This document shows, piece by piece, positions 1 through 64,000 of a DNA stretch of 64,000 bases (the first letter of the stretch is position 1; every line of letters begins with the position of its first letter). Location of the stretch: NCBI GenBank assembly GCA_949948895.1, contig CATLHE010000001.1, positions 310,001 to 374,000 of the forward strand, written 5' to 3'. The stretch comes from an uncultured Christensenella sp. Lineage in GTDB: Bacteria; Bacillota; Clostridia; Christensenellales; Pumilibacteraceae. The notes beneath the pieces are model-generated. The model had not been told where the DNA came from. It made no database searches and saw only the letters and a program-made list of their open reading frames with translations. The translations under genes were made by a program, and so were the position numbers.

Positions 1-645
1 TTCGGCATACAGTCTTATCCCCGAAAGTGCCAATGCCGTAAGCGCTATCCTGTTGGTGCTTTTATTACAATAAATATCGTGGTTTATCTTGCCGACTTCA
101 ATACCGTACGTGCACAAACGCGCCGCTATTTTAAAAACTTTTTCGTCGGTATTGGAATGCATAAAATGCCCCGTATCCGTCGAAAGACCGGTGTACAGCA
201 TTTCCGCGATGGTCTTGTCCATATACCCGCTGTCTTCGAATAATTCAAAAACGATTGCGCAAGTGCTCGAAGCCGACGGATCGACAACGTTGATATTGCC
301 GTACCCGATATTGGGATGATGATCGATATTAACGACGGTGCGCGCCGTATTCAGATACCTGCGGTACTCGCCCAAACGCTTTTCTTCGGCGCAGTCTACA
401 GCTATCAGCAGATCGTAGTCGGGTCTTCGCGGAGCGCAGTACAATTCGTAATCGGGTAAAAAATCGAACGCGGGCGGCTTTTCGCCGTCGCTCACCGCAT
501 CGGCATGCTTACCCAACTTTTCGCACAGCCTGCGCATAGCGAGAGCCGAGCCGATACAGTCTCCGTCGGGGCGCATATGCCCGCACACCAATACGGCGGA
601 GCTGTTCTTTATTGCATTGATGATGTCAGTCGCCGCTTTCGTCAT
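1..645 (-). CDS. nrnA: DHH-family phosphoesterase NrnA, 3' end outside window (partial)
   Basis: The first 215 residues are visible; the gene runs off the left edge. NrnA proteins of the DHH/DHHA1 family degrade very short RNA (nanoRNA) and dephosphorylate pAp in the cytoplasm. The metal-binding motifs are readable: HMRPDGD at residues 23-29, an aspartate in VDC near 84, and the signature DHH at 108-110 inside NIDHHPNIGYG. The C-terminal DHHA1 substrate domain lies mostly beyond the window. The ATG at 645 lies inside the end of rbfA (20-base overlap), so the two are translationally linked. rbfA-nrnA adjacency is common in Clostridia. Confidence 0.93.
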   Translation of the reverse strand, partial: MTKAATDIINAIKNSSAVLVCGHMRPDGDCIGSALAMRRLCEKLGKHADAVSDGEKPPAFDFLPDYELYCAPRRPDYDLLIAVDCAEEKRLGEYRRYLNTARTVVNIDHHPNIGYGNINVVDPSASSTCAIVFELFEDSGYMDKTIAEMLYTGLSTDTGHFMHSNTDEKVFKIAARLCTYGIEVGKINHDIYCNKSTNRIALTALALSGIRLYAE

Positions 646-991
646 TGTGTAAGCCCTTTATTATTTCTTCTATACGTTGGTAATACTCGCCCGATTTATC
701 GAGCACAAAGTGAAGCTGAGGGATCGAGCGCATCTCGCTCAGTTCTTCGCACAGCGTGCGGCGTATGAAGCCCGCGCTTTTTTCGAGAACCGCAAGGACC
801 TCGTTGCTGTCGTTTTCGATACGCACAAAAACCGTGGCGTGGCGCATATCGCGCGCAACCTCTACGTCCACAACGCTCACGCCCTGTATGCGGGGGTCGG
901 AAAGTTCTGTTTCTATTATGACCGAAACGGCACGTTTTATCACGCTGCCGACACGTTCTGTTCTGTGGCTCGTTCCGTTATGTCCTTTCAC
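626..991 (-). CDS. rbfA: Ribosome-binding factor A
   Basis: A 121-residue RbfA, the cold-shock factor that binds the 30S subunit during late 16S rRNA maturation. The single KH-like fold is complete: the RTERVGSVIKRAV start helix, the SDPRIQGVSVVDVEVARDMRHA core, and the SIPQLHFVLDKSGEYYQRIEEI end helix. Translation starts at a GTG whose first base is the last base of the infB TAG stop, a one-base overlap that implies coupling. It sits between infB and nrnA in the rimP operon. Confidence 0.95.
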   Translation of the reverse strand: MKGHNGTSHRTERVGSVIKRAVSVIIETELSDPRIQGVSVVDVEVARDMRHATVFVRIENDSNEVLAVLEKSAGFIRRTLCEELSEMRSIPQLHFVLDKSGEYYQRIEEIIKGLHNDESGD

Positions 992-3582
992 TACTTACTC
1001 TCCCGAGCGTCCTTTTTGGTTTCACGCTCCATAACGTAGCACTCGATCTCGTCGTTTTCCATAAAGTCGGTAAATCCGTCGAGCGCGATACCGCATTCCA
1101 AACCGATGGTGACTTCTTTGGCGTCGTCTTTATAACGCTTCAATCCCGAAATATTGCCGTCGAATATGACTTTGTCGCCGCGATAAAGCCGAGCCTTGCC
1201 GTTACGCACGATCTTACCCGTCTGAACGTAGCTACCGCCGACCATACCGATACCCGATACCTTAAACGCCATACGCACTTGAGCTCTGCCCGTAACGCGT
1301 TCGACGTACTTAGGCGCAAGAAGTCCGTCCATATCGTCCTGAACGTCGTCGAGCACTTCGTAAATTATGCTGTACAAGCCGATCTTTACGCCCATGCGCT
1401 CCGCCGCGGCGCGACCTTCGCTGTCGGGCTTAACGTTAAAGCCTATTATGTTGGCTTTGGAAACGTCCGCAAGCATAACATCGGACTGCGTTATAGCGCC
1501 TACGCCCGCGCGAACGATACTTACTTTCACCTCGTCGTTGGAAAGCTTCAACAAAGATTCCTTGAGCGCTTCGGCAGAACCCTGAACGTCCGCCTTAACG
1601 ATGAGCTTGTACTCTTTGACGTTGCCGCTCGCCACCTTTTGGAATGCTTCTTCGATATCGGTGGTGGGCGTATCGCCGAGCATTTGATTTTTTGCGCGCG
1701 CAGTACGTTCTTCTATAACTTGACGCGCCATCTTTTCGTTTTCTACGGCAACTATCGCATCGCCTGCGGAAGGCACTTGTCCGAGACCGTACACCGCCAC
1801 GGGCGTAGACGGACCCGCCGACTTTATCGACTTGCCTTTGTCGTCGGTCAGCGCGCGCACTCTGCCGAACGCCGTACCCGAAACGATATAATCTCCTACG
1901 TGCAAAGTACCGTTTTGCACGATCGCGTTTGCGACGGGACCTTTGCCCTTGTCGATACGCGCTTCGATAACGTAGCCCCTTGCGCTACGTTTGGGATTGG
2001 CGCGGTAGCCTTTTATCTCGGATATAAGCAATATATTTTCGAGAAGCTTATCAATGCCCTTATTCTGCTTGGCGGAAATAGGCACCATGGGCACGTCGCC
2101 GCCCCATTCCTCGCACAGCACTTCGTAATTTGCAAGCTGCTGTCTTATCTTTTCGGCGTCTGCGCCGGGTTTATCTATCTTGTTGATAGCTACGACAATA
2201 GGAACTTCCGCGGCTTTTGCATGCTCGATAGCCTCGACTGTCTGCGGCATGACGCCGTCGTCTGCGGCGACGATAAGCACTGCAATATCCGTAACGGTAG
2301 CGCCGCGACGACGCATTTCCGTAAACGCTTCGTGTCCGGGTGTGTCGAGGAACGTTATCTTTTCTCCGTTTACGTCCACCGAATACGCGCCGATATGCTG
2401 AGTTATTCCTCCCGCTTCGCCCGCCGTAATATTGGTCTTGCGTATCGCGTCGAGGAGCGAGGTCTTACCGTGATCGACGTGTCCCATAACGGTGACTATG
2501 GGCGAACGCTTGACAAGATCCTCTTCCGCATCGGGCTCGGCATGAAGTTCTTTGAGCTCTTCTTCTTTGGTCTTTTCGAGTTTGAGTTCGATATTAACGC
2601 CGAGCGCGTCCGCAACAAGCTGCATTGTCGGAAAATCGACGACGGTATTTATCGTCGTCATAATACCGAGCTCCATAAGCTGCTTGATTATCTCTTGCGC
2701 GGTCTTGCCTATTTTTTCGGAAAGAATTTTAACGGTAAGGTTTTCGGTCGTGATCACCGCGTTTTCTATCTTGATGGGTGCAAACGGCACTACCTTATTG
2801 ACTTTCTTGTTTTTGAGCTTGCGCGTGCCCATACGTTCTTCGTCCATATTCTCTTGAATATAGCCTTTTCTTATAAGCATGCGCTTGCTCATCTGACGCT
2901 TGTCTTCGGGCTTGACAAAAGTCTTTTTACCCGCGGGCTCGCCGCGTTTTCTCGACGCCGCAGGCGGCTCGAACTTGGGTATAGAAACTCGCGAACCGCC
3001 CATGGACGGCTTTTGCGTCGCAGGACGGGGCGGCATACCGGGACGCGGCGGGCGCGTCGTTCCAGCACCTCTTTGCGCCGCGGGTCTGTCGCTTACGGGC
3101 CTTGGAGTGTGCTTTATTACGCCGCGAATATAGCTGGGTATAGCGGTACGCGTTGCACCGCCGGTCGTAGATCCCGTATCCGACGAGACCGTAGCTTCCG
3201 TCGCCGGCTTCTTGCTTTCCTCGACGGGCGCGGGTTGTTCGGGCTTTGCCTCGGGTTTTGCCGTTTCGGTTTCGCTATCGGCTTGTTTTACAGGCTCGAC
3301 CGAAGGCTCTTCTTTCGGTTGCTCCGCAACGTTTTGCGCTTCCTGAGCCTGACGCGCCCGCTCTGCCGCGAGTTTTTCTTCCTCGTCGGCGCGCGCGCGC
3401 TCGGCACGCAAGTCGGATAACTTTGCGCGCTCGGCGTTGAACAATTTTTCAACGCGCTTACGCATTTCGGCAACGCGTTTACCAAAATTCGCAAGTTCGC
3501 CGCTTTCTACCAAACCGTGCAGTTTTTTGATGCCGCTCGGAACGGTTTCTTCGCTTTTTGTTACTTGTTCGTTATTAGCCAA
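991..3582 (-). CDS. infB: Translation initiation factor IF-2
   Basis: An 863-residue IF-2, the GTPase that positions initiator tRNA on the ribosome. The first ~250 residues are a charged, Ala/Glu/Lys- then Pro/Arg-rich linker. An IF2_N domain follows at about 270-330, then the G domain with P-loop GHVDHGKT at 367-374, DTPGHEAF (G3) and NKID (G4), and finally the beta-barrel and C-terminal fMet-tRNA-binding domains. The start is TTG, with GGAGG about six bases upstream, overlapping the end of ylxQ by 8 bases. A TTG start for infB is less common but well supported here. Confidence 0.96.
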
Positions 3583-3907
3583 TTCGATCCTCCACCGAAA
3601 TTATGCGGTACCGCGACTGTTCGCCGCGAACATAATCGAGCATTCCGCTCGCCATATTTTTATCGGTAATGCCGAGAGCCTTGCAATTACCGCCTATAAG
3701 CTCTTCGAGCATATCTGCCGCTACCAGCGGCGCGCCTGTTTTTAAAGACGCTCGTTTTAGTCCGTCTACGACGTTACTTGACACGCTGTCGCTTATGACG
3801 AACAGTTTGATCCGCTTTGCGGACTTTAAATCATCGTATCCGTATACGATCTTGCCCGCGCGCTTGGCAAACCCAATAAGCGCCGCGAATTTATCGTTTT
3901 CACTCAC
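3575..3907 (-). CDS. ylxQ: YlxQ, L7Ae/L30e-family RNA-binding protein
   Basis: A 110-residue single-domain L7Ae/L30e/S12e/Gadd45 family protein. These bind kink-turn RNA; the exact cellular RNA for YlxQ is not settled. The family pattern is visible: FAKRAGKIVYG near the start, the SAKRIKLFVISDSVSSN strand, and the central GAPLVAADMLEELIGGNCKALGITD segment. Translation begins at a GTG that overlaps the 3' end of rnpM by 8 bases. The position between rnpM and infB is the classical nusA-operon location. Confidence 0.88.
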   Translation of the reverse strand: MSENDKFAALIGFAKRAGKIVYGYDDLKSAKRIKLFVISDSVSSNVVDGLKRASLKTGAPLVAADMLEELIGGNCKALGITDKNMASGMLDYVRGEQSRYRIISVEDRIG

Positions 3908-4172
3908 CTATGTCGATCCCTTTAAGCTGTTCCGCGATTCTATTGTATTCCGCTTCCGAGACTTGCGTTTTGAACGTGCGGTTGAGCGCGCGCTTTTTTA
4001 TAAGCCCGTCGAAGCACTGCTCGCTTTTGCAAACGTACGCGCCGCGCCCCGATTTTTTTCCGCTCGGATCGATCGTAAAACCTTCGCCGTCCGTTTTTAC
4101 TATGCGCAACAGCTCCGATTTGTCGGCTTGCCTACGGCAAACTATACAAGACCTTACGGGAACATGCTTCAT
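3900..4172 (-). CDS. rnpM: YlxR/RnpM family RNase P modulator
   Basis: A 90-residue DUF448 (YlxR) protein. Recent work on the family reports binding to RNase P RNA and modulation of its activity, hence the name RnpM. The family hallmark VPVRSCIVCRR follows the start, and the GRGAYVC motif is present near residue 47. The ATG at 4172 overlaps the nusA TGA stop (TGATG). An in-frame TTG at 4175 is an alternative start with slightly better spacing from an upstream GGAG. The RNase P RNA gene is elsewhere in this window, so its likely partner is nearby. Confidence 0.9.
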   Translation of the reverse strand: MKHVPVRSCIVCRRQADKSELLRIVKTDGEGFTIDPSGKKSGRGAYVCKSEQCFDGLIKKRALNRTFKTQVSEAEYNRIAEQLKGIDIGE

Positions 4173-5320
4173 CAATCGAGCTCTCCGATATCCTCGTCGA
4201 ACACGTTGAAGTTGTCGCTACCCATTTGCTCGGCGCGCTCGCTAGCGGCTTTGACTTCTTTTTCCATTGCCGAGTACGGTTTAATATCGATCTTCCAACC
4301 CGTGAGCTTTGCCGCCAATCTCGCGTTTACGCCCTCTCTGCCTATGGCAAGGCTGAGCTGATCGTCCATAACGACTACCTTTGCCGCATGCTCATCCTCT
4401 TTCGCCTCGACCATAACTACCTTGGCGGGAAGGAGCGCGCGCGCAATAAACTCAAGCGGATCCTCGTGCCACGGGATAATATCTATCTTCTCTCCGCCCA
4501 CTTCGGATATGATGCTATTTACGCGCGAGCCGCGGTTACCTACGCATGCGCCAACAGCGTCCACGCCCGAATCGGTAGCGTACACAGCCATTTTTGTGCG
4601 CAGACCCGCTTCGCGGACAATGCCCTTTATTACGACCACGCCGCTGCTTATCTCGGGAACTTCAAGCTCAAACAAACGCTTGATAAATCCCGGCGCAGTG
4701 CGCGTTACCAAGACCTGCGGTCCGTGCGTGCCCGTCTTTATGCCGCGGACAAAGACTTTGATCTTATCGCCGACCTTGAATTTATCGCCGGGCAACTGAT
4801 CTTTGGGATAAAGCACTGCTTCCAATTTTTGTATTTCCACGCACACGTTTTTGCCGTCTACGCGATGGACCACGCAAGTAACAAGCTCTTCTTCTTTTTC
4901 GGAAAGCTCGCTGTACGCCATTTCACTTTCCAAACTCCTGAGCTTTTGCGTAACGATCTGCTTAGCCATTTGCGCTACGATGCGTCCGAAATCGCTCGCA
5001 TCGACGGGACCGTAAATATCGTCGCCCACTTTATATTTTTTATCGATGAGCCGCGCGTCTTCCAGACTGATCTCCGTCTCGCGATCCTCCACCTGCTCCA
5101 CGACCTTTTGGCAAGTATAGATCTTAAAAGTCTTGGTCTCGGGCATGAGGATTATTTTTATCTGTTTTGCAACACCGTACTGTTTTTTGTACGCGCTGGT
5201 CAAAGCATCCTCCAAAGCGTCGAGGAATACTTCCTTTCTGATGCCCTTTTCCGATTCGAGATCGCTGAGCGCGTCATAGAAGTCGGCTTGAAGAGTGAGC
5301 GTAGCGTTTTTCTTTGCCAT
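4172..5320 (-). CDS. nusA: Transcription termination/antitermination factor NusA
   Basis: A 382-residue NusA that binds RNA polymerase and nascent RNA to control pausing, termination and antitermination. It has the N-terminal polymerase-binding domain (about 1-130), an S1 domain (about 135-200) and two KH domains, with the GACVGNRGSRVNSI and SLAIGREGVNARLAAKLTGW loops readable. It lacks the C-terminal acidic repeats of the gammaproteobacterial protein, as is usual in Bacillota. The ATG has a GGGAGAAA Shine-Dalgarno. It lies 47 bases after rimP. Confidence 0.96.
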   Translation of the reverse strand: MAKKNATLTLQADFYDALSDLESEKGIRKEVFLDALEDALTSAYKKQYGVAKQIKIILMPETKTFKIYTCQKVVEQVEDRETEISLEDARLIDKKYKVGDDIYGPVDASDFGRIVAQMAKQIVTQKLRSLESEMAYSELSEKEEELVTCVVHRVDGKNVCVEIQKLEAVLYPKDQLPGDKFKVGDKIKVFVRGIKTGTHGPQVLVTRTAPGFIKRLFELEVPEISSGVVVIKGIVREAGLRTKMAVYATDSGVDAVGACVGNRGSRVNSIISEVGGEKIDIIPWHEDPLEFIARALLPAKVVMVEAKEDEHAAKVVVMDDQLSLAIGREGVNARLAAKLTGWKIDIKPYSAMEKEVKAASERAEQMGSDNFNVFDEDIGELD

Positions 5321-5367
5321 TTCGTTTCTCCCGAAAATTGATTTTTATTTATATCGCTTTTACCGCG

Positions 5368-5850
5368 TCAAAACTCGACGTACGGACGAACCAAAGCGAT
5401 CTTTGAATTTTCTATTACCGTTTGAACGCCGTTCTCGTCTATCGTGACGTTTTTTTCGTTGCGGCAGACAAGCGTTCCTACTATCAGTTTTTCTTTCCTG
5501 TCGCCGAGCGGCGCGTACAGCTTGACCTCGACAGCCTCGCCGTAGTTGCGCTCGAAATCGCGCTGTGTCTTGAATGGTCTGTCAAGCCCCGGCGAAGACA
5601 CGTCCAAGCAGTACGGCGCTTCGCCCGTAGGATCAAGCGCGTCGAGCGGACCGTCGAGCGCGTTTGAAACAGCCTCGCAGTCGTCGAGACTTACGCCTCC
5701 GTCCTTGGCGATATAAATAATAAGGTGTTTTTCGCCGTAAAGCGTTTTGTACTCGATATCCACGAGTTCGTAACCCATGCCGTCAAGCACGCCTTCTGCT
5801 ACGGGTCTGACTTTTTCGATAACGTTGTTTATGATAAAACTCCCTAACAT
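5368..5850 (-). CDS. rimP: Ribosome maturation factor RimP
   Basis: RimP helps assemble the 30S subunit. The two domains are visible: the N-terminal EKVRPVAEGVLDGMGYELVDIEY region and GLDRPFKTQRDFERNYGE leading into the C-terminal SH3-like barrel. The start is uncertain. The annotated ATG at 5850 sits 4 bases after a 12-bp hairpin and has no free ribosome-binding site. Six codons in, an AGGGAG sequence precedes an AUA codon (5832-5830) by seven bases, and translation from there would give the usual short RimP N-terminus. A TTG at 5868 lies inside the hairpin. rimP is first in its operon. Confidence 0.92.
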   Translation of the reverse strand: MLGSFIINNVIEKVRPVAEGVLDGMGYELVDIEYKTLYGEKHLIIYIAKDGGVSLDDCEAVSNALDGPLDALDPTGEAPYCLDVSSPGLDRPFKTQRDFERNYGEAVEVKLYAPLGDRKEKLIVGTLVCRNEKNVTIDENGVQTVIENSKIALVRPYVEF

Positions 5851-5854
5851 TAAT

Positions 5855-5880
5855 TGAGAGCGGGTCAAGACCCACTCTCA
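5855..5880 (-). promoter_or_regulatory. Leader hairpin of the rimP-nusA operon
   Basis: A 12-base-pair stem (5855-5866 with 5869-5880, one G-U pair, 2-nt loop) in the 5' leader, about 18 bases after the predicted transcription start. A hairpin at this place before rimP (ylxS) is a recurring feature in Bacillota as I recall. It is not followed by a U-run, so it is more likely a stability or translation element than a terminator. Confidence 0.7.
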
Positions 5881-5904
5881 CGTTACACCTAATGTTCTGA
5901 TACC

Positions 5905-5933
5905 AATATATCACTTTATATCGAAAAAGGCAA
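5905..5933 (-). promoter_or_regulatory. Promoter of the rimP operon
   Basis: Minus-strand -35 TTGCCT (5928-5933), 17-bp spacer ending in TGA, and -10 TATATT (5905-5910). The TG two bases before the -10 makes it an extended -10 promoter. It lies between the end of the polC-like gene and rimP. Confidence 0.7.
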
Positions 5934-5984
5934 GCGTTTTCTCGATATTTTTTTGACCGCCCGCAAAACGAATATCGCTGACTA

Positions 5985-7478
5985 TCAAGCTTGATTTTTA
6001 TACAGCCGCTTTTGCATCGCTATAAACGCTTTTGCCGTTGCCGTCGCGTCCGATAATGCTCTATGCGCATTGTCGTTTACGAGCCCGAGCTCGGAAAGCA
6101 CGTGATCGAGCGTCAATACGTCTATTCCCGGGATGGCGCGAGGCGCTATGCCCAATGTATCGAATGTCTTTCTATCGCCGAAAGCATACCCCGCGCGATT
6201 GCCGTACTTTAACAAAAACGGAAAGTCGAACGCGATATTATGCCCTATGAGCGCCGCGCCGCGCGTAAACTTGTAAAAATCGGGGATCACGTCTTCGAAG
6301 AGCGGCTGACCTTTTACCATGTCGTCGGTTATGCCCGTCTTTTTGGATACTTCTTCGGGTATGGGGCGTTTCGGGTCTATGAGCGTGGAAAACGTTTCGG
6401 TTATCACGCCGTCCACTATTTTGACCGCGCCGAGTTCGGTCGGTTTATCGTACAATATCGACAGTCCCGTGGTCTCGAAGTCGAATGCTACGAAAGTGCC
6501 CACCAAAGCCGGCGGGAGCACGTCCGCCTCGCCGAACAAACTCGCTTGGATATACTCTTCGTATGCGAGCGGACGTACCGTCTCGTAATCCTCGGGCTCA
6601 GGTTTTAGCTGTAACGCAGTTAAACCTTTCGCATTGCAAAGAGCAAGAGAACGCACCGTCATAGCGCATTCGTTTGTCCTGCCGCGCTCCAATTCCGTAT
6701 TTCCGAACACGCACACAGGCTTATTGAGTATATCGGCATCAACGACCGAAAAACCGTCGTGCGGAAACATCCTGCACTGTAAAGTCGTATCACCGTCGTA
6801 AAGTATGAATTTTTCATACGGTCTCGAACGCTTAGCGCCCGCGCCCTTACTCAAAAAGTCGGTTGCCATGGTGAGTATACCGCATACCGATATACCCTCG
6901 TTATTGCCCGAAACGTCCGCCGCCGACATAGCGGTTGTCGCGTCAATACTGCCGTACAGCGGCACGATATCCGACACTGCGTATATTTTGGTCTCGTGCG
7001 CCGCCGACGCATCGGCTTCCTCATGCGCAAGCGCAACGCTCTCCACTTCCACCTTGACAGGTGTGACGTACATATTTTTCAAAAACTCTTCGAGACGCGG
7101 AAAGAAATCGTTTTTGGCAAGCTCGAGCATATTTTCATACATGATAAACTTAACCGTCGGCGGCTCGTCATGCGCGCGGATATCGTCGGCAACAGACGCC
7201 ACAAACGGTATCTTGCGCGTGAACGCCGCGACCGCGTCGCGAAGCTTTCTCGGCGACAGATCCTCTGCGGTTATATTGATCGTAAGCGGCGTATTGAACG
7301 GGCACAATTCGGTTATAAGTCTTTTAAGCTCTTCGTCCGCTCTCAGCACCTGCTCCGCGCCATGTAAACACGTAACGCATACTTCGGCACGATCGTTTTT
7401 AAATGCGACCTCGGAAAACCTTACGTCGGCATACTTGCCCGCCGCGCGAGCGTTTATCTCTTGATATATCTTGTTCAT
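5985..7478 (-). CDS. PolC-like protein reduced to N-terminal, OB and 3'-5' proofreading exonuclease domains
   Basis: A 497-residue protein at the exact place polC occupies in Bacillota (between the cdsA-dxr-rseP block and rimP). Residues 1-145 look like the PolC N-terminal domain, and about 195-285 like its OB fold. Residues 328-490 are a DEDDh exonuclease: Exo I D333/E335 in AFDFETTGL, Exo II D418 in GHNIAFDF, Exo III H472 and D477 in AHRALSDA. The PHP domain that surrounds the exonuclease in PolC, and the entire polymerase, thumb and finger region (about 900 residues), are absent. The linker carries QASLF (311-315), which fits the beta-clamp-binding consensus. The frame is intact, with all catalytic residues, so it looks functional rather than decayed. 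Role inferred: a separate proofreading subunit. An unrelated DnaQ-fold nuclease is the alternative. Confidence 0.82.
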   Translation of the reverse strand: MNKIYQEINARAAGKYADVRFSEVAFKNDRAEVCVTCLHGAEQVLRADEELKRLITELCPFNTPLTINITAEDLSPRKLRDAVAAFTRKIPFVASVADDIRAHDEPPTVKFIMYENMLELAKNDFFPRLEEFLKNMYVTPVKVEVESVALAHEEADASAAHETKIYAVSDIVPLYGSIDATTAMSAADVSGNNEGISVCGILTMATDFLSKGAGAKRSRPYEKFILYDGDTTLQCRMFPHDGFSVVDADILNKPVCVFGNTELERGRTNECAMTVRSLALCNAKGLTALQLKPEPEDYETVRPLAYEEYIQASLFGEADVLPPALVGTFVAFDFETTGLSILYDKPTELGAVKIVDGVITETFSTLIDPKRPIPEEVSKKTGITDDMVKGQPLFEDVIPDFYKFTRGAALIGHNIAFDFPFLLKYGNRAGYAFGDRKTFDTLGIAPRAIPGIDVLTLDHVLSELGLVNDNAHRALSDATATAKAFIAMQKRLYKNQA

Positions 7479-7489
7479 AAATTACCGCT

Positions 7490-8530
7490 TTATATCTTGC
7501 TCTTTTGTTCGATCATGCGCAAGATCTCGGGAACGACCTCAGAATGATCGACAGTCTTTACTGCTTTACCGCCTGCGAATATCGCGACCTTGCCGCCCGT
7601 GCCGCCTACGACCCCGAAATCGGCGTCTCGCGCCTCGCCCGGGCCGTTTACCACACAGCCCATTACAGCAAGTTTAACGGGGGTCTTAATATCTTTTGTC
7701 GCGGCTTTAAGCTCGTCGACCAACGCTTTAAGATCGTATTTGCAGCGCGAGCAGGTCGGGCACGAAACTATCTGACAGTAATTTTTATCTATACCCGACT
7801 CTTGCAAAATGAGCCGAGCCGCTTCCACTTCGTTTATCGGATCGCCCGACAGCGACACGCGGACGGTATCGCCTATACCGTCGCAAAGCAGCGAGCCTAT
7901 GCCGACAGCCGATCGAACTATGCCGCGAATATCGGCGCCGCTTTCGGTAACGCCCAAGTGCAACGGGTAATCGACTTCTTCGGCAAGCGACCTATAAGCG
8001 TCTATCATCGTCTTGACGTCCGACGACTTCACCGAGATAACTATATCGTAAAACCCGAACTTTTCCAATAACGCAACGTGCTTGAGCGCGCTTTTTTTAA
8101 GCGCTTCCGCGGGCGGAAGTCCTATGTATTCGCGCTCCAACGATCCCGTGTTTACGCCTATCCTTATGGGCACGCCGTGAGCTTTGCATGCGTCGACGAG
8201 AATTTTGACTTTGTTCTCGTCTCCGATATTGCCGGGATTAAAGCGTATCTTGTCAAACCCGATCTCGCAAGCCATGACGGCGAGCTTATAATCGAACTGT
8301 ATATCGGCGACGAGCGGCATGTCGAATTTACAGATTAACGGTTTACATGCTTTTACTTCGTCTTCGCTCGATACGGCAAGCCTTGCGATATCGCACCCTG
8401 CGATCTGAAGCGCTTTGAGCTGCGCCGCGGTAGCGTCGGTATCCAGCGTATCTGTATTTGTCATCGACTGTATAGCGATCCTATTGCCGCCGCCGATCGA
8501 TAAATTTTTTATTTTTACGACTTTACTCAT
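7490..8530 (-). CDS. ispG: 4-hydroxy-3-methylbut-2-enyl diphosphate synthase (IspG/GcpE)
   Basis: A 346-residue IspG, the [4Fe-4S] enzyme making HMBPP in the MEP isoprenoid pathway. The TIM-barrel start (IKIGGGNRIAIQSMTNTDT-like, here KIKNLSIGGGNRIAIQSMT) and the cluster ligands are visible: SCPTCSRC provides two cysteines and GCVVNGPGEA the third with the conserved glutamate. It lies in one operon with dxr, an earlier enzyme of the same pathway, and uppS, which uses the products to make undecaprenyl carrier. The gap to rseP is 38 bases and to the polC-like gene 11. Confidence 0.96.
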   Translation of the reverse strand: MSKVVKIKNLSIGGGNRIAIQSMTNTDTLDTDATAAQLKALQIAGCDIARLAVSSEDEVKACKPLICKFDMPLVADIQFDYKLAVMACEIGFDKIRFNPGNIGDENKVKILVDACKAHGVPIRIGVNTGSLEREYIGLPPAEALKKSALKHVALLEKFGFYDIVISVKSSDVKTMIDAYRSLAEEVDYPLHLGVTESGADIRGIVRSAVGIGSLLCDGIGDTVRVSLSGDPINEVEAARLILQESGIDKNYCQIVSCPTCSRCKYDLKALVDELKAATKDIKTPVKLAVMGCVVNGPGEARDADFGVVGGTGGKVAIFAGGKAVKTVDHSEVVPEILRMIEQKSKI

Positions 8531-8568
8531 TGTTTATCTTCTCCGTAAAGAACAGCCGACCGATATCA

Positions 8569-9915
8569 CTACGTAGCAAACGATATGATATCTACGATAC
8601 AAACAAACAGCAACAGCACGACCATTCCCACAAAGTGTATCATGCTCTCGACTTTTCGATTGATCGGTTTTCGTCGTATCCATTCGATGACCGTAAACAC
8701 GACGTGCGCGCCGTCCAGTGCGGGGAACGGCAAAAGATTGAATATGGCGAGGTTGCTTGCCAATAACGGAAGCAGTATCAAAATGTTGCGCCAATCGGCT
8801 GCGGAAACTTCCGCCATCATGCTTATCGACCCGACGGGACCGGACATCGAAGTAATAGACTGCTTGCCCGTCAATATTCCGCCGAACGCGCCGAGTATGG
8901 ACCACGAAAGTTTACCCGTGTACGGCACGCAATACTTAAACGCATTGCCCGCATTATTGCCTCTGAATACCGTTTTCGATCTGAAACCGAACCCGACGTA
9001 CTCGGTAGGTTCACCGTCGATCTCCGTCGCTATAGCGCGACGCGTAACTTTCTCGTACATAACTTTGCCGTCACGGCTTATTTTGAGCGTTACGGTCTTA
9101 TCTTTGCCGATATTTCCCACAAGATCGTCAAAAGACCGCATTACCGATATGTCTTCGCCGTCAACGGCTAAGATCACATCGCCTACGCGAAGCTCGGGGC
9201 AATACGGCAAACCGTTTGTATCGACGTATATTTCCGCTACCTGCGGCGTTGCAAAGCCGACCACCCAAATATAAATGAGCGAGAAAATTATTGCCGACAA
9301 AAAATTAAACAGAACGCCGCCGAGCAATACGATTATACGTTTCCAAGGCTTTTGCTTATTAAACGGGAGCGCGGGATTACCGTTTTTATCGAGTCGCGGC
9401 GGAGCGGCAGGCTCCTCGGCGCGCTTTTCGGCTTTCGATTTCGCATCGCACTCTTCGAGCTTGCTTTTCATGACGAACGTAAGCAAATCGTCGCTTTCGC
9501 TCGGCGCCGGGCTCACCCCACCCGCATCGGACGTTTCATCACATACGACTTCGGTCGCGGCAGATACATCGGTTTTATCGGTATTTATCGAGCCCGCATC
9601 GCTCATTGCGTCGGCGCTTTTTTCATCGACGGCTTCGGTATCGGCGTTGCTCTCGGTTTTCGGCTTTTCTGTTTTGGCGTCGCCGTCATCCGTCTCGCCG
9701 TAAAACGCGCAAAACCCGCCGAGCGGCAATATTCTCACAGAAAAAAGCTCGCCGTTTTTGCGGCGTTTGGAAAAAAGCTTGGGACCGAATCCTACGGCAA
9801 ATTCATCCACGGTAAACCCGAGGATCTTAGCAGCGGTGTAATGCCCCGCTTCGTGTATAAGCACCATCAACAGCAGTATTACAAGCGATAGCAGAATAAA
9901 AGCCAACTTTTCCAA
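8569..9915 (-). CDS. rseP: RseP/RasP-type site-2 zinc metalloprotease with a long acidic insert
   Basis: A 448-residue M50B intramembrane protease, which cleaves anti-sigma factors and signal-peptide remnants within the membrane. HEAGH at residues 21-25 sits in the first membrane helix. A PDZ domain occupies about 200-280, and the second zinc motif NLLPFPALDG is near residue 400 in a later helix. Between the HEAGH region and the second helix it carries about 90 extra residues (about 76-165), mostly Asp, Glu, Ser, Thr and Ala, of low complexity; most relatives have a short loop there. TTG start with GAGGT upstream. Confidence 0.93.
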   Translation of the reverse strand: MEKLAFILLSLVILLLMVLIHEAGHYTAAKILGFTVDEFAVGFGPKLFSKRRKNGELFSVRILPLGGFCAFYGETDDGDAKTEKPKTESNADTEAVDEKSADAMSDAGSINTDKTDVSAATEVVCDETSDAGGVSPAPSESDDLLTFVMKSKLEECDAKSKAEKRAEEPAAPPRLDKNGNPALPFNKQKPWKRIIVLLGGVLFNFLSAIIFSLIYIWVVGFATPQVAEIYVDTNGLPYCPELRVGDVILAVDGEDISVMRSFDDLVGNIGKDKTVTLKISRDGKVMYEKVTRRAIATEIDGEPTEYVGFGFRSKTVFRGNNAGNAFKYCVPYTGKLSWSILGAFGGILTGKQSITSMSGPVGSISMMAEVSAADWRNILILLPLLASNLAIFNLLPFPALDGAHVVFTVIEWIRRKPINRKVESMIHFVGMVVLLLFVCIVDIISFAT

Positions 9916-9929
9916 ATAACGACCTCTTA

Positions 9930-11045
9930 CTACACACAGTATATTTTATCGTAAACTTGTTTATGCGTCGCAAACACTTCGTCAACGCCGCAAAGCGGCG
10001 CGTTAGGCGTTTTGTCAAGCGTTTCGGATACAATCTTTACAATGTCCGTAAACTTTATCTTGCGTTCCAAAAACAGTCTCACGGCGGCTTCGTTTGCGGC
10101 GTTTAAAACTACCGCGGCGTTACCGCCCGCCTTTATCGCCGCGCGCGCCAATGACGGCGCGGGAAAACGTTTTTCGTCGGGAGCAAAGAATCTCAATGAA
10201 AGCGGCAAGCTAAGCTCCGTATATTCGCGTGCGCAATGCTCGCCCAAAAGCGCGTACTGTATGGGCAGCCGCATATCGGCAAAACTCGCCTGCGCCTTGA
10301 TCGAGCCGTCCGAAAACTCGACCATGGAGTGAACGATGCTCTCGGGATGTATCACGTAATCGATATCTGTAGTACCGAACAGCCAACGCGCCTCGATTAT
10401 CTCGAGCGCTTTATTCATCATGGTCGCGCTGTCCACGGATATCTTTTTGCCCATGCGCCAAGTAGGATGCGCCACCGCTTGCTCTACGGTCACGGCGCCG
10501 AGATCGCCGTTATATTCTCTGAACGGTCCGCCGCTTGCCGTCAGAATTATGCGCTTAAAATCGCGGGCACCGTTAAGGACCTGCCAGACCGCGGAATGTT
10601 CCGAATCAATCGGACAGATCTTTCCCTTTCCGCTTTTTGAAAGAGCGGATTTAACGAGTTCCCCGCCCGCAACGAGCGATTCTTTATTGGCAAGCGCGAC
10701 TGTCTTGCCGCATTCGAGCGCGGCGATCACTGCGCGCAACCCCACCATGCCGACCACCGCAACGACAACAATATCGGCGTCGGAACGCGCGAGAGTTTCA
10801 AGCGCTTCATCGCCTACGTAAATCTCTTCGCCGTTTTTCGCATTTTCTTTAAGTTTTTTATACGCGGCGTTATCGGCGATACCCAAAAGCTTACAATCGA
10901 ATTCATGCGAAGCTTGCAAAAGCGCCGCGTGATCCGATCCGCACGAAAGCGCAGAAATACTCAGTTTATCTCTGTTATGCCGCACCACGTCAAGCGTTTG
11001 CCGACCTATGGAACCGGTGCAACCGAGCAATGCGATCTTTGTCAT
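9930..11045 (-). CDS. dxr: 1-deoxy-D-xylulose-5-phosphate reductoisomerase
   Basis: A 371-residue DXR, which converts DXP to MEP with NADPH and a divalent metal: the first committed MEP-pathway step. GCTGSIGRQTLDVVR is the nucleotide-binding loop. CPIDSEHSAVWQ and SVDSATMMNKALEIIEA carry the metal and substrate residues. The ATG at 11045 overlaps the cdsA stop as ATGA; a longer in-frame reading upstream runs through cdsA in another frame and is not credible. Confidence 0.96.
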   Translation of the reverse strand: MTKIALLGCTGSIGRQTLDVVRHNRDKLSISALSCGSDHAALLQASHEFDCKLLGIADNAAYKKLKENAKNGEEIYVGDEALETLARSDADIVVVAVVGMVGLRAVIAALECGKTVALANKESLVAGGELVKSALSKSGKGKICPIDSEHSAVWQVLNGARDFKRIILTASGGPFREYNGDLGAVTVEQAVAHPTWRMGKKISVDSATMMNKALEIIEARWLFGTTDIDYVIHPESIVHSMVEFSDGSIKAQASFADMRLPIQYALLGEHCAREYTELSLPLSLRFFAPDEKRFPAPSLARAAIKAGGNAAVVLNAANEAAVRLFLERKIKFTDIVKIVSETLDKTPNAPLCGVDEVFATHKQVYDKIYCV

Positions 11046-11962
11046 AGCAATATTATCATAAACGCGAAGTACAGATAATAGAACACTCCGCAGAACATAA
11101 ATCCGTCTACGCGGTCGAGTATACCGCCGTGACCGGGCAGTATGTTTGAAAAGTCTTTGATTCCGACGCGACGCTTTATGAACGATGCGACTAGATCGCC
11201 TATCTGATCGAAAACGGAACCTATCAAGCCCAGAACCAACAAATTGACGATAGTGCTCGTCCAATTATCGGTCAGCATGGCAAGCCCGAGAATATTTACG
11301 TTGAATTCACCCGCGAGATAAATACAAAGCAGTACTACCCCCGCGCCGAGCATACCGCCGAACAAACCGCCGATAGCGCCCGATATGGTCTTATTGGGGC
11401 TTATCTTGGGACAAAGCTTTTTGCCTTTTACCGTACTTCCGACAAGATATGCCATAATATCGGTAAACGTAGGCACTAAAAACATCAAAGCAAGCCCGAT
11501 ATTTCTATACGGAGTAGAACCGTCTACTCCGCCGAAACCGAGATTGATAAAGTAATTGAGCCCCAAAGAAAATACAAGCAGAGCGCACGGGTAAAGCATA
11601 ACGAATATTGTCGAGTATGCATTGCCCTTTACGTACACCTTGGAGCTTGCCGTCACGATGACCGTTACCAATATCATAACGACTAGTGCTATCAAATACG
11701 CAGTTATGCCCGCCGAATACGCTTGGAAAAAATACTGAAAAAACCAAAACGCGCCAAACCCCAAGACAATGCTTATCATGTCCAAAATTATTATCGGGGG
11801 GCTGAACGTTTTTGACAAAGCTTTGCTCATTTCATAAGCACCGCAAGTCATCAATAGGAAAATAAACACGTCGAAAGCTATCGGGTGCACATACGTCGCA
11901 AGCAATAACACCGCAACGTATATTATCGTTATGAATATTCCTGTTATTACTCTGGTTTTCAT
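11042..11962 (-). CDS. cdsA: Phosphatidate cytidylyltransferase
   Basis: A 306-residue polytopic membrane enzyme making CDP-diacylglycerol from CTP and phosphatidate, the branch point of phospholipid synthesis. The family signature is intact near the C-terminus: SFIKRRVGIKDFSN followed by PGHGGILDRVDG. About eight hydrophobic segments are visible. It overlaps uppS and dxr by 4 bases on either side, so translation of all three is coupled. Confidence 0.95.
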   Translation of the reverse strand: MKTRVITGIFITIIYVAVLLLATYVHPIAFDVFIFLLMTCGAYEMSKALSKTFSPPIIILDMISIVLGFGAFWFFQYFFQAYSAGITAYLIALVVMILVTVIVTASSKVYVKGNAYSTIFVMLYPCALLVFSLGLNYFINLGFGGVDGSTPYRNIGLALMFLVPTFTDIMAYLVGSTVKGKKLCPKISPNKTISGAIGGLFGGMLGAGVVLLCIYLAGEFNVNILGLAMLTDNWTSTIVNLLVLGLIGSVFDQIGDLVASFIKRRVGIKDFSNILPGHGGILDRVDGFMFCGVFYYLYFAFMIILL

Positions 11963-12645
11963 TTTCCGAACCGTCTCGTTCTTTTACTGAATTCGTTTAA
12001 TAACGCTATCAGTTCTTCGCCGTTAAAGTCCGGCCACAGCGTATCCGTAAAAAACAGTTCGCTGTACGCCGCCTGATATAATAAAAAATTACTGAGCCGC
12101 TTCTCGCCGCCCGTACGTACTATCATATCCAATTCGGGAAGACCTGCGGTATACAGCTTGCTTTCAAACGTTTCCGCAGTGATCTCGCCGTCTTTTGCGG
12201 CTTCTCTTGCCGCGCGCAATATTTCTTCGCGTCCGCCGTAATCAAGCGCAATGTTGACTACTTGAGCAGTCGTATCGGTGTTTTCCGCAACTATCTCTTC
12301 CATGATATCTCTGACATCTTGCGGAAAGTACGAGGAATCGCCAGAGAACGCAACACGCGCTCCGCGAGCGATAAGCTCGCGAGTCATGGGTTTCAGGCGC
12401 TTGCGGATAAGGTCTATGAGCGCGTCTACTTCGTCTTTTGCTCGGTTTTTGTTTTCGGTGGAAAACGCATACAGCGTAACACATTGAACGCCGTATTCGA
12501 GCGCAACGGTCACGACGGGCGTTATGTTTTTTACGCCCGCGCGATGTCCTGCGCTACGCGGCAACAGGCGTCTTTGCGCCCATCTGCCGTTTCCGTCCAT
12601 TATTATCCCGATATGACGAGGTATGCCTTGCGCGTCAGATCTCAA
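11959..12645 (-). CDS. uppS: Undecaprenyl diphosphate synthase (cis-prenyltransferase)
   Basis: A 228-residue UppS making the C55 lipid carrier for peptidoglycan and wall polymers. The catalytic start HIGIIMDGNGRWAQRR is followed by GHRAG, the TLYAFSTENKNR loop, and the C-terminal DMIVRTGGEKRLSNFLLYQAAYSELFF split by typical positions. The only suitable start is a TTG at 12645, inside the last codons of frr (11-base overlap), with AAGGAAG about eleven bases upstream. Confidence 0.95.
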   Translation of the reverse strand: MRSDAQGIPRHIGIIMDGNGRWAQRRLLPRSAGHRAGVKNITPVVTVALEYGVQCVTLYAFSTENKNRAKDEVDALIDLIRKRLKPMTRELIARGARVAFSGDSSYFPQDVRDIMEEIVAENTDTTAQVVNIALDYGGREEILRAAREAAKDGEITAETFESKLYTAGLPELDMIVRTGGEKRLSNFLLYQAAYSELFFTDTLWPDFNGEELIALLNEFSKRTRRFGK

Positions 12646-13198
12646 GCAAATCGGCTTCCTTTTCTTTGATCATCTTGTCTACTCTTTCTATCGCCGCGTC
12701 GAGCTTCTTTTGTATGACTCTCTCGTACTCGGCAAACTCGTCTTCGGACACGTCCTTTTTGATCTTTTTGCCAAAGTCCAATGCGTCGCGGCGCTCGTTG
12801 CGAAGTGCGACCTTGCTGTCTTCGCCCACTTTTTTGACTTGCTTAATGAGCTCTTTACGACGCTCTTCGGTAAGTTGAGGGAAAGACAGACGTATTACTT
12901 TTCCGTCATCGACGGGATTAAGACCGAGGTCTGCGGCTATTATCGCTTTTTTGGCTTCTCTAAGCGCAGACACGTCGTAAAGCGATACCGTAAGGGTACG
13001 CGCGTCGGAAACCGATATGTTTGCCATTTGATTAAGCGGCGTAGCCGTGCCGTAATAATCGACGGTAACGCGATTGAGAACGACGGGGTTTGCACGCCCC
13101 GCGCGCATCGAATTGAACTCGGATTTAAGATGATCGATCACCTTGTTGAATTTTTCGTCGATCTTGTTGGATTGCTCTATAAGCTGCTCGTTTTGCAT
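12635..13198 (-). CDS. frr: Ribosome recycling factor
   Basis: A 187-residue RRF, which with EF-G splits post-termination ribosomes. The three-helix bundle pattern is complete: FNSMRAGRANPVVLNRVTVDYYG, the TPLNQMANISV turn, and the terminal LTEERRKELIKQVKKVGED segment. AGGAGGG lies just before the ATG. It follows pyrH by 9 bases. Confidence 0.97.
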   Translation of the reverse strand: MQNEQLIEQSNKIDEKFNKVIDHLKSEFNSMRAGRANPVVLNRVTVDYYGTATPLNQMANISVSDARTLTVSLYDVSALREAKKAIIAADLGLNPVDDGKVIRLSFPQLTEERRKELIKQVKKVGEDSKVALRNERRDALDFGKKIKKDVSEDEFAEYERVIQKKLDAAIERVDKMIKEKEADLLEI

Positions 13199-13207
13199 AT
13201 TACCCTC

Positions 13208-13903
13208 CTAATGGATAAGCGTTCCGATTTTTTCGCCGCTTGCCGCGCGAATTATACTGTTTTCTTCGTTGAGACCGAAAGCGACAATAGGCACTTTGTT
13301 CTCCATGCACATGGTAACGGAAGTAAAGTCCATGACCGCTATGTTCTTATTGAGCACGTCCATGTACGTGATCTCGTCGAGCTTTTTGGCGTTTTTATTG
13401 GTCTTGGGATCGCTGTCGTAAACACCGTCCACATTTTTAGCCATAAGCAATACGTCCGCCTTGATCTCCGCCGCACGGAGCGCCGCGCCCGAGTCCGTAG
13501 TAAAGTAAGGATTACCGGTACCGCACGCGAATATTACTATTCTGCCGCTTTCGAAATGCCTTAACGCTTTTCTCAAAATGTACGGCTCCGCAACGGCGGG
13601 TATCGAAAGCGCGGTCTGTACACGCGTCGGAACGCCTTTCTTTTCGATAGCGTCCTGAAGCGCCAAAGCATTCATTATGGTGGCAAGCATTCCCATATGG
13701 TCCGCAGTGACCTTGTTCATAGCCACGCCCTGCCGACCGCGCCAAAAATTGCCGCCGCCGACCACTACCGCGATCTCCATGCCTTTGCCTGCGAGCTCGA
13801 CAAGCTGACAAACAACTTTGTCGACGGTAACGGGATCGATACCCGTGCCCGCTTCACCCGCAAGCGCTTCGCCGCTGAGTTTTAACAATACTCTCTTATA
13901 CAT
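13208..13903 (-). CDS. pyrH: UMP kinase
   Basis: A 231-residue hexameric-type UMP kinase of the amino-acid kinase family, phosphorylating UMP to UDP. RVLLKLSGEALAG (phosphate loop), VVGGGNFWRG, and the FACGTGNPYFTTDSGAALRA active-site segment are present. I place the start at the ATG at 13903, since MYKRVLLKLSGEAL matches the family. A longer start at 13933 would begin inside the terminator tail of tsf and lacks a binding site. The preceding terminator means pyrH needs read-through or its own promoter; I see no clear one. Confidence 0.95.
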   Translation of the reverse strand: MYKRVLLKLSGEALAGEAGTGIDPVTVDKVVCQLVELAGKGMEIAVVVGGGNFWRGRQGVAMNKVTADHMGMLATIMNALALQDAIEKKGVPTRVQTALSIPAVAEPYILRKALRHFESGRIVIFACGTGNPYFTTDSGAALRAAEIKADVLLMAKNVDGVYDSDPKTNKNAKKLDEITYMDVLNKNIAVMDFTSVTMCMENKVPIVAFGLNEENSIIRAASGEKIGTLIH

Positions 13904-13936
13904 ATTATTTGTACCGCCGTACTTTTTTTTCATATC

Positions 13937-13969
13937 GAAAAAATCGGCTTATCAAATCAGGTAAGCCGA
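13937..13969 (-). terminator. Intrinsic terminator after tsf
   Basis: An 8-bp perfect stem (13962-13969 with 13944-13951) followed on the minus strand by an A then a run of six U (13938-13943). It separates rpsB-tsf from pyrH only 30 bases before the pyrH start. Confidence 0.85.
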
Positions 13970-13983
13970 CATTTTCGTGACTG

Positions 13984-14919
13984 TTATTTATTGGCGAGCT
14001 TGGCAACCTCTTCCGCAAGGTTGTCGCTGCGCTTTTCTATTCCTTCGCCCATGACGTACTTGGAAAATCTGACAACTTCGAGTTTGGCGCCCACTTTCTT
14101 CGCCGTAGCCGCTACGAGCTGTTCAACCGTAATGGACGGATCCTTTGCAAACGCTTGATACAGCAAGCAGTTTTCTTCGAAGAACTTGCCGAGCTTGTTC
14201 TCTGCGATCTTGGCGAGCACCTGTTCGGGCTTTTTCTTGTTTTTCTCGTCGTTGAGCAGCTGTTGATGGATTATGTCGCGCTCGCGCTCTACGTCACTCT
14301 CGGGTACGTCCGTCTTGCGAACATACGGAGGCTGGAACGCGGCGACGTGCATAGCAACGTCGTGAGCCATAGTAACCACTTCGGAAACGCACTCGGGCTT
14401 CAAGCCCTCGCATTTGATCTCGACGAGCGTGCCCATTTTGCCGCCCATGTGGATATAAGACTCTTCGATGCAGTCTTTTGCCGACTGTATGACCGCGCGG
14501 CGAAGCGAGATCTTCTCGCCCGTCTTGGAAGTCGCGGCGGTTACAAGCTCGTCGATAGTGCCATCCGCCGTCTTTACCGCTTTAAGCGCCTCTACGTCGG
14601 TAACACCGCTTTCGACGACCGCCTTAGCTACCTTTTCGCAAAGCCCGACAAAAACGTCGCTCTTGGCAACGAAGTCGGATTCGCAGTTTACTTCTACAAG
14701 CGCACCGGTATGCTTGTCTTCGGAAATATATGCGCACGCCGCGCCTTCCGCCGCTATACGCGACGCTTTTTTGGCTACGACAGCCATACCCTGTTCGCGA
14801 AGATATTCGCATGCTTTATCTATATCGCCGTTGGTCTCGATAAGCGCTTTTTTGCACGCCATCATTCCGACGCCGGTTATATCTCTGAGCTTTGCCACGT
14901 CCTTGGCAGTAATTTCCAT
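13984..14919 (-). CDS. tsf: Elongation factor Ts
   Basis: A 311-residue EF-Ts, the nucleotide exchange factor of EF-Tu. The N-terminal UBA-like module (VAKLRDITGVGMMACKKAL) and the core motif SDFVAKSDVF with the adjacent EVNCE are readable, as is the HVAAFQPPYV segment of the dimerisation region. AAGGAG lies ten bases before the ATG. The preceding 132-base spacer from rpsB is predicted to be structured (separate entry). Confidence 0.96.
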   Translation of the reverse strand: MEITAKDVAKLRDITGVGMMACKKALIETNGDIDKACEYLREQGMAVVAKKASRIAAEGAACAYISEDKHTGALVEVNCESDFVAKSDVFVGLCEKVAKAVVESGVTDVEALKAVKTADGTIDELVTAATSKTGEKISLRRAVIQSAKDCIEESYIHMGGKMGTLVEIKCEGLKPECVSEVVTMAHDVAMHVAAFQPPYVRKTDVPESDVERERDIIHQQLLNDEKNKKKPEQVLAKIAENKLGKFFEENCLLYQAFAKDPSITVEQLVAATAKKVGAKLEVVRFSKYVMGEGIEKRSDNLAEEVAKLANK

Positions 14920-14952
14920 AATTATGTTTCTCCTTTATTTATTCTTTGTTTT

Positions 14953-15044
14953 GTTTGTCCGTATCATCGCATAACAAAACGGCAACGAAACACATACCGC
15001 ATAACTATCGTCACACCGTACTTTAAGCCGTTTAACGGACAAAC
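14953..15044 (-). ncRNA. Structured rpsB-tsf intercistronic RNA element
   Basis: Two nested perfect inverted repeats: an outer 10-bp stem (15035-15044 with 14953-14962) and an inner 7-bp stem (15027-15033 with 14977-14983), enclosing a 43-base loop region. There is no U-run, so it is not a simple terminator. It lies between the rpsB stop and the tsf ribosome-binding site. Function is not known from sequence; a cis-regulatory or processing element is the simplest reading. Confidence 0.5.
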
Positions 15045-15051
15045 TACTTTA

Positions 15052-15900
15052 CTATGCGTTTTCCGCCGCGGCGGGTTCTTCCGTTTTTTCCTCTACGAGC
15101 TTATCGAGCTGAGCCTGAGTCGCGGGAGCTTCCACTACCTCGACGGACGCTTTTGCGGCGTCGGCTTCCGCTTGGATCTGCGCTTCTACGGCGCGACGGG
15201 CGGCAAGACCTTCCTCGCCTTCGCGAGCTTCGATAACTGCGTCCGCCATTGCGCCCGCAATCAATTTGATAGCGCGTATAGCGTCGTCGTTGCCGGGTAT
15301 AACGTAATCGATCTCATCGGGATCGCAGTTGGTATCGACGATAGCGACGATGGGTATATGAAGCTTGCGCGCTTCCAATACGGCGTTATGTTCCTTTTTG
15401 GGGTCGACCACGAAAAGCGCGCCGGGAAGCGAACGCATATCTTTGATACCGCCGAGGTTTTCTTCGAGTTTGTCGCGCTCCGCCTTGAGCTTTAATACTT
15501 CCTTTTTGGGAAGCAACGCAAACTCGTTCATTTTTTCCATAAGATTGAGCTTGTTGAGACGCTCTATTCTCGAACGGATAGTCGAAAAGTTGGTAAGCGT
15601 GCCGCCGAGCCAACGCGACTTAACGTAGTACATACCGCACTTTTGCGCTTCCTGCATGACCGCTTCCTGCGCCTGTTTTTTTGTGCCGACAAAAAGAATG
15701 TTCTTTCCTTCCGCCGCTACGCTCTTAACAAACGCATACGCTTTATCTATCATCTCGACCGTTTTTTCGAGGTTGATGATGTAGATGTCGTTACGCGATA
15801 CGTAGATGTACTTTTTCATTTTGGGATTCCACTTGCGCGTGGGATGTCCAAAGTGAACGCCCGCTTCGAGAAGCTGTTTCATCGTGATGATATTTGCCAT
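15052..15900 (-). CDS. rpsB: 30S ribosomal protein S2
   Basis: A 282-residue S2. [22 protein letters not shown] and the [22 protein letters not shown] region are characteristic, split here by their usual spacing. The start is the ATG at 15900 after GGAGA; an in-frame ATG at 15930 lies upstream of this site and has no family match. The last ~50 residues are an Ala/Glu-rich tail ([19 protein letters not shown]) beyond the conserved core. First gene of the rpsB-tsf unit. Confidence 0.96.
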
Positions 15901-16004
15901 GATTTCTCCGTTTTCCCGCCCGAGCTCCAACGCAAGTCATGAAAAGATTTAACCTGCGCACAGAAAACGAACTCGGTGAGTAATAGACCTTTTTTATTAC
16001 GATC

Positions 16005-16023
16005 GGCGGTCGCTTACGCCGCC
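16005..16023 (-). promoter_or_regulatory. Small hairpin in the rpsB leader
   Basis: A GC-only 5-bp stem (GGCGG with CCGCC) around a 9-base loop, starting about 15 bases downstream of the predicted rpsB transcription start. It may be part of an S2-type leader, but I cannot match it to a known class by eye. Confidence 0.35.
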
Positions 16024-16043
16024 TTTCTTTAACTGTAATTTTT

Positions 16044-16072
16044 ATTATATCACAAAGGACGGTGCAACGCAA
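16044..16072 (-). promoter_or_regulatory. Promoter of rpsB-tsf
   Basis: Minus-strand -35 TTGCGT (16067-16072), 17-bp spacer ending in TGA, -10 TATAAT (16044-16049). Hexamers and spacer length are identical to those of the rnpB promoter. The leader to the rpsB ATG is about 140 bases. Confidence 0.75.
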
Positions 16073-16126
16073 ATACTTTTTCGGTAATTTTAAAAATAAA
16101 ATCCCGCCGTTTGCTTTACATTTCGG

Positions 16127-16567
16127 CTATTTGCCGTGCTTGCAACCGCAACCGCATTCATGCTCAGGCTCGTGTTCTTTTTCGCAATCGCACTCGCCGT
16201 CGCATTCGCAATCGCCGTCGCAATCACAGTCGTGGTCGTGACCGCAGCCACAGCCACAACCGCAACCGTCTTCGGCGTCGGCTATAGCATTGAGATACTC
16301 GTTGAATACGGCGTCAAGAACGGACTCGTCGGTAACGGGCTCGAACACGTCGTTATCCTCGTCCTCTTCGCGCACCTTGAATATGAGCGCCTCGTCCTCG
16401 CCCAAGCCCTCCATCGGCTCGACGGGTTGCATCAATGCATAAAATTCGCCTTGGTACTCTATGCACGCCACTTCATAAAACTTTACGGGTTTGTTGTCGT
16501 CGTCGTAAAGAGTTATCACTTCGTCATCGTCGATAAGTTCGACGTCGTTGTTCTTGTTTTCCGCCAT
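16127..16567 (-). CDS. DUF1292 (YrzB-like) protein with a Cys/His-rich metal-binding-like tail
   Basis: A 146-residue cytoplasmic protein. Residues 1-95 match the small acidic DUF1292 domain (ITLYDDDNKPVKFYEVACIEY; YALMQPVEPM), whose function is unknown. The last ~47 residues are striking: 13 cysteines and 5 histidines alternating with Gly, Asp and Glu (CGCGCGCGHDHDCDCDGD, then CGCGCKHGK). Such spacing suggests soft-metal binding (Zn, Cu, Cd or Ag), but there are no transporters or metal regulators nearby. It follows ruvX by 2 bases with GGAG upstream, as in other Bacillota (ruvX-yrzB). Confidence 0.88.
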   Translation of the reverse strand: MAENKNNDVELIDDDEVITLYDDDNKPVKFYEVACIEYQGEFYALMQPVEPMEGLGEDEALIFKVREEDEDNDVFEPVTDESVLDAVFNEYLNAIADAEDGCGCGCGCGHDHDCDCDGDCECDGECDCEKEHEPEHECGCGCKHGK

Positions 16568-16569
16568 GA

Positions 16570-17010
16570 TCAGTCTCCGTTTGATTTTTTATTATTGTCG
16601 ATATAGCTTTGCAAAATTATCTTTGCCGCCATACTGTCCACTTTTTTCTTGCGCTCGTCCGCGCTCTTTATCCCCGCTTCCATAAGCAGTTCGTCCGCTT
16701 CCACGGTCGATAGACGCTCGTCGCATAAATATACGGGTAGTTCCGCGACGCGCTCCAAGTTTCGAGAAAACGCTCTCACTCGCCCCGACTGCAACGATTC
16801 GGTACCGTCGAGATTAAGCGGCAATCCCACCACTATGCCCGATACGCCGAGCTTTGCCGCAAGCTCCGCCACGTGATCGATAGTCTCGCGCATGGACTTG
16901 GTCTTGTACGCGTCGAGCGGCGTTGCGAGAATACCCAAGCCGTCGCACACGGCAAGCCCCACGCGCTTCAATCCGAAATCCACGCCCAACAGTCTTTTGC
17001 TTACTTCCAT
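16570..17010 (-). CDS. ruvX: RuvX/YqgF family putative Holliday junction resolvase or 16S rRNA-processing nuclease
   Basis: A 146-residue RNase H-fold protein. GVDFGLKRVGLAVCDG carries the first catalytic aspartate, GIVVGLPLNLDG follows, and YLCDERLSTVEADELL the third acidic cluster. Family members have been linked to Holliday junction cleavage and to 16S rRNA 5'-end maturation. The ATG at 17010 lies only about five bases after the predicted transcription start and has no Shine-Dalgarno, so the mRNA appears nearly leaderless. Its promoter is divergent to the small gene at 17142. Confidence 0.93.
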   Translation of the reverse strand: MEVSKRLLGVDFGLKRVGLAVCDGLGILATPLDAYKTKSMRETIDHVAELAAKLGVSGIVVGLPLNLDGTESLQSGRVRAFSRNLERVAELPVYLCDERLSTVEADELLMEAGIKSADERKKKVDSMAAKIILQSYIDNNKKSNGD

Positions 17011-17021
17011 AGGACTTTTGC

Positions 17022-17050
17022 ATTATATCATTAAATTCCTGCAAAAGCAA
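17022..17050 (-). promoter_or_regulatory. Promoter of ruvX-DUF1292
   Basis: Minus-strand -35 TTGCTT (17045-17050), 17-bp spacer ending in TGA, perfect TATAAT (17022-17027). The -10 ends 11 bases before the ruvX ATG, so the leader should be about 5 bases. Confidence 0.7.
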
Positions 17051-17087
17051 GCTTTTACGCCCTACCGATAAACTGATTTTTCTTCGC

Positions 17088-17116
17088 GCATAACGCCGCC
17101 GAGCGCGGAGCAAACT
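17088..17116 (+). promoter_or_regulatory. Possible forespore (sigma-F/G type) promoter of the 41-residue gene
   Basis: GCATA at 17088-17092, a 15-bp spacer, then GAGCAAACT at 17108-17116. This fits the key positions of the sigma-F/sigma-G consensus (GYATA, 15 bp, GnnnAnAnT) but misses the second G of the -10. I find no vegetative-type promoter in this gap on the plus strand. Weak by itself. Confidence 0.3.
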
Positions 17117-17141
17117 ATACAAAAAGCTTTAAGGAGAAAAC

Positions 17142-17267
17142 ATGAAAAGACTGCTAGTAGGTTTTGCGGTAGGCGCGCTCACGGGCATAATGACCTATCA
17201 AAAAATGCAAAAGTCCAAGCTTCCCGAAAAAGTATTGGAAGCCGCGCAAGAAAAACTGGAAAAGTAA
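17142..17267 (+). CDS. 41-residue small membrane protein
   Basis: A short plus-strand gene between ruvX and rarA. The ATG has an ideal AAGGAG seven bases upstream. The product starts MKRLLVGFAVGALTGIM, one short hydrophobic, glycine-rich segment, followed by a charged helical end (SKLPEKVLEAAQEKLEK). It resembles the small YtxH-like anchored proteins of Bacillota in general shape, but is too short for a family call. Its stop is 12 bases from the convergent rarA stop. The strong ribosome-binding site and coding-like end argue it is real; no function can be assigned. Confidence 0.65.
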   Translation: MKRLLVGFAVGALTGIMTYQKMQKSKLPEKVLEAAQEKLEK

Positions 17268-17279
17268 ATATCCTCGCCG

Positions 17280-18605
17280 CTAATTTTTACGGCTTTTCTT
17301 CCATTCTTTGATAGCGTCGAGTCGCGCTTTGAACTTGCCCTCGTTGCCCTCTTCCGTAGGCGTATAGTATTCCTTGCCGACAAGAGAATCGGGCAAGCAT
17401 TGCATCGAGGTAAGCCGATCTTGCGCGTCGTGGGCGTACTGATATCCCTTGCCGTACCCCAATTCTTTCATCAGTTTGGTCGGCGCGTTTCTTATCACGA
17501 GCGGCACGGGTTCCGCAAGCATGGTGAGAGCGTCGTTTTTAGCGCGCATATAGGCAACGTCCATTGCGTTCGACTTGGGTACGATAGACATGTAGACGAC
17601 TGCCTCGGTGAGATTGACGGAACACTCGGGCATGCCGATGAAGTGACACGCTTGATACGCCGCGACCGCTATTTCCATGGCGCGCGGGTCGGCAAGACCT
17701 ATATCCTCGCTCGCAAAACGTATAACGCGACGCGCCACGTACAGCGGGTCTTCGCCCGCTTCCAACATTCTCGCCAGCCAATAAACCGCGGCGTCGGGAT
17801 CGGAATTACGCATGGACTTATGCAACGCCGATATGAGATTATAGTGTTCCTCGCCCGTTTTATCATACAGCAACGATTTTTTGGCGGTTATCTGCTCGAC
17901 GGTCTCCATAGTGACGACCGTCTTTTTGCCGTCGAAATCGCCGTTCAAAACAGCCATTTCCAAAGTAGATAACGCGCTTCTGGCGTCGCCGTTGGCAAAC
18001 CCCGCGATCATTTCCAAAACGCCGTCTTCAAACTCTATCTCTTGCTCTCCGAATCCGCGCTCGTCGCTCACCGCACGCTTTAAAAGCTCGCATATCTCGC
18101 CCGTTTCGAGCGCTTTCAAAACGAACACCTTACAGCGCGACAGCAACGCGCCGTTTACCTCGAACGACGGGTTCTCGGTAGTCGCGCCTATCAAAATTAT
18201 ACTGCCTTTTTCCACATACGGCAAAAACGCGTCCTGCTGAGCTTTATTGAACCTGTGGATCTCGTCCACGAACAGTATGGTCTTTTCACCGAACTTTCTG
18301 CCTTTTTCCGCCTGCTCCATGACTTGCTTTATCTCTTTGATACCGCTCGTCACCGCAGAAAAATCTATAAACTGCGCTTTTGTCCTATTTGCGATAATGC
18401 GCGCAAGCGTCGTTTTGCCCACGCCCGGCGGGCCCCAAAATATCATAGAGCCGACCGTATCGTTTTCTATGAGCCGACGCAAAATGCGCCCTTCGCCTAT
18501 CAAATGCTTTTGCCCGCAAAACTCGTCGAACGAGCGCGGTCTGAGCCTTGCCGCGAGCGGCTGCGACGCGTCGCTTTCCAAAAATGTTTTTTGCTCGTAT
18601 ATCAT
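17280..18605 (-). CDS. rarA: Replication-associated recombination protein RarA/MgsA (AAA+ ATPase)
   Basis: A 441-residue clamp-loader-like AAA+ ATPase acting at stalled replication forks. Readable motifs: LAARLRPRSFDEFCGQ at the start, Walker A GPPGVGKTTLAR, Walker B DEIHRFNKAQQDAFLP, sensor 1 GATTENPSFEVN, and the C-terminal tetramerisation region with MPECSVNLTEAVVYM. It overlaps the cysteine desulfurase gene by 4 bases. In Bacillus the orthologue (yrvN) also sits beside an Rrf2 regulator and a cysteine desulfurase. Confidence 0.95.
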   Translation of the reverse strand: MIYEQKTFLESDASQPLAARLRPRSFDEFCGQKHLIGEGRILRRLIENDTVGSMIFWGPPGVGKTTLARIIANRTKAQFIDFSAVTSGIKEIKQVMEQAEKGRKFGEKTILFVDEIHRFNKAQQDAFLPYVEKGSIILIGATTENPSFEVNGALLSRCKVFVLKALETGEICELLKRAVSDERGFGEQEIEFEDGVLEMIAGFANGDARSALSTLEMAVLNGDFDGKKTVVTMETVEQITAKKSLLYDKTGEEHYNLISALHKSMRNSDPDAAVYWLARMLEAGEDPLYVARRVIRFASEDIGLADPRAMEIAVAAYQACHFIGMPECSVNLTEAVVYMSIVPKSNAMDVAYMRAKNDALTMLAEPVPLVIRNAPTKLMKELGYGKGYQYAHDAQDRLTSMQCLPDSLVGKEYYTPTEEGNEGKFKARLDAIKEWKKSRKN

Positions 18606-19750
18606 GCCTTGCCTCCGCCCGCTTTCGCGCTTTTGAGTTTGGCTACCGTCTCGTTTACGATTTTTGCCGCCGCCGCCGCCTGAGCCAATGTAGTGGGTTT
18701 ACCGAACGAAAACCTCACCGCTCCGTCGGCGTTTTTTACTTTCATGGCGGTAAGCGTCGGGGGCGGAACAGCCGAGCCTGCGGAGCACGCCGAGCCGACC
18801 GAACAGCACACGCCTGCAACCGACAAAGCCACTGCGAGCCTGCCGCCGTTTACTCCGTCAAACGCGACCGAAACTATATCGCCCGTTTTACGGGCGTTTT
18901 TTGCGATCACTTCGCCGCAGTCGAGCGCGGATATAAAAGCATTGGACACGGCGTGCGCGTGCGCGTAATACTTGTCATGATCGTTTTGTGCGCGCGACAA
19001 AGCCTCGGCAATCGCCACTGCGCCCGCGACGTCGGCAGTGCCGGCGCGTAGACCGTATTCCTGCGCGCCGCCGTCCAATAACGGCTTGAGTTTGACGCCT
19101 TCTTTTACGTACAGCAGTCCCGTGCCTTTGGGCGCATAAAACTTATGCCCCGACAGACACAGCATATCGACCCCACTGTCCGACACGTCGATATCGACTG
19201 CGTTTGCCGCCTGCACCGCATCGGTAAAGAACAGCGCGCCGTATTTTTTTGCCACCGCGACAAGTTCTTTGATCGGTTGGATCGTTCCGATAATATTATT
19301 GACAGTCATCACGCAAACGAGTTTTGTGTTTTCGTTTACGACTTTCGAAAATGCTTCTGGCGTTATCACGCCGTCGGCATCGGGCATAACGAAATCGACA
19401 AAAACGCCGAGCTCTTTCATTCGTTCCGCACAAGCAAGCACAGAATCGTGTTCGATAGCCGATACAACAATATGATCGCCCGCTTTGACGGGCGCGCATT
19501 TGATTGCCTGATTGACTGCTTCCGTGCCACCCGAAGTAAACACGATGCGGCCGCAACCCTTACCGCCTATAGCGGCAAGCGCGGTGCGCCGAGCACGCTC
19601 AAGTGCCATAGACGCGATCTGTCCCATTATGTGCGACGACGCGGGATTATAAAACGAAGCTCCGAAGTACGGCAGGGCTTCCGCTATTACTTCCGCATCC
19701 ACAGGCGTGGTCGCCGCATAATCCAAATATATAACCGATTTATCCGTCAT
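18602..19750 (-). CDS. nifS: Cysteine desulfurase (NifS/IscS family)
   Basis: A 382-residue PLP enzyme that removes sulfur from cysteine for Fe-S clusters and tRNA thiolation. Readable: LDYAATTPVD at the start, the PLP-contact histidine in VVSAIEHDSVL, the Schiff-base lysine K203 in SGHKFYAPKGTG, and the persulfide cysteine in the SVGSACSAGS loop (C322). It overlaps both the upstream regulator and rarA by 4 bases. No iscU or mnmA partner follows, so the sulfur acceptor is encoded elsewhere. Confidence 0.94.
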   Translation of the reverse strand: MTDKSVIYLDYAATTPVDAEVIAEALPYFGASFYNPASSHIMGQIASMALERARRTALAAIGGKGCGRIVFTSGGTEAVNQAIKCAPVKAGDHIVVSAIEHDSVLACAERMKELGVFVDFVMPDADGVITPEAFSKVVNENTKLVCVMTVNNIIGTIQPIKELVAVAKKYGALFFTDAVQAANAVDIDVSDSGVDMLCLSGHKFYAPKGTGLLYVKEGVKLKPLLDGGAQEYGLRAGTADVAGAVAIAEALSRAQNDHDKYYAHAHAVSNAFISALDCGEVIAKNARKTGDIVSVAFDGVNGGRLAVALSVAGVCCSVGSACSAGSAVPPPTLTAMKVKNADGAVRFSFGKPTTLAQAAAAAKIVNETVAKLKSAKAGGGKA

Positions 19751-20175
19751 GTTCTGCTACCCGCATTATTCGATCCGCAAGCGTCGCGATAATCGTTTAC
19801 TATTTCGCAAAGCGTTATGCCGTCGAACAACTCGTTTATTTGTTTGTTCAGTTTGGTAAACACGTTTCGATTGGGACAATACGGGTCGTCGCATACGCCT
19901 TGCGAACAGCCCGGCAGTTCAAACCCGTCGTCGAGAGCGCGAAGCATATCGCCTACCGTTATTTGTTCGGGCGGACGGGAGAGCACATACCCGCCCGTCT
20001 TGCCTCTATAAGCCTTTACAATATCGCCGCGGCGCAGCATTGCAAGAAGCTGCTCCAAATACTTGATGCTCACGTCAGTTTGCTTTACAAGCTGAGACGC
20101 GCTGAGCGGAGCTTTTGAAATCGCCAGCATAAAACAAAGTCTCATGCCGTTAGACGCTCTCATGGATAATTTCAT
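19747..20175 (-). CDS. iscR: Rrf2-family regulator, IscR-like (Fe-S sensing)
   Basis: A 142-residue Rrf2 winged-helix repressor. The helix-turn-helix (LSASQLVKQTDVSIKYLEQLL) and wing (AYRGKTGGYVLSRP) are typical. Three cysteines in CSQGVCDDPYC (CX4CX4C) match the cluster-binding place of IscR rather than CymR, which lacks them. Being first in the operon with the desulfurase suggests feedback control of sulfur or Fe-S supply. The ATG at 20175 has AAGGAGA seven bases upstream; an upstream in-frame start at 20196 has no such site. Confidence 0.9.
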   Translation of the reverse strand: MKLSMRASNGMRLCFMLAISKAPLSASQLVKQTDVSIKYLEQLLAMLRRGDIVKAYRGKTGGYVLSRPPEQITVGDMLRALDDGFELPGCSQGVCDDPYCPNRNVFTKLNKQINELFDGITLCEIVNDYRDACGSNNAGSRT

Positions 20176-20199
20176 GCCTGTCTCCTTTGTCTGCAAATA

Positions 20200-20228
20200 A
20201 GTATACTACCGCGTAAGACTATTGTCAA
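20200..20228 (-). promoter_or_regulatory. Promoter of the iscR-nifS-rarA operon
   Basis: Minus-strand consensus -35 TTGACA (20223-20228), 17-bp spacer, -10 TATACT (20200-20205). The palindrome AGTATACT overlaps the -10. Repression by the first gene product is likely but not shown. Confidence 0.85.
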
Positions 20229-20302
20229 CTTAATTCCTATCCGCCGAAAATACTATAAACAATGCGGGATATAACTTTAATAGACTTACTGCTTCGCGCT
20301 AT

Positions 20303-20336
20303 AAAAAACTCTCTCGGGTTTTGCCGAAAGAGTTTT
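20303..20336 (-). terminator. Intrinsic terminator after glyA
   Basis: A 13-bp stem with one mismatch (20324-20336 with 20305-20317), six-base loop, running into a U-rich tail on the minus strand. It ends the hslV-to-glyA operon. Confidence 0.85.
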
Positions 20337-20354
20337 GTTTCCGAATATAATCGG

Positions 20355-21596
20355 TTAAGCTTTTACTCCGCCGTAAAGCGGGAATTTGTCGGTGAGCGTT
20401 TTCACTCTCGCAAGGATATCGGCTTTTGCGCTCTCGCCTTTTTGGATGGCGTCGGCTATGCAATCGCCTATGACCTTCATTTCCGCCTCGCCCATGCCGC
20501 GCGTAGTGACTGCGGGCGTGCCGATACGAATACCCGACGTTTTGGACGGCGGCAGCGGATCGAACGGGATAGCGTTTTTATTGACGGTTATATTGCACTC
20601 ATCTAAAAGCGTTTCGAGTTCTTTGCCCGTTACGCTTTCAAGTTTTACCAGCATAAGGTGATTGTCGGTTCCGCCCGATACGAGCTTTATGCCTCGCGCG
20701 CCGAGCGCCGAAGCCAGAGCCTTGGCGTTTTTAGCGACGTTCTTTTGATACGTTTTAAACTCGGGCGCGGCGGCTTCTTTAAACGCGACCGCTTTTGCCG
20801 CTATTATATGTTCGAGCGGACCGCCCTGCGTTCCCGGGAACACCGCTTTATCGATCGCTTTTGCATATTGTTCTTTACACAAGATCATGCCGCCGCGAGG
20901 ACCTCTCAGCGTTTTGTGCGTGGTCGTAGTGACTATATCGGCATACTCGACGGGATTGGGATGTAGCCCCGCAGCGACAAGCCCCGCTATGTGCGCCATA
21001 TCCACCATGAGCACCGCGCCCACTTCGTCGGCGATCCTTCTGAACTCTTTAAAGTCTATGACGCGCGGATAAGCCGACGCTCCCGCAAGTATAAGCTTCG
21101 GCTTACATTCTCTGGCGATACGCTCCACTTCGGCGTAATCGATGGTCTCCGTTTTTTCGTCGACGCCGTACGGCACTACGTTATAGTACCGTCCCGAATA
21201 GTTCACCTTGGAGCCGTGCGTAAGATGTCCGCCGTGCGCAAGATTCATGCCCATATACGTGTCGCCCGGCTGCAACACCGCATAAAACACCGCATGGTTG
21301 GCGTTTGCGCCGCAGTGCGGCTGAACGTTGGCGTGCTCCGCGCCGAACAACGCTTTCGCGCGTTCTATCGCGAGCGTTTCTACCTCGTCTACGTATTCGC
21401 AACCGCCGTAATAACGCTTTTGCGGATAGCCCTCGGCATACTTATTTGTCAGATGCGAACCTGCCGCCGCAAGAACCGCTTCGGATACGAAATTTTCGCT
21501 CGCGATAAGCTCGATCTTGGAGCGCTGACGGCAAAGCTCTTTTTTCATGCTCGCCGCAACTTCGGGGTCGATTTTTTCAATAACGTCAAGTTCCAT
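20355..21596 (-). CDS. glyA: Serine hydroxymethyltransferase
   Basis: A 413-residue PLP enzyme interconverting serine and glycine with tetrahydrofolate, the main source of one-carbon units. Family signature with the PLP lysine: [36 protein letters not shown] and [13 protein letters not shown] are also intact. AAAGGAG precedes the ATG at 21596; a longer reading (21674) overlaps the upstream gene and is rejected. Last gene of its operon. Confidence 0.96.
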
Positions 21597-21597
21597 G

Positions 21598-22086
21598 TTA
21601 TTCTCCTTTGCTATTATCTTGGGTTTCGGTAGCAATAGCGTCATTCGTTTCTGTCTGTGCGTCTCTCTCATCAAGCTGAGCGGAGCGCGTTTCGTCGTAC
21701 AGCCCGACTATCCTCGGTATGACTCCGTCGCGACGCCTGTAAGCTCTATCGATAAGCCACGCCGCAATAAGTCCGATAACGAGCCCTGCCGCCGCAAGCC
21801 CGACTTGAAGCCAAAGTCCGCCCGATAAACCGATGAGCGCGCCGAGCACAATAAACAAAATGGGCAATGCGTAGATCAGTAAAGCGCCTGCGCCGACTGA
21901 CACTGTCGGCATTTCCGCGACTACGGTATCGCCGACATTGACTGCGATATCCGACTTAGCGGGAACGACCAGAGTGTTTTTACGGTTGAACGCGCAGATC
22001 TTGCAGTTTTCGCAACGCTCGTTACGTTTAAGCTCGACGTACACGCCGCACTTACCGACTTTTTTTACCGTGCAGATCTCCGTCAT
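21598..22086 (-). CDS. RseC/MucC family membrane protein (SoxR-reducing system)
   Basis: A 162-residue protein with an N-terminal beta domain, the motif CENCKIC (CX2CX2C) plus an earlier cysteine, then two membrane helices (about 68-88 and 92-112) and a charged C-terminal tail. The arrangement matches RseC/MucC (PF04246), described as part of a membrane redox system with Rnf/Rsx-type complexes. No Rnf genes are in the window. It lies directly between tcdA and glyA, overlapping tcdA by 4 bases. Confidence 0.85.
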
Positions 22087-22769
22087 AAGCTTATAAGCTC
22101 CTTAAGCGCATGGTTGGCTATCATCGCGCCCATTACGAGCGGCGGCGCCGCAAACGATGCGGGAGCTCCCGCTTTTATGAGCGGCGGCGACTTTGCGCAA
22201 GCCACAGTGAGCGAGCGTATCTTGTCTTTGAGCGCGTGCCGCATCGCTCTCGCAAACGGGTCGTATTGGGTCTTAAAAAGATCGGTTATCTCAAAATCGC
22301 AGTCGATTCGGTTTCCCGCGCCCATAGCCGATATTATCGGCACGCCCGCCGCTTTACAAGCGAGAATGAGCGCTACCTTTCCTTTTACGTCGTCTATCGC
22401 GTCGACGCAGTAGGAATACCCGTCTTTAACTATATCAGCCGCGTTCTCCGCCGTAATATACTCGTTGAGCGCAACGACTTCGGCATCGCCGTTTATCTCC
22501 TTGACTCTCGCCTTTGCGACTTCCGCTTTGCTCTTGCCTACGCTAAGCTCCGTACACAGTATTTGGCGGTTGAGGTTTGTCTCGTCGAAAACGTCGCCGT
22601 CCATAAGCGTAAGAGCGCCTATGCCGCCGCGAGCAAGCGTCTCGACCGCCGCGCCGCCCACGCCGCCGAGCCCGACTACGAGCACGCGCGAACTTTTAAG
22701 CCGCGCGACGTTATCCGCGCCTATAAGCGCTTCCGTCCTGTCAAATCTTTTCGACAATTTTAAGTCCAA
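22083..22769 (-). CDS. tcdA: tRNA threonylcarbamoyladenosine dehydratase (TcdA, ThiF/E1-like)
   Basis: A 228-residue ThiF-fold enzyme that cyclises t6A37 to ct6A in ANN-decoding tRNAs. The ATP-binding loop GLGGVGGAAVETLARGG, the DGDVFDETNLNRQ adenylation motif and the CVDAIDDVKGKVAL segment are visible. It lacks the C-terminal hydrophobic tail of the E. coli protein. Its start lies inside the end of aspS (29-base overlap). hisS-aspS-tcdA order also occurs in Bacillus (tcdA = yrvM). Confidence 0.91.
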   Translation of the reverse strand: MDLKLSKRFDRTEALIGADNVARLKSSRVLVVGLGGVGGAAVETLARGGIGALTLMDGDVFDETNLNRQILCTELSVGKSKAEVAKARVKEINGDAEVVALNEYITAENAADIVKDGYSYCVDAIDDVKGKVALILACKAAGVPIISAMGAGNRIDCDFEITDLFKTQYDPFARAMRHALKDKIRSLTVACAKSPPLIKAGAPASFAAPPLVMGAMIANHALKELISL

Positions 22770-24534
22770 GCTCTTCGGTCTGTTTTTTATCGACCGCGGC
22801 GGGCGCCTGCGTCATCATGTCGGACGCATTTTGTATTTTGGGGAATGCGATAACGTCTTTTATGTTATCGGTGCCCGCAAGCATCATTACAAGCCTGTCG
22901 AACCCGAACGCAAGCCCGCCGTGCGGCGGCGCGCCGTAGTTGAACGCGTTTACAAAAAACCCGAAACGTTCTTCGATCTGCGCGTCCGTAAAGCCCAATG
23001 CGTTGAATATGCGTTTTTGAAGTTCGCGGTCATGTATACGCAAACTGCCGCCGCCCGATTCCTCGCCGTTTATTACGAGGTCGTACGCCGCGGCGCGCAC
23101 TCTTGCGGGGTCGCTTTCCAAATATTTGAGATCGGCTTCGTACGGCATAGTAAACGGGTGATGCATCGCCATATACCGTTTTTCCTCGTCGCTCCACTCG
23201 AACATGGGGAAATCGACTATCCACAAAACGTCGAACTTGGATTTATCTATAAGATCGCCAATCTCCGCCAAGTGCAGTCTCAGCGCGCCGAGCGTTTTAA
23301 ATACCACTTCGTCCTTGTCCGCGCAGAACAACAGTATATCGCCCGGCTTTGCATCGGCGCGTTTGAGTATGGCGTCTACCGTCTCTTTGGACATGAATTT
23401 CGTAATGGACGAAAGAAGCTCGCCGTTTTTACGCACCGATATCCATGCAAGACCTTTCGCTTTATACGTCTTGACCCACTCGCCGAGCGCGTCTATATCG
23501 CGGCGCGACAGAATGAGGTTGTCCTCGTCGACAAAGCCTTTGGCATTTATGAGCCTTACGCTTCCGCCTTTCATGCCGACGGCGCGCTCAAACACCTGAA
23601 AACCGCAGTCCTTGACCAGATCGGAAATATCGGTTATTTCCAAGCCGAACCGCGTATCGGGCTTATCCGAGCCGAATCGACGCATAGCTTCGTCGTACGG
23701 CATTTGTCTTACCGTCTCGGGAAGCTTGACGCCGCCGCATTTATCGAATATCTCGCGCACCAAGCCGTACGCAGTGCTCATGACCTGCTGTTGCGTCACG
23801 AACGACATTTCCATATCGATCTGAGTAAACTCGGGCTGACGGTTCGCGCGAAGGTCCTCGTCGCGGAAGCATCTCGCTATCTGAAAATATCTGTCAGTTC
23901 CCGCAAGCATCAAAAGCTGTTTATAAAGCTGAGGCGACTGCGGCAACGCATAGAACGCGCCGTTTTTTATGCGCGACGGCACGAGATAGTCGCGCGCGCC
24001 TTCGGGTGTGGACTTGCCGAGGTACGGCGTTTCCACTTCCCAAAATCCGTTGCGATGAAAGTAATCGCGAGCAACGTACATCATCTCGCTGCGAAGCCTG
24101 AGTATCTCCGTCATTTTTTCGGTACGAAGATCGAGATAACGGTATTTGAGCCGCGTCATCTCGTTTACTCCGTCGGCGTCGTCTATGGCAAACGGCGGAG
24201 TATCTGCGGTAGCCAATATCTCGAGATCGCTCGCAAGCACTTCGAGCGTGCCCGTTTTGAGATTGGCGTTTATCGTCTCGTCGCTACGTCGTCTGAGCTT
24301 TCCCGTTATGGCAAGCACGTACTCACTGCGCACCTTTTCCGCCAAGGCAAAATCCTTTATCTTGGACGCGTCGAAAACAACTTGAAGTATGCCCGTGCGG
24401 TCGCGAAGATCGACGAATATCAATCCGCCGAAATCCCGACGCTTTGCCGCCCAACCCTTGACAGTTACGGTCTTACCGATGTCATTTTCGGTCACGTCGG
24501 TACAGTAATTTGTTCTGTCGCCTATTTTTGTCAT
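22741..24534 (-). CDS. aspS: Aspartyl-tRNA synthetase
   Basis: A 597-residue class IIb synthetase of bacterial length. It has the N-terminal anticodon-binding OB fold (GWAAKRRDFGGLIFVDLRD), motif 2 (FRDEDLRANRQPEFTQID), the bacterial GAD insertion, and motif 3 (GLAFGFDRLVMML). Residues that would separate discriminating from non-discriminating enzymes cannot be settled by eye. It overlaps hisS by 4 bases. Confidence 0.97.
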   Translation of the reverse strand: MTKIGDRTNYCTDVTENDIGKTVTVKGWAAKRRDFGGLIFVDLRDRTGILQVVFDASKIKDFALAEKVRSEYVLAITGKLRRRSDETINANLKTGTLEVLASDLEILATADTPPFAIDDADGVNEMTRLKYRYLDLRTEKMTEILRLRSEMMYVARDYFHRNGFWEVETPYLGKSTPEGARDYLVPSRIKNGAFYALPQSPQLYKQLLMLAGTDRYFQIARCFRDEDLRANRQPEFTQIDMEMSFVTQQQVMSTAYGLVREIFDKCGGVKLPETVRQMPYDEAMRRFGSDKPDTRFGLEITDISDLVKDCGFQVFERAVGMKGGSVRLINAKGFVDEDNLILSRRDIDALGEWVKTYKAKGLAWISVRKNGELLSSITKFMSKETVDAILKRADAKPGDILLFCADKDEVVFKTLGALRLHLAEIGDLIDKSKFDVLWIVDFPMFEWSDEEKRYMAMHHPFTMPYEADLKYLESDPARVRAAAYDLVINGEESGGGSLRIHDRELQKRIFNALGFTDAQIEERFGFFVNAFNYGAPPHGGLAFGFDRLVMMLAGTDNIKDVIAFPKIQNASDMMTQAPAAVDKKQTEELGLKIVEKI

Positions 24535-25784
24535 AATATGCTCCTCAATACCAAACCCGATATTTTATCCGATATATCGTTTTTGAGAACGGTCTCCGTC
24601 GAGCCGTCGTCCATATTTTTTACAATGTACGTATCGCCCGTCAACTCGCTCTCGCCTATTGTTATCACGTATTTGAATTTTTGCTTATCCGCGTACTTGA
24701 ACTGCGCTTTGAGACTTTTACCCATAAGGTCGCATTCGGCGCTTACGCTTTTTTTACGCAACTCGCCGACAAGCACGCGACATTCGGTGCGCGCCGCGTC
24801 GCACTGAGCGGCGACAAACACGGTCGGTCGCGGCATTTCAAACTCGATGCCGCTTTTTTCAGCCGCCGCTATCAACCGCTCTATACCGCTGCCGAACCCG
24901 ACGCACGGCGTAGGTTTTCCGCCGAGCTGTTCGCACATGCCGTCGTAACGACCGCCGCCCATAACGGCAAGCGAACCGTACTCGAACTCGAATACCGTTC
25001 TCGTGTAATAATCGAGCCCGCGAACGAGATTGCCGTCAAACACGTACTTTACATTGTTTGCATCAAGCCCCGACAATACGGACTCATTGTGCGTGCGGCA
25101 CTCGTCGCATAAGTAATCGCTTATTTTGGGCGCGGACTTATAAAGCTCTTTGCACGACGGGATTTTGCAATCAAGTGCGCGGAGCGGATTGACTTCCGAG
25201 CGCCGCTTGCAGTCGCCGCATATCTCGTTATGATGTTGTTTTAAAAACTCGCGAAGCGCGGCGTTATACTGCTTTCTGCACTCGGGGCAACCTATCGAAT
25301 TGATCTTAAGCGTGAGGTCTTTAAAGCCGAGTTTATTCAAAAAGTCGCGCGCCATGCAGATAAGCTCCACGTCGAACTCGGGACGGGAACTCCCGAAAAA
25401 CTCCGCGCCGAACTGAAAATGCTCGCGATATCTGCCCGCCTGCGGTTGTTCGTAGCGGTACAGCGATTCTATATAATAAGTTTTGAGCGGCAAGCTCTCT
25501 CCGAGGTTATGCTCTATAAACGCGCGCATAGCGCCCGCCGTACCCTCCGGACGGAGCGCCATTCTGCGCCCGCCTTTGTCCTCGAAAATGTACATTTCTT
25601 TATTGACTATATCCGTGCTGTCGCCGATAGAACGCAAATACAGATCCGCGCTCTCGAATACGGGCGTGCGAATCTGCTTGGCATTGTACAGCTTAGCCAC
25701 GGCGTGCGCCGCGTCTTCCACCGCCCGCCATTTGTAGCTGTCTGCGGGCAACATGTCGTTTGTGCCTTTGGGTGCGTTTATCAT
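24531..25784 (-). CDS. hisS: Histidyl-tRNA synthetase
   Basis: A 417-residue class IIa synthetase. PKGTNDMLP at the start, motif 2 near LYRYEQPQAGRYREHFQF, the histidine-A loop FDGNLVRGLDYYTRTVFE, and a C-terminal anticodon-binding domain. Cysteine pairs at about 163-195 and 210-230 (SIGCPECR, CGDC, CDECR) sit in the insertion domain, as in some clostridial enzymes. It follows hslU by 9 bases, where Bacillus has codY. Confidence 0.96.
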   Translation of the reverse strand: MINAPKGTNDMLPADSYKWRAVEDAAHAVAKLYNAKQIRTPVFESADLYLRSIGDSTDIVNKEMYIFEDKGGRRMALRPEGTAGAMRAFIEHNLGESLPLKTYYIESLYRYEQPQAGRYREHFQFGAEFFGSSRPEFDVELICMARDFLNKLGFKDLTLKINSIGCPECRKQYNAALREFLKQHHNEICGDCKRRSEVNPLRALDCKIPSCKELYKSAPKISDYLCDECRTHNESVLSGLDANNVKYVFDGNLVRGLDYYTRTVFEFEYGSLAVMGGGRYDGMCEQLGGKPTPCVGFGSGIERLIAAAEKSGIEFEMPRPTVFVAAQCDAARTECRVLVGELRKKSVSAECDLMGKSLKAQFKYADKQKFKYVITIGESELTGDTYIVKNMDDGSTETVLKNDISDKISGLVLRSIL

Positions 25785-25793
25785 AACGTTCCT

Positions 25794-27107
25794 TTACAGA
25801 ATGTACTTTTTGAGATCGTGTTCGGAGATTTCTTTGGACATATGCTCGCGAACGTACGCTCTGTCGACTTTGACGTCGATCAGCGGGTTGTTGCCGTCCG
25901 CGTTAAAGCTTATGTCTTCCAACAGACTTTCCATAACGGTGTGCAAACGTCGCGCGCCTATATCCTCGCCCGTCTCGTTTTCGAGTACGGCTATCCTGCT
26001 CATTTCCTCTATCGCGTCGGGAGTAAACGTGAGGTTTATGTTTTCTACCGACAACATAGCCGCGTACTGACGCGTAACGGCGTTTTCGGGCTCGGTGAAT
26101 ATCTTTACGAAGTCGTCGAACGAGAGCGACTGCAAGTCTACGCGTATGGGGAAACGCCCCTGAAGTTCGGGAATAAGATCGGTGACGCTGCTTATCTGGA
26201 ACGCGCCCGACGCTATGAAAAGTATATAGTCGGTCTTTATCGCGCCGTACTTGGTCATGACGGTACAACCCTCGACTATGGGAAGTATGTCGCGCTGAAC
26301 GCCCTCGCGCGACACGTCTATACCGCCGCCCGAGCCCTTTCTCTGCGCGATCTTATCTATCTCGTCTATAAATATAATGCCGTCCTCTTGCGCGCGGCGC
26401 ACGCCCTCCGCCTTGATAGCGTCCATATCGAGCAGTCTTTCGCTTTCCTCTTCCATATACAAAGCCAAGGCTTCTTCGACGGATACTTTACGGCGTTTTT
26501 TGCGCTGAGGGAGCAACCCACCGAGCATTTCGCCGAGATTGAGATCGATCTGCATGCCGGGCATCGCCTCTATCTGCGGCGCGCGCTCGGCTACTTCTAT
26601 TTCTATCGTAAGTTTATTGAGTTTGCCGTCGTGGAGCTCGTCGGTCACTTGCGCTTTGAGCACAGATTCCGCTATATCCGAATTGGATTTTTTACGGGCT
26701 TTGACCACGGCGTCTATTATCTTTTGCTCGGCAAAGCCGCGTGCCTTGCTCTCGACCACCGCCATCTGCTCTTCTTTGACGAGGTGGACAGCCGTTTCCG
26801 CAAGATCGCGTATCATCGATTCCACGTCGCGCCCGACGTACCCGACCTCGGTATACTTTGTCGCTTCCACCTTGATAAACGGCGCTTTGACTATTTTTGC
26901 GAGCCGTCTTGCTATCTCCGTTTTACCAACGCCCGTCGGACCTTTCATGATAATGTTTTTGGGCATTATCTCTTCGCGCACCGATTCGGGGAGCTTGCTT
27001 CTGCGATAGCGGTTTCTGAGCGCGATCGCAACGGCGCGTTTTGCCTGCGCCTGTCCGATTATATATCGGTCGAGCTCGGCTACTATCTGTTTGGGAGTGA
27101 GTTCCAT
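25794..27107 (-). CDS. hslU: HslU (ClpY) ATPase of the HslUV protease
   Basis: A 437-residue AAA+ unfoldase partner of HslV. The start LTPKQIVAELDRYIIGQ is followed by Walker A GPTGVGKTEIARRLA, the GYVGRDVES pore loop, the variable I domain (about 110-230), Walker B IIFIDEIDKI, and sensor 2 GARRLHTVMESLLEDISF. The C-terminal end LKKYIL should dock into HslV. The ATG overlaps the hslV stop (TAATG). Confidence 0.97.
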   Translation of the reverse strand: MELTPKQIVAELDRYIIGQAQAKRAVAIALRNRYRRSKLPESVREEIMPKNIIMKGPTGVGKTEIARRLAKIVKAPFIKVEATKYTEVGYVGRDVESMIRDLAETAVHLVKEEQMAVVESKARGFAEQKIIDAVVKARKKSNSDIAESVLKAQVTDELHDGKLNKLTIEIEVAERAPQIEAMPGMQIDLNLGEMLGGLLPQRKKRRKVSVEEALALYMEEESERLLDMDAIKAEGVRRAQEDGIIFIDEIDKIAQRKGSGGGIDVSREGVQRDILPIVEGCTVMTKYGAIKTDYILFIASGAFQISSVTDLIPELQGRFPIRVDLQSLSFDDFVKIFTEPENAVTRQYAAMLSVENINLTFTPDAIEEMSRIAVLENETGEDIGARRLHTVMESLLEDISFNADGNNPLIDVKVDRAYVREHMSKEISEHDLKKYIL

Positions 27108-27640
27108 TACGCCACCTCCACAACGATATTGGAGTTGGTGAATATGCAGATATCGGACGCTATATGCATCGCTTCGCGCGCAATCTGCTCCGCGGTCATA
27201 TCGGTATTTTCAAGCAACGCCCTGCCTGCCGCAAGCGCATAATTGCCGCCCGATCCTATCGCGCAAACGCTGTGTTCGGGTTCTATAACGTCGCCGCTGC
27301 CCGACACGATAAACATATCTTTTTTATCCGCAACTATCATAAGCGCTTCCAACTGACGCAAGTTCCTGTCGCCGCGCCAAAGCATGGCAAGCTCGACGGC
27401 GGAACGCATGAGGTTGCCCGAATATTTATTGAGCATTTCTTCAAAACGCTCGCTGAGCGTAAACGCGTCGGCGACCGAGCCCGCAAACCCGAGCACTACG
27501 CTGTCGTTGTACACGCGGCGCACTTTTCTCGCGTTGCCTTTCATAATGACCTGCTGGTTTTGCGTGACCTGTCCGTCGCCTGCTATAACAGTCTGTCCGT
27601 CGCGTCTCACTCCGATAATGGTCGTTCCTTCGAGTTTCAT
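27107..27640 (-). CDS. hslV: HslV (ClpQ) peptidase of the HslUV protease
   Basis: A 177-residue N-terminal nucleophile peptidase that forms the double-ring core. The propeptide MKLEG would be removed to expose threonine ([10 protein letters not shown]), so this is the threonine type, unlike the serine nucleophile of Bacillus Cod[21 protein letters not shown] and [17 protein letters not shown] are conserved. First gene of the operon that runs to glyA. Confidence 0.96.
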
Positions 27641-27674
27641 ATTATACTCCTTGTCTATGAAACATTATAAGAGG

Positions 27675-27704
27675 ATTATAGCACAGTATACTCTCGAATT
27701 GCAA
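27675..27704 (-). promoter_or_regulatory. Promoter of the hslV-to-glyA operon
   Basis: Minus-strand -35 TTGCAA (27699-27704), 18-bp spacer ending in TGC (extended -10), perfect TATAAT (27675-27680). It sits between the trmFO terminator and hslV. I see no CIRCE-type operator, so heat-shock control of hslVU is not evident. Confidence 0.78.
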
Positions 27705-27733
27705 ACGCTTTTAATCAATAACTTATCTAAAAC

Positions 27734-27763
27734 AAAAAAACGACGGCGCGCCATACCCGTCGT
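27734..27763 (-). terminator. Intrinsic terminator after trmFO
   Basis: A 7-bp stem (27757-27763 with 27740-27746) followed by a run of seven U on the minus strand. It closes the GT-C/comM/dprA/topA/trmFO operon. Confidence 0.85.
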
Positions 27764-27767
27764 AATT

Positions 27768-29048
27768 TTATAATCCCGATACAAACCGTTTCATCGCCTC
27801 GTCGCTACGGTCGTAATAAAGCTGTTTACGCTCTTTTTTGGCTCCGTCTATCGGCGGCAGTATTCCGAAATTGGCGTTCATCGGCTGAAAATCCACGTTA
27901 GGCGTAGATATATAGCCGCAAAGCGCGCCGAGCACCGTTTCTTTAGGCGGCACGACCGTATCTTTTCCTTCCAAAAGCCGCGAGACGTTGACAGCTGCAA
28001 GCAAGCCCGTCGCTATGCTCTCGACGTATCCCTCTACGCCCGACAACTGCCCGGCGATAAACACATTGCCGCACTTTTTAAGTCTGAGATCGGCGTCGAT
28101 TATTTTGGGCGCGTCGATAAACGTGTTTCTGTGCATTACGCCGTAGCGAACGTACTCCGCATTTTTGAGCGCGGGTATAAGCGAAAACACGCGCTTCTGC
28201 TCGCCGAACTTGAGATTGGTCTGAAACCCCACGAGGTTATAAAGCGTGGACGCGGTGTTCTCGCGCCGAAGCTGCAACACCGCATACGGCGCCCCCGCGT
28301 CTCTGAACCCGACGGGTCGAAGCGGTCCGTACCTGAGCGCGTCTACGCCTCGCGCCGCCATGACCTCTACGGGCATACATCCCTCGAACACGCCGCCTAT
28401 CTCGTCCACTACGCGCTCAGCCGAAACGAGCGCATCGTAAAACTCGATATACTCGGCTTTGTTCATCGGGCAGTTCAAATAATCGTCGCCGCCCTTGCCG
28501 TAGCGCGCGCCGAAAAACGCTCTGTCCATATCGATACTGTCGGCGGTGACTATAGGCGCTGCGGCATCGTAAAACGCCAGCGCGCCCTCGCCCGTCAAAG
28601 AAGTAAGCGCGTCGACGAGCTTTTCGTGACAAACGGGACCCGCGCAAACTACGGTCATCGCGGCTGTGTCGATACTGTCTGCCACGGCGTTTACGACCCG
28701 TATATTTTTTTCGCGCTCAACGGCTTCCGTCACACGCGCGGAAAACTCGTCGCGATCGACTGCGAGCGCGCTTCCCGCGGGAACCTTGCATTCCTCGGCG
28801 ATCTTGAGCAGTTTACAGCCGAGCATGTTGAGCTCGTTTTTGAGTGTGCCGCTCGCTGTGGTCGGCACGGTGCTTTTAAACGAATTGGAGCACACGATCT
28901 CGGCAAGACCGTCGCTCTTGTGCGCGGGCGAACGCCACAGCGGTTTAGCTTCGATAAGACGGACTTTTACACCGCGCTCGGCAAGCTGCAACGCCGCCTC
29001 GCACCCCGCAAGTCCGCCGCCTATTATTTCGACGCTATCATTTTTCAT
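27768..29048 (-). CDS. trmFO: Methylenetetrahydrofolate--tRNA-(uracil-5-)-methyltransferase TrmFO
   Basis: A 426-residue FAD enzyme making ribothymidine at tRNA position 54 from methylene-THF. The FAD loop IIGGGLAGCEAALQLA opens the protein. CSNSFKST and the GQLSGVEGYVESIATGLLA C-terminal FAD segment are intact. It overlaps topA by 11 bases. In Bacillus it is followed by xerC before hslV; here xerC is absent. Confidence 0.96.
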   Translation of the reverse strand: MKNDSVEIIGGGLAGCEAALQLAERGVKVRLIEAKPLWRSPAHKSDGLAEIVCSNSFKSTVPTTASGTLKNELNMLGCKLLKIAEECKVPAGSALAVDRDEFSARVTEAVEREKNIRVVNAVADSIDTAAMTVVCAGPVCHEKLVDALTSLTGEGALAFYDAAAPIVTADSIDMDRAFFGARYGKGGDDYLNCPMNKAEYIEFYDALVSAERVVDEIGGVFEGCMPVEVMAARGVDALRYGPLRPVGFRDAGAPYAVLQLRRENTASTLYNLVGFQTNLKFGEQKRVFSLIPALKNAEYVRYGVMHRNTFIDAPKIIDADLRLKKCGNVFIAGQLSGVEGYVESIATGLLAAVNVSRLLEGKDTVVPPKETVLGALCGYISTPNVDFQPMNANFGILPPIDGAKKERKQLYYDRSDEAMKRFVSGL

Positions 29049-31299
29049 TGCGTTTGTATCCGCACGTTTTTGACGAGCATTTAATATACGTTCCGTTCTT
29101 GCCCGTCTTTTCCATCAACAGCGAGCCGCACGTCGGGCATTTTTCGTCGATAGGCTTTCCCGATACGGCAAAATCGCACTCGGGATATCCCGTGCAACCG
29201 TAGAACGTCGAGCGAAACGTTTTGACCGATTTTAAAGGCTTTCCGCACTTGGGGCACGGCGGAAGCGGCTTATCCGATTCGGGCTCGCCGACTTCGTTGC
29301 CTTGCTCTAAACTCTTGGTATTTTTGCACTTGGGATAATTGGGGCAAGCGAGGAACTTGCCGCGTCTTCCCGTTCTGACTATCATTTTCGCGCCGCACTT
29401 ATCGCATATCACGTCCGACTCTTCGGGAAGCGCGGGCTCAGTGATGTTTCCGTCCTCGTCTATATTTTTTGTATTTTTGCATTTGGGGTAATTGGGGCAA
29501 GCCAAAAACTTCCCGAACCGCCCAGTTTTTATCACCATTTTCGAGCCGCACTTTTCACATACGTGATCGGTAACTTCGTCGGGCGTTTTGAGCGTGTACT
29601 CGTCTGCGCGCGCGGCGTCCAACTCTTCCGAAAACGGCGTATAAAACTCTTTGACGATCGATTGCCAGCGAACGCCGCCGTCCTCTATGCCGTCGAGTTT
29701 ATCTTCCATGGTCGCGGTAAATCCCACGTCCATAAAGTCGTTAAAATACTTGATGAGCATGTCTGTGACTTTCATGCCTAGCTCGGTGGGTTTTATCGCG
29801 CGCCCGTCGCGCTCTACGTACTTGCGCGAAAACAGTATGGTGACCGTAGGCGAATACGTGGCAGGGCGACCTATTCCCTTTTCTTCCATGGCTTTTACCA
29901 AGCTCGCCTCGGTATAACGCGCGGGAGGTTTGGTAAACTTTTGCTCGCAGTCGAACTTGACAAAGCCGAGCGCGTCGCCTTCATTAAGCGCGGGCACTCT
30001 CGTATTGTCGCCGTTTTTGTCTTTGTCCTTGTCTTTATCGGTAGACGAGTAGACCTTTGTAAACCCATCAAAACGCGGCGTTCTGCCCGTAACGCGAAAA
30101 TCGTAACCGTTGGCTTCGATATCGACGGCGATAGAATCGTATGTCGCGTCCGACATTTGGCTCGCCAAAAAGCGTTTGTATATCAAGTCGTAAAGCTGAT
30201 ACTGAAATTTATTGAGATACGCTTTTACGCTTTGCGGCGTGCGGTCTAGCGATATCGGTCTTATCGCTTCGTGCGCGTCCTGCGCGCTCTTTTTAGATGC
30301 GTAGTAATTGGGCTTTTCGGGAACGTATTCTTTGCCGTAGTTGCTTTCGATATACTCGCGCGCCGCGGCAATCGCGCCGCTCGATACGCGCGTTGAGTCG
30401 GTACGTATATAAGTGATCAACGCGATCTTGCCTTCGTCGGCTATCTCGACGCCCTCGTACAAAGCCTGCGCCGCGGACGAAGTCTGTTTGAGACTCATTC
30501 CAAGCTTATTGAGCGCATCCTGTTGCATAGTGGACGTGATAAACGGCGCGTACGGATGCGCGTGCGTCACGCTCTTTTTAACGTTTGTGACTACGTACTT
30601 CGCGCCGTCGAGTTCCGCTTTGACTTTATTAACGTCGTCTTCGCAACCGAGCTTTATCTTTTCGCCTTTATGCCCGACAAGCGACGCTTTCACGCTCTCG
30701 CCGTCCGAAGTCTTGAGCACGGAAAAGAAATTCCAATACTCTTCTGCGACAAACGCGGTGATCTCGCGCTCTCTGTCTACTACGAGCCGCAACGTGACCG
30801 ACTGCACGCGTCCCGCGCTGAGATTGCTCTGTATCTTCTTGCAAAGCACGGGCGAGACTTTATAACCGACCAATCTGTCGAGCACGCGTCGCGCCTGCTG
30901 AGCGTCTACCAAATTTTTATCGATGGCGCGCGGATGATTCAACGCGTTTTGCACGGCGGTCTTGCTTATCTCGTTAAACTCTATCCTGACCGGAGCGTTT
31001 TCGGGAATATTCAAAAGCGTCGCGACGTGCCATGATATAGCCTCGCCTTCGCGGTCGGGGTCGGTGGCAAGAAGCACGGTGTCGGCGGAGCTTGCCGCCT
31101 TTTTGAGCGCGGCGACAGTATCTTTCTTATCGTCCATAACGACGTACGTCGGCTCGAAATCGCGCGAAACATCTACTGCAAGCCGTTTTTGCGGCAGGTC
31201 TCTGACGTGTCCGCCCGTAGCGAACACCTTGTATCCTTTACCGAGATACTTCTGTACCGTTTCAAGTTTTCCTATACCCTCGATAATAACTAAATTCAA
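29038..31299 (-). CDS. topA: DNA topoisomerase I
   Basis: A 753-residue type IA topoisomerase relaxing negative supercoils. The Toprim domain has the catalytic glutamate E7 and ATDPDREGE (78-86); the catalytic tyrosine is Y297 in TYIRTDSTR. Four zinc-ribbon modules follow (from about residue 570), each with two CX2C-type pairs; two are near-identical (CPNYPKCKNTK). The N-terminal motif usually read as VESPAKAKT is EGIGKLET here, keeping the glutamate and lysine but not the Ser-Pro. TTG start with AAGGAG upstream. Confidence 0.96.
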   Translation of the reverse strand: MNLVIIEGIGKLETVQKYLGKGYKVFATGGHVRDLPQKRLAVDVSRDFEPTYVVMDDKKDTVAALKKAASSADTVLLATDPDREGEAISWHVATLLNIPENAPVRIEFNEISKTAVQNALNHPRAIDKNLVDAQQARRVLDRLVGYKVSPVLCKKIQSNLSAGRVQSVTLRLVVDREREITAFVAEEYWNFFSVLKTSDGESVKASLVGHKGEKIKLGCEDDVNKVKAELDGAKYVVTNVKKSVTHAHPYAPFITSTMQQDALNKLGMSLKQTSSAAQALYEGVEIADEGKIALITYIRTDSTRVSSGAIAAAREYIESNYGKEYVPEKPNYYASKKSAQDAHEAIRPISLDRTPQSVKAYLNKFQYQLYDLIYKRFLASQMSDATYDSIAVDIEANGYDFRVTGRTPRFDGFTKVYSSTDKDKDKDKNGDNTRVPALNEGDALGFVKFDCEQKFTKPPARYTEASLVKAMEEKGIGRPATYSPTVTILFSRKYVERDGRAIKPTELGMKVTDMLIKYFNDFMDVGFTATMEDKLDGIEDGGVRWQSIVKEFYTPFSEELDAARADEYTLKTPDEVTDHVCEKCGSKMVIKTGRFGKFLACPNYPKCKNTKNIDEDGNITEPALPEESDVICDKCGAKMIVRTGRRGKFLACPNYPKCKNTKSLEQGNEVGEPESDKPLPPCPKCGKPLKSVKTFRSTFYGCTGYPECDFAVSGKPIDEKCPTCGSLLMEKTGKNGTYIKCSSKTCGYKRNEK

Positions 31300-31314
31300 T
31301 TTACCGCTCCTTTA

Positions 31315-32388
31315 TTACGCCGTTTCCACGCAATATACGTTTTTGGACTTTTGTCTTATAAGTCCCGTTATCATCAGTTTTGTTATGACCGTATTAAGTT
31401 CTGCGACCGACAAACCGCAAGTTTCGACCAACGAATCAAACGATCTCTCGCCGCCGCCGAGAGCGTCCATCACGCGTTGCTCGGAAAAATCGAGCGCTAC
31501 CGTATTCTCGCGCGCGCCCTCGTCTTTTTTATCCACACCGTAATAATCCAATATATCCTGCGCGCATGTGACCGCTATCGCGCCTTGCTTTATCAATCGG
31601 TTCGTGCCAAACGACCGCCGCTTATCTATATCGCCGGGGACTGCGAACACGTCTCTGCCCTGTTCGAGCGCGCAGTTTGCCGTTATGAGCGAACCGCTGT
31701 CCTCGGTCGCCTCTACGACAAGCACGCCGCGGCTGAGCCCGCTTATTATGCGGTTACGTTGCGGAAACGTGTATACCGCGGCATGCGTGTCGGGCGTATA
31801 CTCGCTCACAGCAAGCCCGTGTTTGCAAATTTCGTCGAACATACCCACATTGGATACGGGCGTCACGTTAAAAAGTCCGCTGCCGAGCACGGCTACCGTA
31901 TTGCCGCCGTTATCGAGCGCGGCGGCGTGCGCATACCCGTCTATGCCCGTCGCAAGCCCGCTTACTATGGTAAAGTATTTACTGAGCTCGCCGACTATCT
32001 TGTTTACGGCATATTTGCCGTACGGCGACGCCTTTCGCGTGCCGACGACCGCCAAGCACGGCTCGCGCATGATATCGAGATTGCCGCGATAAAACAGCGC
32101 TACGGGCGGATCGACTTCGTCTTGCGCGAGCGCCGCCGGAAACAGCGGGTCTGCTCGCGTGATATATTCTATATTGTTTGTGGCAAGGTACTGCTTACAG
32201 CGTTCGATAAAATCGACGCTGTGCGTGCGTTTAAGCGCGGTAAACGTGCGCTCGTCGAGGTCGTATTTATGTTCGCTGTCAAAAGCGTTCCAAAGCTCCT
32301 GCGGCGATCTTACGGCAAGCAACCTGTTAAGCTTTTGCGTCGAAACTCGCGAATAAGCAAGCCACAAATAAATGTCGGAAAGCAGCAC
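31315..32388 (-). CDS. dprA: DNA processing protein DprA/Smf
   Basis: A 357-residue DprA that loads RecA on incoming single-stranded DNA during transformation. The extended Rossmann fold is clear: AVVGTRKASPYGKYAV, SGLATGIDGYAH, and RNRIISGLSRGVLVVEA. A C-terminal winged-helix (DLA-like) domain covers about 295-355. I choose the GTG at 32388, two bases after the comM stop with GAGG upstream, rather than the longer in-frame reading inside comM. Presence with comM suggests at least partial natural competence. Confidence 0.93.
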   Translation of the reverse strand: MLLSDIYLWLAYSRVSTQKLNRLLAVRSPQELWNAFDSEHKYDLDERTFTALKRTHSVDFIERCKQYLATNNIEYITRADPLFPAALAQDEVDPPVALFYRGNLDIMREPCLAVVGTRKASPYGKYAVNKIVGELSKYFTIVSGLATGIDGYAHAAALDNGGNTVAVLGSGLFNVTPVSNVGMFDEICKHGLAVSEYTPDTHAAVYTFPQRNRIISGLSRGVLVVEATEDSGSLITANCALEQGRDVFAVPGDIDKRRSFGTNRLIKQGAIAVTCAQDILDYYGVDKKDEGARENTVALDFSEQRVMDALGGGERSFDSLVETCGLSVAELNTVITKLMITGLIRQKSKNVYCVETA

Positions 32389-32390
32389 GG

Positions 32391-33935
32391 TCACCTCACA
32401 GTTTTGTCGAGTGCGCGGTACATGACCGCTTCCGCGACGTGGTTTGCGCCGACGCATTCTTTGCCGTCGAGATCGGCTATTGTTCGCGCGACTTTAAGTA
32501 TTCTTGTATACGCTCTCGCGGACATACCGAGTTTATCAAACGCACTGGAAAGTATCTTTTCGCCAGCGGCGTCGAGCGCACAGAAACGCTTGACCATTTC
32601 CGCCGTCATTTTGGAATTGGCGTACACGCCACTGCCCTTATATCTTTCCGTTTGAACGGCACGCGCGGCGTTTACTCTTTCGCGTACCGACGCGGAGCTT
32701 TCCGCCTCCGTACTCGAGCTAAGCTCTTCGTAGTGCACCTCGTCCACTTCTACGTGAAGGTCTATACGGTCGAGCAAAGGTCCCGATATCCTCGACATGT
32801 ATTTTTGTATTTGCGACGGCGTGCACGTGCACTCGTGCGCCGACGAGCCGTAAAAACCGCACGGACACGGGTTCATGCTCGCGACGAGCATGAAGTTTGC
32901 GGGATACTCCACAGTACGCGCAGAGCGCGACACGGTGATAACGCCGTCCTCCAAAGGCTGACGCAATATTTCAAGAACGCTACGCGGATATTCGGGCAGT
33001 TCGTCCAAGAACAAAACGCCGTTATGCGCATAGCTTATCTCACCGGGATGCGAATTGCTCCCGCCGCCCGTAAGCGCTATCTTGCTAGTCGTATGGTGCG
33101 GGCTTCTGAACGGACGCGCCGTGACGATACCTACGCTCGGGTCGAGTATGCCCGCCGCCGAATGTATCTTGGTCGTTTCGAGCGCTTCGTTCTCGGTCAT
33201 GTCGGGAAGAATACCGGGCAAGCATTTTGCCAGCATGGTCTTGCCGCCGCCGGGCGCGCCTATCATAAGTATATTATGTCCGCCCGCCGCGGCTATCTCC
33301 AATGCGCGCTTTGCCGAGTACTGACCTTTTACGTATTTAAGATCCTCGGCGGCAAAAGCCTCGCTCGTCAATACGATATCGCTTTTTTCGACGGGCTCGA
33401 ACTTCTCGCCGTTTATGAGCGCGACAGCCTCTCTCAGCGTTCCCACGGTATAAACGTCTATACCTCGGATATACCTCGCCTCGTTCGCGTTGGCGCGCGG
33501 AATGACTATCTTTTTCTGTCCGCGCTCTCTCGCCGCTATAAGTATGGGCATAACGCCGTTTATCTTTCGCACTTCGCCCGAGAGCGAAAGCTCGCCTAAA
33601 AACACATAGTCTTTTAAAGTATCGAGCGGACGGTTATGCGCGTCAACGCCCGCCTGCTCAGTAGCGCACAGCACGCCGAGCGCGATAGCGAGATCGAATA
33701 CGGATCCTTCCTTTCTCGTATGCGCGGGCGCGAGATTGACCGTTACCACGTGCGCCGAAAAATCGTACCCGCTGTTTTTGATCGCGGCACGCACACGCTC
33801 TTTCGATTCTTTTATCGCCGTATCGGGCAGTCCCACGATATCCATTCTGGGCAAGCCCGAATGTATGTCCACCTCTACGGCGACGGCGTAACCGTCGAGT
33901 CCGCTCAACGCGTAACCGTTAATCCTCGACAGCAT
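32391..33935 (-). CDS. comM: ComM/YifB family magnesium chelatase-like AAA+ helicase
   Basis: A 514-residue protein with a Lon-like N-terminal fold (GYALSGLDGYAVAVEVDIHSGLP), an AAA+ core with Walker A GAPGGGKTMLAKCLPGI and Walker B GVLFLDELPEY, and a C-terminal Mg_chelatase_C domain. ComM promotes branch migration during transformation. A CX(n)C cluster (CPCGFYGSSAHECTC) inside the AAA domain is the family's zinc-type site. It overlaps the upstream membrane protein gene by 17 bases. Confidence 0.94.
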   Translation of the reverse strand: MLSRINGYALSGLDGYAVAVEVDIHSGLPRMDIVGLPDTAIKESKERVRAAIKNSGYDFSAHVVTVNLAPAHTRKEGSVFDLAIALGVLCATEQAGVDAHNRPLDTLKDYVFLGELSLSGEVRKINGVMPILIAARERGQKKIVIPRANANEARYIRGIDVYTVGTLREAVALINGEKFEPVEKSDIVLTSEAFAAEDLKYVKGQYSAKRALEIAAAGGHNILMIGAPGGGKTMLAKCLPGILPDMTENEALETTKIHSAAGILDPSVGIVTARPFRSPHHTTSKIALTGGGSNSHPGEISYAHNGVLFLDELPEYPRSVLEILRQPLEDGVITVSRSARTVEYPANFMLVASMNPCPCGFYGSSAHECTCTPSQIQKYMSRISGPLLDRIDLHVEVDEVHYEELSSSTEAESSASVRERVNAARAVQTERYKGSGVYANSKMTAEMVKRFCALDAAGEKILSSAFDKLGMSARAYTRILKVARTIADLDGKECVGANHVAEAVMYRALDKTVR

Positions 33936-35448
33936 TCTTACGCCCTCCGAAAAAATCCTTGAAGCTCGCGCCTATTCCGTGCGCGCCGTTGAGCATACGT
34001 TTTTGCCCCGACATACCGACGCTTACCGCCACAAACGTATAATACAAGTGCGCAAGCACGGCGACAGCGGAGCATGCGATACTCAGCGCGCCGAGACCGC
34101 CCGACATGAGCGTCGAGCCCGTATAAGCATCGGCGTCGAAATAATAATCGGCGATGTTGTTCAGATACCCCGCTTGCGCAAGCGCGCAAACCGAATTCAA
34201 TACAAAAATCACAACCATGACAAACAGCGCGTACAATATGCGCTTGTCCTTTACGAGCGCATACGCCAAAAGCGTAACGGCAGCCACAACGCTCATTCCT
34301 ATCGCGTCGGAACCTGGGTAATACGTTTCAAGCGTTACGAGCGCATACGACGCGAGCATGACGAGCGTGGCGCGATTGCGCTTGGTAAAATAAACGACGC
34401 AAACTACGGCTGTTATAATAACGGCGAATATGCCTACGAACACCCCGAACGGAAACCTTGCGCCCGGCTCGACGCCGTTCTTTGCGAATATCGAGAAAAT
34501 GCTCAGTCCGTTAAACGTAAAATACTTCCACTCGGCAAGCGGCGCTATTGTAAACTCGTATATCAGCCTGAACGGATTGTAGCTATACCCCGCCGTCATG
34601 AAAAGACTCAACAGGTACGCAACTACTAGCGACGCTATAAAAGCCGCCGGCACCGAGTACGCCGCGCTGTAATCGGAGTTTAAAAGCGCCTTTCCTTGGG
34701 GCTTGTCGCGCCTGACGTTTCTTATCGCGCGCGCAAAATGGAATGAGCAAAACACAAGCACTACGGGGAAAAGGAATATGCCTTCTTTACTAGAAAACGC
34801 CGCCGCAGTGGCAAATGCGATAGTCGCCGAATAACGCTTTTTGACAAGCGAGTAACATGCGTAAACGATAAACGTCGAAGTAAATACGATTTGCGACGTC
34901 CAGAGCGAAGAAGCCATGAAAAATGCGGGACACACGCACACAAACGCGCATAAAACATAACCGACGCCGCGGTTGAAATATTTGCAAGCTATTTTATATA
35001 CGGCGTACGCCGTTAAGAGATCGCAAACGATGAGCGGAAACTTGACCATAAACTGCGTACCGAGTGCATAGTCGGAAAGCCCGGTAACGTTTGACAGTCC
35101 GCCGAATATCAAATACACAAAATACACTATCGGATAAAGCACCGCCGACGCGTCGCCTTTATAGTACCCGCCGATTCCGTTTACGGCAAGGCTGTCGAAC
35201 ATATCCGTAAACACGCGGTAATCCTCGCGCGCCCCGCGTATCGTAAGCGCAAAAACAAGTCTAATGATAAACCCTACGCCTAATATCGCCGCGAGCACAA
35301 GATTCTTTTTCGGTGCGTCGGTCTTTACGTACTTGCACAAAAACACTATCGCCGCGAGCACTGATAATACCGTAAGCACTATCATTACCGCTATTACCGT
35401 AGCGTCGACTGCGACCGCAGACACTCCGTTTTGAGACAAAAATTTCAA
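33919..35448 (-). CDS. Polytopic membrane protein, GT-C glycosyltransferase-like
   Basis: A 509-residue protein with roughly eleven hydrophobic segments. After the first helices, a soluble loop REDYRVFTDMFDSLAVNG with acidic residues precedes a YPIVYFVYLIFG helix and FPLIVCDLLTAYAVYKIA, a layout typical of GT-C (mannosyltransferase/DUF2029-like) enzymes that use polyprenyl-phosphate sugars. No family motif is exact, so substrate and even activity are inference. TTG start with GAGGT nine bases upstream. It heads the operon with comM, dprA, topA and trmFO, an unusual leader for that set. Confidence 0.7.
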   Translation of the reverse strand: MKFLSQNGVSAVAVDATVIAVMIVLTVLSVLAAIVFLCKYVKTDAPKKNLVLAAILGVGFIIRLVFALTIRGAREDYRVFTDMFDSLAVNGIGGYYKGDASAVLYPIVYFVYLIFGGLSNVTGLSDYALGTQFMVKFPLIVCDLLTAYAVYKIACKYFNRGVGYVLCAFVCVCPAFFMASSLWTSQIVFTSTFIVYACYSLVKKRYSATIAFATAAAFSSKEGIFLFPVVLVFCSFHFARAIRNVRRDKPQGKALLNSDYSAAYSVPAAFIASLVVAYLLSLFMTAGYSYNPFRLIYEFTIAPLAEWKYFTFNGLSIFSIFAKNGVEPGARFPFGVFVGIFAVIITAVVCVVYFTKRNRATLVMLASYALVTLETYYPGSDAIGMSVVAAVTLLAYALVKDKRILYALFVMVVIFVLNSVCALAQAGYLNNIADYYFDADAYTGSTLMSGGLGALSIACSAVAVLAHLYYTFVAVSVGMSGQKRMLNGAHGIGASFKDFFGGRKNAVED

Positions 35449-35469
35449 ATTTCAGATACCTCGCTTTTT

Positions 35470-35498
35470 ATTCTAGCAAATAATTTCGGCAAATGCAA
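35470..35498 (-). promoter_or_regulatory. Promoter of the GT-C/comM/dprA/topA/trmFO operon
   Basis: Minus-strand -35 TTGCAT (35493-35498), 17-bp spacer ending in TGC, -10 TAGAAT (35470-35475). It is divergent from sigK. Confidence 0.6.
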
Positions 35499-35553
35499 GG
35501 CAATTTACGCTACTTTCGCAACCAAAATACGCTTTACAAAAAAACGCGGACAG

Positions 35554-35582
35554 GCAAAATTCGACATTTTCCGTCATATACA
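35554..35582 (+). promoter_or_regulatory. Possible sigma-E-type promoter of sigK
   Basis: GCAAAAT (35554-35560), 14-bp spacer, CATATACA (35575-35582). This approximates the mother-cell sigma-E pattern (KMATATT, 13-15 bp, CATAYAAT), which drives sigK in Bacillus. The match is partial. Confidence 0.35.
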
Positions 35583-35618
35583 TTAAGAACTGTCTCAAAT
35601 AGAGTAGCGCGAGGTCTT

Positions 35619-36299
35619 ATGATTTTCGAAACGTTCATGAACTTTTTGTCACGAATATTCTTTTTCACGTCGTTCGTAAACAACAACGGCTCGTTTCCCA
35701 AGCCGCTCACGCCCGACGAGGAAAAACAGTACTTCGAGCGATACCGCAACGGCGACCGCGAAGCGTACGACATACTTGTCAGGCATAACCTGCGGCTCGT
35801 TGCACATATCGTCAAAAAGTACAACAACGCAGGCGAAGCGGACGATCTGATAAGCGTGGGAAGCATCGGACTTATAAAAGGCATCGAGACTTTTTCGCCC
35901 GACAAAGGCTGTCAACTGACCACCTACGCCGCAAAGTGTATCGAAAACGAGATACTCATGTACATTCGCGCCAACAAAAAGCACAAAGCGAGCGTCAGCC
36001 TTTTCGAGCCCGTCGGCACCGACAAGGAAGGTAACGAGATCGCGCTCATGGATATCATTCCGCGCGAAAATACGGGGTTTGAGAGCATCGAAAACAACAT
36101 GGTGCTCGACAAGGTAAGATCGGTCATGAACGACGTACTGTCGGAAGTGGAAAAAACGGTCGTCGAAAAAAGATACGGACTTGACGGCGGCAAAGCGTAC
36201 ACTCAGGCGCAGGTCGCAAAAAAACTCAAAATCTCGCGCTCCTACGTTTCGCGTATAGAAAAGCGCGCTATCGAAAAAATAGCCAAAGCCATTACATAG
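35619..36299 (+). CDS. sigK: Late mother-cell sigma factor, pro-sigma-K
   Basis: A 226-residue sigma-70 family factor closest to sigma-K: FPKPLTPDEEKQYFERYRNGD, the region-2 segment RLVAHIVKKYNNAGEADDLISVG, and FEPVGTDKEGNEIALMDI all follow SigK closely. The region 4.2 helix is KKLKISRSYVSRIEKRA. The first ~18 residues (MIFETFMNFLSRIFFFTS) are hydrophobic and correspond to the pro-sequence removed by SpoIVFB. The gene is uninterrupted, with no skin-type element. I use the ATG at 35619 (GAGGT upstream); earlier in-frame codons have no family match. Confidence 0.93.
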   Translation: MIFETFMNFLSRIFFFTSFVNNNGSFPKPLTPDEEKQYFERYRNGDREAYDILVRHNLRLVAHIVKKYNNAGEADDLISVGSIGLIKGIETFSPDKGCQLTTYAAKCIENEILMYIRANKKHKASVSLFEPVGTDKEGNEIALMDIIPRENTGFESIENNMVLDKVRSVMNDVLSEVEKTVVEKRYGLDGGKAYTQAQVAKKLKISRSYVSRIEKRAIEKIAKAIT

Positions 36300-36353
36300 A
36301 GCCTAGCCTACGGGTTTACTTTGACCGCTTCGGCGTCGATCTCTGCTCACGGC

Positions 36354-36385
36354 AATAAAAAATCCGCAGTATTTGGTACTGCGGA
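36354..36385 (-). terminator. Intrinsic terminator after rnpB
   Basis: A 9-bp perfect stem (36377-36385 with 36363-36371), 5-base loop, then AUUUUUU on the minus strand, immediately after the mature 3' end of the RNase P RNA. Confidence 0.92.
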
Positions 36386-36700
36386 CGCGAGAATGACCCG
36401 TAAGCCGAATTCTGTTACGACGGTTATCTATCTAGCCCATGCGTTGCCGCATGGGTCGAGCGATTTTAAAGGACGGCGGACCACCTTGACCCTTTTTGTC
36501 TTGCACCGAACGGGGTTTACACAGCTCGAGGCGTTACCGCCTCGACGGTGAGCTCTTACCTCACCTTTTCACCATTGCCTTGCGGCTGTTGTTTTCTGTT
36601 GCACTTTCCTTGAAGTCGCCTTCACCGGTAGTTAGCCGGCGTTCTGTCCTATGGTGTTCGGACTTTCCTCGTGTTGCCACGCAACCGTCCGGTCATCTCG
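36386..36700 (-). ncRNA. rnpB: RNase P RNA, bacterial class A
   Basis: The catalytic RNA that removes 5' leaders from pre-tRNA. The minus strand shows the universally conserved blocks: GAGGAAAGTCCG near the 5' side (CR-I), ACAGAA early in the chain, and the terminal ACAGAATTCGGCTTACGG (CR-V). Helix P1 closes the molecule: GAGATGACC at the 5' end pairs with GGTCATTCTC at the 3' end with one bulge. The GGTGAAAAGGTG-like and loop elements are those of class A; the length is about 315 nt. It has its own promoter and terminator. The 5' end is accurate to a few bases. Confidence 0.95.
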
Positions 36701-36705
36701 GCTAC

Positions 36706-36734
36706 ATTATATCACTATCACCGGCTCAACGCAA
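36706..36734 (-). promoter_or_regulatory. Promoter of rnpB
   Basis: Minus-strand -35 TTGCGT (36729-36734), 17-bp spacer ending in TGA, perfect TATAAT (36706-36711). The predicted start coincides with the 5' end of helix P1. The -35 lies 6 bases from the end of the U32 gene. Confidence 0.8.
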
Positions 36735-36739
36735 GTATT

Positions 36740-37951
36740 TTAAACGGATGTATGTTTGCGTCTCAGCATAGATAAAGGCGGCAGCGTTATGCCGTTTAGC
36801 GTGTACAGCGCGCACGGAACTTTTGCGTCCGTGACCTCTTCTCCGCGCTCGTCAGTCATTACGGGCACGGTGATTTTCTTATTTAAAAATTGAGCGTCGG
36901 GCGACAAGACTTCGAGCGCGTCGCCCGTCTTAAAGCGGTTGCGCATTTCGACTACAGCGCCGTCCTTACCGTTACTCATGACGATACCGCAAAAATCACA
37001 GTACTCCTGCGGCGCGTCGTCGGGCTTTGGCATTCCGTAGTAAAAACCTGTGTTAAACCCGCGATTGGGCACCTTTTTCAGCTCGTCTATAAACTCGTGA
37101 GCTACCTTGAGCCCGCGTTTAAACGCCTTGACGGCGTTCTTATAGGCATTTACGACACAGCCGACATAATACTCGGATTTGACTCGCCCTTCTATTTTAA
37201 AGGCAGTCACGCCCGCCGAATACAGCTCGCCGATATGCTCTATCATGTTGAGATCGTTGCCGCCGAATATATATGTACCGTCGTCCTCGATAAACTCCAG
37301 ACTCTCTTGCGAGCACTCGGGAGTAAACTTCATTCGGCACGCTTGGTTACATTCGCCGCGATTAGCCGACCTGCCCGAAAGATACGCGGACAGCAAGCAT
37401 CGCCCCGAATACGATATGCACATAGCGCCGTGAACAAACGCTTCGAGCTCGACCGACGGGTCGATATTGTCGCGAATCCTCGCTATTCTTTCAAGGCTGA
37501 GCTCGCGCGCAAGCACTATCCGCTTTACGCCGAGGTCGGCATAAAATCTTGCCGTATCGCTGTTTAAAACGTTTGCCTGAGTGGAGACGTGCACTGGAAT
37601 ATTGGTGCGTTCCGTTATACGTTTTATGAGACCTACGTCGGACACTATCAACGCGTCGGCATGGATGCTGTGCAAGTAATCCAAGTACTCGTCCACGCCG
37701 TCGATATCGTCGTCATACGGGAAAATATTGAGCGTTACGAAAAAGCGTTTGCCGCGGCTATGCGCCGTGAGCGACGCCGTTTTCAATTCGTCGTAATCGA
37801 AATTCTTGCTTGCCGCGCGCATGCCAAAAGTTTTTCCCGCAAGATATACGGCGTCCGCGCCGTACTCCAGCGCGACGTCAAGCTTGCGCATATCGCCCGC
37901 GGGCGCTACAAGCTCGATATTTTTCATCCACGAACGTATAGCCGCGCTCAT
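36740..37951 (-). CDS. U32-family (peptidase-like) RNA hydroxylation protein
   Basis: A 403-residue protein of the U32 family. The N-terminal barrel (IELVAPAGDMRKLDVALEYGADAVYL) and the family signature (ELEAFVHGAMCISYSGRCLLSAYL) with its four-cysteine region (CISYSGRC, RGECNQACR) are clear. A C-terminal beta domain is also present. Characterised relatives (RlhA, TrhP/YegQ) help hydroxylate 23S rRNA or tRNA wobble uridine using prephenate; the older peptidase label is doubtful. The ATG at 37951 overlaps the rnjA stop (TGATG); the ATG at 37927, starting MKNIELVAPAG, is equally plausible. Confidence 0.88.
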   Translation of the reverse strand: MSAAIRSWMKNIELVAPAGDMRKLDVALEYGADAVYLAGKTFGMRAASKNFDYDELKTASLTAHSRGKRFFVTLNIFPYDDDIDGVDEYLDYLHSIHADALIVSDVGLIKRITERTNIPVHVSTQANVLNSDTARFYADLGVKRIVLARELSLERIARIRDNIDPSVELEAFVHGAMCISYSGRCLLSAYLSGRSANRGECNQACRMKFTPECSQESLEFIEDDGTYIFGGNDLNMIEHIGELYSAGVTAFKIEGRVKSEYYVGCVVNAYKNAVKAFKRGLKVAHEFIDELKKVPNRGFNTGFYYGMPKPDDAPQEYCDFCGIVMSNGKDGAVVEMRNRFKTGDALEVLSPDAQFLNKKITVPVMTDERGEEVTDAKVPCALYTLNGITLPPLSMLRRKHTSV

Positions 37952-39621
37952 CAGCAATCTATTACCATCGGCAGGATCATGGGACTGCGATGCGTATGTT
38001 TGAAGATATAGTTTTTGAGCTCTTTGCGTATCGTGTTATTGAGCGTCGTTCTGTCGCATTCGCGAAGATCGAACCCGTCGAGCACGCGCTTCACATCGTC
38101 GCGGCATTTGTCGAAGAAATCGTCGCTGTCGCTCTCGTAAGCAAAACCGCGCGAAGTGATGTCTATAGCGGATGCCGTGCCCGACAGCTCGTCGATACAT
38201 ATAACGGCTATAAGCAATCCGTCCTCGGCTAAATGCTTGCGGTCGCGAAGCACCGAACTGTCGGTATCGCCAACACCCAAGCCGTCTACCAAAAGACTGC
38301 CCGAAGCGACCTGCTCGCCTATCTTGAACGTTTTGGGCGATACGTACACGCAGTCGCCTATATCCGTAATGATTATGTGCGACGGCTGTTCGCCCATGGC
38401 GACGGCGAGCTCCGCATGTTTTTGCAGGTGTCTGTGCTCGCCGTGCACGGGAATAAAATACTGCGGCTTTAGTAACGCGTGCATGAGCGACAGCTCGTCG
38501 CGGCAAGCGTGACCCGAAACGTGTAGCTCCGCCAAGCTTTCGTAAATGACGCGCGCGCCGTGGCGGTATATATTGTTGATGACGGTATACACCATGCGCT
38601 CGTTGCCGGGAATGGGGTGCGCGGAAAGTATTACCGTGTCGTTATATCCGAGCTTGACCTTGGAAAAATCGTCGCTCGCCATGCGGGTGAGCGCGCTCAT
38701 CGGCTCGCCCTGACTGCCCGTCGTGAGAATGACCAAGTCTTTATCGTCTACGTTTTTGACTTTTTCGATATCTATTATCTGACTTCTGTCAAGTCTGAGC
38801 TCGCCTATTCTCGCCGCGCACTCCGCAACGTTAATCATCGACCGCCCCGAAAACGCGACCTTGCGCCCGAACTCGGCGGCAAGATCGATTATCTGCTGCA
38901 ATCGATGTATATTTGACGCAAAAGTAGCTATGATAAGCCGCCTGTCCTTATTCTCGTTAAAGATGTTGCGCATCGAGCGCCCGACCGTGGCCTCGCTCAT
39001 GGACGTCCCCGGGCGTTCGACGTTTGTGCTTTCGCAAAGCAGCAAAAGCACTCCCTGCTTGCCTATTTCGGCTATACGCTGTAAGTCGATCATGTTGCCG
39101 TCTATCGGCGTGTAATCGACTTTAAAGTCTCCGGTATGAAATACAACGCCCACGGGAGTGGAAATCGACAAAGCGCAAGAGCCCGCTATCGAGTGCGAGA
39201 CTTTGACGAACTCGACTTTAAAAGCGCGTCCAAGCGTGACGGTATTGCCCGATTGCACGACGTTGAGTTTTGCGTTGTCTATATGCATTTCGCGCAGTTT
39301 ATTCTCTATAAGCGCGAGCGTAAGCCGCGTTCCGTATACGGGAACGTTGCACTCTTTCAAAAAGTACGGGATAGAGCCTATATGGTCCTCGTGACCGTGA
39401 GTGACGACTATACCGCGTATCTTGTCGCGATTGAGTACGAGATATGCGGGATCGGGTATGATAAGATCGATACCCGGCGTATCGGACGTGGGGAACGTGG
39501 AACCGCAATCGATGATAATAATATCGTTGCCGAATTCCAACGCCGTCATATTCTTGCCTATTTCGCCTACTCCGCCCAAAAAAATGACCTTTAATACAGG
39601 CTCAACGATTTTTTTCTGCAA
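37951..39621 (-). CDS. rnjA: Ribonuclease J
   Basis: A 556-residue metallo-beta-lactamase/beta-CASP nuclease with 5'-3' exo- and endonuclease activity, central to mRNA decay and rRNA maturation in Bacillota. The zinc motif HGHEDH is at 75-80, with HSIAGSCAL, HTGDFKVDY, SGHACRDELSLMHALLKPQ and PVHGEHRHL following. The C-terminal domain is present. TTG start with AGGAGG five bases upstream. It has a ~137-base structured leader and its own promoter. Confidence 0.96.
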   Translation of the reverse strand: MQKKIVEPVLKVIFLGGVGEIGKNMTALEFGNDIIIIDCGSTFPTSDTPGIDLIIPDPAYLVLNRDKIRGIVVTHGHEDHIGSIPYFLKECNVPVYGTRLTLALIENKLREMHIDNAKLNVVQSGNTVTLGRAFKVEFVKVSHSIAGSCALSISTPVGVVFHTGDFKVDYTPIDGNMIDLQRIAEIGKQGVLLLLCESTNVERPGTSMSEATVGRSMRNIFNENKDRRLIIATFASNIHRLQQIIDLAAEFGRKVAFSGRSMINVAECAARIGELRLDRSQIIDIEKVKNVDDKDLVILTTGSQGEPMSALTRMASDDFSKVKLGYNDTVILSAHPIPGNERMVYTVINNIYRHGARVIYESLAELHVSGHACRDELSLMHALLKPQYFIPVHGEHRHLQKHAELAVAMGEQPSHIIITDIGDCVYVSPKTFKIGEQVASGSLLVDGLGVGDTDSSVLRDRKHLAEDGLLIAVICIDELSGTASAIDITSRGFAYESDSDDFFDKCRDDVKRVLDGFDLRECDRTTLNNTIRKELKNYIFKHTHRSPMILPMVIDC

Positions 39622-39632
39622 AATGACCTCCT

Positions 39633-39658
39633 GCCGCTTTATTCGGAATAAATGCGGC
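39633..39658 (-). promoter_or_regulatory. Hairpin in the rnjA leader next to the ribosome-binding site
   Basis: Stem of 11 pairs with one bulge (GCCGC-TTTATT with AATAAA-GCGGC) around a 3-base loop; the AGGAGG of rnjA begins right after it. It could modulate RNase J translation or protect the 5' end. Further upstream in the leader lies the palindrome GCGAATATTCGC. Confidence 0.55.
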
Positions 39659-39765
39659 TGTAAATTATATGTAACCGACGCAAACGCGCCGAAAAAATAC
39701 GTTTTAAACGTTTCGATTTTAAATAGAATATTAAAATGACTTATGCGAATATTCGCGCCACGTAC

Positions 39766-39794
39766 ATAATAGCACTTCTATCGCAAAAAGACAA
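39766..39794 (-). promoter_or_regulatory. Promoter of rnjA
   Basis: Minus-strand -35 TTGTCT (39789-39794), 17-bp spacer ending in TGC, -10 TATTAT (39766-39771). Confidence 0.6.
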
Positions 39795-39806
39795 CCTTTT
39801 TAATGC

Positions 39807-39843
39807 AAAATCGCGATTATTTTTATACAATAACCGCGATTTT
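39807..39843 (-). terminator. Probable terminator after the 936-residue gene
   Basis: A long stem (AAAATCGCG with CGCGATTTT at 39807-39815 and 39835-39843, extended inside by TTATT/AATAA) that ends in a short U-run on either strand. Confidence 0.65.
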
Positions 39844-39860
39844 TGTAAACACCGCCGTAG

Positions 39861-42671
39861 CTATACAAACTTTTTGCTTATATACTTTTGCGAGTGCTCT
39901 TTAAACGCGCCGTTTATCGACATGCCAAACTCCAATTCACTTTTGGTAATATCTAGCCCGTCGCATTCCTTTTCAAAATTCTCGTAGCTGTCGTTGTCGG
40001 ACGCGACGGTGTCTCGCAATATCTTGGACAGAGTGCACGACTTCGTGCCGAAAAGTTTTTCGGTATAGTTTAGCCCTCTCAACGCGCGAAGCGCCGACAT
40101 GTATGCTTTAGCCCCTTTAAATTTACCGCTATACGATATCACCGCATCGGTACCCGTCTCGGGAAGGATATATCGCTTCGTCTCATTGACGACAATCCTA
40201 TCCAAATACCCGTCGATAAAAGCGGACAGTCTATCATAGCTTTCGCCGTCGGAGGCAAACCCGCCGTCTTTTATATCGCTCACGGCAAATACCGGTATAA
40301 CGCCCTCTTCTATCAAATATTCGGCAAACTCGTCGGTTATTTTTCCCGCTTCGTACAAATTCATGAAACACTTGGTCATGACAAATTTGTACTCCGATAA
40401 AAATGCGGCGACGTATACCGCGTTATTTACATTGGAAACATAACCGTTCTCCAAACAAACAAGAACGATCTCCGCTGCCGCTTTGAGCGCATAATCGCTA
40501 TTCCCCGCTTCTGCGATAAACACAGCAAACTCCAACCGCAGATCATAGTCCGCCAGCGCCGTCGTCGCATATATGGTTTCCACGGCAATCGATCTTACCG
40601 TTTCCGAATGATCGTTATTGAATAAGAATTCTATCGCGCCGCAAGTTTTTCCCGCATGCACCGCCGAGTACAGATCGGGTCGTCCCAAGGAAATACATTT
40701 CACGGCAAACACAAAATCGCAAATTTCTTCGTCCGTAAGAGTGTTTCTCACGAGTTCATAAAGCTCGTCGCCGCACGGAAACGAGTCGAAACGGCTCACA
40801 AGCTCATAATATTCGTATTCATGCAAATCTTCGGCAGTTTCTCCGCACATGCCGAAACTTTCGCCGAGCTTGACCAAGCCCTTATACGATTGTACGTATT
40901 CATAATCGGCGTTACGCTCGGCAAACGCATTAAATCCGTCGAACAGTTCTTTAAGCTTTTCCGTCGATATCGGCTCAAACTCGCGCGATACGGGAGGGTC
41001 GGCAAGGACGCTCGCAAGCTCGGGCGGCGTTGCTTTTTTGCTTACCTCTCCGCCGCACGCGGCTATGGTATATCCCTTATCGATAAATGCCGTCAGATCG
41101 CGCGCCGCCTGCTGTGCTACGCATCCGTGCATATTTGCGAGCTCTGCCGCTATCTCGCGCGCATAGCGAGAGCGCGCCGCCTCCGTCAATACTATAAATC
41201 GCGTCGCTTCGCTCTTACTGCGCAACAGTTTTAATATCGTTTCCATATCAGAAACGCGAAGCATAAAATCGGTATTATTTATAAAAGCGACTGCTTGCCA
41301 TTTTCCTAAACTTTTGCTCGTCAATAGCGACAGAACGAGCTTACGGTGGTCGCTATTGTCCATATCACCAAACTCGTATAACCACTCCAACTTGCCCATG
41401 ACGTTAAGCTTATTCAGTTTTTCAAACAGCGCCGTAGGTATACGCGCGTCGTGCGAATATTCGTAAATATCGGCAAGGTGCCCTATTATTTCATGAGAAG
41501 TCAGTCCGCGACTGAACGCGAATTTATCGTTTTCTTGATACAGCACGCCATTTTTAGGCAGCCTGTCGAGCACAGAAAGCAGTCTATCGACTATCGCTTC
41601 ATTGTAAGCGTCACACTCCGACGGCTCGTAAAAATCGAGAATTATGGCATAATCCTCGAATTCGAGCTCATGCGTAAATATAACGCCCAAGTACTCACCG
41701 ATATTGCGCGAAAAATGCGAGGCGGAATACATGGCGGCGCGCACCGTATTTATATCCGCACTCTCGAGCGCGTTCGATATAAATTTATCGTACCCCGCTT
41801 TATCGAGCGCCCATAGCGCGGCGGCGACAAAAAAGAACGTGTGCGTGTCTTCTGCAATATAGCGCAGATAATCGCCGCCTAGCACGCTGTCGAGAAGCTC
41901 CTGTTTTGTTTCACCGTCAAGCTCCGCGACATATTCCGCATAAGGCAAAGCCTCGTACAGTTCCGAGAGCATATCGCCGTCAAGCTCGGCGTATTTAAAC
42001 ATTTGCATCAAGCACGCTCTGTCGGCATGATCGAATACTGCGCAAAAAAGCGTATGTCTATTCTCTACCGACATATAAGTCGCAAGACGGTAAATAAATT
42101 CCATACCGCGCTCGGACCGTACCAAAATGCCGACAAACAACCCTGTATACGCAGGATTCCCTTCACAAAATTCTTCAATCGCGTCCAAACCGAGTTCGCC
42201 GCGTTCATATGCCGCTTTAAACTCGTTTTTTATGACCGACAAGATATTACAGCATACCCAATCGAAATACAAATAGTTCGCAACGCTATGGAGATCGAAC
42301 GCTTTGATACTGTCGGGCTCGCTCGCATCGAAAAGCCCGCCGGAAACGATCAACATTTGATAGAACAGTTCGCTCAGCGTCTCTTTGTCTTCGTGCACCG
42401 ACGAGCGCATGACAAAGCTGTCTCTGAACCCGTCGTACCGCGCGCCGAATATCTCGCGCAGTGCAATTTCATGCGCGTCGAAAAACGGTTTGCCGCTTTT
42501 ACTGCAGCGCGTACCGCCCTCGACGGAATTGGACATTCCAAACGGACGCGAACTGCCGAGCAGTATACGCTCGGTCTCGTTTATATCGACTTGAAATTGC
42601 GAAAACAATTCCAAGAGCCGCGCTATCGTCTCATCATTTGTTGTTTCCTTCCAATTTTCAAAACATTTCAT
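39861..42671 (-). CDS. 936-residue protein of unknown family, predicted all-helical repeats
   Basis: I do not recognise this family. There is no signal peptide or membrane segment; it appears cytoplasmic. Long stretches read as amphipathic helices with HEAT-like spacing (for example EATRFIVLTEAARSRYAREI and SVENRHTLFCAVFDHADRAC), and it is acidic and rich in Tyr and Phe. No catalytic motif stands out. It is transcribed alone, from a consensus TTGACA promoter to its own terminator, between rnjA and the giant surface protein gene. The helical-repeat character recalls the N-terminal part of the DUF4132 protein at 61661, but homology is unproven. A scaffold role is only a guess. Confidence 0.85.
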   Translation of the reverse strand: MKCFENWKETTNDETIARLLELFSQFQVDINETERILLGSSRPFGMSNSVEGGTRCSKSGKPFFDAHEIALREIFGARYDGFRDSFVMRSSVHEDKETLSELFYQMLIVSGGLFDASEPDSIKAFDLHSVANYLYFDWVCCNILSVIKNEFKAAYERGELGLDAIEEFCEGNPAYTGLFVGILVRSERGMEFIYRLATYMSVENRHTLFCAVFDHADRACLMQMFKYAELDGDMLSELYEALPYAEYVAELDGETKQELLDSVLGGDYLRYIAEDTHTFFFVAAALWALDKAGYDKFISNALESADINTVRAAMYSASHFSRNIGEYLGVIFTHELEFEDYAIILDFYEPSECDAYNEAIVDRLLSVLDRLPKNGVLYQENDKFAFSRGLTSHEIIGHLADIYEYSHDARIPTALFEKLNKLNVMGKLEWLYEFGDMDNSDHRKLVLSLLTSKSLGKWQAVAFINNTDFMLRVSDMETILKLLRSKSEATRFIVLTEAARSRYAREIAAELANMHGCVAQQAARDLTAFIDKGYTIAACGGEVSKKATPPELASVLADPPVSREFEPISTEKLKELFDGFNAFAERNADYEYVQSYKGLVKLGESFGMCGETAEDLHEYEYYELVSRFDSFPCGDELYELVRNTLTDEEICDFVFAVKCISLGRPDLYSAVHAGKTCGAIEFLFNNDHSETVRSIAVETIYATTALADYDLRLEFAVFIAEAGNSDYALKAAAEIVLVCLENGYVSNVNNAVYVAAFLSEYKFVMTKCFMNLYEAGKITDEFAEYLIEEGVIPVFAVSDIKDGGFASDGESYDRLSAFIDGYLDRIVVNETKRYILPETGTDAVISYSGKFKGAKAYMSALRALRGLNYTEKLFGTKSCTLSKILRDTVASDNDSYENFEKECDGLDITKSELEFGMSINGAFKEHSQKYISKKFV

Positions 42672-42707
42672 AACATCTATCCGATTATTAAGTAAAATAA
42701 CGATTAT

Positions 42708-42736
42708 AGAATATCACAGAAAAATCGACTTGTCAA
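42708..42736 (-). promoter_or_regulatory. Promoter of the 936-residue gene
   Basis: Minus-strand consensus -35 TTGACA (42731-42736), 17-bp spacer ending in TGA, -10 TATTCT (42708-42713). The leader is about 30 bases. Confidence 0.8.
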
Positions 42737-42765
42737 TATAATATATTCTCTACCTATACGCATGC

Positions 42766-42793
42766 AAAAAGCGAGCCTTTCGACTCGCTTTTT
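42766..42793 (-). terminator. Intrinsic terminator after the giant surface protein gene
   Basis: A 10-bp perfect stem (42784-42793 with 42766-42775; AAAAAGCGAG and its complement) with an 8-base loop. The A/U flanks make it able to work in both directions. Confidence 0.8.
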
Positions 42794-42811
42794 GTGCTTT
42801 TGTGTTTTAAG

Positions 42812-45800
42812 TTACATATCGCCGTCGGGAGACGAACCGGTATTACCGCTACCCTGATTGGGGTTTGCCGTTTGACCGGGATTGAGATTGAGGACGTTGG
42901 GATTTGCGCCCGTTTCCGTTCCGCTACCCAGCAACATGCTCGGATCTTGCTGTACGCCCATCGTAGGCGGCAAATACCCGTAAGAGTTGTACTGTGTCAC
43001 GCCGGAACCGGCGGCAAGTCGCATCATCTGCTCTTCGAGTTCCATCTCCGACATGAGCATGGCTTCGAGCTCTTCGCGCTTGCGCTTGCGGTGCTTGACT
43101 GCGATTATGACGATGATGAGTATGATTATCGCAAGCAATACCGCCGCGGCAATGATTATCCACATAAGCTTATTGGTCTCGAAGCTTATTTTGATCCTCT
43201 GCCAGAACGTCGGCTCGGGCAAGTCGTGGTTGCTTACTTTAAACTTGTAGGTAACCGACTCGTCCGTCGTATCGGAAACGGTGATCGATATCTCCGCCGT
43301 ACCGCTCGCAAGGAAGCGTATCTGCAACGTGTCGTCTGCCAAAACGTCAACCGTAACAAGCGACGGAGCTTCGGACGACGCGCCTTCAAACTTAACGATA
43401 TCGCCCACGTTATCGGTAAACAATATACTCGGCGAGAGTAATACCGCGCCCTCGGCGTTAAGCGTCAATACGTCTCCCGAAGAGTAGAACGTATATCCGT
43501 TTTTGAACGCCTCGATAAGTTTGGGCTTGGGATTTTCGGCGATAGTAACGTTAAAGTTTTTCTTGTACGCTTTTGCCGAAGGCTCGTTTGCTTCCGTGCC
43601 GAGCTTGAACTCGACTTCCAAAGTGATTGCGCCCGAGGTAGTCTCGCGTTTCGGCTTGAACCTCCAATCCTTGTTCTCTTCGTCCGGACGGATTATATCG
43701 ATATATCTTGAGTACGAATTGGGTACCGTAAGATTGGTCACAACATATCCTGCCGCGGGGTTGAACGTGCCCGTCTCGCCGTCGTCTGCCAAAAGCGATA
43801 TACCGTTTGCGGAAGCGGGCTTGGTCACGTTGTTTTCAAGCGGTTTGACAAGCGTATCGATACTTACTATCTCGACCATGCCTCTTATAGCGCTTATCTC
43901 GTTAAGATCGCCGATGTCGGCAAAGTCGAAACGCACGCCTACGTTTATCGTGAACGATACCATATCGGTCTCATCCTCGGTATACTCGCCGTCAGCCACC
44001 GTTATGGTAAGCTTCTGCGAGCCGTAGAACCCGCGCAACGGCGTTATGGACAACGATTGATGGTCGTCGCTTACCGTCATATCGAATATACGCGAGAAGT
44101 CGCCTTCGGTCGCAGTCGAGAAAATTTCTTCGGGTTCTTCGCTGCGCCAATCCACGATACGAATATAAGTGTCAGTCTTACCGATCATGTTGGGAAGATC
44201 GGTCGGGTTGGGATCGGTTACGTAGTCCTTGATATTAATGGATATCGGAGAAAGCGTAGACGAATTCGATCCGACAACGTCGATTTGGTTCTTGTTCTCG
44301 TCGCCCTCTATGACAACAGGCGCAGAGTTTGCGATGGTAACCGTCATTTTGAACGTAACGCCGGCATCCAGCAAATCTTCGTTGCCTGCGCGGTCTATAA
44401 CCCGCATGTACGCAGTACCCGAATGTCCGCGCTCGTCGGAAAGCGGCGTCACCGTGAATCCCGTGAAGTGCAATTTATCCGCGCCGAATACGGGAACAAG
44501 CGTAGCGATCTTCTTGCTCGGGTCTTCGTCGTCCAACACCGTAAGCTCTTTGTCCAAGAGATACAGTTCTTTATTGCTGTCGTTATTGGCGACAAGACGG
44601 AACGACTCTGTATCGCTGCTCACCTTCGTAAAGTCGGGGTCGTCGAGCCAGCGTATGACGCTTATCGTCTGTGCGCCTACAGCTTTGGACGTGCGCACAT
44701 TAAGGTCGAACACGTACGGCTTTTCGGTTTCGGAAATTACGTAACCGACGTGCGTCGCAGGATCGACGTCTACGTCGAGGTTGCGCTTTGCAAGGTCGGC
44801 AAGATCGACCGTAACGGGCGAATTTTTGACCGTGATGTACAGCGTGACCGTTGTCTTACCCGTAGAACCGCTTGCGGACTTTTGTCCCTCGATATCTTTA
44901 CCGACGATATTGACGGGAATAGTAACGCTGTCCATATAACGTCCCGTCGTTTTATCGATCATATCGATGCGTCTGTTGATCTTGATCTTAAGCGTTTTGC
45001 CGCTGACCGTAATGTCGAACGCCCTATCTACGCTTATGCCTACCGCTTTGCAAACGTCGTAGTATTCGCCGAGCGCCGCGCGGTAATCCGCTTCCGTTCT
45101 GAACAGATCGACGGAAACGTCGTCGCCTTCGTCCGAATCGGTAAACAGCGACGCGAGCGGATCTTTCATATCGAAAATCTTAAACGTTACGACGTTGACG
45201 CCTTCCACTTCGGGAATCTGACCGTCCACAGCCTTGACCGCACTGCCCGTAAACGAGCGAGCTTCCATGGACGCGTTGGCTATGGGCGCGGAGTCTTTGA
45301 CTTTGACGTAGAACAGCGAACCTGCCGTAAGCGCCGTTACTTTGTCGTTGGGATACACTTTAACGCTGCCGACTTTCTTTTCGACCTCGACGTACAAAAG
45401 TATATCGTTGTTTATATTGGCGGTAACGGGACGAAGCTCGAGCGACACGCCGTCATCGCCTATAGAGAACTCGAAGTACCGATTGACGTACTGCAACAAG
45501 TCTCTGTTGACATAGCTGTTGTACGAACTGCCGAGCGCCGTTCTTCCGCCTATCAAGTACTTGCGGCTGAACTCGGAATTGATAGCCGAGTTTTCGGAAC
45601 GCAGGCGGAAATAGTTGGCGTTAGCGTCTGTCGTGCTGCGCTGTATGTTAAAGTAGCCCGAAGCGTTTGCAAGCGTCAATGCCGAGAACTCGTCTTCCGC
45701 GGTATTGTTCATAAACGCATAGACGCGAACGTCATAGTTGAGCATGTCGCCGTTGAGCGCTACGTCGGGGTCTATTATGTACGCGCCGGACTCGGCGGTC

Positions 45801-48800
45801 TGATCCACCGAAACCTCGGGCATACCTTGATACTTAAGGAAATTATAAGTGCTGAGCTTTCCTACGCCGTCTGCGCCCGCGCTGTCGCCGTAACCCAAGA
45901 ACAGGTCGTGCGACTTGACGTAAACCGTATCGGCGCCGGTTATCTTGTAATTGCCGGGCGTAAGCATGCTCGTCTTGTCGGCGGCATGTTTGTTGCTCAA
46001 CGACGAGTACAGCGTGGTTATGGATATATTGATCTCACGCGCATTTTCGTATCTGTCGTCGCCGACGTCACGCACATAGAACGTCAAGTTATCCACATTG
46101 GAATCATTGTCGTAGTAATTGCACGTGATTGTAAAGCTCTTATTGTCGCTCGTCGGAACGATGCTGAACTTACTGTTCGAGTAGCTAGTATCGCCGTCTC
46201 CAAGCTCCAAACCGATATTGTTTATAGCAAACAGCGGCACTTCCAAGCCCGAATACAGCGAGATATCGTTGTTGTCGCTGTTGTCCGGATCATAAGCCAC
46301 TTCGTCGATATTGACGGTGAGCGTGCTGTATGCTTTGACCGTTTTGTTGTTGTTGAGCAATACGCTGCTGACGGTGTTTGCGGTGCCGTCGGCGGCTTTC
46401 ATGTACGCTTGGAACATGCCTTTATCGTGGCTGTTGTCCGCGCCGAACTCAAGACCTGCGCCGAGCGGATGAAGCTTATCTGCCGACGTTATCGCGCGCG
46501 GCGGCGTGCTTACAACGGTAACATAGAAAGTATACTCCACGTACGCGCCTTCATCATCTTCTATCACGACCGAAATAGGCTGATTCCTGCACGCGGATAC
46601 CGCAGTGATCTCGAAGTCGATCGCGCGCTTCGTACCCTTCGTACCCTCTATCGACATACGGTCGTGAGGCGTAGCCGAGAAGTAGCTCTTGGAATACGTA
46701 GGCGTTCTCATACGCAAAGCCCACGGGGTATCGTCGTCCGCTATAGCCGAATATCCGAGATGTATGGGACCGGTTATCTTGGACGTATCGAAATCCGTCC
46801 AGTTCCTTACGTATCTGATATCCTCTTCGGCAAGATCGTCGCTCGCATAAAGCTTATCGGAAGTCAATCCCGTATAAATATATTGCGAGTAACGTCCGTC
46901 GAAACTGTCTGTCGCGGGGTTGCGAAAGAGTTTGGAGTCGCCGACCGCGCTCGAATCGGTGCCGATGTAAGTGCGGTACGACGTAGACGCCCTTGCCGAA
47001 GTCTCCGAATTGGAATGCACGCCGTTAAAGTAATCGAACGGCGTAGTCATAATCGTGAACGAATCGCCGACGCGCATCGTTATGTTGTTTACTACCGTGC
47101 TCTCGCTCGACGAAAGAACGTTGGGTGCTTTGTTGGTGATAGTAACTTCTATCGTCAGTACGCCCGTCGAATTATGAACCTTTTCGACCACGCCGCTGAT
47201 GTCGTTCTTAACGTTGGTGTAATAACTGTCGCGGAACGTGAGATCGAACGTAAACTTCTTAACGGCAACGCCGTCATTGATCGTTCTCTTGTTTGCCGTT
47301 ATCTTTATTATGTTGTTTGAAGGATCGGTCGTGCCCGCTACTATCTTATTGCCGACGTACTCCATGTACATTATCACGTCGGGCTGAGCGGTATCGGTCG
47401 CCTTATAGTCGTACAGCTTGGCAAACCCTCCGATAAGTTCGGAATTATTCGTCTGCTTCCACGTACTGTCAAACGGCGTCATCAAGTAATCGCCCGTCTC
47501 GCGCTTAAACTGCTGTTCGGGATCGTTCTTGTCGAGTTTATTATAATCGGATTTCCACATCCAGCTTCCGTCCGCATTGGACAAAAGGTCGTTGTCCGTG
47601 ATTATCTCGGCAAGATTGAGGTTGTACGACGAGCCAACGGCAAGGGATATCTTGACCGTTCTGTTAAGATCGTCTTTGTTGTTGCTGTTAGTAGGATCGA
47701 GACGGGTGGACAGCATGGGCGCGGAGTCCACTATGTACACGCGCACTTCGAGCGAAACGTACGAACACGAATCGGTACCGTCGCCGCAACTGTCGTATAC
47801 GAGAACTTTAAGCGGATAGTATGCGCTTATATTGCCGTTGTCGCCTTCTACAACGACAAGACCTCTCGCCCTGTAAAAGTCCGCTCTGTTTCCTTCGACC
47901 GCCTCGGGAGTGATCAACGTTTTGGCATGAGGCGTTATTATCATGCGTCTGCCGTTGTCTGCATACCCGACCGAGAAGTATCTGCTGTAACCCTCGATAA
48001 GGTTATTATCATTATCAAACGTACCGTAGATACCGCCGTTGGGATGGTACGACGGACCTATGCCGTTATATGCGCTCGCATTGTTCGCACCGTAATACCT
48101 GCGCATCGAGACCTGAGCGGCTTCGCTGCTATCGGTATATGTGAACTGCGCGGGGGCTGCGAGTCCTGCGTTAGAAAGCGTTTTGGGACGGTTATATTCA
48201 TCCGAACCGCTCGACCAAGACGAAAGTCTGAGCGTGGAATCGGTAAGGAAGAAACCTTCGTCTCCGCCCGTAGCGCCGTCATAGTCTGCGTCGTTGTATA
48301 TTACGGTGGCATCTGCCGTCGTTCCCGTGGAACCGCTGCGCACGAGCGCAAGATCTTTGGCTCTGTCGCCCGTAGCGAAGTGCATGTCTACATAATACTG
48401 ATCGACGCCGTCCACTTTATTGCCCGTATTGAGCGTGATCTGGCTGTTGCCGATATTAAGCCCGAGCGTGACCGTCGCGGTAAACATGTCTTTATCTTCG
48501 GGCTGATAGTTGGTAACGGTACCCGTGCCGGCGGACGGGATCATGCACGACGCGACTTCGATGGAGACCGTCAAGCCGGAAACGCTGGAGCGGCGCTTAT
48601 TCTTTGTAAACGTCAAGCCGAACAAGTGTTCCTGTATGTTGTTCTGCTGTTCGGCAAGATACATCATATGTCCGTTGCCGACATAATTAACGTGGTTTGT
48701 ACCGTCTTTGTAATAATCGAGTGCAGCGTCGTTTTCGCCCACCGTGGTAACGGCAAGATTCTTGTTGAGATACTTGCTGTTAGTGTATGCGGGATCTCTC

Positions 48801-51800
48801 GACGACGAAGACTGACCGTAATAGTCGAACGTGCTGACCGTTACATAGGGGTTGGAGTTAAGCGAGTTTCCGCTGTCGCCGCCCCACTCTCCGCCGTTGC
48901 CGTCGCGTATAGTGATCGCGCTGCTTATCGCGGAAATATTGTTACGGTCGTAACCGTTGGTTCCGTTCGTGAGTATATCGTAAGCGATGTATCTGTCCGT
49001 AAAGTATTCGACTTTACCGACCTCGCCCGTTTTGTCGCTTATATTGACCAGCTTTTTATTGAGCGCAAGATAGCTCATGGGAAGATAGGTCGCGACGGTT
49101 TTATCGCCCGACACTTCCAAAGTATGAGAATATCTGAACGCCTGTTCGAGCGGACTGCCGTCGGGAAGCTTGTCGAGATCGGCTACGTTAAAGCTGCCGT
49201 ATTCCGTGCCCGAATGCGTGCCTGCTCTTGTGCCGTCGGACGCACCAGCCGCCACATTGGTCTTGACTTCGGTATAATCCGTGCCCGCAGTGCCCGAAGG
49301 TTTTACGTTTACGAGCTTACCGCTGCCGTCTACGTATATGGGCTTTACGGACGCAGCGTACGTCGTGGAAGGATCGCCGTCGTACGTCGACACATAGCTC
49401 ACGCCGCTGCCGTTGCCGTCGGTCACCGCATAGTATCCGTCGAAACGATCGTAATAATCGAGGGTCGTGATACCCGTGCCCTTCACGAACATGAAGCAGT
49501 CGATGACTTTGAGACCGTTTACCGAAACGAGTCCCGTGCCCGTCGATTCATCGACGTTGTCGGCATTGCCGGCTATAGCCGTATCGAGCCCCGCGGTGTC
49601 GCCGCCGAACTCTGCGTTATCGCGCACGTTGAGAGACATTTTGAAATACGTACTTGCTTCGAACGCGAGTTTGGGCTTCACGTAAAGCACCCAATCGGTC
49701 ACAATAAACCGACCGTGCTCGTCGAAGAATTTGTCGTGATGAGTAGCTACTACCGTGCTGGACGCATCGCGAAGCTCGCTCGCGGTATACGCAGTCAAGC
49801 CGCTGCCGAGATCGACGTAGTATATGATATCGAAATCGGATACGTAAGTATCGAAATACACGTTCTTGTTGGCTAACGAGTTGCCCGATCTGTTTACGAA
49901 ATCGATAAGCACACCTGCCGCGATCTCGTTGTCTTTCGAGGGCGCAACGGTAGACGCGTACGGTATATAGTTCTTGTATTCGGAGTAATCGGTAAGCTTA
50001 TCCTCGGGAACGTTGAGATACGTTCTGTCCGCGCCCGTAAGATATGTGGGCAACAGTACGGAGCCCTGAAGCGCGTCGTTATCCAAGACTACGGATTTGA
50101 CCTGATCGACCGTGGATGCGCGAGCGACCGTATTGGAGCCGCCCGCCGTCGTCGCTACCGTACCGTTCAGCAGATAGTCTGAAACCTTGGCGCTGCTCGT
50201 GATAAAGCGCGTAAGCGTCGTATCGGAATCGGTGAACGACGTGACGTTCCACATGTTTATCTCGCCGAATCCCATATCGACGGTATCGATACCGCCCGCG
50301 CCGTTATTTACGTACGGCGAGCTGTTTTCGACCAACACCTGCACCGTAAGCGTGGATTGATCCTCGCGCGCCGTCGATCTGCCGTCGGTCGCATAGAATG
50401 TAAGATAAAGTCCGCTCGTTATATTCTGCGTCGAACTGAGCGCCGTTATCGTAAGAACGCGCTGAGTTATGGTCACGCTGAGATATTTACCGAGATACGA
50501 ATTTCCGTCGTCGTCTTTGGCGTTACCGTTGCCGTCGTGCACCGAAGGCGCGTAGCCTGCGGTATAGAACATGACGAAATCGTCGCCGTCCTCGTTGTCT
50601 TCGAGTATTCCGTTCTCGCCCGTCGCCATGAGCTCGAGCACGGTGGGATGAACTTGAGTCCCCTCTACGACTTTCGTGCGGAGCGTGTAAACAACATCGG
50701 GATCTTTGAGGTACGGAGTGCTGTTGATTACGTTGATTTTTATCTTGATCTGCGTGATACCCGAGTTTACGCCCGACACGCCCGCGCCCATTCTGTCGCG
50801 AACGGTCACGGTAAGCTCGGTCGAAACGCCGGCGGGCGTGCGCTGATCGGCGGTTATCACCAAAAAGTCCAAATTGAACGCATCGTCCGGACCGCCGCCA
50901 AAGTCGATCTTGTTACCCCAAGCAAGCTTGACGTAAGAATCGTTGGCAATGGCGGGCGTGGCAAATTTGCCGCCCGAAGCATACGGGTTGAAATTAAAGC
51001 CGTCGAGTGCGGACGAATCGTTTTCGCGCGCAAAGTACAGTCTGTCGATGTTTGCGGTCGCAATGGGCATGGTCAAGCCGAAGTTATTGTTTTCCGCAAT
51101 GCTGTCGCTAAACGCCAACGGTCTTTGAATTGCCGTAAGCGTATCTTTGATCTTTTGAGTATACGTAGGCGTGCTGTAATCGATGCCGCTCTTTACTCCG
51201 CCGACTTCTTTCACATTATGCGAATTGGCTATTCCGTCTATAGTAAGACCGCTCGTACCGCCTACCGTAAACGTTCCGCCCGTCGTGCTTGTATTGCCCG
51301 ACAGCGAACCGCTGAGACCGTTGAGCGTAAAGCCTTCGTCGGGATAAGAAATACCGGCTTTCGTCATGTTGAGGTCGGTAAGTATATCGTACGGCGTGAC
51401 GATAACGGACGTTCTTACGGGAATATTGTACGTTACGGTTGCCGTCGTACGGTCATAGCTCGAGCTTATGGTTTTACCGTTGTTGGTATAGCTTACGGTA
51501 GCTACTTTTTCGCCAGTTTTGGTGCCGTCGAGCGCCGTAGGCGTATTATTGCCGACGTATATAGCAAGCTTGACGTTGACCGACTCGCCCGCTTTATCCT
51601 GGATGGGAACGGTCGCATACAGGTATCTGTTGTGCGTCCAGTTATTGAGCGTTATTTTAAGTCCCGTAACGACTACGTAACTGCGCGTTACGCCGTCTAT
51701 GGTAAGCGATTCGCGATCGAATGCGTCAAGCGAGAATCTGCCGCCGATATAGTCGGGGTCGATATATATTTTTTCGGTCGCCACGGAGAAATACTGACCG

Positions 51801-54646
51801 CCGCTGTTTTGCGCCACGCTCGATTGCACGGTGGTGGCTATATCGCTGCCGGGATTGGTGGCATACACCGTCAAAAGCTCGTTAAGCTTTAAGTCGCTTC
51901 CGCCGAGCATATTCGTGGTGTAATAGTTATCGGGGTCAGCCGCAAGCGGTTTGAGATCCTCTACCTTGTTGCCGCTTGCATCCACGCGGAAACCGATAGC
52001 GGTCGTCACGTGATCGACGGTAACGCCCATCGGCGAGAAATAGAACGGGGCGTCGCCTATATTGCCGTTTGCCGTAGGCATGACGGTAGCGCCCACCTGC
52101 CCGCGTTCGGTAGACAGGTCGGTAGGATTTGCATTATTGACTATAATACCCAAAGGGAGCCATATACCCGTATCGTCGGTATCAAACAAGTCTTGCAAAT
52201 GGATCAATATATAAAAGTGTCCTGCGTTTTCGATCTTGCTCGCCGCCGTGCAGTTGCTCGCCGATATATCCGCGTCGGTACTGCCGTTTTTTATCGAAGC
52301 ATAGCCCGAGCGCGCGGGATCGTACATCGAGTGCGTCGCGCGCTGTCCGGTAAGAACAAGGCGCGAGCCGCTAAACGAATATTTGACGTATGAAAACTCC
52401 GTCGGCGTAGTCGAGATATACCAAGACTCGAAGCCCGTAGGCGTATTGCTCATAACGCCCGTAGTGAGCGCGCCCGCAAGCACAGACTTTGACGGCAACG
52501 CAGAAAGACTTGTTGCGTTAAAGTACGATTTACCGGAAGAGTTTACGAGAGAAGTTACTTTTCCGTGCTTATCGAGTTGCAAGAACTCGTAGTCGGGTAC
52601 GACCACGCCCGTAATACGATGCGTGGAATCGGATATCGCGCTATTGTCGGCGTCTGCAAAATAATCGTTGAGATTTATGGGAGTATCGACAAGCGAATTG
52701 AGCTCCACTACCGGCGTGACGTTGGGCTTGACGGTCGGTCGCGTATTGTCTACTCTGAACGCTATCTCGACCGTAAAGCTTACCGTGTGCGGCGACGGGA
52801 GCTGTCTGTTGACGTTGTCGGTTTTTTCCATTACAAACACGGTAACTGGCAACACCTGATACGCCGAAGCCGTTCTCATACCCACGATCGTTATCTGATC
52901 GAAAGCGTTGGCTATTTGCGTGCCGCCCGCGTTGTATGCCGTTACCTTATGCGAAGCCTGCGAATTATTGTCGTTATCATACTCTATGACTTTGAATATA
53001 CGCGTCGGGTCGTTCTTATTGATCTTTGACACGTCGTTTATCGCTATTACGGCTCTGTCGTACGTCGTATTGACGCCCGTAAGAAAATCGGACGCCTTGA
53101 TCGTGACTTTGATCTGATCGTCGGTATTGGTACCCGCCGAGTACAGTAAAAGCGGCTTGGAAATTTGCGCCGTGTATCTGCCGCCGCCGTTGGGGTTGTA
53201 AACGTTTGTCGGCGACGACGTTTCATGCTGCGCGCCCGCCGCGGAATTACCGAGGTACACCTGCGTTGTGGGCAGATTGGCATTATTGGACGACAAAGCA
53301 ACGCCCGTGCGTTTCGTAGCCGCGGTATCTGTTACTTTTACTTTAAACGGCACCAAAGACACACCGCGTTTTGTATTGCGCCCGAACGTATCGCGCACCC
53401 TTACATATAAGGTAAGTACGCCGTTCGCTTGACCGTCTATACCGGCGCGCGGGAACCTCTTGATCTCGGTTATACGTACATTATTGCCGTTTTTCGCCCA
53501 TGCAACATACTTGCTTGCCGAAACGGTGCCCGCCGCATCCAAATACAAAGTAGGCGTGGTAGTAAAAAGATCGTAGTTAGTGGAATTATTATCGGTAAAA
53601 GCGACCGCCGTACCCTCGGGGTCTTTCGCGATGGTGCTCGCCACTACATCTATGGTTTTGCCGGTGCCGCGAGTTTCGGGAGTCGTATCGTTTATGACCA
53701 CTCCGCCGTCGATTTTGGGCAGAGGATACGCGTTGCAGCTGGTTATGGTGATACGCGCATAACCGTGTCCCGCGCGAACACCGTACTGATTGACTACACC
53801 CGAAGAAGTCCAGCCCCAAGGGCCGCCGTTAGTCCAGTTTTGTCCGGCATAACCGTTTTTACTATCGTCGGCATGATAGACGCCGCCGCCGTAAAATCCG
53901 CCGCCGCCGCCGCCTTCGTCGTTGAGATAGCTACCGTTATGCCTATTATGGCAACCGCTCGCACCCTGACCGTACGAACCGCCGCTGGCGTATCTTTGCG
54001 TATACGACGTATTGTTACCGCCGCCGCCGCCGCCAGCGACCAAAACCATATTGCCAGAATAAGTATTTTTGAGCAGTTTGTTTGCGTTGTTATGTACGAT
54101 ATGCGTAGCTCCGCCGCCGCCGGGACCTGCTCTACCCGAACCGTTACCGCCGCCGTTGTATCCGCCCGCATAAGAATAGTCGGTACTTCCGTCTATAGAG
54201 CCCTGCGAGTTTGTGCCCTTACCGCCTATACAAATAGATATATCTACTTCGTAAGCCGTAGTAATGGTGATCGCAACGTGACCGCCCTTACCGCCGTTAT
54301 CGTTTCCTACGCCGCCGCCCTGCGCACCCCAAGCTTCGAGAGTCAGCTTGGCGTTTGCGGGAAGAGTCAAATAATAAAACCCGCCGTTATACGAGTAATC
54401 GATAGTGTCGCCCGCCTTAACGGTGTAGTTCTTGATACCGTCGACAAGCTGACGCCCCGTAAGATTGTTATGCCTCGTCGAAGTCGTTACGCCTTCGCCG
54501 TCTTCCACGTCTACTACGGACTTGCGCTTATCCGTATTCAGACACAGCGCGCAAGTAATACCGAGCGCGATCGCTATGACCGCACTTACGATAACCGCAA
54601 GTATACGCTTTGCTTTGGACGTCATGCCCGTGCTCCGCTCTTTCAT
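42812..54646 (-). CDS. Giant (3,944-residue) membrane-anchored surface protein with ALK/LTK-like glycine-rich domain and tandem cadherin/Ig-like units
   Basis: The largest gene here. A short basic N-terminus precedes one hydrophobic helix (about 14-36), a signal peptide or anchor. Residues about 84-304 match the glycine-rich domain of ALK/LTK receptors (PF12810): WGAQGGG (106-112), the GPGGGGATHIV and VLVAGGGGGG (about 201-210) blocks, EGGGGGGFYGGG, and a final GYARITI strand. Then some 3,500 residues carry about a dozen units, each opening with a [VI]x[ND]SxP-type junction (VINSTPYL, VENSSPYV, IVDSAPML, VKDSAPIA, IANSAPVV) and rich in D/N motifs like those of calcium-binding cadherin-like domains. 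A second membrane helix (about 3828-3850) is followed by a 94-residue basic-then-Asn/Gly/Pro-rich cytoplasmic tail. There is no LPxTG motif. AAGGAGAGG precedes the ATG. Likely an adhesin or envelope structural protein; the ligand is unknown. Confidence 0.9.
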   Translation of the reverse strand: MKERSTGMTSKAKRILAVIVSAVIAIALGITCALCLNTDKRKSVVDVEDGEGVTTSTRHNNLTGRQLVDGIKNYTVKAGDTIDYSYNGGFYYLTLPANAKLTLEAWGAQGGGVGNDNGGKGGHVAITITTAYEVDISICIGGKGTNSQGSIDGSTDYSYAGGYNGGGNGSGRAGPGGGGATHIVHNNANKLLKNTYSGNMVLVAGGGGGGNNTSYTQRYASGGSYGQGASGCHNRHNGSYLNDEGGGGGGFYGGGVYHADDSKNGYAGQNWTNGGPWGWTSSGVVNQYGVRAGHGYARITITSCNAYPLPKIDGGVVINDTTPETRGTGKTIDVVASTIAKDPEGTAVAFTDNNSTNYDLFTTTPTLYLDAAGTVSASKYVAWAKNGNNVRITEIKRFPRAGIDGQANGVLTLYVRVRDTFGRNTKRGVSLVPFKVKVTDTAATKRTGVALSSNNANLPTTQVYLGNSAAGAQHETSSPTNVYNPNGGGRYTAQISKPLLLYSAGTNTDDQIKVTIKASDFLTGVNTTYDRAVIAINDVSKINKNDPTRIFKVIEYDNDNNSQASHKVTAYNAGGTQIANAFDQITIVGMRTASAYQVLPVTVFVMEKTDNVNRQLPSPHTVSFTVEIAFRVDNTRPTVKPNVTPVVELNSLVDTPINLNDYFADADNSAISDSTHRITGVVVPDYEFLQLDKHGKVTSLVNSSGKSYFNATSLSALPSKSVLAGALTTGVMSNTPTGFESWYISTTPTEFSYVKYSFSGSRLVLTGQRATHSMYDPARSGYASIKNGSTDADISASNCTAASKIENAGHFYILIHLQDLFDTDDTGIWLPLGIIVNNANPTDLSTERGQVGATVMPTANGNIGDAPFYFSPMGVTVDHVTTAIGFRVDASGNKVEDLKPLAADPDNYYTTNMLGGSDLKLNELLTVYATNPGSDIATTVQSSVAQNSGGQYFSVATEKIYIDPDYIGGRFSLDAFDRESLTIDGVTRSYVVVTGLKITLNNWTHNRYLYATVPIQDKAGESVNVKLAIYVGNNTPTALDGTKTGEKVATVSYTNNGKTISSSYDRTTATVTYNIPVRTSVIVTPYDILTDLNMTKAGISYPDEGFTLNGLSGSLSGNTSTTGGTFTVGGTSGLTIDGIANSHNVKEVGGVKSGIDYSTPTYTQKIKDTLTAIQRPLAFSDSIAENNNFGLTMPIATANIDRLYFARENDSSALDGFNFNPYASGGKFATPAIANDSYVKLAWGNKIDFGGGPDDAFNLDFLVITADQRTPAGVSTELTVTVRDRMGAGVSGVNSGITQIKIKINVINSTPYLKDPDVVYTLRTKVVEGTQVHPTVLELMATGENGILEDNEDGDDFVMFYTAGYAPSVHDGNGNAKDDDGNSYLGKYLSVTITQRVLTITALSSTQNITSGLYLTFYATDGRSTAREDQSTLTVQVLVENSSPYVNNGAGGIDTVDMGFGEINMWNVTSFTDSDTTLTRFITSSAKVSDYLLNGTVATTAGGSNTVARASTVDQVKSVVLDNDALQGSVLLPTYLTGADRTYLNVPEDKLTDYSEYKNYIPYASTVAPSKDNEIAAGVLIDFVNRSGNSLANKNVYFDTYVSDFDIIYYVDLGSGLTAYTASELRDASSTVVATHHDKFFDEHGRFIVTDWVLYVKPKLAFEASTYFKMSLNVRDNAEFGGDTAGLDTAIAGNADNVDESTGTGLVSVNGLKVIDCFMFVKGTGITTLDYYDRFDGYYAVTDGNGSGVSYVSTYDGDPSTTYAASVKPIYVDGSGKLVNVKPSGTAGTDYTEVKTNVAAGASDGTRAGTHSGTEYGSFNVADLDKLPDGSPLEQAFRYSHTLEVSGDKTVATYLPMSYLALNKKLVNISDKTGEVGKVEYFTDRYIAYDILTNGTNGYDRNNISAISSAITIRDGNGGEWGGDSGNSLNSNPYVTVSTFDYYGQSSSSRDPAYTNSKYLNKNLAVTTVGENDAALDYYKDGTNHVNYVGNGHMMYLAEQQNNIQEHLFGLTFTKNKRRSSVSGLTVSIEVASCMIPSAGTGTVTNYQPEDKDMFTATVTLGLNIGNSQITLNTGNKVDGVDQYYVDMHFATGDRAKDLALVRSGSTGTTADATVIYNDADYDGATGGDEGFFLTDSTLRLSSWSSGSDEYNRPKTLSNAGLAAPAQFTYTDSSEAAQVSMRRYYGANNASAYNGIGPSYHPNGGIYGTFDNDNNLIEGYSRYFSVGYADNGRRMIITPHAKTLITPEAVEGNRADFYRARGLVVVEGDNGNISAYYPLKVLVYDSCGDGTDSCSYVSLEVRVYIVDSAPMLSTRLDPTNSNNKDDLNRTVKISLAVGSSYNLNLAEIITDNDLLSNADGSWMWKSDYNKLDKNDPEQQFKRETGDYLMTPFDSTWKQTNNSELIGGFAKLYDYKATDTAQPDVIMYMEYVGNKIVAGTTDPSNNIIKITANKRTINDGVAVKKFTFDLTFRDSYYTNVKNDISGVVEKVHNSTGVLTIEVTITNKAPNVLSSSESTVVNNITMRVGDSFTIMTTPFDYFNGVHSNSETSARASTSYRTYIGTDSSAVGDSKLFRNPATDSFDGRYSQYIYTGLTSDKLYASDDLAEEDIRYVRNWTDFDTSKITGPIHLGYSAIADDDTPWALRMRTPTYSKSYFSATPHDRMSIEGTKGTKRAIDFEITAVSACRNQPISVVIEDDEGAYVEYTFYVTVVSTPPRAITSADKLHPLGAGLEFGADNSHDKGMFQAYMKAADGTANTVSSVLLNNNKTVKAYSTLTVNIDEVAYDPDNSDNNDISLYSGLEVPLFAINNIGLELGDGDTSYSNSKFSIVPTSDNKSFTITCNYYDNDSNVDNLTFYVRDVGDDRYENAREINISITTLYSSLSNKHAADKTSMLTPGNYKITGADTVYVKSHDLFLGYGDSAGADGVGKLSTYNFLKYQGMPEVSVDQTAESGAYIIDPDVALNGDMLNYDVRVYAFMNNTAEDEFSALTLANASGYFNIQRSTTDANANYFRLRSENSAINSEFSRKYLIGGRTALGSSYNSYVNRDLLQYVNRYFEFSIGDDGVSLELRPVTANINNDILLYVEVEKKVGSVKVYPNDKVTALTAGSLFYVKVKDSAPIANASMEARSFTGSAVKAVDGQIPEVEGVNVVTFKIFDMKDPLASLFTDSDEGDDVSVDLFRTEADYRAALGEYYDVCKAVGISVDRAFDITVSGKTLKIKINRRIDMIDKTTGRYMDSVTIPVNIVGKDIEGQKSASGSTGKTTVTLYITVKNSPVTVDLADLAKRNLDVDVDPATHVGYVISETEKPYVFDLNVRTSKAVGAQTISVIRWLDDPDFTKVSSDTESFRLVANNDSNKELYLLDKELTVLDDEDPSKKIATLVPVFGADKLHFTGFTVTPLSDERGHSGTAYMRVIDRAGNEDLLDAGVTFKMTVTIANSAPVVIEGDENKNQIDVVGSNSSTLSPISINIKDYVTDPNPTDLPNMIGKTDTYIRIVDWRSEEPEEIFSTATEGDFSRIFDMTVSDDHQSLSITPLRGFYGSQKLTITVADGEYTEDETDMVSFTINVGVRFDFADIGDLNEISAIRGMVEIVSIDTLVKPLENNVTKPASANGISLLADDGETGTFNPAAGYVVTNLTVPNSYSRYIDIIRPDEENKDWRFKPKRETTSGAITLEVEFKLGTEANEPSAKAYKKNFNVTIAENPKPKLIEAFKNGYTFYSSGDVLTLNAEGAVLLSPSILFTDNVGDIVKFEGASSEAPSLVTVDVLADDTLQIRFLASGTAEISITVSDTTDESVTYKFKVSNHDLPEPTFWQRIKISFETNKLMWIIIAAAVLLAIIILIIVIIAVKHRKRKREELEAMLMSEMELEEQMMRLAAGSGVTQYNSYGYLPPTMGVQQDPSMLLGSGTETGANPNVLNLNPGQTANPNQGSGNTGSSPDGDM

Positions 54647-54659
54647 TATTGCCTCTCCT

Positions 54660-54677
54660 TTGCGGGCGTCCCCGCAA
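54660..54677 (-). promoter_or_regulatory. Hairpin just before the ribosome-binding site of the giant gene
   Basis: A 7-bp GC-rich perfect stem (TTGCGGG with CCCGCAA) with a 4-base loop, directly abutting AGGAGAGG. It may tune ribosome access or shield the 5' end of the 11.8-kb message. Confidence 0.5.
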
Positions 54678-54715
54678 TCCGTTAGGTCTTCTCGTTAACA
54701 GTTTATGCCGTTTTC

Positions 54716-54774
54716 GTTAACAATTTGTTCATAATTATATGCCTACACATATGAATGTTAACATATTGTTCATA
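54716..54774. repeat. Two 18-bp direct repeats at the giant gene promoter
   Basis: Copies at 54716-54733 and 54757-54774 differ at two central bases (GTTAACA, 3 variable, TGTTCATA) and are 41 bp apart. The second copy covers the spacer and -10 of the predicted promoter; the other lies in the early leader. A third GTTAAC, with the same TCGTTAACA context as the 54716 copy, is at 54694-54699. They look like binding sites for a regulator. Confidence 0.5.
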
Positions 54775-54784
54775 TTTTGTCAAT
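54755..54784 (-). promoter_or_regulatory. Promoter of the giant surface protein gene
   Basis: Minus-strand consensus -35 TTGACA (54779-54784), 17-bp spacer, -10 TAACAT (54755-54760, written as ATGTTA on the plus strand). The leader is about 100 bases. Confidence 0.6.
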
Positions 54785-54871
54785 ACTTTTTCGACGGTTT
54801 TTGACTTAAAGTTGCTTTTAATGTTTATGGCGCAACTATAACAACTCAGCCATAAAAAGACAAGATTTTGC

Positions 54872-54900
54872 TTGACATTATTTATTAAAAGAATTATTAT
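54872..54900 (+). promoter_or_regulatory. Promoter of groES-groEL
   Basis: Consensus -35 TTGACA (54872-54877), 17-bp spacer, -10 TATTAT (54895-54900). There is no CIRCE inverted repeat (TTAGCACTC / GAGTGCTAA) around it. Confidence 0.82.
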
Positions 54901-54938
54901 ATGGTTTAGTAATTTTTTATTGATCGGAGGTGAACTCA

Positions 54939-55226
54939 ATGAAAATCAGACCTTTATTCGACCGCATTGTTACCGAACCCGTCGATGCGGAGGAAAAGAC
55001 CAAGAGCGGGATCGTTCTGCTCGCGAAAGATCAGGAAAAACCGCAGATGGCTACCGTTGTCGCCGTAGGTCCGGGCGGACAAGTCGACGGCAAAGAAGTC
55101 ACGATGGTCGTCAAAGTCGGAGACAAGATACTCTATTCCAAGTATGCGGGAAGCGAATATAAAGTCGACAACAAAACGTTTACGGTCATGCGCCAGAGCG
55201 ACGTTCTCGCCGTGGTGGAAGACTAG
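54939..55226 (+). CDS. groES: Co-chaperonin GroES
   Basis: A 95-residue Cpn10 that caps the GroEL ring. KIRPLFDRIVTEP opens the fold, EEKTKSGIVLLAKDQEKPQ holds the mobile loop region, and VGDKILYSKYAGSEYK the core. I choose the ATG at 54939, eight bases after GGAGG; an in-frame GTG at 54930 overlaps that site. It is 18 bases upstream of groEL and has its own promoter. Confidence 0.97.
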   Translation: MKIRPLFDRIVTEPVDAEEKTKSGIVLLAKDQEKPQMATVVAVGPGGQVDGKEVTMVVKVGDKILYSKYAGSEYKVDNKTFTVMRQSDVLAVVED

Positions 55227-55232
55227 TTCTAG

Positions 55233-56873
<1,641 letters not shown>

Positions 56874-56897
56874 ACCGCTTAACCTTAAAGCAAAGAG

Positions 56898-56925
56898 CCC
56901 CGTCGAGAATATCGGCGGGGTTTTT
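56898..56925 (+). terminator. Intrinsic terminator after groEL
   Basis: A 9-bp stem (CCCCGTCGA with TCGGCGGGG, one G-U type mismatch) followed by UUUUU. Confidence 0.9.
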
Positions 56926-56930
56926 ATTTT

Positions 56931-56964
56931 AAAAAACACCCGTCTACGGAAAACCGCAGACGGG
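56931..56964 (-). terminator. Intrinsic terminator, minus strand, facing groEL
   Basis: A stem of CCCGTCT with AGACGGG (56958-56964 and 56939-56945), extended by GG/CC pairs, then UGUUUUUU on the minus strand. It would stop transcripts arriving from the repeat tract and the GH63-like gene. Confidence 0.7.
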
Positions 56965-57157
56965 CTTATATATTATCAAAGCCGCATATAAACGTGCTTT
57001 GTACTTTTATTATCTGCACCGTAGCGCGAAATATGCGCATAATGACAAAAATATTTTGGCAGAAATCCTACGGAGCGCCGAGGTAGTCGCTCCCTACGAA
57101 TTTGTGACGATAAATAAACTACGACTGTTGAAACAGAATATCCCGCTATCTATACCT

Positions 57158-57188
57158 GTCATCCTGAGGCGAAGCCGAAGGATCTAGG
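57158..57188. repeat. Dispersed palindromic repeat (ATCCT...AGGAT type)
   Basis: A 31-base segment containing ATCCT, GGC-GAA-GCC and AGGAT in dyad arrangement, similar to short intergenic repeats seen in many bacterial genomes. Confidence 0.4.
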
Positions 57189-57201
57189 GCGCAAGCCCGC
57201 A

Positions 57202-57216
57202 CCAAGCACAGCTTGG
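57202..57216. repeat. REP-like hairpin variant (CCAAGC-ACA-GCTTGG)
   Basis: A perfect 6-bp stem with a 3-base loop. A diverged relative of the three CCAAGCC/GGCTTGG hairpins further on. Confidence 0.45.
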
Positions 57217-57313
57217 ATTTATTTCGTGTATTATCAAAGAGATTTGTTTTACGATACACCCGAAAAAGTGCGGGGCGTGATTCAATGTAACGTTTGTTTT
57301 GTGTGTCAATCCT

Positions 57314-57354
57314 GCGGCGGTTCGCCTAGATTCCTCACAAGCTCGGAATGACAA
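57314..57354. repeat. 41-bp dispersed repeat, copy 1
   Basis: 39 of 41 bases match the copy at 57589-57629. Contains GGCGGTTCGCC (a 4-bp dyad) and ends GGAATGACAA. Immediately followed by a REP-like hairpin. Confidence 0.75.
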
Positions 57355-57380
57355 GCCAAAGGCTTGGCGACTGTCGTGTG
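57353..57380 (+). repeat. 28-bp REP-like element, copy 1
   Basis: Core AAGCC-AAA-GGCTT plus a GACTGTCGTGTG flank. It is the exact reverse complement of the element at 57769-57796. Confidence 0.75.
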
Positions 57381-57477
57381 TGGGCGTGAGCGGTAGAATG
57401 ACGGCACACCCGAATAATAACGAAACAGTAAATTATATTGTAACCAAATCGTAGGGCGTGACGACTCGGCACGCCGC

Positions 57478-57505
57478 AAGCCAAAGGCTTGGCGTATGTC
57501 GTGTG
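57478..57505 (+). repeat. 28-bp REP-like element, copy 2
   Basis: Same core and flank as copy 1, with two base differences after the hairpin (TATGTCG for ACTGTCG). Confidence 0.7.
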
Positions 57506-57588
57506 ATTGCTTGGTTGGTGATATTGCGTGACATCCGAGTAAAATCAAGGCATGTTGCGAGTTATCGTTTATTTGTCGTGACACGTAT

Positions 57589-57629
57589 GCGGCGGTTCGC
57601 CTAGATTCCTCGCAAGCTCAGAATGACAA
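57589..57629. repeat. 41-bp dispersed repeat, copy 2
   Basis: Two substitutions relative to copy 1. Followed after four bases by a small hairpin (GACGG with CCGTC, 57633-57648). Confidence 0.75.
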
Positions 57630-57768
57630 AAAGACGGCAAAAACCGTCCTTAATATGACGTGTAATTATTCGGGCGTTTCGTAAAATAAATCACACATGT
57701 AAACACACGACACACGTCCAAGCTGTGGTTGGTCGGGTGAAACAAAAAAAACAAATCACAAAAGCAAA

Positions 57769-57796
57769 CACACGACAGTCGCCAAGCCTTTGGCTT
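57769..57796 (-). repeat. 28-bp REP-like element, copy 3 (inverted)
   Basis: Exact inverse of copy 1. It abuts the stop codon of the GH63-like gene and forms a CCAAGCC/GGCTTGG hairpin there, so it may act as that gene's 3' end structure. Confidence 0.75.
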
Positions 57797-57800
57797 GGGG

Positions 57801-60014
57801 CTAGGCGTCGAGCTTGGTAATGTTCACCATACCGCCCGTCGCCTTGACGGACGACTTACCCATAGGCACGATAAAGAAATACTTGACCGTCTTTTTGTTC
57901 GCGGACGGGAGCGCGAGGTTGATACTTATGTTCTGCCGCGCGTCGATCATGAACTCGCCGCCGCCGTTTTCGTCGAGAATAAAATTGCGCACGATAAACT
58001 TCCCGCCGTCGCCCTTAAACATATTGATATCGTCCATAATAAGCGCGGTGCTGTCGTCGGTGACTTCTATACTGTAAACATGCCCGAGTAGCTTGAGATT
58101 GCTCACACTGTTCGAGCCGCTCAAGAACGTACCGAAGCACAGCGCGTCTTTGAGATCGGGACGGAAATACTCGAGGTCGATAAGCTCCTGCATACCGATA
58201 AGCGCGAGCATGTTGCCGTTTGTCGAAATATAATCGTCGACCCTTGCGCGCTTGCCTTTCGGCAGATACACCGAGTAGTTTTCCACGTTATCCGACTCGT
58301 TCGCCGCCCACAGCGCCGCCGACTTTTTGGCGAATATCCCCGCCAGCTCGTCGAGACCGTAGCGTTTGAGCCCGTGGTATACTATAAAATTAACGTACGG
58401 CACAATGCTCCCGCGGTATTCGAGGTATGCGGGCGAACGCTTGCCGTTATTATCGGGCTTGGACACTTTGCCGTACTCGCGATTATCCGCCGAAAGCGTG
58501 GGGATAACGTAATCGCCCCAAAACCTATGCGTGTCGGTGAGATTGTTCACTATCGCCGAAAGCTTTTCCGCACTGTCCACCGCGCCCGCAAGCAACGGAT
58601 AGAACGACGTAGCGCCTATCGCGCTAGCCCACTGCCCCGTAGTATAGCGATTGATATATAAGCCCTCGCTCTCGCACCAGAACGTCTCGTTGATGACCGC
58701 CTTCATCTCTTCTTTGGCGGCGGCGTACTTTTCCTTATCGGGAAGATCGAAAAGCGCCGCGATACGCTCCAAAACGTCGAAAGCGAGAAGCTTGAGCGAC
58801 GACAGGTCGAGACTGAACATCGGCGCGGGATTGAATTTTTCTTTCAGCGGCGAGTCCGTCCACTTGTACGCTATCTCGTTCTTGTTCTTTTCGGCTATTA
58901 CGGGCGTAGCTATCGGCGGGTACAGCTTGGCGAGCTTGCGGTATTCGAGCAACATCTCGCTGCGCTCGGAAAGATGCATATAATTATGCCACACGGCAAA
59001 CACCGACATTATCTTGTCTTCGAGCGTGTATTTCAATTGGCACGCCGCTTTTTCCGCGCTCGTATAGCAACCGAGCATTGCCGAGCAGTTCTCGTCGATA
59101 CCGACTATATCAAAGTGATTATCGAGCACCGAACGCTTGGGCGAATATATTTCCGTCAACAGATACGGATAATAAACGCGCGACCAAAGCACGGCGTTAT
59201 ACATGCGCTCGACGTGCGCGCCGAGCTCGCCCGAGCCCATAGTTTTATTTACGCCGTAGCGAAGCTCGCTCGTCTCGATCTGGCTCTTTACGCGGTCGAA
59301 CCGCGGAAGTTCCGCGTCGAATATGCCCGAGTCGCCCACTCCCGCATACAGGTACACGCTAGGCTGTCTGCGGTTGATAACAAACTCCATTATCGCTTCG
59401 TTAAACGCGCCGTTCGCGGAATCGGACGGCGGCATGTACGACACCGCATGAAAATACTCGCGCGACTCGTCGTCGAGCACCAAATACCTGCCGCGATACA
59501 CCGCATTGTTATCGGTCAGCTCGATCGTACCGGGCACGACGGCTACGTACGGGCTTCTTCCGCTCACGGTAGCGCCCTCTATCGACAGCTCGCCCGGGCA
59601 GTCGTAGCACGGATAAAAAATTATGCGCACGCGCAGTTTGCGGCGCGACGAGACCTGCAATATAAGCGAATGATCGTTCAGCTTGACCCAGCGCACACTG
59701 AGCGGTCCCGACGTGAAATGCGCAAAATTGCCGTCGGCGGTGTTAGCGCTCGCGCTTCCCATATGCCCGACGAAATCGTCGTTATCAAGCCACTTATTGC
59801 CCGAATAATACAATACGCGCACGCCCCACATAGAGCCGTGCTTGCCCACAAGCATAGCGCCGTTTATCGCGCCGTAATCGTAACCGACGCCGACTATATT
59901 CTTTTGCGGGTAATTATTCTCGTCGATCTCGGGACCCGTTTCGGATATCTCGCGGAACTTATCGAAAAACGGCGGACGGAATGCAAACCCGTATTCTTTA
60001 TTTATATACTTCAT
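57801..60014 (-). CDS. GH63-like glycoside hydrolase (alpha/alpha toroid)
   Basis: A 737-residue soluble protein without a signal peptide. The N-terminal half is beta-rich. The C-terminal half reads as an (alpha/alpha)6 barrel in the style of GH63/GH37: FWCESEGLYINRYTTGQW, then TSFYPLLAGAVDSAEKLSAIV, WGDYVIPTLSADNREYGK, and LEYRGSIVPYVNFIVYHGLKRYG. Related enzymes hydrolyse alpha-glucosides or mannosylglycerate, and this one would act on cytoplasmic sugars. Substrate not predictable, and catalytic acids not assigned. It follows rng by 10 bases, probably in one transcript. Confidence 0.78.
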   Translation of the reverse strand: MKYINKEYGFAFRPPFFDKFREISETGPEIDENNYPQKNIVGVGYDYGAINGAMLVGKHGSMWGVRVLYYSGNKWLDNDDFVGHMGSASANTADGNFAHFTSGPLSVRWVKLNDHSLILQVSSRRKLRVRIIFYPCYDCPGELSIEGATVSGRSPYVAVVPGTIELTDNNAVYRGRYLVLDDESREYFHAVSYMPPSDSANGAFNEAIMEFVINRRQPSVYLYAGVGDSGIFDAELPRFDRVKSQIETSELRYGVNKTMGSGELGAHVERMYNAVLWSRVYYPYLLTEIYSPKRSVLDNHFDIVGIDENCSAMLGCYTSAEKAACQLKYTLEDKIMSVFAVWHNYMHLSERSEMLLEYRKLAKLYPPIATPVIAEKNKNEIAYKWTDSPLKEKFNPAPMFSLDLSSLKLLAFDVLERIAALFDLPDKEKYAAAKEEMKAVINETFWCESEGLYINRYTTGQWASAIGATSFYPLLAGAVDSAEKLSAIVNNLTDTHRFWGDYVIPTLSADNREYGKVSKPDNNGKRSPAYLEYRGSIVPYVNFIVYHGLKRYGLDELAGIFAKKSAALWAANESDNVENYSVYLPKGKRARVDDYISTNGNMLALIGMQELIDLEYFRPDLKDALCFGTFLSGSNSVSNLKLLGHVYSIEVTDDSTALIMDDINMFKGDGGKFIVRNFILDENGGGEFMIDARQNISINLALPSANKKTVKYFFIVPMGKSSVKATGGMVNITKLDA

Positions 60015-60024
60015 TCCCCACCGC

Positions 60025-61521
60025 CTAAGTCAACAAGTATGCGCTGTCGGGCAGCGACAGAACAGCAGTGCTTTTTGCGCCTATCCTGAACGAATTGGGC
60101 GCTACGCCCGCATCGGAAACCAAATACACGCGTTTTCCCGAATACCTATCGCCCGCAAACGAGTCGAACCACTCGCCTTTGGACAGATCGGCAAACACGC
60201 AAGGATTGACCGTAACGACCGCCGCGGTACACATAGGATCGGCAAATATATCCGTAAGCTGAGCTTTTATCCGCCGCGCCATAAATATCGGCGACTGCGT
60301 CCGCGCCGCCGCATGGCAGTGCGAACACGGCTGTAACAACAGCGACTGTATCTCCGACCCCGTCTTTTTACGCGTCATCTGAACGAGCCCGAGCTCCGTC
60401 ATAGGCAAAACTCTGGTGCGCGTCCTGTCCTTTCGGGTCTCGGCGCTTAAAATATCCACGACCTGCGCGTTGTGCATAGGGTCGTGCATGTCTATAAAAT
60501 CAATGACTATCATGCCGCCGATATTGCGCAGTCTGAGCTGTCTCGCTATCTCTTTGGCGGCTTCGCAGTTGATCTCGAACACCGTTTGCTCGTGATCGAC
60601 GTTGCCGACGAACTTAGCCGAATTAACGTCTATCACAGTCAACGCCTCGGTATAGTCGATGACGATAGACCCGCCGTTACTAAGCTCCACTTTGTGCCGA
60701 AGGAGTTTTTCCACTTCCCCGAGCACACCGAACTTTTTGAGCACGTCGGTGTCCTGCATGAGCGTCACCTTGACGGGGTGCGCGAGATTCTGTTCAAGAT
60801 ACTCCGTCAACTGCTTGGATATAGCCGGACTGTTGCAAACTATTTCGTCGACCGTGGAATTAAGTATGTCGCGCACGGTACGGAATATAAGGTTACCGTC
60901 CGAATACAATAGCGACACATCGGGCGACGCGCGGTATTTATCGAGCAGTGAAATATACGAATTGGCAAAATACTCGATCTCGTCGATTATATCCGACTTT
61001 CTAGCGTCCTTGGCGGCAGTGCGCGCTATGAGCCCGCAGTGCTGCGACGGTCTGTACTTATTGAGCAGTGCGAGAAGCTTATCTCTGGCGCCCTCGTCTG
61101 TTATTTTATTGGACACGCCCACAAAATCGATAGTCGGCATGTATATCACGTATCGACCGGGTATGGAAAGGTTGGCGGACAGCCGCGGTCCCTTAGTCTC
61201 GGTAGGCTCTTTTACCGCCTGCACGAGCACATAATCGCCCTCGCGCACGTCGAGCTTTGTGGGAACGGCGCCCGAGCGCGTGAGTATCGTTCGGTCCTCG
61301 AGCATATCCTCCGCCGCCAAAAACCCGTTTTTTCTGAGCCCGATATCGACGAACGCCGATTGAAGCCCGGGCAAAACGTTGACGACTCTGCCCTTGTAAA
61401 TATTACCTGTAATGCGATTGGTATTTTTATCTTCCACGTGAAATTCGCGCAAAACGCTGTCTTCCAAAAGAGCAACGCTGCACATGTAAGATTCGTAATC
61501 GACAAGAATTTTACTTTTCAC
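60025..61521 (-). CDS. rng: Ribonuclease G/E family endoribonuclease
   Basis: A 498-residue Rne/Rng protein that cleaves AU-rich single-stranded RNA, used in mRNA decay and rRNA end processing. The S1 region (GNIYKGRVVNVLPGLQSAFVDIG) is split around a short sensor insert, then the DNase I-like core with VIDYTEALTVIDVNSAKF and IGGMIVIDFIDM supplies the magnesium aspartates. The zinc-link cysteines are in LLQPCSHCHA. GTG start with AAGG upstream. RNase J is also present, so the cell has both decay pathways. rng near spoIVFB is a known clostridial arrangement. Confidence 0.94.
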   Translation of the reverse strand: MKSKILVDYESYMCSVALLEDSVLREFHVEDKNTNRITGNIYKGRVVNVLPGLQSAFVDIGLRKNGFLAAEDMLEDRTILTRSGAVPTKLDVREGDYVLVQAVKEPTETKGPRLSANLSIPGRYVIYMPTIDFVGVSNKITDEGARDKLLALLNKYRPSQHCGLIARTAAKDARKSDIIDEIEYFANSYISLLDKYRASPDVSLLYSDGNLIFRTVRDILNSTVDEIVCNSPAISKQLTEYLEQNLAHPVKVTLMQDTDVLKKFGVLGEVEKLLRHKVELSNGGSIVIDYTEALTVIDVNSAKFVGNVDHEQTVFEINCEAAKEIARQLRLRNIGGMIVIDFIDMHDPMHNAQVVDILSAETRKDRTRTRVLPMTELGLVQMTRKKTGSEIQSLLLQPCSHCHAAARTQSPIFMARRIKAQLTDIFADPMCTAAVVTVNPCVFADLSKGEWFDSFAGDRYSGKRVYLVSDAGVAPNSFRIGAKSTAVLSLPDSAYLLT

Positions 61522-61572
61522 GTGTAAACCTTATTATAATAAAGCGGTATCTGCGTATACCTACGCGATTAT

Positions 61573-61601
61573 ATTGTAACACATTTATCACTTGTTGTCC
61601 A
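61573..61601 (-). promoter_or_regulatory. Promoter of rng and the GH63-like gene
   Basis: Minus-strand -35 TGGACA (61596-61601), 17-bp spacer, -10 TACAAT (61573-61578). A 9-bp inverted repeat (61592-61600 with 61629-61637) overlaps the -35. Confidence 0.65.
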
Positions 61602-61660
61602 CAGTTTTTATAATAATTTTACTTAGGAGGACAACAACTATATTCGCACCGACAATAGAA

Positions 61661-63097
61661 TCATTCGCGCGAGAACAGCCCGTACGCGTACCGAGTAAGT
61701 TCGCTGAACTCGCGCCTCGGCAAAGCGGACGGCAGCAGCGGCGTAGCCGACTGAACGTACAGCGTGCGATTGAGCTTGACTATCGCCGTCTTGGGATAGT
61801 ACGATATCTCACCGCAGCACGCCGCGTCGGAATCCGAAAACAGCTCGACCTTTACGCCCACGGCATACTCGCCCACGAACTTGACGGCAACGAGCGGCTC
61901 TGCACCCGAACGACTGCCGCAGTATGTAAAGCCCAAGCGCTTGAAGTTTGAATCGAACTCGTCGCGAGGTATGACCGAGCCTTTAAGAATACCCGATCTG
62001 TAATCGTTGCCGCTGCGCCCCGCATAATACACGCGTCTTTTTATCTGCTCGAACGGCTGAGATATTCGCATGGCAAGTATCTCACTGTCTTCGGCAACGT
62101 CTAACGGATGCAATACGTATATAGGCGTATCGTCCGACGCGCGCAACGGCGCGTCCGTCATGTCCAAAAACTGCCCGTCGTTAAACACGAGAGGCGACGT
62201 TCCGTCGTCGGTTTTTATGCAAAAGAATATCCGGTCTGCGACCTCGGCGGCAGCTTTGGTTTTTAAAATGCTCCGCCATTTCGACAGTGTGTACGAAGTA
62301 CCCTCACTCATCGCTTTCTCGAAAAACGCAGTTGCGTCGCCTATTTTTTTAGGCGGTTTTTCCGTTTTTCCGATAATATCTCTCACCGTCTTGGACTTGT
62401 CGGCGGCTACGGTCTCTTTCAAAAAACGCTCGACCGCAACGTCGTTTCGGTACAGCGCGAGCAAGCGCACTATAGCCGCGCGCTCCTTTGCTTTCACCTC
62501 GCCGTAAAGCGCCATGAGCGGCGTGCTCAGTTGTTCGGCATGCTCCAATAGCGCGCGTCTTACGGCGGTTTTATCGATATTCTTTTCGTATAACAGCTTG
62601 TCGACGAGCAATCTCAACGCGCGGCGCGCGTCCACGTCGATAAGCGCTCCGTACTTTCTGAACTTTTTATCGTACTCGTTCAAGTACTCGCAAACGAGCC
62701 CGAAATCCTCCGTCGCCCTGCGCTTCAAATACATATCGGCGGAATACGCCCAACGGGAAAGCGGCGTACCGACGTCCGTATACCCCGTTGCGATCAATAC
62801 TTTTACGTATTCGCTTTCAGCTATCTTGAATTTTTCGCATATGCGCAAAAACAGTTCGACGTAACGCTTATCGAACGATCGGTCGAATCGCGACGAGTAA
62901 TAATCGCGCGACGACTCGCCGTCGAACGGCACGTGTGCGAGTATGACCGCAATCTTCTCGCAATCGTCCTGAGTTCCGAACCCGATAAGCTCCGAAACGA
63001 CTCGCGCGGCGACGCCGTCGTTTTCCGATATTTCTCTTGCAAGCCGCTCGAACGCCTCGCCCTTAGACGCTCTTACCTTTTCGGTATGATTTATCAT
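61661..63097 (-). CDS. DUF4132-domain protein with N-terminal helical region
   Basis: A 478-residue soluble protein. The first ~250 residues are helical. From about residue 260 it resembles DUF4132 (found in E. coli YehI and MolR): TLSKWRSILKTK, VFNDGQFLDM, IYVLHPLDVAEDSE and the diagnostic ISQPFEQIKRRVYY. The domain's function is not known; the usual WGR companion domain is absent and the protein is much shorter than YehI (about 1,200 residues). The start ATG has no strong ribosome-binding site. It has its own promoter overlapping the end of spoIVFB. Confidence 0.8.
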   Translation of the reverse strand: MINHTEKVRASKGEAFERLAREISENDGVAARVVSELIGFGTQDDCEKIAVILAHVPFDGESSRDYYSSRFDRSFDKRYVELFLRICEKFKIAESEYVKVLIATGYTDVGTPLSRWAYSADMYLKRRATEDFGLVCEYLNEYDKKFRKYGALIDVDARRALRLLVDKLLYEKNIDKTAVRRALLEHAEQLSTPLMALYGEVKAKERAAIVRLLALYRNDVAVERFLKETVAADKSKTVRDIIGKTEKPPKKIGDATAFFEKAMSEGTSYTLSKWRSILKTKAAAEVADRIFFCIKTDDGTSPLVFNDGQFLDMTDAPLRASDDTPIYVLHPLDVAEDSEILAMRISQPFEQIKRRVYYAGRSGNDYRSGILKGSVIPRDEFDSNFKRLGFTYCGSRSGAEPLVAVKFVGEYAVGVKVELFSDSDAACCGEISYYPKTAIVKLNRTLYVQSATPLLPSALPRREFSELTRYAYGLFSRE

Positions 63098-63162
63098 AAA
63101 CGCTTTTAGTTATCCGCATTATTTTCCCGATACGATCTCGAGCGCGCGAATCCCTTTGTAAC

Positions 63163-63191
63163 AGTATATCACCCGAAAACGCCAAAATCAA
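63163..63191 (-). promoter_or_regulatory. Promoter of the DUF4132 gene
   Basis: Minus-strand -35 TTGATT (63186-63191), 17-bp spacer ending in TGA, -10 TATACT (63163-63168). The -35 includes the stop codon of spoIVFB. Confidence 0.65.
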
Positions 63192-64000
63192 GCTTTTTGG
63201 GTTTTTATCGACAATGCCCTTTCGACCGTCGCTTCATACCCCAATTTCTCTATACTGTATATAAGATCGTACTCGCCCAATACGCCTATGCGCTTCGATT
63301 CGGCATCATACGCCTCAAAATCGGTCAGTCTGTCGGGGTCGAGGTATTTGCACAGCTCGTATAGCTTCGCCGAGCACGACACCGCATAACACCGTTTTTC
63401 GAGCGGTGCATTAAGCCTGATACTGCGATTGGAGAGCGCGAATAGCGCGTAATACCTCGCGCGCGCGTCGGGTATAAACGCAGAAACCACCATGAACACG
63501 CCCACTGTCAAAAAACATATATTCAAGGCATATATCGCCGATACCACGAATAGTCCGAGCGAGACCGCCCCCATCACGACGGAGATCACGCGCATTGCCG
63601 TGTACGCTTTTTTTCTGCCGAGCCTGCCCGCTAAAAGCGCAAACGTCACGCGGCCGCCGTCGAGCGGATACACGGGCAGCATATTAAACAAGCCGATATA
63701 TACGTTGCACTTGCAAAACGATTCGGTAAATGCGTAGCTTTCGGGAAAAAGCCACCATAACGCCGCAAACAGCAATGCCAATACGAAATTAAAGCACGGC
63801 CCCGCCGCCGCTATCAATATCTCGTGCTTTGGTCTGATATCGGCGTTGCCGCAAAGAGCCGCGCCGTACGGCATTATCTTGATCTCGTTGAGCGCATACC
63901 CAAGCCGCTTTGCCGCCTTTGCGTGTGCAAACTCATGCAAAATCACCGCCGTAAACGAGCATACGAACTCGTACAGCATACCGCACACGGCAAAAGCTCC
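63188..64000 (-). CDS. spoIVFB: SpoIVFB-type intramembrane metalloprotease (5' end outside window, partial)
   Basis: At least 270 residues of an M50B site-2 protease. HEFAH provides two zinc ligands in the first visible helix, and NMLPVYPLDGGR the third ligand aspartate. Several membrane helices follow, then a C-terminal CBS-like regulatory domain (from about CYAVSCSAKLYELCKYL). This is the architecture of SpoIVFB, which cleaves pro-sigma-K. The frame stays open to the window edge, and SpoIVFB has a membrane segment before HExxH, so the true start probably lies beyond 64000; a GTG at 63988 is possible. sigK is 27 kb away in the same window. Confidence 0.87.
   Translation of the reverse strand, partial: GAFAVCGMLYEFVCSFTAVILHEFAHAKAAKRLGYALNEIKIMPYGAALCGNADIRPKHEILIAAAGPCFNFVLALLFAALWWLFPESYAFTESFCKCNVYIGLFNMLPVYPLDGGRVTFALLAGRLGRKKAYTAMRVISVVMGAVSLGLFVVSAIYALNICFLTVGVFMVVSAFIPDARARYYALFALSNRSIRLNAPLEKRCYAVSCSAKLYELCKYLDPDRLTDFEAYDAESKRIGVLGEYDLIYSIEKLGYEATVERALSIKTQKA

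Follow-up and report, generated by a model that had tools for sequence, protein, structure and literature searches.

A PolC without its polymerase in a clade of Clostridia, probably a clamp-tethered proofreader with a further replisome role

Introduction

What does a bacterium keep at its polC locus when the polymerase of PolC is no longer there? The window analysed here, a stretch of 64,000 nucleotides from a genome of 1.86 Mb that is 94.5% complete, holds at this locus a gene for a protein of about 500 residues, compared with about 1310-1470 for PolC. A first-pass annotation of the window had described it as a PolC that lost its polymerase and survives as a trans-acting, clamp-tethered proofreader. 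No published description of a PolC without a polymerase was found in a partial coverage of the literature, with supplements and most subscription papers outside it. A 2026 survey lists three combinations of alpha subunits, and its accessible parts do not mention a polymerase-less PolC (PMC12926913). Papers given by PMC number are cited throughout for their accessible parts. The analysis below asks where the gene comes from, how widely it is found and what its product may do.

Gene, locus and domains

The features of the locus are as follows.

5985..7478, minus strand: short-form PolC gene, an intact open reading frame of 497 residues with an ATG start, aligned with 84 homologues
7029..7478, minus strand: PolC N-terminal domain (NTD), residues 1-150, from an AlphaFold model and hhalign to the PolC NTD
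6624..6986, minus strand: OB-fold domain, residues 165-285
6534..6548, minus strand: QASLF, residues 311-315, a motif of clamp-binding type in the linker that precedes the exonuclease
5994..6497, minus strand: DEDDh exonuclease domain, residues 328-495 (D333, E335, D418, H472, D477)
5368..5868, minus strand: rimP, the downstream neighbour, from gene order, named from its product
7490..8530, minus strand: ispG, the upstream neighbour, from gene order, named from its product

The gene lies in the same-strand order dxr-rseP-ispG-[gene]-rimP-nusA-infB, in which the neighbours are taken to be these genes from their products; the annotation had likewise placed it at the polC position before rimP. 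The frame, the QASLF peptide and the five catalytic residues are as first described. The residues align with the DEDDh positions, and the peptide lies in a linker of about 40 residues that joins the OB fold to the exonuclease, at the place taken in PolC by the first part of the PHP domain. The frame stops with the exonuclease. A Pfam scan of the protein (E 0.1) found RNase_T at residues 330-485, with a weaker, overlapping DEDDh_C match below cut-off, and no further domain; the PHP domain, palm and fingers that the annotation had reported missing were thus not detected either.

Is the protein then a PolC or an epsilon subunit? It has neither a polymerase core (palm, fingers and thumb) nor an exonuclease inserted in a PHP domain. 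It does have an NTD and OB fold of PolC type, the structure-search check of which covered the OB part only, and it sits between ispG and rimP as do most PolC genes examined in the order. The NCBIfam PolC models match it through the exonuclease only (residues 328-495), where PRK00448 reaches 126.5 bits and 873 are required. On the side of DnaQ, the alignment gives a DEDDh active site and the broad model TIGR00573 scores above its cut-off (94.8 bits against 71.5), whereas TIGR01406 (81.3 against 222.7) and PRK05711 (75.6 against 196) remain below theirs. The short form is a PolC by descent, presumably works in the manner of epsilon, and by definition is a member of neither group.

Descent from PolC

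Single-sequence Pfam and NCBIfam scans of the 497-residue protein did not detect its PolC-like N-terminus. A profile built from only the first 292 residues matches frames of full-length PolC throughout the class (best listed E 1.9e-29) and residues 54-344 of E. faecium PolC (PDB 9qpc, E 2e-7). In hhalign comparisons the short-form NTD gave 97.0% against the PolC NTD profile (reversed control 0.1%) and the OB fold gave 99.3% against the PolC OB profile (reversed control 10.7%). These results bear out the PolC-like N-terminal and OB regions that had been claimed, and a match of residues 1-290 to PolC was thereby found by both profile search and hhalign. The AlphaFold model of residues 1-150 has a pLDDT of 92.7, and its predicted elements can be read as two alpha-beta-beta-alpha-alpha-beta (KH-like) units. 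A structure search with these residues gave no match among those listed, and as it barely covered the region it is no evidence for a new fold.

The family profile, run against PDB sequences, places PolC exonucleases clearly first (2p1j 9.1e-59, 9qpc 1.7e-57), followed by DinG (1.6e-38), a DnaQ domain (6.4e-35) and epsilon (1.3e-27). Other comparisons of the exonuclease read differently. In a fold comparison DinG and PolC are about equal, and in single-sequence NCBIfam scores two other families stand above PolC. In a tree of exonucleases only, which contained no validated DnaQ, the short forms form one group with a weak support of 0.335 and their nearest relative is not settled; one PolC (L110) falls among small DnaQ-like proteins with a support of 0.76. 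Because of this low support and the misplaced PolC, the tree was not used as a basis. Since the exonuclease comparisons taken by themselves do not decide the matter, descent from PolC rests on the NTD, the OB fold, the order of the domains and the locus together. The upstream marker gene is found on the same strand in 84 of 85 short forms, and the downstream marker as well in 65. At PolC genes of the order the upstream marker is present in 9 of 11 and the downstream marker too in 6 of 11, while 2 of 11 have no locus markers.

It could be argued that the protein is a repair or single-strand exonuclease that acts away from the fork, like the exonuclease part of DinG or ExoX, and is related to PolC in descent only. 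The retention of the PolC NTD and OB fold, the clamp-type motif and the first place of PolC in the profile search speak against this, and we regard it as improbable.

Search for a full-length PolC

The annotation had supposed that the polymerase was lost at this locus, a supposition that a full-length polC elsewhere in the genome could overturn. The genome-wide searches with PF07733 (Pol III alpha palm) and for PolC detected no full-length polC. The single PF07733 match is in a DnaE gene with an intact PHP metal site, so that the genome has one DnaE and no detected PolC, and loss of the polymerase with the NTD, OB fold and exonuclease kept is supported. The PolC model TIGR01405 was applied to 24 genomes; only the positive control, G037, exceeded the cut-off of 1043 (1574 bits), and the other 23 scored 160.2 bits or less.

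In the genus of this genome 18 of 20 genomes have one PF07733 match. The remaining two, G018 and G019, have an extra partial match, in a frame of 444-445 residues. In G018 (C37, L125:3968-5290) it is a protein of 440 residues with a short stretch resembling the DnaE palm, not far from a tiny exonuclease-like frame on the opposite strand; the match in G019 (C53) is similar. Extra PF07733 matches were considered as possible hidden PolC genes among the 23 two-match genomes of short-form families; 19 were tested and none reached the TIGR01405 cut-off, the test leaving out the f17 genomes G118, G176, G233 and G252, with two matches, and G262, with three.

Distribution and loss of the polymerase

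Is the short form a peculiarity of one genome? A check of sister genomes found it in 19 of the 20 genomes of the genus, in one of them (G003) split over two frames; the sole exception, G008, is 78% complete. The short-form profile and PF07733 were then applied to 347 genomes from 33 families of the order, with tables counted by hand. Sixteen families (231 genomes) carry the short form, and 85 short forms from 54 genera of these families were aligned; left out were G003, the fragments in G021 and G042, G126, and duplicate loci of one genome. Outside f17 and f31 the profile matches 203 of 210 genomes at E 2e-80 or better, the seven exceptions being G108, G120, G126, G152, G328, G335 and G357. 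Diverged short forms are also present in f17, of which 10 genomes were searched, and in the one genome of f31; there the upstream markers indicate the same locus. PF07733 matches number one in 198 of the 231 genomes, two in 23, three in 1 and none in 9. The short form is therefore a trait of 16 families, a wider scope than could be known from a single window.

The other 17 families (116 genomes) look PolC-bearing, with at least two PF07733 matches in 107 genomes, one in 8 and none in 1, and in them the short-form profile scores no better than 2.1e-69. A PolC frame of 1300-1520 residues was seen in 11 of the 17, and f7 has a frame of 1158 residues; for f26, f27, f28, f32 and f33 we infer PolC from the PF07733 match counts. 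Some genomes of f11, a PolC family, match the short-form profile only very weakly, at about 1e-5 to 1e-16 (for example G147, G187, G161, G281, G301, G310, G336 and G344), perhaps because their PolC has a lost or diverged exonuclease, a mirror image within the same order. Two further f11 genomes, G074 and G352 (94-96% complete), have a single PF07733 match, from either an assembly gap or an independent loss of PolC. Among the matches listed for 234 other genomes of the class, many of the weaker ones covering the OB part only, no short form was recognised. Some matches outside the order are on short frames of 299-618 residues (G435, G462, G398, G517 and G572).

Chance or a pseudogene was rejected as the source of the pattern, given its presence in all but one of the 20 genomes from the genus and in the 85 aligned forms. 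The completeness of 94.5% does leave room for the gene being a short paralogue of a genuine polC that an incomplete assembly failed to include. The same pattern is nevertheless seen in many genomes listed as at least 95% complete, the frames are open in 54 genera and no PolC was detected by TIGR01405 in the 23 non-control genomes. Such a paralogue, or a decaying pseudogene, is thus very improbable.

In a midpoint-rooted FastTree of 41 DnaE proteins, made without DnaE3 and with the DnaE1 subtype assigned after published work on Clostridia, the 13 genomes with PolC and the 28 with the short form fall on opposite sides of a split that has a support of 1.0. The PolC polymerase was therefore probably lost a single time, in the ancestor of a clade that comprises 16 or more families of Clostridia. 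Loss is simpler than a primitive state as PolC frames occur through the rest of the class. In the alignment of the 41 DnaE proteins there is a small insertion of variable length at about residues 503-510 (L120:6312-9854), by our reading in the thumb region. It is frequent among the 28 short-form genomes and seldom or never seen in the 13 with PolC, its columns being occupied in at least 80% and at most 10%, respectively; as one evolutionary event it is no more than a hint.

The clamp-type motif

Q311 is kept in at least 90% of 35 aligned homologues and is nearly invariant, like the catalytic residues. The strict pattern Q-x-x-[LMI]-[FL] occurs in the linker of 51 of the 62 short forms with an intact exonuclease site, where shuffled linkers lead one to expect 1.2, and a loose pattern occurs in 55; the motif is accordingly missing from 11 by the strict and 7 by the loose definition. 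In the 11 PolC proteins examined from the order, the stretch from residue 200 to the exonuclease did not show the pattern in any. Nine of the 11 carry Q-x-x-[LMF]-F at their C-terminus, and the other two QVSIF and QLTFL. According to the accessible text on B. subtilis, the C-terminal QLSLF of PolC binds the clamp and a strain lacking this peptide proved unobtainable (PMC12309361). As the short form has its motif in the linker and PolC at the C-terminus, the putative clamp peptide seems to have arisen anew at another position, between the OB fold and the exonuclease.

Loss of the exonuclease site

The DEDDh site is intact in 62 of the 85 short forms and destroyed in 23. The dead copies are from genus g8 of f1 (4 of 4 sampled), f20 (9 of 12) and f17 (10 of 10); the 85 are a non-random set, to which extra f17, f20 and g8 members were added for their odd copies, and 23 of 85 is no population estimate. 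Because f1 and f20 also hold intact members, at least three separate losses is the simplest count. The dead copies are among L101, L104, L128-L140 and L167-L177, and have neither a polymerase nor an exonuclease site while still occupying the polC locus. Their pN/pS values, which are only indicative with synonymous sites near saturation, are in every listed pair below 1 for the NTD, for the OB fold and for what was the exonuclease. Conservation in the listed active pairs is highest in the exonuclease (pN/pS 0.17-0.32, compared with 0.42-0.67 in the NTD), and in the dead pairs the exonuclease region is mostly not the most conserved.

What other exonucleases do these cells possess? In G202, G214 and G354, and in all 4 f29 genomes sampled (98-100% complete), PF00929 matches the short form and nothing else. 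Of the f20 genomes that carry a dead copy, 9 were sampled, and 5 of these (G329, G338, G234, G082 and G284; 92-97% complete) have no PF00929 match. In G338 two other profiles match weakly an exonuclease-like part of a 622-residue frame. Proofreading in G329, G234, G082 and G284, and with this caveat in G338, would depend on the PHP domain of DnaE alone. Another RNase_T-family match is present in 4 of 4 g8 and 7 of 7 sampled f17 genomes. The genome of the window has a second DEDDh protein of 188 residues (L119:4953-5519; G000:C1:35396-35854), which groups with small DnaQ-like proteins in the exonuclease tree, apart from the short forms. G052, whose short form is dead, has a DEDDh protein of 449 residues with a region that looks BRCT-like by eye (G052:C13 L133:694-2043). 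L103, also of G052, was taken at one point for a short form; it proved to be another kind of DEDDh protein and was removed ahead of counting, the other G052 copy being used.

The nine PHP metal ligands of DnaE (HHDHEHCDH) are intact in 41 of 41 DnaE proteins sampled, which means that DnaE may correct its own errors. The survey, in its accessible parts, likewise treats most clostridial DnaE1 as PHP-active (PMC12926913). Might the short form then be mainly a structural factor of the replisome, an adaptor for the loader and clamp with an optional exonuclease, while the PHP domain of DnaE proofreads? The intact PHP sites point this way, as do the three exonuclease-dead lineages that keep the gene under pN/pS below 1 and the five f20 genomes in which PF00929 matches nothing. 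On the other hand, the exonuclease is the best conserved part of the listed active pairs, DEDDh is intact in 62 of the 85 short forms, and the clamp motif is less well kept in dead copies, of which 1 of 23 has the strict pattern and 9 of 23 the loose one; this leaves the alternative rather unlikely.

Proposed function

The favoured reading, which we consider probable, is that the short form is a relic of polC left by a single loss of the polymerase, and serves as a clamp-tethered trans-proofreader with a second, non-catalytic role in the replisome. The origin proposed in the first-pass annotation is supported by the polymerase loss and the retained NTD, OB fold and exonuclease, and with the conserved motif its tethered proofreader is plausible; the intact PHP sites of DnaE and the 23 dead copies speak against a pure proofreader. 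We infer contacts with the clamp, the clamp loader and DnaE, proofreading, and a structural role.

According to this proposal, the relic would have kept the N-terminal region, OB fold and exonuclease and remained in use, while the PHP domain, palm, fingers, thumb and C-terminal clamp motif were lost and DnaE was left as the only detected replicase of the clade. The new clamp-binding-type peptide between the OB fold and the exonuclease would tether the protein beside DnaE, perhaps with help from the N-terminal region through the clamp loader. The OB fold may handle single-stranded DNA, and the DEDDh site would remove mispaired 3' ends in trans to DnaE. The non-catalytic parts would serve a further need of the cell, and it is proposed that three lineages retain the gene after decay of the active site because these parts are needed. 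It is conceivable, and we suggest it tentatively, that the N-terminal half of PolC is an indispensable clamp/loader adaptor for DnaE that acts independently of polymerase and nuclease, and was kept when first the polymerase and then, at least three times, the exonuclease were lost.

Comparison with known systems

PolC-type Pol III (B. subtilis; E. faecium 9QPC) has the NTD, OB fold and DEDDh exonuclease in the identical order, and its chromosomal neighbourhood matches in 9 of 11 PolC genes examined in the order. The short form differs from it in having no PHP domain, polymerase core or C-terminal clamp motif, and in the Q-motif between OB fold and exonuclease. In E. coli the epsilon subunit (DnaQ) of Pol III is likewise a separate DEDDh exonuclease gene with DnaE as sole alpha subunit. 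Epsilon has a clamp-binding peptide in a linker after the exonuclease. The short form also has a clamp-binding-type peptide in a linker, as a sequence motif, but it precedes the exonuclease. Unlike epsilon, the short form has N-terminal and OB domains of PolC descent and no known alpha-binding tail. An epsilon-like role is plausible.

The accessible text on Clostridia reports PolC proteins without the Exo insertion, which also represent a domain loss of PolC in this class but are the mirror image of the short form, the exonuclease being gone and the polymerase retained (PMC3919608). The same paper, in its accessible parts, proposes that the PolC NTD binds the clamp loader. In B. subtilis, as far as the accessible parts go, PolC has been reported to proofread DnaE in trans, and polymerase-deficient PolC to stimulate DnaE (PMC5627055). 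The trans step thus has a precedent. A PolC-type exonuclease would act for DnaE in both cases, with a full polymerase in B. subtilis and the polymerase part gone here.

Significance

With the short form, nature has in effect deleted whole domains from a replicative polymerase across 16 families, and the outcome suggests that a DnaE-only cell may come to an epsilon-like arrangement independently, by way of PolC. It isolates the little-known function of the N-terminal region of PolC, a region that is unresolved in the E. faecium cryo-EM structures of the accessible account (PMC12592400). It also bears on the division of work between PolC and DnaE1 in Clostridia, a question raised in the accessible parts of PMC3919608. 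These gut bacteria would be expected to lack the target of PolC inhibitors.
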